Assembly (NCBI GenBank): GCA_001872985.1
Contig: MNYA01000425.1
Span: forward strand, 1 to 11,021
DNA from: a bacterium CG2_30_54_10
GTDB lineage: Bacteria > Muiribacteriota > Ozemobacteria > Ozemobacterales > Ozemobacteraceae
Reading direction: 5' to 3'
DNA length: 11,021 nt
Position numbers and translations under genes: made by a program. Below, piece by piece: positions 1 to 11,021 of the stretch. The notes beneath the pieces were generated by a model. The model saw only the letters and a list, made by a program, of their open reading frames with translations. It made no database searches and was not told the origin of the DNA. Position 1 is the first letter of the stretch. Each line of letters opens with the position of its first letter.

Positions 1-10
1 TCGCGAGGCG

Positions 11-36
11 AAGGGGGGCGCGTGCCCCCCTTTTTT
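11..36 (+). terminator. Rho-independent terminator of an upstream gene
   Basis: A 7-bp perfect G/C stem (GGGGGGC at 13-19 with GCCCCCC at 24-30, loop GCGT) can be extended by two A-T pairs and is followed at once by six T residues (31-36). This is the classic intrinsic terminator layout. The T-run lies only on the right, so it acts on transcription entering from the left and closes a gene that lies outside the window. Confidence 0.85.
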
Positions 37-55
37 GAGAAGTTACACCGGCGGT

Positions 56-186
56 AGCAAGACCCTAGCCGAAAAGCCCCGGCGTCCTACTCGTCTTGAA
101 ATGAAACATGAGTGTAGAAGGTGATCGCGCTTGGCGCCAATTTGCCTGACCTGCCAAAAAAGTACCTTTTCGGCTAGGGTCTAGCT
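56..186. repeat. Inverted-repeat element with 17-bp perfect arms
   Basis: The arm AGACCCTAGCCGAAAAG (60-76) is the exact reverse complement of 166-182. After one mismatch, three more outer pairs (AGC 56-58 with GCT 184-186) extend it to 20 of 21 positions. The spacer of 89 nt contains the palindrome TTGGCGCCAA and no convincing gene. The layout fits a short MITE-like element with terminal inverted repeats, or a long-range stem of a structured RNA or leader. No clear target-site duplication is visible. The repeat itself is seen directly; its nature is inference. Confidence 0.7.
131..140. repeat. Perfect 10-bp palindrome TTGGCGCCAA
   Basis: The sequence is a perfect dyad lying inside the spacer of the larger inverted repeat. 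It could be a protein-binding site or the tip of an internal hairpin, but nothing else supports a specific role. Confidence 0.4.
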
Positions 187-189
187 TGG

Positions 190-199
190 GGCGATCGCC
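190..199. repeat. Perfect 10-bp palindrome GGCGATCGCC
   Basis: This perfect dyad lies between the inverted-repeat element and the first gene. The sequence is identical to the HIP1 palindrome that is abundant in cyanobacteria, but its core GCGATCGC appears only sporadically here (again near 10571), so a HIP1-like role is not supported. It could be an operator for the downstream gene. Confidence 0.3.
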
Positions 200-311
200 G
201 GAGTTCCCAATGCGTCGATTCAAGTAAACCTGTGATTAACAAGCAATGAGTGATACCCTGGTGTGTGATCTCCGGCAAAACTTCGATCGAACGAAGGGGA
301 AATCCGAAAAC

Positions 312-1562
312 ATGATGACTTCAGGCAGAACAAAAATGCAAAATTCAGCATGGGCGCCGCATTGCGGGCGCCTTCGTCTTACGATTAGCGTTATCTCGCT
401 ATTGCTTTTTGCGGTTTCCGCTCATGCGATCGAGCATTCCGATGTGTTCGACACGCATCCGGATCCGCATCTGCTTGCAGCAGTAAAGCGGGCTTTTGGA
501 GATTCCGCGGCGTTCAGGGCAACAGGACTTTTCGATTGTATGGGTTATTCCCCGAGCCAGGTGACTCAGATGGCCGAAGTCACTCCAAGGCCTGCCGAAG
601 TAACGGTCGAGGCTTCTCCCGCCGATCCTGCCCACGGGACTTTTCATCGTCTGGCAGTCAGATGCCAAAAGGTCCGTTATTACAATATGATTATCGACCA
701 CGCGGTATTCGAGTTTTCTGAAATCGAGCTCGATCCAAACGCTTTGGCCGAAGACCGCCTTGTATTCAGGAGAACGAAAAATGTTCGGGTCGAAACTTTC
801 GTTTCAGCGGCGGACCTGTTGAAAATATTCGAGCTCGTTGCGCGGGCAAGGCGGCTATCCAACCTGAAAATGGAAATCGACGAACACGCTGCAAATTTGA
901 AAGGCGAGGTCAAGCAAGGCTTCATAACGGTACGGTTTTCGTTGTCCGGAACTCCCCAAATCACAGGGATTCGCCAAATCCACTTCCATTGCAGGTCTTT
1001 GGTTTTGAATGGGCTGAAAATGCCCCAGGGCGTGATCCGGGGAATCTTCTCCAGCATCAATCCCGTGTTTGACGCAAACCAGACGTGGCTTAATCTCGAA
1101 CTCGAAAAAATCGTTCTCCAAAAAGGGTTCGTCCGGACATGGGCTTGGATTAAACCGCCTGCGACGACGGTCCCGCGAAAACAGATTACAGGCAAAATTG
1201 GCGAGAAAGGCGAGCTCGGTAATGTGAGCGAGACTGGCAAGAGGGACGAGATCAGCAATACAGGCAAGATGATCGGGACTGGCAAGATAGGCGAGACCGG
1301 CAAAATTGGCAAGATATACGAGACTGGCAAAATCGGCAAGATAGGCGAGACCGGCAATATCGGCAAGATAGGCGAGACCGGCAAAATTGGCAAGATATGC
1401 GAGACTGGCAAAATTGGCAAGATATGCGAGACTGGCAAAATCGGCAAGATAGGCGAGACCGGCAATATCGGCAAGATAGGCGGGACCGGCAAAATCGGCA
1501 AGATGCGCGAAACCGGCAAGACGGGCAATTACGTCGAGGCCGGCAATTCCGGCAAAAAATGA
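312..1562 (+). CDS. Secreted DUF2993-like protein with 9-residue repeat tail
   Basis: The product is a predicted exported protein. From the ATG at 312 it is 416 aa. An N-terminal hydrophobic stretch (LTISVISLLLF) ending in AVSAHA looks like a Sec signal peptide cleaved after SAHA. The next part of about 250 residues resembles DUF2993/LmeA-like lipid-binding proteins: an early beta-rich region, 'ELDPNAL...RLVFRRTKNVRVETFVSAADL', and later 'LVLNGLKMPQGVIRGIFSSINPVFD'. From about residue 294 the chain becomes low-complexity, with Gly every third residue, settling into a 9-residue repeat. ATG 312 is preferred because AGGGGA lies 11 nt upstream and it places the signal peptide better; ATG 246 has no ribosome binding site and ATG 336 is also possible. 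The gene is followed by trmH after 7 nt. Binding or transport of a lipid at the periplasmic face is inferred from the family, not shown. Confidence 0.72.
   Translation: MMTSGRTKMQNSAWAPHCGRLRLTISVISLLLFAVSAHAIEHSDVFDTHPDPHLLAAVKRAFGDSAAFRATGLFDCMGYSPSQVTQMAEVTPRPAEVTVEASPADPAHGTFHRLAVRCQKVRYYNMIIDHAVFEFSEIELDPNALAEDRLVFRRTKNVRVETFVSAADLLKIFELVARARRLSNLKMEIDEHAANLKGEVKQGFITVRFSLSGTPQITGIRQIHFHCRSLVLNGLKMPQGVIRGIFSSINPVFDANQTWLNLELEKIVLQKGFVRTWAWIKPPATTVPRKQITGKIGEKGELGNVSETGKRDEISNTGKMIGTGKIGETGKIGKIYETGKIGKIGETGNIGKIGETGKIGKICETGKIGKICETGKIGKIGETGNIGKIGGTGKIGKMRETGKTGNYVEAGNSGKK
1299..1559 (+). repeat. 27-nt in-frame tandem repeat (about 9 units)
   Basis: Units of 27 nt start at 1299, 1326, 1353, 1380, 1407, 1434, 1461, 1488 and 1515, then a partial unit. 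Each encodes G-K/N-I-G-K-I-x-E-T, with x being Y, G, C or R. The units at 1380 and 1407 are identical. The last units diverge (RET, then VEA), and looser versions extend left to about 1191. Because the unit length is a multiple of three, copy-number changes would keep the frame. Confidence 0.93.
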
Positions 1563-1569
1563 ACTACTG

Positions 1570-2271
1570 ATGCCAACAAACCGCCGTCTGAATAGAATTG
1601 CTTCATCCATTCACCGGCGGCAGATGGATGTACTTCTCGCCTTGGAAGGAGTCCACGACCCGCACAATCTCTCGGCTATTCTCAGGACGGCTGATGCCAC
1701 CGGAATTCCCCGCATAATTTGGCAACCCGAAAGCGAGAATCCCGAGCCGCCTAACCATGAAATTGCCATGGGAACCGAGCGCTGGGTCGCCATGGAAATC
1801 GTTTCCGACCTGAAACAGCGCCTGATCGCCCTCAAAAAAGAAGGCTTTGCGATTGCCGCAACCCATCTCGGGAAAACATCGGTCGATTTCCGCAGCGTTG
1901 ATTGGACCCGGCCCTGGATCGTGGTTCTAGGCAACGAGCATCGGGGCTGCACTGAAGGTGTTCTCGAGATCACCGACACGAATGTCACACTTCCAATGTT
2001 GGGGTTCGTTCAGAGTCTCAATGTTTCCGTTGCGGGTGCTGTTCTGATGTATGAAATCCAGCGCCAACGCGAGATCGCCGGGTTTTTCTCAAGAACACAG
2101 CCTCCTGAAATCGTTCATAATTTGTTCGTCGCATGGAAACTCGAAATGCAAGGGATCAGCGAGGCCGATCTTCTTGCATTGCCCGGCAGTCTCCCAATTG
2201 ATGATCCCACACCCCACAAAGATGGACGGCAGCGCGGAAAACGCCCGAAGAAAGCTCCCGCGAGGGATTGA
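1570..2271 (+). CDS. trmH: tRNA (guanosine-2'-O)-methyltransferase TrmH
   Basis: This is a SPOUT-class (trefoil-knot) methyltransferase predicted to methylate the 2'-OH of G18 in the tRNA D-loop using S-adenosylmethionine, in the cytoplasm. Visible SpoU motifs are motif 1 NLSAILRTADATG (33-45, with the conserved Asn33 and Arg39), motif 2 IVVLGNEHRG (117-126) and motif 3 SLNVSVAGA (149-157). 'HLGKTSVDFRSVDWTRP' (99-115) matches the TrmH-specific region, which separates it from RlmB and TrmL. The length of 233 aa is close to E. coli TrmH, and the start aligns with that family, so ATG 1570 is preferred although no Shine-Dalgarno is evident. It begins 7 nt after the preceding stop, suggesting coupled translation. 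The C-terminus is basic (RQRGKRPKKAPAR), as suits RNA binding. Confidence 0.92.
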   Translation: MPTNRRLNRIASSIHRRQMDVLLALEGVHDPHNLSAILRTADATGIPRIIWQPESENPEPPNHEIAMGTERWVAMEIVSDLKQRLIALKKEGFAIAATHLGKTSVDFRSVDWTRPWIVVLGNEHRGCTEGVLEITDTNVTLPMLGFVQSLNVSVAGAVLMYEIQRQREIAGFFSRTQPPEIVHNLFVAWKLEMQGISEADLLALPGSLPIDDPTPHKDGRQRGKRPKKAPARD

Positions 2272-2358
2272 CTCCCTAACGAAAACCGCCTTTATTTTCG
2301 AATTTGAGTAAATAAATTCCCGAACCTTTCCGAATAGTCAACCACAGAAAGACTGCTT

Positions 2359-2362
2359 GGAG
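2359..2362 (+). promoter_or_regulatory. Shine-Dalgarno (GGAG) that favours the start at 2370
   Basis: GGAG ends 7 nt before the ATG at 2370 but only 1 nt before the ATG at 2364. The spacing therefore favours 2370 as the true start of the signal peptidase gene. Confidence 0.5.
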
Positions 2363-2369
2363 CATGGGA

Positions 2370-2897
2370 ATGATCGAATATATGGAAACATTTAAAGACT
2401 GGCTCAAAGATTTCTTCAAAGCTCTGATTTTTTTCTTCATTTTGCAGACCTATGTCGTACAGGGGTTTGTAATTGAGGGCGCCTGCATGGAGCCACAATT
2501 GCATACCGCGGAAAAGATCATGGTCAATAAGTTCGTGTACCACCTATGGACCCCTGTTGTCGGGGAGGTTATCGTTTTTTCGTTTCCGCTTGACCCCAGA
2601 AAGGATTTCATAAAGAGAGTTATCGGGAAATCCGGAGATCTGCTTGAAATCAAAAACGGCTTCCTTTACAGGAATGACCGTCGTGTAGCCGAATCCTTCG
2701 TAAAGGAATATGTCTTCGGAAGTTACGGGCCCTTAAGGGTTCCTGCCGGAAAGGTCTGCGTCATGGGTGACAACAGAAACAATTCACACGATAGCCGCGC
2801 CTGGGGTTTCCTGGATATCAGCCAGGTCAAAGGCCGGGCGGAGTTCAAATTCTGGCCTCCATGGTCTCTGGGACTGATCCAGTCGATATCCGAATGA
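2370..2897 (+). CDS. lepB: Signal peptidase I (S26 family) with Cys at the nucleophile position
   Basis: The product is a type I signal peptidase, the membrane-bound protease that removes Sec/Tat signal peptides on the outer face of the inner membrane. Counting from ATG 2364 (177 aa), there is one N-terminal membrane segment (about 17-36), then box B as GACMEPQL (39-46), box D as KRVIG-x-x-GD (84-92) with the general base Lys84, and box E as GDNRNNSHDSRAWGF (135-149). The protein is short, like the Bacillus Sip enzymes, and lacks the large insertion of E. coli LepB. The oddity is box B: the normal catalytic Ser of the S-M-x-P motif is Cys41, codon TGC at 2484-2486. All other boxes are intact, so it is probably a working enzyme with a thiol nucleophile rather than a dead gene, but this is inference. 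ATG 2370 is preferred on ribosome-binding-site spacing; 2364 is possible. Confidence 0.9.
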   Translation: MIEYMETFKDWLKDFFKALIFFFILQTYVVQGFVIEGACMEPQLHTAEKIMVNKFVYHLWTPVVGEVIVFSFPLDPRKDFIKRVIGKSGDLLEIKNGFLYRNDRRVAESFVKEYVFGSYGPLRVPAGKVCVMGDNRNNSHDSRAWGFLDISQVKGRAEFKFWPPWSLGLIQSISE

Positions 2898-2944
2898 GGG
2901 ATTTGACATGTTTCCCCTCGTTTGATTATATTTGGCAAGGGAAA

Positions 2945-3607
2945 ATGATGCTCGTGACCACGCGATTTCTCGCAAAAAGTTTTCAGTGCCCGGTCTGCGC
3001 CGGCCCCTTCACTGCGACAACGGTGGAGGCGGTAACTCACCAAGGCCAGGATTCGGATTTTTTCCCGCATTATCTCGGGGATGATCCGTTGCCATTCTTT
3101 CTTGTACAGTGTCCTGGGTGCCAGTACTGTGCCTATCCTGATGATTTTGCGGTCGGGGAATTCCAGAAGCACCCGGTGAAGTTTGAACTGATAAAAACCG
3201 TTCTTACCCAGCCGATTTCAAGGAAGCTTCCCCCGGATGCCGTCAGATATTATCTTGCGGGCAAAATATATGAAGCCCAACAGCGCAATCCGTACTTCAT
3301 AGGGAATCTCTACCTTCGCGGTTCCTGGTGCTGTCGCCGCGGGGACAACCGCAAGGCCGAGATAGAGCTTCAGCAGCTTGCGGTGAAATTCCTCCGCGAA
3401 TCCGTCGAGCGTTCGACCGTCGGAAATCCGGACAACCTGCCCGCAGTTACATACCTGGTCGGAGAGCTTTATCGAAGGCTTGAGGACAAGGCCCTTGCCC
3501 GGGAATGGTTCGGTACGGTCGAAGAAGTGGTTTCCGATGCAGAGCAGCAATGGATTCTCGATCTCGCCAAAAAGCAGGCCGAGCTGAACGAGCATTTCCT
3601 TAACTGA
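2945..3607 (+). CDS. DUF2225 zinc-ribbon/helical-repeat protein
   Basis: The protein is about 220 aa and resembles the DUF2225 family, whose function is not established. Near the N-terminus it has CPVC (15-18) and, after about 37 residues, CPGCQYC (56-62), giving two CxxC knuckles likely to bind one zinc ion. The rest is helical with TPR-like character: 'YYLAGKIYEAQQRNPYFIGNLYLRGSW', then 'AVTYLVGELYRRLEDKALAREWF'. There is no signal peptide or membrane segment, so it is probably cytoplasmic. ATG 2945 (or 2948) follows AAGGG at 2937-2941. An in-frame ATG at 2894 overlaps the stop of the signal peptidase gene as ATGA but has no ribosome binding site, so it is less likely. The short distance to the signal peptidase gene suggests co-transcription. 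Confidence 0.8.
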   Translation: MMLVTTRFLAKSFQCPVCAGPFTATTVEAVTHQGQDSDFFPHYLGDDPLPFFLVQCPGCQYCAYPDDFAVGEFQKHPVKFELIKTVLTQPISRKLPPDAVRYYLAGKIYEAQQRNPYFIGNLYLRGSWCCRRGDNRKAEIELQQLAVKFLRESVERSTVGNPDNLPAVTYLVGELYRRLEDKALAREWFGTVEEVVSDAEQQWILDLAKKQAELNEHFLN

Positions 3608-3715
3608 ACCTGCCCGTTTTTACCTTGGGATCTTCGTTCCTTCTTCGGGGTTTGCCTTCTGCTTCTCTGTTGCATCTTGTTCCAATCCCATTTGGTTAGT
3701 GCGTATCAAACATCG

Positions 3716-3775
3716 TAGCTGAGATCTTTAGCCCGCGCAGGCTGAAGTCTGCGACTGCGAATGAATTAGCTGAGA
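3716..3775. repeat. REP-like hairpin flanked by 9-bp direct repeats
   Basis: TAGCTGAGA occurs at 3716-3724 and again at 3767-3775. Between them lies a 7-bp hairpin, CGCAGGC (3736-3742) with GTCTGCG (3747-3753), loop TGAA and one G-T wobble. A small palindromic unit bordered by an exact 9-bp direct repeat fits an inserted REP-like element with a target duplication. It is equally possible that this is a chance pairing. The rest of the 310-nt gap before the pilus operon holds no gene that I can support. Confidence 0.4.
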
Positions 3776-3811
3776 AAATCCATTCGTATACCGCGCTTCG
3801 TTTGGGCGGCT

Positions 3812-3839
3812 TTGAAACCCGCAGATACCTGAATATTAC
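3812..3839 (+). promoter_or_regulatory. Candidate sigma70-type promoter of the pilus operon
   Basis: TTGAAA (3812-3817) and TATTAC (3834-3839) are separated by 16 nt. They match the consensus at 5 of 6 and 4 of 6 positions. They sit about 80 nt before the first gene of the downstream operon, in the only sizeable gap ahead of it. This is a pattern match only. Confidence 0.35.
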
Positions 3840-3847
3840 ACATTTCC

Positions 3848-3859
3848 GGAAAATTTTCC
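3848..3859. repeat. Perfect 12-bp palindrome GGAAAATTTTCC
   Basis: This perfect dyad lies just downstream of the candidate promoter and about 60 nt before the start codon of the phosphoesterase gene. It could be an operator for the operon, but there is no second copy to support this. Confidence 0.35.
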
Positions 3860-3904
3860 TCAACTGTTTCCTGGTTTCTCCCGATGGAGAGGTGGACTAC
3901 TTAC

Positions 3905-3910
3905 AAGGGA
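3905..3910 (+). promoter_or_regulatory. Shine-Dalgarno AAGGGA deciding a GTG start
   Basis: AAGGGA ends 7 nt before GTG 3918. It supports this GTG as the initiation codon for a protein that begins MKVLLISDIHSN, exactly where the phosphoesterase fold should start. Confidence 0.7.
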
Positions 3911-3917
3911 AGCAGCG

Positions 3918-4679
3918 GTGAAAGTCCTCCTGATATCTGATATCCATTCGAATTGGGAAGCCTGGCAAGCGGTTCAGGCGGCCACGGCGGCCGAGTCTCC
4001 CGATGAAGTCTGGAATTCAGGCGATTTAACGGGCTATGGGCCCGACCCCGCCTTGTGCGTGGATGTGTTCCGTTCGATGGCCAATGCCAGGCTGGTTCTT
4101 GGAAACCACGATCGGGTCGTTTCCAAGCTGGAAAGCCCCATCGGCTTCAATCCCCATGCGATTGTCGCGGCGTTCAAGAATCTGGCAAAGCTCAACCAGG
4201 AGCAGTGTTCCTGGTTGGCGGGTCTCCCCCGACAACTTGTGGTGAAAGAGGGAATTCTGATTTGCCACGGCAGTCCGGTTGATGCCGATGAATACTTGCT
4301 CACCGCACAGGTGACGCTTCCTTCTTTTGCTTTTATGAAAGAGTGGGGGATCAGGCTTGCCTTTTTCGGCCACACGCACGTTCCCAGCTTTTTCGTGTAT
4401 GGTGACGACGGGGATCTTGTCGCCGACCAGGATCCGTTGACCAATCAATGGTTCAACCTTGACCTGAGCGGTGGGAAGAGCTACCTCATCAACCCCGGTT
4501 CGGTCGGTCAGCCGAGAGACGGAGATTCGCGTTCAGCCTACGCGATCCTGGAACTCAAGGGGGAAAAGGGGCGTTTCTGTTTCCATCGCGTACCATATCA
4601 GATTCAAGTGTGCCAGGAAAAAATGCGCCGGGAAAAATTCCCGGATATCCTTGTAAACCGTTTGTCCATAGGGTATTGA
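3918..4679 (+). CDS. Calcineurin-like metallophosphoesterase (YfcE/MJ0936-like)
   Basis: This 253-aa protein is a dinuclear-metal phosphoesterase, probably cytoplasmic. All signature motifs are present in order: DIH (Asp8, His10), GDLTGYGPDP (35-44, Asp36), GNHD (62-65), CHGSP (116-120) and GHTHVP (151-156), then NPGSVGQPRDGD towards the end. These residues bind the metal pair and place it in the YfcE-like group, whose members act on small phosphodiesters or nucleotides; the substrate here is unknown. There is no signal peptide. Translation starts at a GTG with a well-placed ribosome binding site. Only 3 nt separate its stop from the start of the GspF-like gene, so it is probably the first gene of the pilus/secretion operon, although a role in that system is inferred only from position. 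Confidence 0.88.
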   Translation: MKVLLISDIHSNWEAWQAVQAATAAESPDEVWNSGDLTGYGPDPALCVDVFRSMANARLVLGNHDRVVSKLESPIGFNPHAIVAAFKNLAKLNQEQCSWLAGLPRQLVVKEGILICHGSPVDADEYLLTAQVTLPSFAFMKEWGIRLAFFGHTHVPSFFVYGDDGDLVADQDPLTNQWFNLDLSGGKSYLINPGSVGQPRDGDSRSAYAILELKGEKGRFCFHRVPYQIQVCQEKMRREKFPDILVNRLSIGY

Positions 4680-4682
4680 GCT

Positions 4683-5900
4683 ATGGAGAAAGTCCTCGTA
4701 AAATTTGCCGATGGTCGCGGGCGCATGAGGGAAACCGTATTCGAGACCCCTTCGATTATCCAGACCCGGAAAGCCTTGCTCGATCGCGGATATTTCATCA
4801 TTTCCGAACAGGTGCTCCGCCTCGGGCTCTGGGAGCGGCTTTCCCGTTTGTTCCCGTTTTTGGGCGGGGTTTCCCCCGGCGAACTGACGGAGTTCACCAA
4901 GCTTCTTCGAACCCTCCTCAAGGCTGGGCTTCCGCTGCATGACGCGCTTGATGTGTTCCTTGAAGACGCTTCCACTGGCCCTCTAAACCGGGCAATCGGC
5001 CAGGTTAAAGATGACATCGACGAGGGGATTTCCTTCAGCAAGGCGCTGGGAAGACATCCGATGATTTTTCCCGAAATCTACGTGCGAACGGTCATTGCCG
5101 GTGAGAAAGCGGGCGCCCTCGAAAGCATCCTCGAACGTCTGGTGATGCATTTCTCCGGCATGATCGCGATCCGACGAAAGCTCGTCAGTGCGCTCATCTA
5201 CCCGAGTATTCTCCTCTTGGTTGCGATGGGCGCCATCACTTACCTGGTGGTGAACGTGGTTCCCGAGTTCGCCGACCTTTTCAAAAGTCTTGATGTGCCC
5301 CTTCCGGCTTTCACGCAGGCAGTTCTTGGGCTGTCGACCATAATTGGTTCATGGTTTTGGTCGATTGCCGGATTCCTCGCGATCGCCATCTACGGATTCA
5401 TCAACTTTTCAAAAACTTCTGCCGGCCGGCTTGCGATCGATGGGATTAAGCTCCGCGCCCCGGTCTTCGGAGCGTTGGAAGAAAAGTTCGCCCTGAGCCA
5501 GTTTTCCCGAACGCTTTCCACGATGCTCAAAGGCGGTCTTCCGCTGGTTGAAAGCCTTGACGTGGTTCTCGACAGCATGCAAAACAAAGCTGTGGCCAAG
5601 CGCCTTGCAGACCTTCCGTTGATGTTGGGGAGAGGCGAAAGTTTCGCCAAATCGTTGAAACTGCTCAAAGGCATGCCCACGGTCATGATACGGATCGTCC
5701 ATGTGGGAGAGGAGTCAGGGAACCTGGGTGAGATGCTCCAGAACCTGGCGGATCATTACGACGAGGAGATCTCCAACCTGACGGGAATCCTGACCTCATT
5801 GGTCGAACCGGTTCTTTTCCTTGGAATGGCCTTCGTCGTCGGTTCATTCATAGTGGCGCTGCTGCTTCCGATACTTAGCGCCGCGTCGAACATACACTGA
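4683..5900 (+). CDS. gspF: Type II secretion/type IV pilus inner-membrane platform protein (GspF/PilC)
   Basis: This 405-aa polytopic inner-membrane protein would be the platform on which the ATPase drives subunit assembly. The family layout is complete. A short N-terminal cytoplasmic region (1-60) is followed by two homologous T2SSF domains. The first starts near residue 65 (GELTEFTKLLRTLLKAGLPL) and the second near 266 (EKFALSQFSRTLSTMLKGGLPL). Each contains the Glu-Lys/Glu-Glu-Ser-Gly type segment: 'AGEKAGALESIL' in the first and 'VGEESGNLGEML' in the second. Membrane segments lie at about 167-190, 219-240 and 374-398, the last ending in ALLLPILSA as usual. The length is normal for the family. 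The gene lies 3 nt after the phosphoesterase gene and 25 nt before the ATPase gene; F before E is the reverse of the common E-F order. Confidence 0.93.
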   Translation: MEKVLVKFADGRGRMRETVFETPSIIQTRKALLDRGYFIISEQVLRLGLWERLSRLFPFLGGVSPGELTEFTKLLRTLLKAGLPLHDALDVFLEDASTGPLNRAIGQVKDDIDEGISFSKALGRHPMIFPEIYVRTVIAGEKAGALESILERLVMHFSGMIAIRRKLVSALIYPSILLLVAMGAITYLVVNVVPEFADLFKSLDVPLPAFTQAVLGLSTIIGSWFWSIAGFLAIAIYGFINFSKTSAGRLAIDGIKLRAPVFGALEEKFALSQFSRTLSTMLKGGLPLVESLDVVLDSMQNKAVAKRLADLPLMLGRGESFAKSLKLLKGMPTVMIRIVHVGEESGNLGEMLQNLADHYDEEISNLTGILTSLVEPVLFLGMAFVVGSFIVALLLPILSAASNIH

Positions 5901-5925
5901 AACAGTCAGTCTCACGAAGAAAGAC

Positions 5926-7833
5926 ATGGGGGAACACATGGAATCAATCCGACAGTTCCTGATAGAGCAGAAGCTCCTCGATGAGGCTGCTGTGGATAAT
6001 CTTGCACACCAAGCGAAAAACAGCCAGGTCGATTTTGTCTCCCTCGTCGCTCAGGAAGCTAATCTCGACCCGGTCAAACTCCGCCATGCATTCGTTGGCT
6101 TATTCAAAAAGAAAGTATTCTACGAGATTCTGGTCGAGGAAAAGCTGATAAACATCGAGATCGTTCAGTCGGTCGTCGAAGAGTTCGGGGGAATTCCCCC
6201 GAATCTTGCACAGATTCTTATCGAACGTAAGCTCGTTAGCGAGGAACCAGCGACAATGGCTTTGGCGCAAGAACTTGGCCTCGATTATGTGGATCTTTCA
6301 ACCTACCAGGTGAATGACCAATTGTTCAACTCCGTAGATGTGGCGCTCATGCGTGCCTTTTCCTTCATCCCCGACAAACGTGGCGAAAAAGAGATTACCC
6401 TAATCATGGCAAATCCGGGAAACGTAGATCAGATTGAGGAACTCGAGGTCGAACTTGGTCTGCCGATAATTCCCAAAGTTGCTTCGCACCGGGCGATTCA
6501 AAAGCTTCTGGCGCTGATGGTCGAAACCAGCCTGGACTCTAAAATGGTTTTCGCCGATCTGGAAAACCTTCCCCCACTCGAGGTGGTGGCCGAGGAGGAG
6601 GCTGAGGAAGTCCCTCCATCAACCGGAGTCGCGATTCACCAGGAATTGAAGGAAGAAGCCCCAGTCGTCAGGCTGGTCGATTCGGTAATTCTCAAGGCGG
6701 TACGGAAAAGGGCAAGTGACATTCATTTCGAGGTTTATGAAGCCCAGTTGAAGGTGAAATACCGCATTGATGGCGTTCTCTTCGAAGTTCTGACCGATGT
6801 CGAGCCTCAAATGCGCGTGCCGATCATTTCGCGACTCAAGGTCATGGCTCAACTTGACATCGCGGAAAAGCGCGTTCCCCAAGACGGCCGGTTCAAACTG
6901 AAAATCGACGATCGCTTCGTTGATTTCCGCGTCTCCGTGCTTCCTTCGATCTTCGGAGAAACCGTGGTGCTGCGCATCCTGGACAAATCAGCATTCGGCC
7001 TTGATATCCGAAAGGTCGGCCTTTGCGGAAACGATCTTCTGGTTTTCCAGCGAAACGCGAGAAAACCCTACGGAATGGTTCTGGTGGCCGGCCCCACAGG
7101 TTCCGGAAAAACAACGACCTTGTACTCCGCGATAAATTTCGTTCATTCATCCGCCGACAAGTTCATCACGATAGAGGACCCGGTGGAATACCAATTTCCC
7201 GATATCGTCCAGATTGCCGTTAACGAGAAAAAAGGCCTGACCTTCAGTTCTGGGCTTCGATCGATCGTCCGGCAGGATCCCGATAAGATTATGGTCGGTG
7301 AAATCCGCGACCCTGAAACCGCTAATATCGCCGTAAACGCCGCTCTTACCGGCCATTTGGTGTTCAGCTCAATCCACGCCAATAACGTAACCGATGCGAT
7401 CTCACGGCTGATTAACATGAAAATCGATCCGTACGAGTTCGTAAGTTCATTCAATCTCATCATGTCGCAGAGGCTGATTCGAAACATCTGTCCAAACTGT
7501 AAAACCGATGACACAACCATCTCCGAGGAAGCAAAACGACTGACCGCTGATTTTTCGGCTCATGCAAACCTTCACTTCATGCGCGGATCGGGGTGCAGAT
7601 ACTGCCACCAAACTGGCTACCAGGGCCGATCGGGGATCTTCGAAGTGCTCGAAATGGTTCCCAAAATCAAGCAGATGATACTCACGCACGAGTCTCCTCT
7701 GCTCATCAGAAAAACGGCGATGGCACTCGGAATGGTCCCGCTCAGAAAGGCCGGATGGATAAAAATCGAAAATGGGGAAACCACCTTCGAGGAAATGAAC
7801 CGTGTCACATTCGAGGAAGGGGGGCTTGAATGA
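5926..7833 (+). CDS. gspE: Type II secretion/type IV pilus assembly ATPase (GspE/PilB)
   Basis: This 635-aa hexameric cytoplasmic ATPase would power extension of a pilus or pseudopilus. The N-terminal 205 residues contain three similar helical segments (LIEQKL at 12, LVEEKL at 69, LIERKL at 98), and the last leads into an MshEN/T2SSE_N domain. After an acidic linker (about 214-228) comes the ATPase core: 'KRASDIHFEVYE' and 'RISRLKVMAQLDIAEKR...DGR'-type segments, Walker A GPTGSGKT (389-396), Walker B IMVGEIRD (455-462) and the His box TGHLVFSSIHAN (475-486). Four Cys (522, 525, 557, 560) form the zinc-binding tetracysteine motif typical of GspE and PilB, absent from PilT retraction ATPases. 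ATG 5926 and ATG 5938 are both possible; GGGGGA just before 5938 makes the later one plausible. It overlaps pilM by 4 nt. Confidence 0.95.
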   Translation: MGEHMESIRQFLIEQKLLDEAAVDNLAHQAKNSQVDFVSLVAQEANLDPVKLRHAFVGLFKKKVFYEILVEEKLINIEIVQSVVEEFGGIPPNLAQILIERKLVSEEPATMALAQELGLDYVDLSTYQVNDQLFNSVDVALMRAFSFIPDKRGEKEITLIMANPGNVDQIEELEVELGLPIIPKVASHRAIQKLLALMVETSLDSKMVFADLENLPPLEVVAEEEAEEVPPSTGVAIHQELKEEAPVVRLVDSVILKAVRKRASDIHFEVYEAQLKVKYRIDGVLFEVLTDVEPQMRVPIISRLKVMAQLDIAEKRVPQDGRFKLKIDDRFVDFRVSVLPSIFGETVVLRILDKSAFGLDIRKVGLCGNDLLVFQRNARKPYGMVLVAGPTGSGKTTTLYSAINFVHSSADKFITIEDPVEYQFPDIVQIAVNEKKGLTFSSGLRSIVRQDPDKIMVGEIRDPETANIAVNAALTGHLVFSSIHANNVTDAISRLINMKIDPYEFVSSFNLIMSQRLIRNICPNCKTDDTTISEEAKRLTADFSAHANLHFMRGSGCRYCHQTGYQGRSGIFEVLEMVPKIKQMILTHESPLLIRKTAMALGMVPLRKAGWIKIENGETTFEEMNRVTFEEGGLE

Positions 7834-8909
7834 ACCTTTTTACCGAGTATTTCGCCCTCGATATTGGAACCCACGCCCTCAAGATTTTCTCTGTTGTTCC
7901 CGGAGAATCGGGTGAAGGCTTCAGTGTCAGCGACTGCCTTTGCGAGCCGTTGCCTTCCGGTCTCGTCTCCGGAGGTTTTACCAACCCACAGATTCGCTCT
8001 CTGCCGGAGTTTTCATCGATTGTCAAACGGACGATCGCCAAACTTGGATCGACCAAACAAGGATGCATTCTCGGTCTTCCGGACAGATGGGTGAAGCTTC
8101 ACCTGGTAGAGCTTTCGCTAAAATCGCACGAACTCGACGCGCCCGATTTCCTGAGCTGGCGTTTGCGAAAGACACTCGCCATCCCCGAAGGACTGGATGT
8201 CGCGGTCGATCAGCAGATCCTTTCGGTCAGGGAAACCGAAGAGGGATCGGCATGTCAAATCATGGCGGGGGCTGTTCGGAGCGATCTGTTGACAATCATT
8301 TCAACGGTGCTGGCCGACCTGAATGTCGAGTTGATGGCGATTGACACATCCACTCTCGGAGTTTACAACCTGCTTGAGGATCTTCACCCTGAAAACACCC
8401 TGGACCGGCATCTGGTACTATGCCATATCGGGCACGAGACCACGGTGGTGAAATTCTTTCAGAACGGCCGGATCAGTTACGAGCGAGTGATCGAGGTCGC
8501 GGGCGAAGAGTTCACGAAGCTTTTCGCGGCAAGCGAGAGCATCGATTTCGAGAGTGCCCAGGCGGCAAAGGAAAAGAAGAAGTTTTTTCCCCAAGGGAAA
8601 AGCGAGATTCTGGCTCAGGTTCCCAACCACCAAATGATCGCACGCATTTTCGGAAACTGGCTTAGGGAGCTGAACGTGACATTCAGGTTCTATCAGGACA
8701 AGTTCAAGGTCATGCGGTTGCCGCGGATTTATCTGACCGGAGGTTCCTGTCTTTTCCAAGGTTTGCCTGAGTTTCTGGCGGATTATTTTGAGACCGTTTG
8801 CGAGAGGTTCAACCCCGTGGCTGAAATTCCCAGTCATGGTCCGATAGATGAAAAGCTTTTGGCGCAAGGGCCGGTTTTCGCTCCCAGTCTTGGCCTGCTG
8901 GCAAGATAG
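7830..8909 (+). CDS. pilM: PilM-like actin-fold pilus assembly protein
   Basis: This 359-aa protein belongs to the PilM/GspL-cytoplasmic group, an actin-like (FtsA-type) fold that binds the cytoplasmic tail of PilN and links the alignment complex to the ATPase. Visible motifs are phosphate-1 'FALDIGTHALKI' (8-19, Asp11), the beta strand region 'ILGLPDRWV', 'GVYNLL', phosphate-2 'LCHIGHETTVV' (197-207) and the adenosine motif 'IYLTGGSCLFQGL'. There is no membrane segment, consistent with a cytoplasmic PilM rather than a full GspL. Phosphate-2 normally begins with Asp (DIG); here that position is His199, so nucleotide handling may differ. The start overlaps the ATPase stop as ATGA, and the PilN-like gene follows after 16 nt. 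Confidence 0.87.
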   Translation: MNLFTEYFALDIGTHALKIFSVVPGESGEGFSVSDCLCEPLPSGLVSGGFTNPQIRSLPEFSSIVKRTIAKLGSTKQGCILGLPDRWVKLHLVELSLKSHELDAPDFLSWRLRKTLAIPEGLDVAVDQQILSVRETEEGSACQIMAGAVRSDLLTIISTVLADLNVELMAIDTSTLGVYNLLEDLHPENTLDRHLVLCHIGHETTVVKFFQNGRISYERVIEVAGEEFTKLFAASESIDFESAQAAKEKKKFFPQGKSEILAQVPNHQMIARIFGNWLRELNVTFRFYQDKFKVMRLPRIYLTGGSCLFQGLPEFLADYFETVCERFNPVAEIPSHGPIDEKLLAQGPVFAPSLGLLAR

Positions 8910-8925
8910 GAGGCACTGAAACAAA

Positions 8926-9504
8926 ATGAAACACCTTTTGAATTTTTCCCCGCCAGTAAAATTTCGCAAGGGAAGCAGCTTCATGTTTCAAATAGTGATT
9001 TGCCTCCTGTACGCATTGCCCATTTTCATGGGTTTTGCGTTGTTGGACGAATTCATTGAATTGGAAGGCCTGATCGGGTATCTGGGCACTGCCTCGGAGG
9101 CGGTTGAAAAACGGCATGTCGAGTTCGCCAAGGCGCAATCCGGTGCCAGAGGGGATGTTGAAGACCGCGCGGCCATGGAGGGCCGCATGGTTGGTTATTT
9201 TAGGTCGCTCAGCGGCGCATCATTTTCCTGGACTACGTTGTTCGAGGCTCTCGAACGCACGGTTCCGGATGGTGTCCGATTGATCCGGATCAAGATCAAG
9301 CCCGAGTCCGTCGTCCAGATCTTCCTCGAGGGGGAAGCTTCCTCCCTGGATGAGGTGACGGACCTTCTTAGAAGGCTATATTCGCTTGAAAGGTTTTCCA
9401 ATCCGCACCTCAGCCGTCATTCGCGGGAGGAAACGTCCGCGGGGCCGATTATCAGATTCACTCTGGATGTCCAGTATCTTCCTGTTTGGGAGGCGCGGCC
9501 ATGA
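8926..9504 (+). CDS. PilN-like inner-membrane protein
   Basis: The 192-aa protein has the PilN layout: a short cytoplasmic tail, one membrane segment (about 19-40), a helical stretch (about 45-90) and a C-terminal ferredoxin-like domain (about 95-190; 'FSWTTLFEALERTVPDGVRLIRIKIKPESVVQIFLEGEA' is typical of Fimbrial assembly/PilN domains). The tail LLNFSPP (4-10) resembles a degenerate form of the N-L-L-P motif by which PilN binds PilM. AGGAGG (8908-8913) lies 12 nt upstream. The identification rests on fold-like pattern and position after pilM; sequence similarity in this family is low. It would form the periplasmic alignment complex with the next protein. Confidence 0.75.
   Translation: MKHLLNFSPPVKFRKGSSFMFQIVICLLYALPIFMGFALLDEFIELEGLIGYLGTASEAVEKRHVEFAKAQSGARGDVEDRAAMEGRMVGYFRSLSGASFSWTTLFEALERTVPDGVRLIRIKIKPESVVQIFLEGEASSLDEVTDLLRRLYSLERFSNPHLSRHSREETSAGPIIRFTLDVQYLPVWEARP
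9488..9493 (+). promoter_or_regulatory. Shine-Dalgarno GGGAGG deciding the start at 9501
   Basis: GGGAGG lies inside the end of the PilN-like gene and 7 nt before ATG 9501, whereas the in-frame ATG at 9486 precedes it. The downstream start is therefore favoured, and it overlaps the PilN-like stop as ATGA. Confidence 0.65.
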
Positions 9505-10034
9505 TGAGCCCTAAAGAGATCCAGAAACTTCGGGAATGGGCGCCTTTTCCGATTGTTGTGACATTGATCCTTTATTTCGCCCCGAGTTTTCTCATTGCTC
9601 CGCAGGTTGAGAACCTTGAAACAACCGGAAAATCGTTCGGCTCCCTTTTAAAGACTGTTAATGAGACGCTTGGTCAACGCGGCAAGGACAGACTTTACCG
9701 CGCCAGATTCGCGCGGATGACGCAAGAAATGGAGCGGCTTTCGAAGTGGCTTCCGCCGGAGAGCTATTTGCCCACCCTGATCGACCAGTTCAACTCCTTG
9801 GCGGAAATCCTCAAGGTCAAAATTAAAACGGTCGTTTATGGTTTCCCTTTAGCGGTTCCTGGGGGGCAGCCTCCCCGGATCGACATCCGTCTCAATCTTG
9901 AAGCGACTTATGAAAGTATGAGATCGTTCATCCAATCGGTCGAAAGTCTTCCTTCTCCGCTTGTGTTGACCGAGGTGGTGGCGAACAAAGATCGGACTTT
10001 TTCGCTGTCGGTTCAGCACCTGGTGAAACCATGA
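9501..10034 (+). CDS. PilO-like inner-membrane protein
   Basis: From ATG 9501 the protein is 177 aa with the PilO/GspM layout: a short cytoplasmic part, one membrane segment (about 16-33, PIVVTLILYFAPSFLI), a helical coiled-coil-like stretch (about 35-85) with 'RMTQEMERLSKWLPPESYLPTLIDQFNSLAEILKVKI', and a C-terminal ferredoxin-like domain ending in '...RTFSLSVQHLVKP'. The 'LP...LPTLIDQFNSLAE...V.I' pattern is characteristic of PilO. It would pair with the PilN-like protein in the periplasm. Its end overlaps the next gene as ATGA. The call depends on this pattern and the M-N-O order. Confidence 0.75.
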   Translation: MMSPKEIQKLREWAPFPIVVTLILYFAPSFLIAPQVENLETTGKSFGSLLKTVNETLGQRGKDRLYRARFARMTQEMERLSKWLPPESYLPTLIDQFNSLAEILKVKIKTVVYGFPLAVPGGQPPRIDIRLNLEATYESMRSFIQSVESLPSPLVLTEVVANKDRTFSLSVQHLVKP

Positions 10035-10660
10035 ACGAACCAACCGTTCCAATTCCCGAAAAGCGTCGTCTTGATATCATCGATACTGCTCTCCTCCGTC
10101 AAAGGGAGAAGCAAGCGCTGAAATGGCTGGTAATACTTTTTACTTTTTCGATTTTCTATGAGTTCCGTGATTTCTTTCAATCACCATTGTTAAAGCCGAA
10201 TTTCCCTGTTGCCGAGTTGAATTTGGCCAAGCGCCGGCCTTTCCCGGAAAAACGGATCCATCGGCTTTCTCAGGCATTGAGAGATCTTCAGCAGGCATTT
10301 CCGTTGATTCGCGATGCATTGAAACCTCAAATTGAAATTCTCGAATGGTTGAAGAAACGTGATCCAAAAATGGCTGGAAAGGAACAGCTTAACTCGCGAT
10401 TGGAGAATGTTCTGAATTCAATCTGGAGACTTTCACACTCTCAATTATGGGAAGACCGAAAGCCATTCATGACGGTTGACGCCGAAATGCTAACCCTTTT
10501 TACGCTTCTGCGGAAGTCGCCTCCTGATGAGCAGGAGTTGCCGATTCTCACGATTGGACCCAGACCTATTGGCGATCGCGAGCCGGCCGGCCGGGATCTT
10601 TTTCAATTCCACGAGGCCGAAAAGCCGTCGAAACCCCTCTCAGGAGGCGATGAAAAATGA
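10031..10660 (+). CDS. Unrecognised single-pass membrane protein in the pilus operon
   Basis: I do not recognise this 209-aa protein. It has a basic N-terminal cytoplasmic part (1-28), one hydrophobic segment (about 32-44, WLVILFTFSIFYE), then a mostly helical, charged periplasmic region (about 75-165) and a Pro-rich end (about 168-209) with GRDLFQF at 187-193. It occupies the place where PilP or GspC usually follows PilO. A short Arg-Asp-x-Phe segment near the C-terminus is reminiscent of the linker before the PilP/GspC homology domain, but the domain itself is not visible, so that equivalence is speculative. It overlaps both neighbours by 4 nt (ATGA), which argues for tight co-expression. 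Its codons look somewhat more A/T-rich than those of the preceding genes. Confidence 0.8.
   Translation: MNEPTVPIPEKRRLDIIDTALLRQREKQALKWLVILFTFSIFYEFRDFFQSPLLKPNFPVAELNLAKRRPFPEKRIHRLSQALRDLQQAFPLIRDALKPQIEILEWLKKRDPKMAGKEQLNSRLENVLNSIWRLSHSQLWEDRKPFMTVDAEMLTLFTLLRKSPPDEQELPILTIGPRPIGDREPAGRDLFQFHEAEKPSKPLSGGDEK
10642..10647 (+). promoter_or_regulatory. Shine-Dalgarno AGGAGG for the prepilin gene
   Basis: AGGAGG lies 9 nt before ATG 10657. A nearer ATG at 10650 is in a different frame that stops after about ten codons, so 10657 is the start of the prepilin. Confidence 0.65.
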
Positions 10661-11021
10661 CGGGCGGAGGCTTTGTTCCTGACGCTACAAATGGGCAGAC
10701 TTCAAATTGCCCCTGTCGGAAAGCGAGGAATCGGAGAGCCGGTTTCACTCTGATTGAGATGTTGGTCGTTCTTTCAATCATTGGAATAATCATTTCCTTC
10801 ACTGGGCATCGGAATACGATGGTCGTTGAAAGATCGCGCGATGCCGCTCTGATGATAGATATTAGCCATCTAAGAACGGCGATTCACCAGTTTGCCCTCG
10901 AATCCGGAGGCCGTTTTCCGGCCGCATTGGACGAGCTTTCTCCCAGGTTCATAACCCGGAAACCTGCGGAATGGAAGGGTTCCCGGGATGATGGGGTATA
11001 TGGGTATGACTCCGAGTCAGG
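10657..11021 (+). CDS. Type IV prepilin/pseudopilin, 3' truncated by the window edge
   Basis: The first 121 codons of a prepilin-like protein are seen. A 29-residue positively charged leader ends in RRAG and is followed by FTLIEMLVVLSIIGIIIS, the class III signal peptide: prepilin peptidase would cleave between Gly29 and Phe30 and methylate Phe30, and Glu34 is the conserved Glu at +5. The following helix (30 to about 80) and a globular start with 'SGGRFPAALDELSPRFI' and, near the edge, 'GVYGYDSES' resemble GspG/GspH-like pseudopilins. The leader is long and contains CPC (18-20). ATG 10657 overlaps the previous stop as ATGA. Whether it is the major subunit or a minor one cannot be decided from this part. 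Confidence 0.9.
   Translation, partial: MTGGGFVPDATNGQTSNCPCRKARNRRAGFTLIEMLVVLSIIGIIISFTGHRNTMVVERSRDAALMIDISHLRTAIHQFALESGGRFPAALDELSPRFITRKPAEWKGSRDDGVYGYDSES

Follow-up and report, generated by a model that had tools for sequence, protein, structure and literature searches.

A natural variant of type I signal peptidase with cysteine at the nucleophile position

Introduction

Signal peptidase I, which removes the secretion tags of exported proteins, is a textbook protease with a Ser/Lys catalytic dyad and a target for antibiotics. The protein analyzed here resembles the S26A members of this class, such as LepB of Escherichia coli and SpsB of Staphylococcus aureus, in its profile, fold, lysine base, GDN..S.D box, and N-terminal helix, while differing from them by a cysteine nucleophile, by Gly39, and by the absence of Thr45. 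The same substitution has been engineered in the E. coli enzyme (S90C), which is reportedly active, but that protein is a laboratory mutant rather than the product of a natural lineage.

Two other described systems are relevant to the comparison. SipA of Streptococcus pyogenes has Asp and Gly at the two dyad positions and is required for pilus polymerization despite this loss, the pili in question being assembled by sortase (PMC4049620). SipA lacks both residues of the dyad, whereas the enzyme of this study keeps Lys84 and box E, and the pili of SipA are built differently from those suggested by the type IV pilus genes lying near our gene. The octanoyltransferase LipB has a Cys/Lys catalytic dyad and forms a thioester intermediate that is attacked by a lysine amine, which is close to the chemistry proposed below; yet what LipB moves is an octanoyl chain taken from acyl carrier protein, and the source does not call it a protease (PMC9307952).

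Among the papers listed in searches of the open-licence PMC literature, we found no natural Cys signal peptidase, and in those listed S90C occurs only in one paper, unrelated to signal peptidases. Passages of four pertinent articles likewise contain no such enzyme (PMC12984324, PMC9360617, PMC4049620, PMC9307952). One of them, published in 2026 and devoted to the superfamily, presents the member proteins as Ser-Lys enzymes, and the words "Cys" and "cysteine" are absent from its main text (PMC12984324).

Results

The Gene and Its Active Site

The window, by which we mean the whole stretch of 11,021 nucleotides that was analyzed, is contig C444 of a metagenome-assembled genome (MAG) of 2.83 Mb that is 67% complete, and belongs to the family Candidatus Ozemobacter/Rifleibacterium, of the Riflebacteria. 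On its forward strand, positions 2364-2897 form an open reading frame of 177 residues which contains FVIEGACMEPQLHTAE and matches both PF10502 of Pfam (140.3 bits against a cut-off of 22.9) and the NCBIfam equivalog TIGR02227 (145 bits against 47). Most close homologs have about 175 residues, so translation probably begins at the ATG at 2370; residues are numbered throughout on the 177-residue frame, from 2364.

Cys41, encoded by TGC at 2484-2486 (+), occupies the nucleophile position of type I signal peptidases, so the catalytic Ser of box B is absent. The preliminary description of this DNA had made the same reading, which the open reading frame and the homologs now bear out. It had further stated that the active site is otherwise intact and the enzyme not degenerating, and this too holds: the general base Lys84 of box D (2613-2615 (+), motif DFIKRVIG) and box E, GDNRNNSHDSRAWGF (2766-2810 (+)), of the GDN...S.D type, are both present in the window and conserved in its relatives. 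Gln45 (2496-2498 (+)), where most Ser-type enzymes carry Thr, was likewise read correctly. To these residues we add Gly39 (2478-2480 (+)) and a second conserved cysteine, Cys132 (2757-2759 (+)); the E. coli equivalents of Gly39, Thr45, and Cys132 are presumably Ser88, Thr94, and position 269.

An AF2 model of the protein (helix H3-30, mean pLDDT 92.6) provides the N-terminal helix of residues 3-30 (2370-2453 (+)), the presumed single membrane anchor, whose insertion we infer. Structural comparison found the SPase fold, with SipA ranking first by Z (16.8, at an rmsd of 3.5 over 136) in a tie with true SPases. By profile, fold, Lys84, and box E, the protein is thus a type I signal peptidase of S26A. 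The presence of Cys in box B of the window and of all its readable close homologs makes it a variant, not a canonical serine member.

Fixation of Cysteine in the Family

The Cys-type gene is present in 21 of the 24 family genomes, the window's own included, and encodes Cys in every one; the orthologs from the other family genomes (20/20 with Cys) are 63-80% identical to the window protein. It was not found in G001, G020, and G021, which are 69-83% complete, and the last of these has a 76%-identical piece of the neighboring pilB at a contig edge. Among the best 120 of 326 homologs, 64 have at least 60% identity: 61 of these have Cys, three start past the site, and none has Ser. In the same set, the 54 at or below 46% identity (P0067-P0120) all have Ser, P0063 (49%) has Cys, and P0062 (55%) fails to match across the site, perhaps because of a frame error. 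The question of whether cysteine is fixed in the lineage, raised with the first reading of the sequence, can therefore be answered affirmatively for all 21 family genomes with the gene and all 61 readable homologs listed at 60% identity or more; close homologs with Ser, which would have counted against that reading, were looked for and none was seen among the readable ones. The sequence basis for the Cys form consists of MAG sequences.

In the 21 family genes, together with that of genome G122 discussed below, cysteine is encoded by TGC in half of the 22 cases (11) and by TGT in the other half (11), indicating that cysteine has been kept under synonymous change. Among the named records carrying the gene are Candidatus Ozemobacter sibiricus (L038) and Candidatus Rifleibacterium amylolyticum (L040), with frames that match those of family genomes in length and score and which we took to come from the same genomes. 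The scan of named genomes from which they derive gave, in the 80 of 519 relatives that were listed, 69 loci with Ser and 11 with Cys, all 11 belonging by sequence to the window's family, under peptide patterns that could overlook other Cys groups. Two trivial explanations were rejected: a sequencing error or lone allele is ruled out by Cys in the family orthologs, in the homologs, and under both codons, and a degenerating gene is ruled out by the conservation of Lys84 and box E together with the purely synonymous variation of the Cys codon.

A second, Ser-type lepB, which the preliminary description had proposed to seek in the same genome, does exist in this MAG. Its motif is GSMEPTL, it scores 140 bits against TIGR02227 (cut-off 47), and it adjoins genes resembling, by eye, rplS and rbgA. 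Such a Ser paralog was read in 23 of the 24 family genomes, and in the quick tree of 106 rows a branch (SH-aLRT 99) separates these 23 rows from the others. Both forms occur together in 20 of the 24; G022 (82% complete) has the Cys form only and three genomes the Ser form only. The 15 genomes from the phylum's other families contain 26 S26 frames, every one with Ser.

Cys-Types beyond the Family

Cysteine at this position is not confined to the window's family. A search with the distant Cys protein P0063 (best 120 of 364), followed by one with a profile (best 120 of 7996), revealed two further groups among the matches listed. One is a sister group of six proteins, including P0063, with Phe at position 132; the other comprises 19 proteins (P0237-P0249, P0253, P0263, P0272, P0279, P0309, and P0128), known here from protein sequences, with VYGSCMEPNLxTGERL or nearly so, which we call the YGSC group after its YGSCMEPNL motif. 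Seven Cys-types of groups other than the window's score 148-177 bits against TIGR02227 (cut-off 47). No relative appeared in a scan of viral contigs, and a plasmid search returned 485 records, all below 60% identity.

From a sample of 381 genomes, 205 of which have a match at E 1e-30, we read 89 further S26 loci (9 given by the search and 80 picked by hand from the higher-scoring rows). Ser is present in 88 and Cys in one, L193 of G122, proportions which give no unbiased prevalence because the profile was built from Cys-types. G122, the sole genome of its candidate phylum in the collection searched, is 83% complete and has the Cys form as its only PF10502 (S26) match; possibly a Ser enzyme was missed owing to this completeness. 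Just upstream of its gene (L280:7958-8695) is a MiaB-like radical SAM gene (Pfam), and just downstream one that by eye is tldD-like; about 2.5 kb away lie proteins that by eye are PilM/N/O-like, and the two of them scanned against Pfam gave no match. At E 1e-54, profile A4 matched 6 of 386 genomes, in a sample overlapping the previous one, namely G003 of the window's family, the known singleton G122, and four others which all read Ser. At E 1e-57, its six matches in 50 genomes of the phylum of G316 are all Ser.

Sequence Signature of the Cys-Types

To characterize the site we compared 518 cores (residues 30-150, duplicates removed), of which 102 have Cys, 410 Ser, and 6 no readable residue; since the cores were sorted by the residue at site 41, the figure of 102 is simply a count and does not test fixation. 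Represented among the Cys cores are the window's family, the sister group, the YGSC group, and one candidate-phylum genome, so few lineages that the following counts do not represent independent events. Gly39 is found in all 102 Cys cores versus 119 of the 410 Ser cores. Thr45 is found in none of the Cys cores versus 362 of the Ser cores (89/119 among the Ser cores having Gly39). Lys84 is invariant (102/102 and 410/410). Beyond what had been described earlier, therefore, the Cys form exists in further lineages and loss of Thr45 is common to all the Cys-types found.

Cys132 follows a different pattern, being present in 76/76 cores of the window's group and in 0/26 of the other Cys cores and 0/410 of the Ser cores, which have Phe in 26/26 and 357/410 cases, respectively. 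Within the window's group, no cysteine other than Cys41 and Cys132 is widely conserved. This restriction to a single group, with no other S26 core read sharing it, is what might be expected of a redox-gated signal peptidase, in which Cys41 would be reversibly oxidized, alone or with Cys132, and the secretion of client proteins would follow the redox state of the periplasm. Yet the other Cys-types have Phe at 132, so Cys132 is not needed for a thiol enzyme as such, and, going by the E. coli structure, its side chain may point away from the active site. We consider redox gating rather unlikely.

Number of Origins

In evolutionary terms the distribution of the Cys form poses a question: Did it arise once, or several times? 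One to three origins are possible. In a quick tree of 106 rows, built with the Cys column kept, a single branch (SH-aLRT 99) sets the 22 Cys rows apart from the rest. Two other trees were built, a second quick one of 97 rows with the Cys column dropped and a careful one of 73 rows, from which 24 of the 97 had been removed by hand as long-branched or near-duplicate. In both, the window's group and the sister group lie together (100/98 in the careful tree) and the YGSC group and G122 are placed elsewhere, giving three Cys/Ser changes, which may represent one gain and two losses. Speaking against a single origin, the starred branches of the careful tree force at least two changes of the Ser label and none of its 200 bootstrap trees needs only one. 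In favor of a single origin, constraining the three multi-row groups to one clade in the careful tree lowers the likelihood by only 8.4 log units, and the test does not reject it (p-AU 0.198); with G122 added to the constrained clade the cost is 19.9, a borderline result (p-AU 0.055). In the quick tree, the constrained trees even surpass the free one, by 35.5 and 6.6 units (p-AU 0.915 and 0.574), a sign that the quick search was incomplete.

Gene Neighborhood

Directly downstream of the Cys-type gene and on the same strand lies a DUF2225 gene (2861-3607 (+), its start probably internal; PF09986, 85.5 bits), an arrangement found in 18 of the 21 family genomes with the Cys gene, the exceptions being G007, G018, and G019. 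The recurrence of the same neighbor in these 18 genomes rules out an oddity of a single MAG. In G024, from another family of the phylum, a Ser-type S26 gene overlaps a gene with a weak match to the window's DUF2225 protein (25% identity, E 2.3e-6); this may be an ancestral locus, implying that the gene pair may predate the cysteine, even if the orthology of the G024 gene is unproved because the trees do not place it with the Cys clade.

Further along the window, positions 4683-10034 (+) carry assembly genes of type IV pilus/type II secretion-like systems (pilC, pilB, pilM, pilN, and pilO-like). Counting the window, pilC and pilB come next in 15 of the 21 genomes, preceded in some by a phosphoesterase gene and followed by pilM, pilN, and pilO on contigs that extend far enough and if the proteins can be recognized; the contig of G004 ends too early to judge. 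The pil genes were not found adjoining the pair of Cys and DUF2225 genes in G009 and G014, and in G018 neither DUF2225 nor pil genes were found next to the Cys gene. Since these three genomes keep the gene with no pil genes found beside it, a strict role in the pilus is unlikely.

The same neighborhood bears on the broader idea that the protein is non-proteolytic and, like SipA, uses the SPase fold as a chaperone or assembly factor of the adjacent pilus, Cys41 then being retained for another purpose, for example a structural one or a disulfide. The proximity of pilC and pilB in 15/21 genomes agrees with it, as does the rank of SipA at the top of the structural matches, tied with SPases, given that SipA is needed for pili though its dyad is lost. 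Against it stand the invariance of Lys84 and near-invariance of box E, where SipA carries Asp and Gly in place of the dyad and serves pili that are sortase-assembled and not type IV; the persistence of the gene in G009, G014, and G018 does not favor it either, nor does the status of the Cys form as the only S26 match in G122. We regard such a function as quite unlikely.

Two other features of this genome may be recorded. An open reading frame of 438 residues at 246-1562 (+) ends in a collagen-like GKIGETGKIGKI repeat with a 27-bp unit, in about nine copies at 1281-1519, through which opposite-strand frames are also open. The window's genome, an incomplete MAG of 2.8 Mb, has 24 matches to the window's own PilB/GspE-like ATPase, suggesting many type IV pilus/type II secretion-like systems.

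Discussion

The simplest reading of the window enzyme would be a Cys/Lys dyad. The argument is that the lysine, box E, and the fold have all been kept with a lone swap of the nucleophile, and the enzyme probably acts as a cysteine protease rather than a serine protease. Lys84 would deprotonate Cys41, and the resulting thiolate would attack an exported precursor at its scissile bond, on the outer side of the membrane. The signal peptide would thereby become linked to Cys41 as an acyl-thioester, until water activated by Lys84 released it. The Cys-type enzyme would in this way be a second signal peptidase besides the Ser-type LepB, probably serving a subset of exported proteins.

The thioester step could in principle end differently. 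Thioesters favor aminolysis, and if an amine rather than water resolved the intermediate, the enzyme would be a thiol acyl-transferase or transpeptidase with a joined product. The lysine amine that attacks the LipB thioester offers a precedent, and the absence of Thr45 from all Cys-type cores hints at a changed neighborhood of the active site. The acyl part in a signal peptidase is, on the other hand, the signal peptide, so transfer would modify the signal peptide itself, for which the purpose is not obvious, and the protein sequence is otherwise that of an ordinary SPase; such an activity seems highly improbable.

We therefore favor, as likely, a real and lineage-fixed paralog of type I signal peptidase, employing thiol catalysis by Cys41 and Lys84 and working as a second signal peptidase beside LepB. 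Observed in its favor are the sequence, its fixation, synonymous conservation, Lys84 and box E, the fold, paralogy, and gene order; from these we infer thiol catalysis, cleavage activity, and a subset of substrates. A wider proposition strikes us as unlikely, namely that thiol signal peptidases constitute one or more old branches of S26, marked by Gly39-x-Cys41-Met-x-Pro-nonThr45 and possibly acting as the sole signal peptidase in some lineages, and that the Ozemobacter family has in addition acquired a new activity, redox-gated secretion or amine transfer, through Cys132 or the thioester.

The Cys-type signal peptidase is a real natural variant, of which we saw no description among the papers listed in the PMC searches. 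A match to PF10502 or TIGR02227 alone, consequently, should not be taken to mean a serine protease. If they are true Cys/Lys enzymes, these forms are predicted to differ in their response to inhibitors and in redox behavior, and they provide a family for studying the switch from Ser to Cys with its accompanying change at Thr45. If the proposed chemistry is true, the nucleophile of signal peptidase I can switch class in nature.
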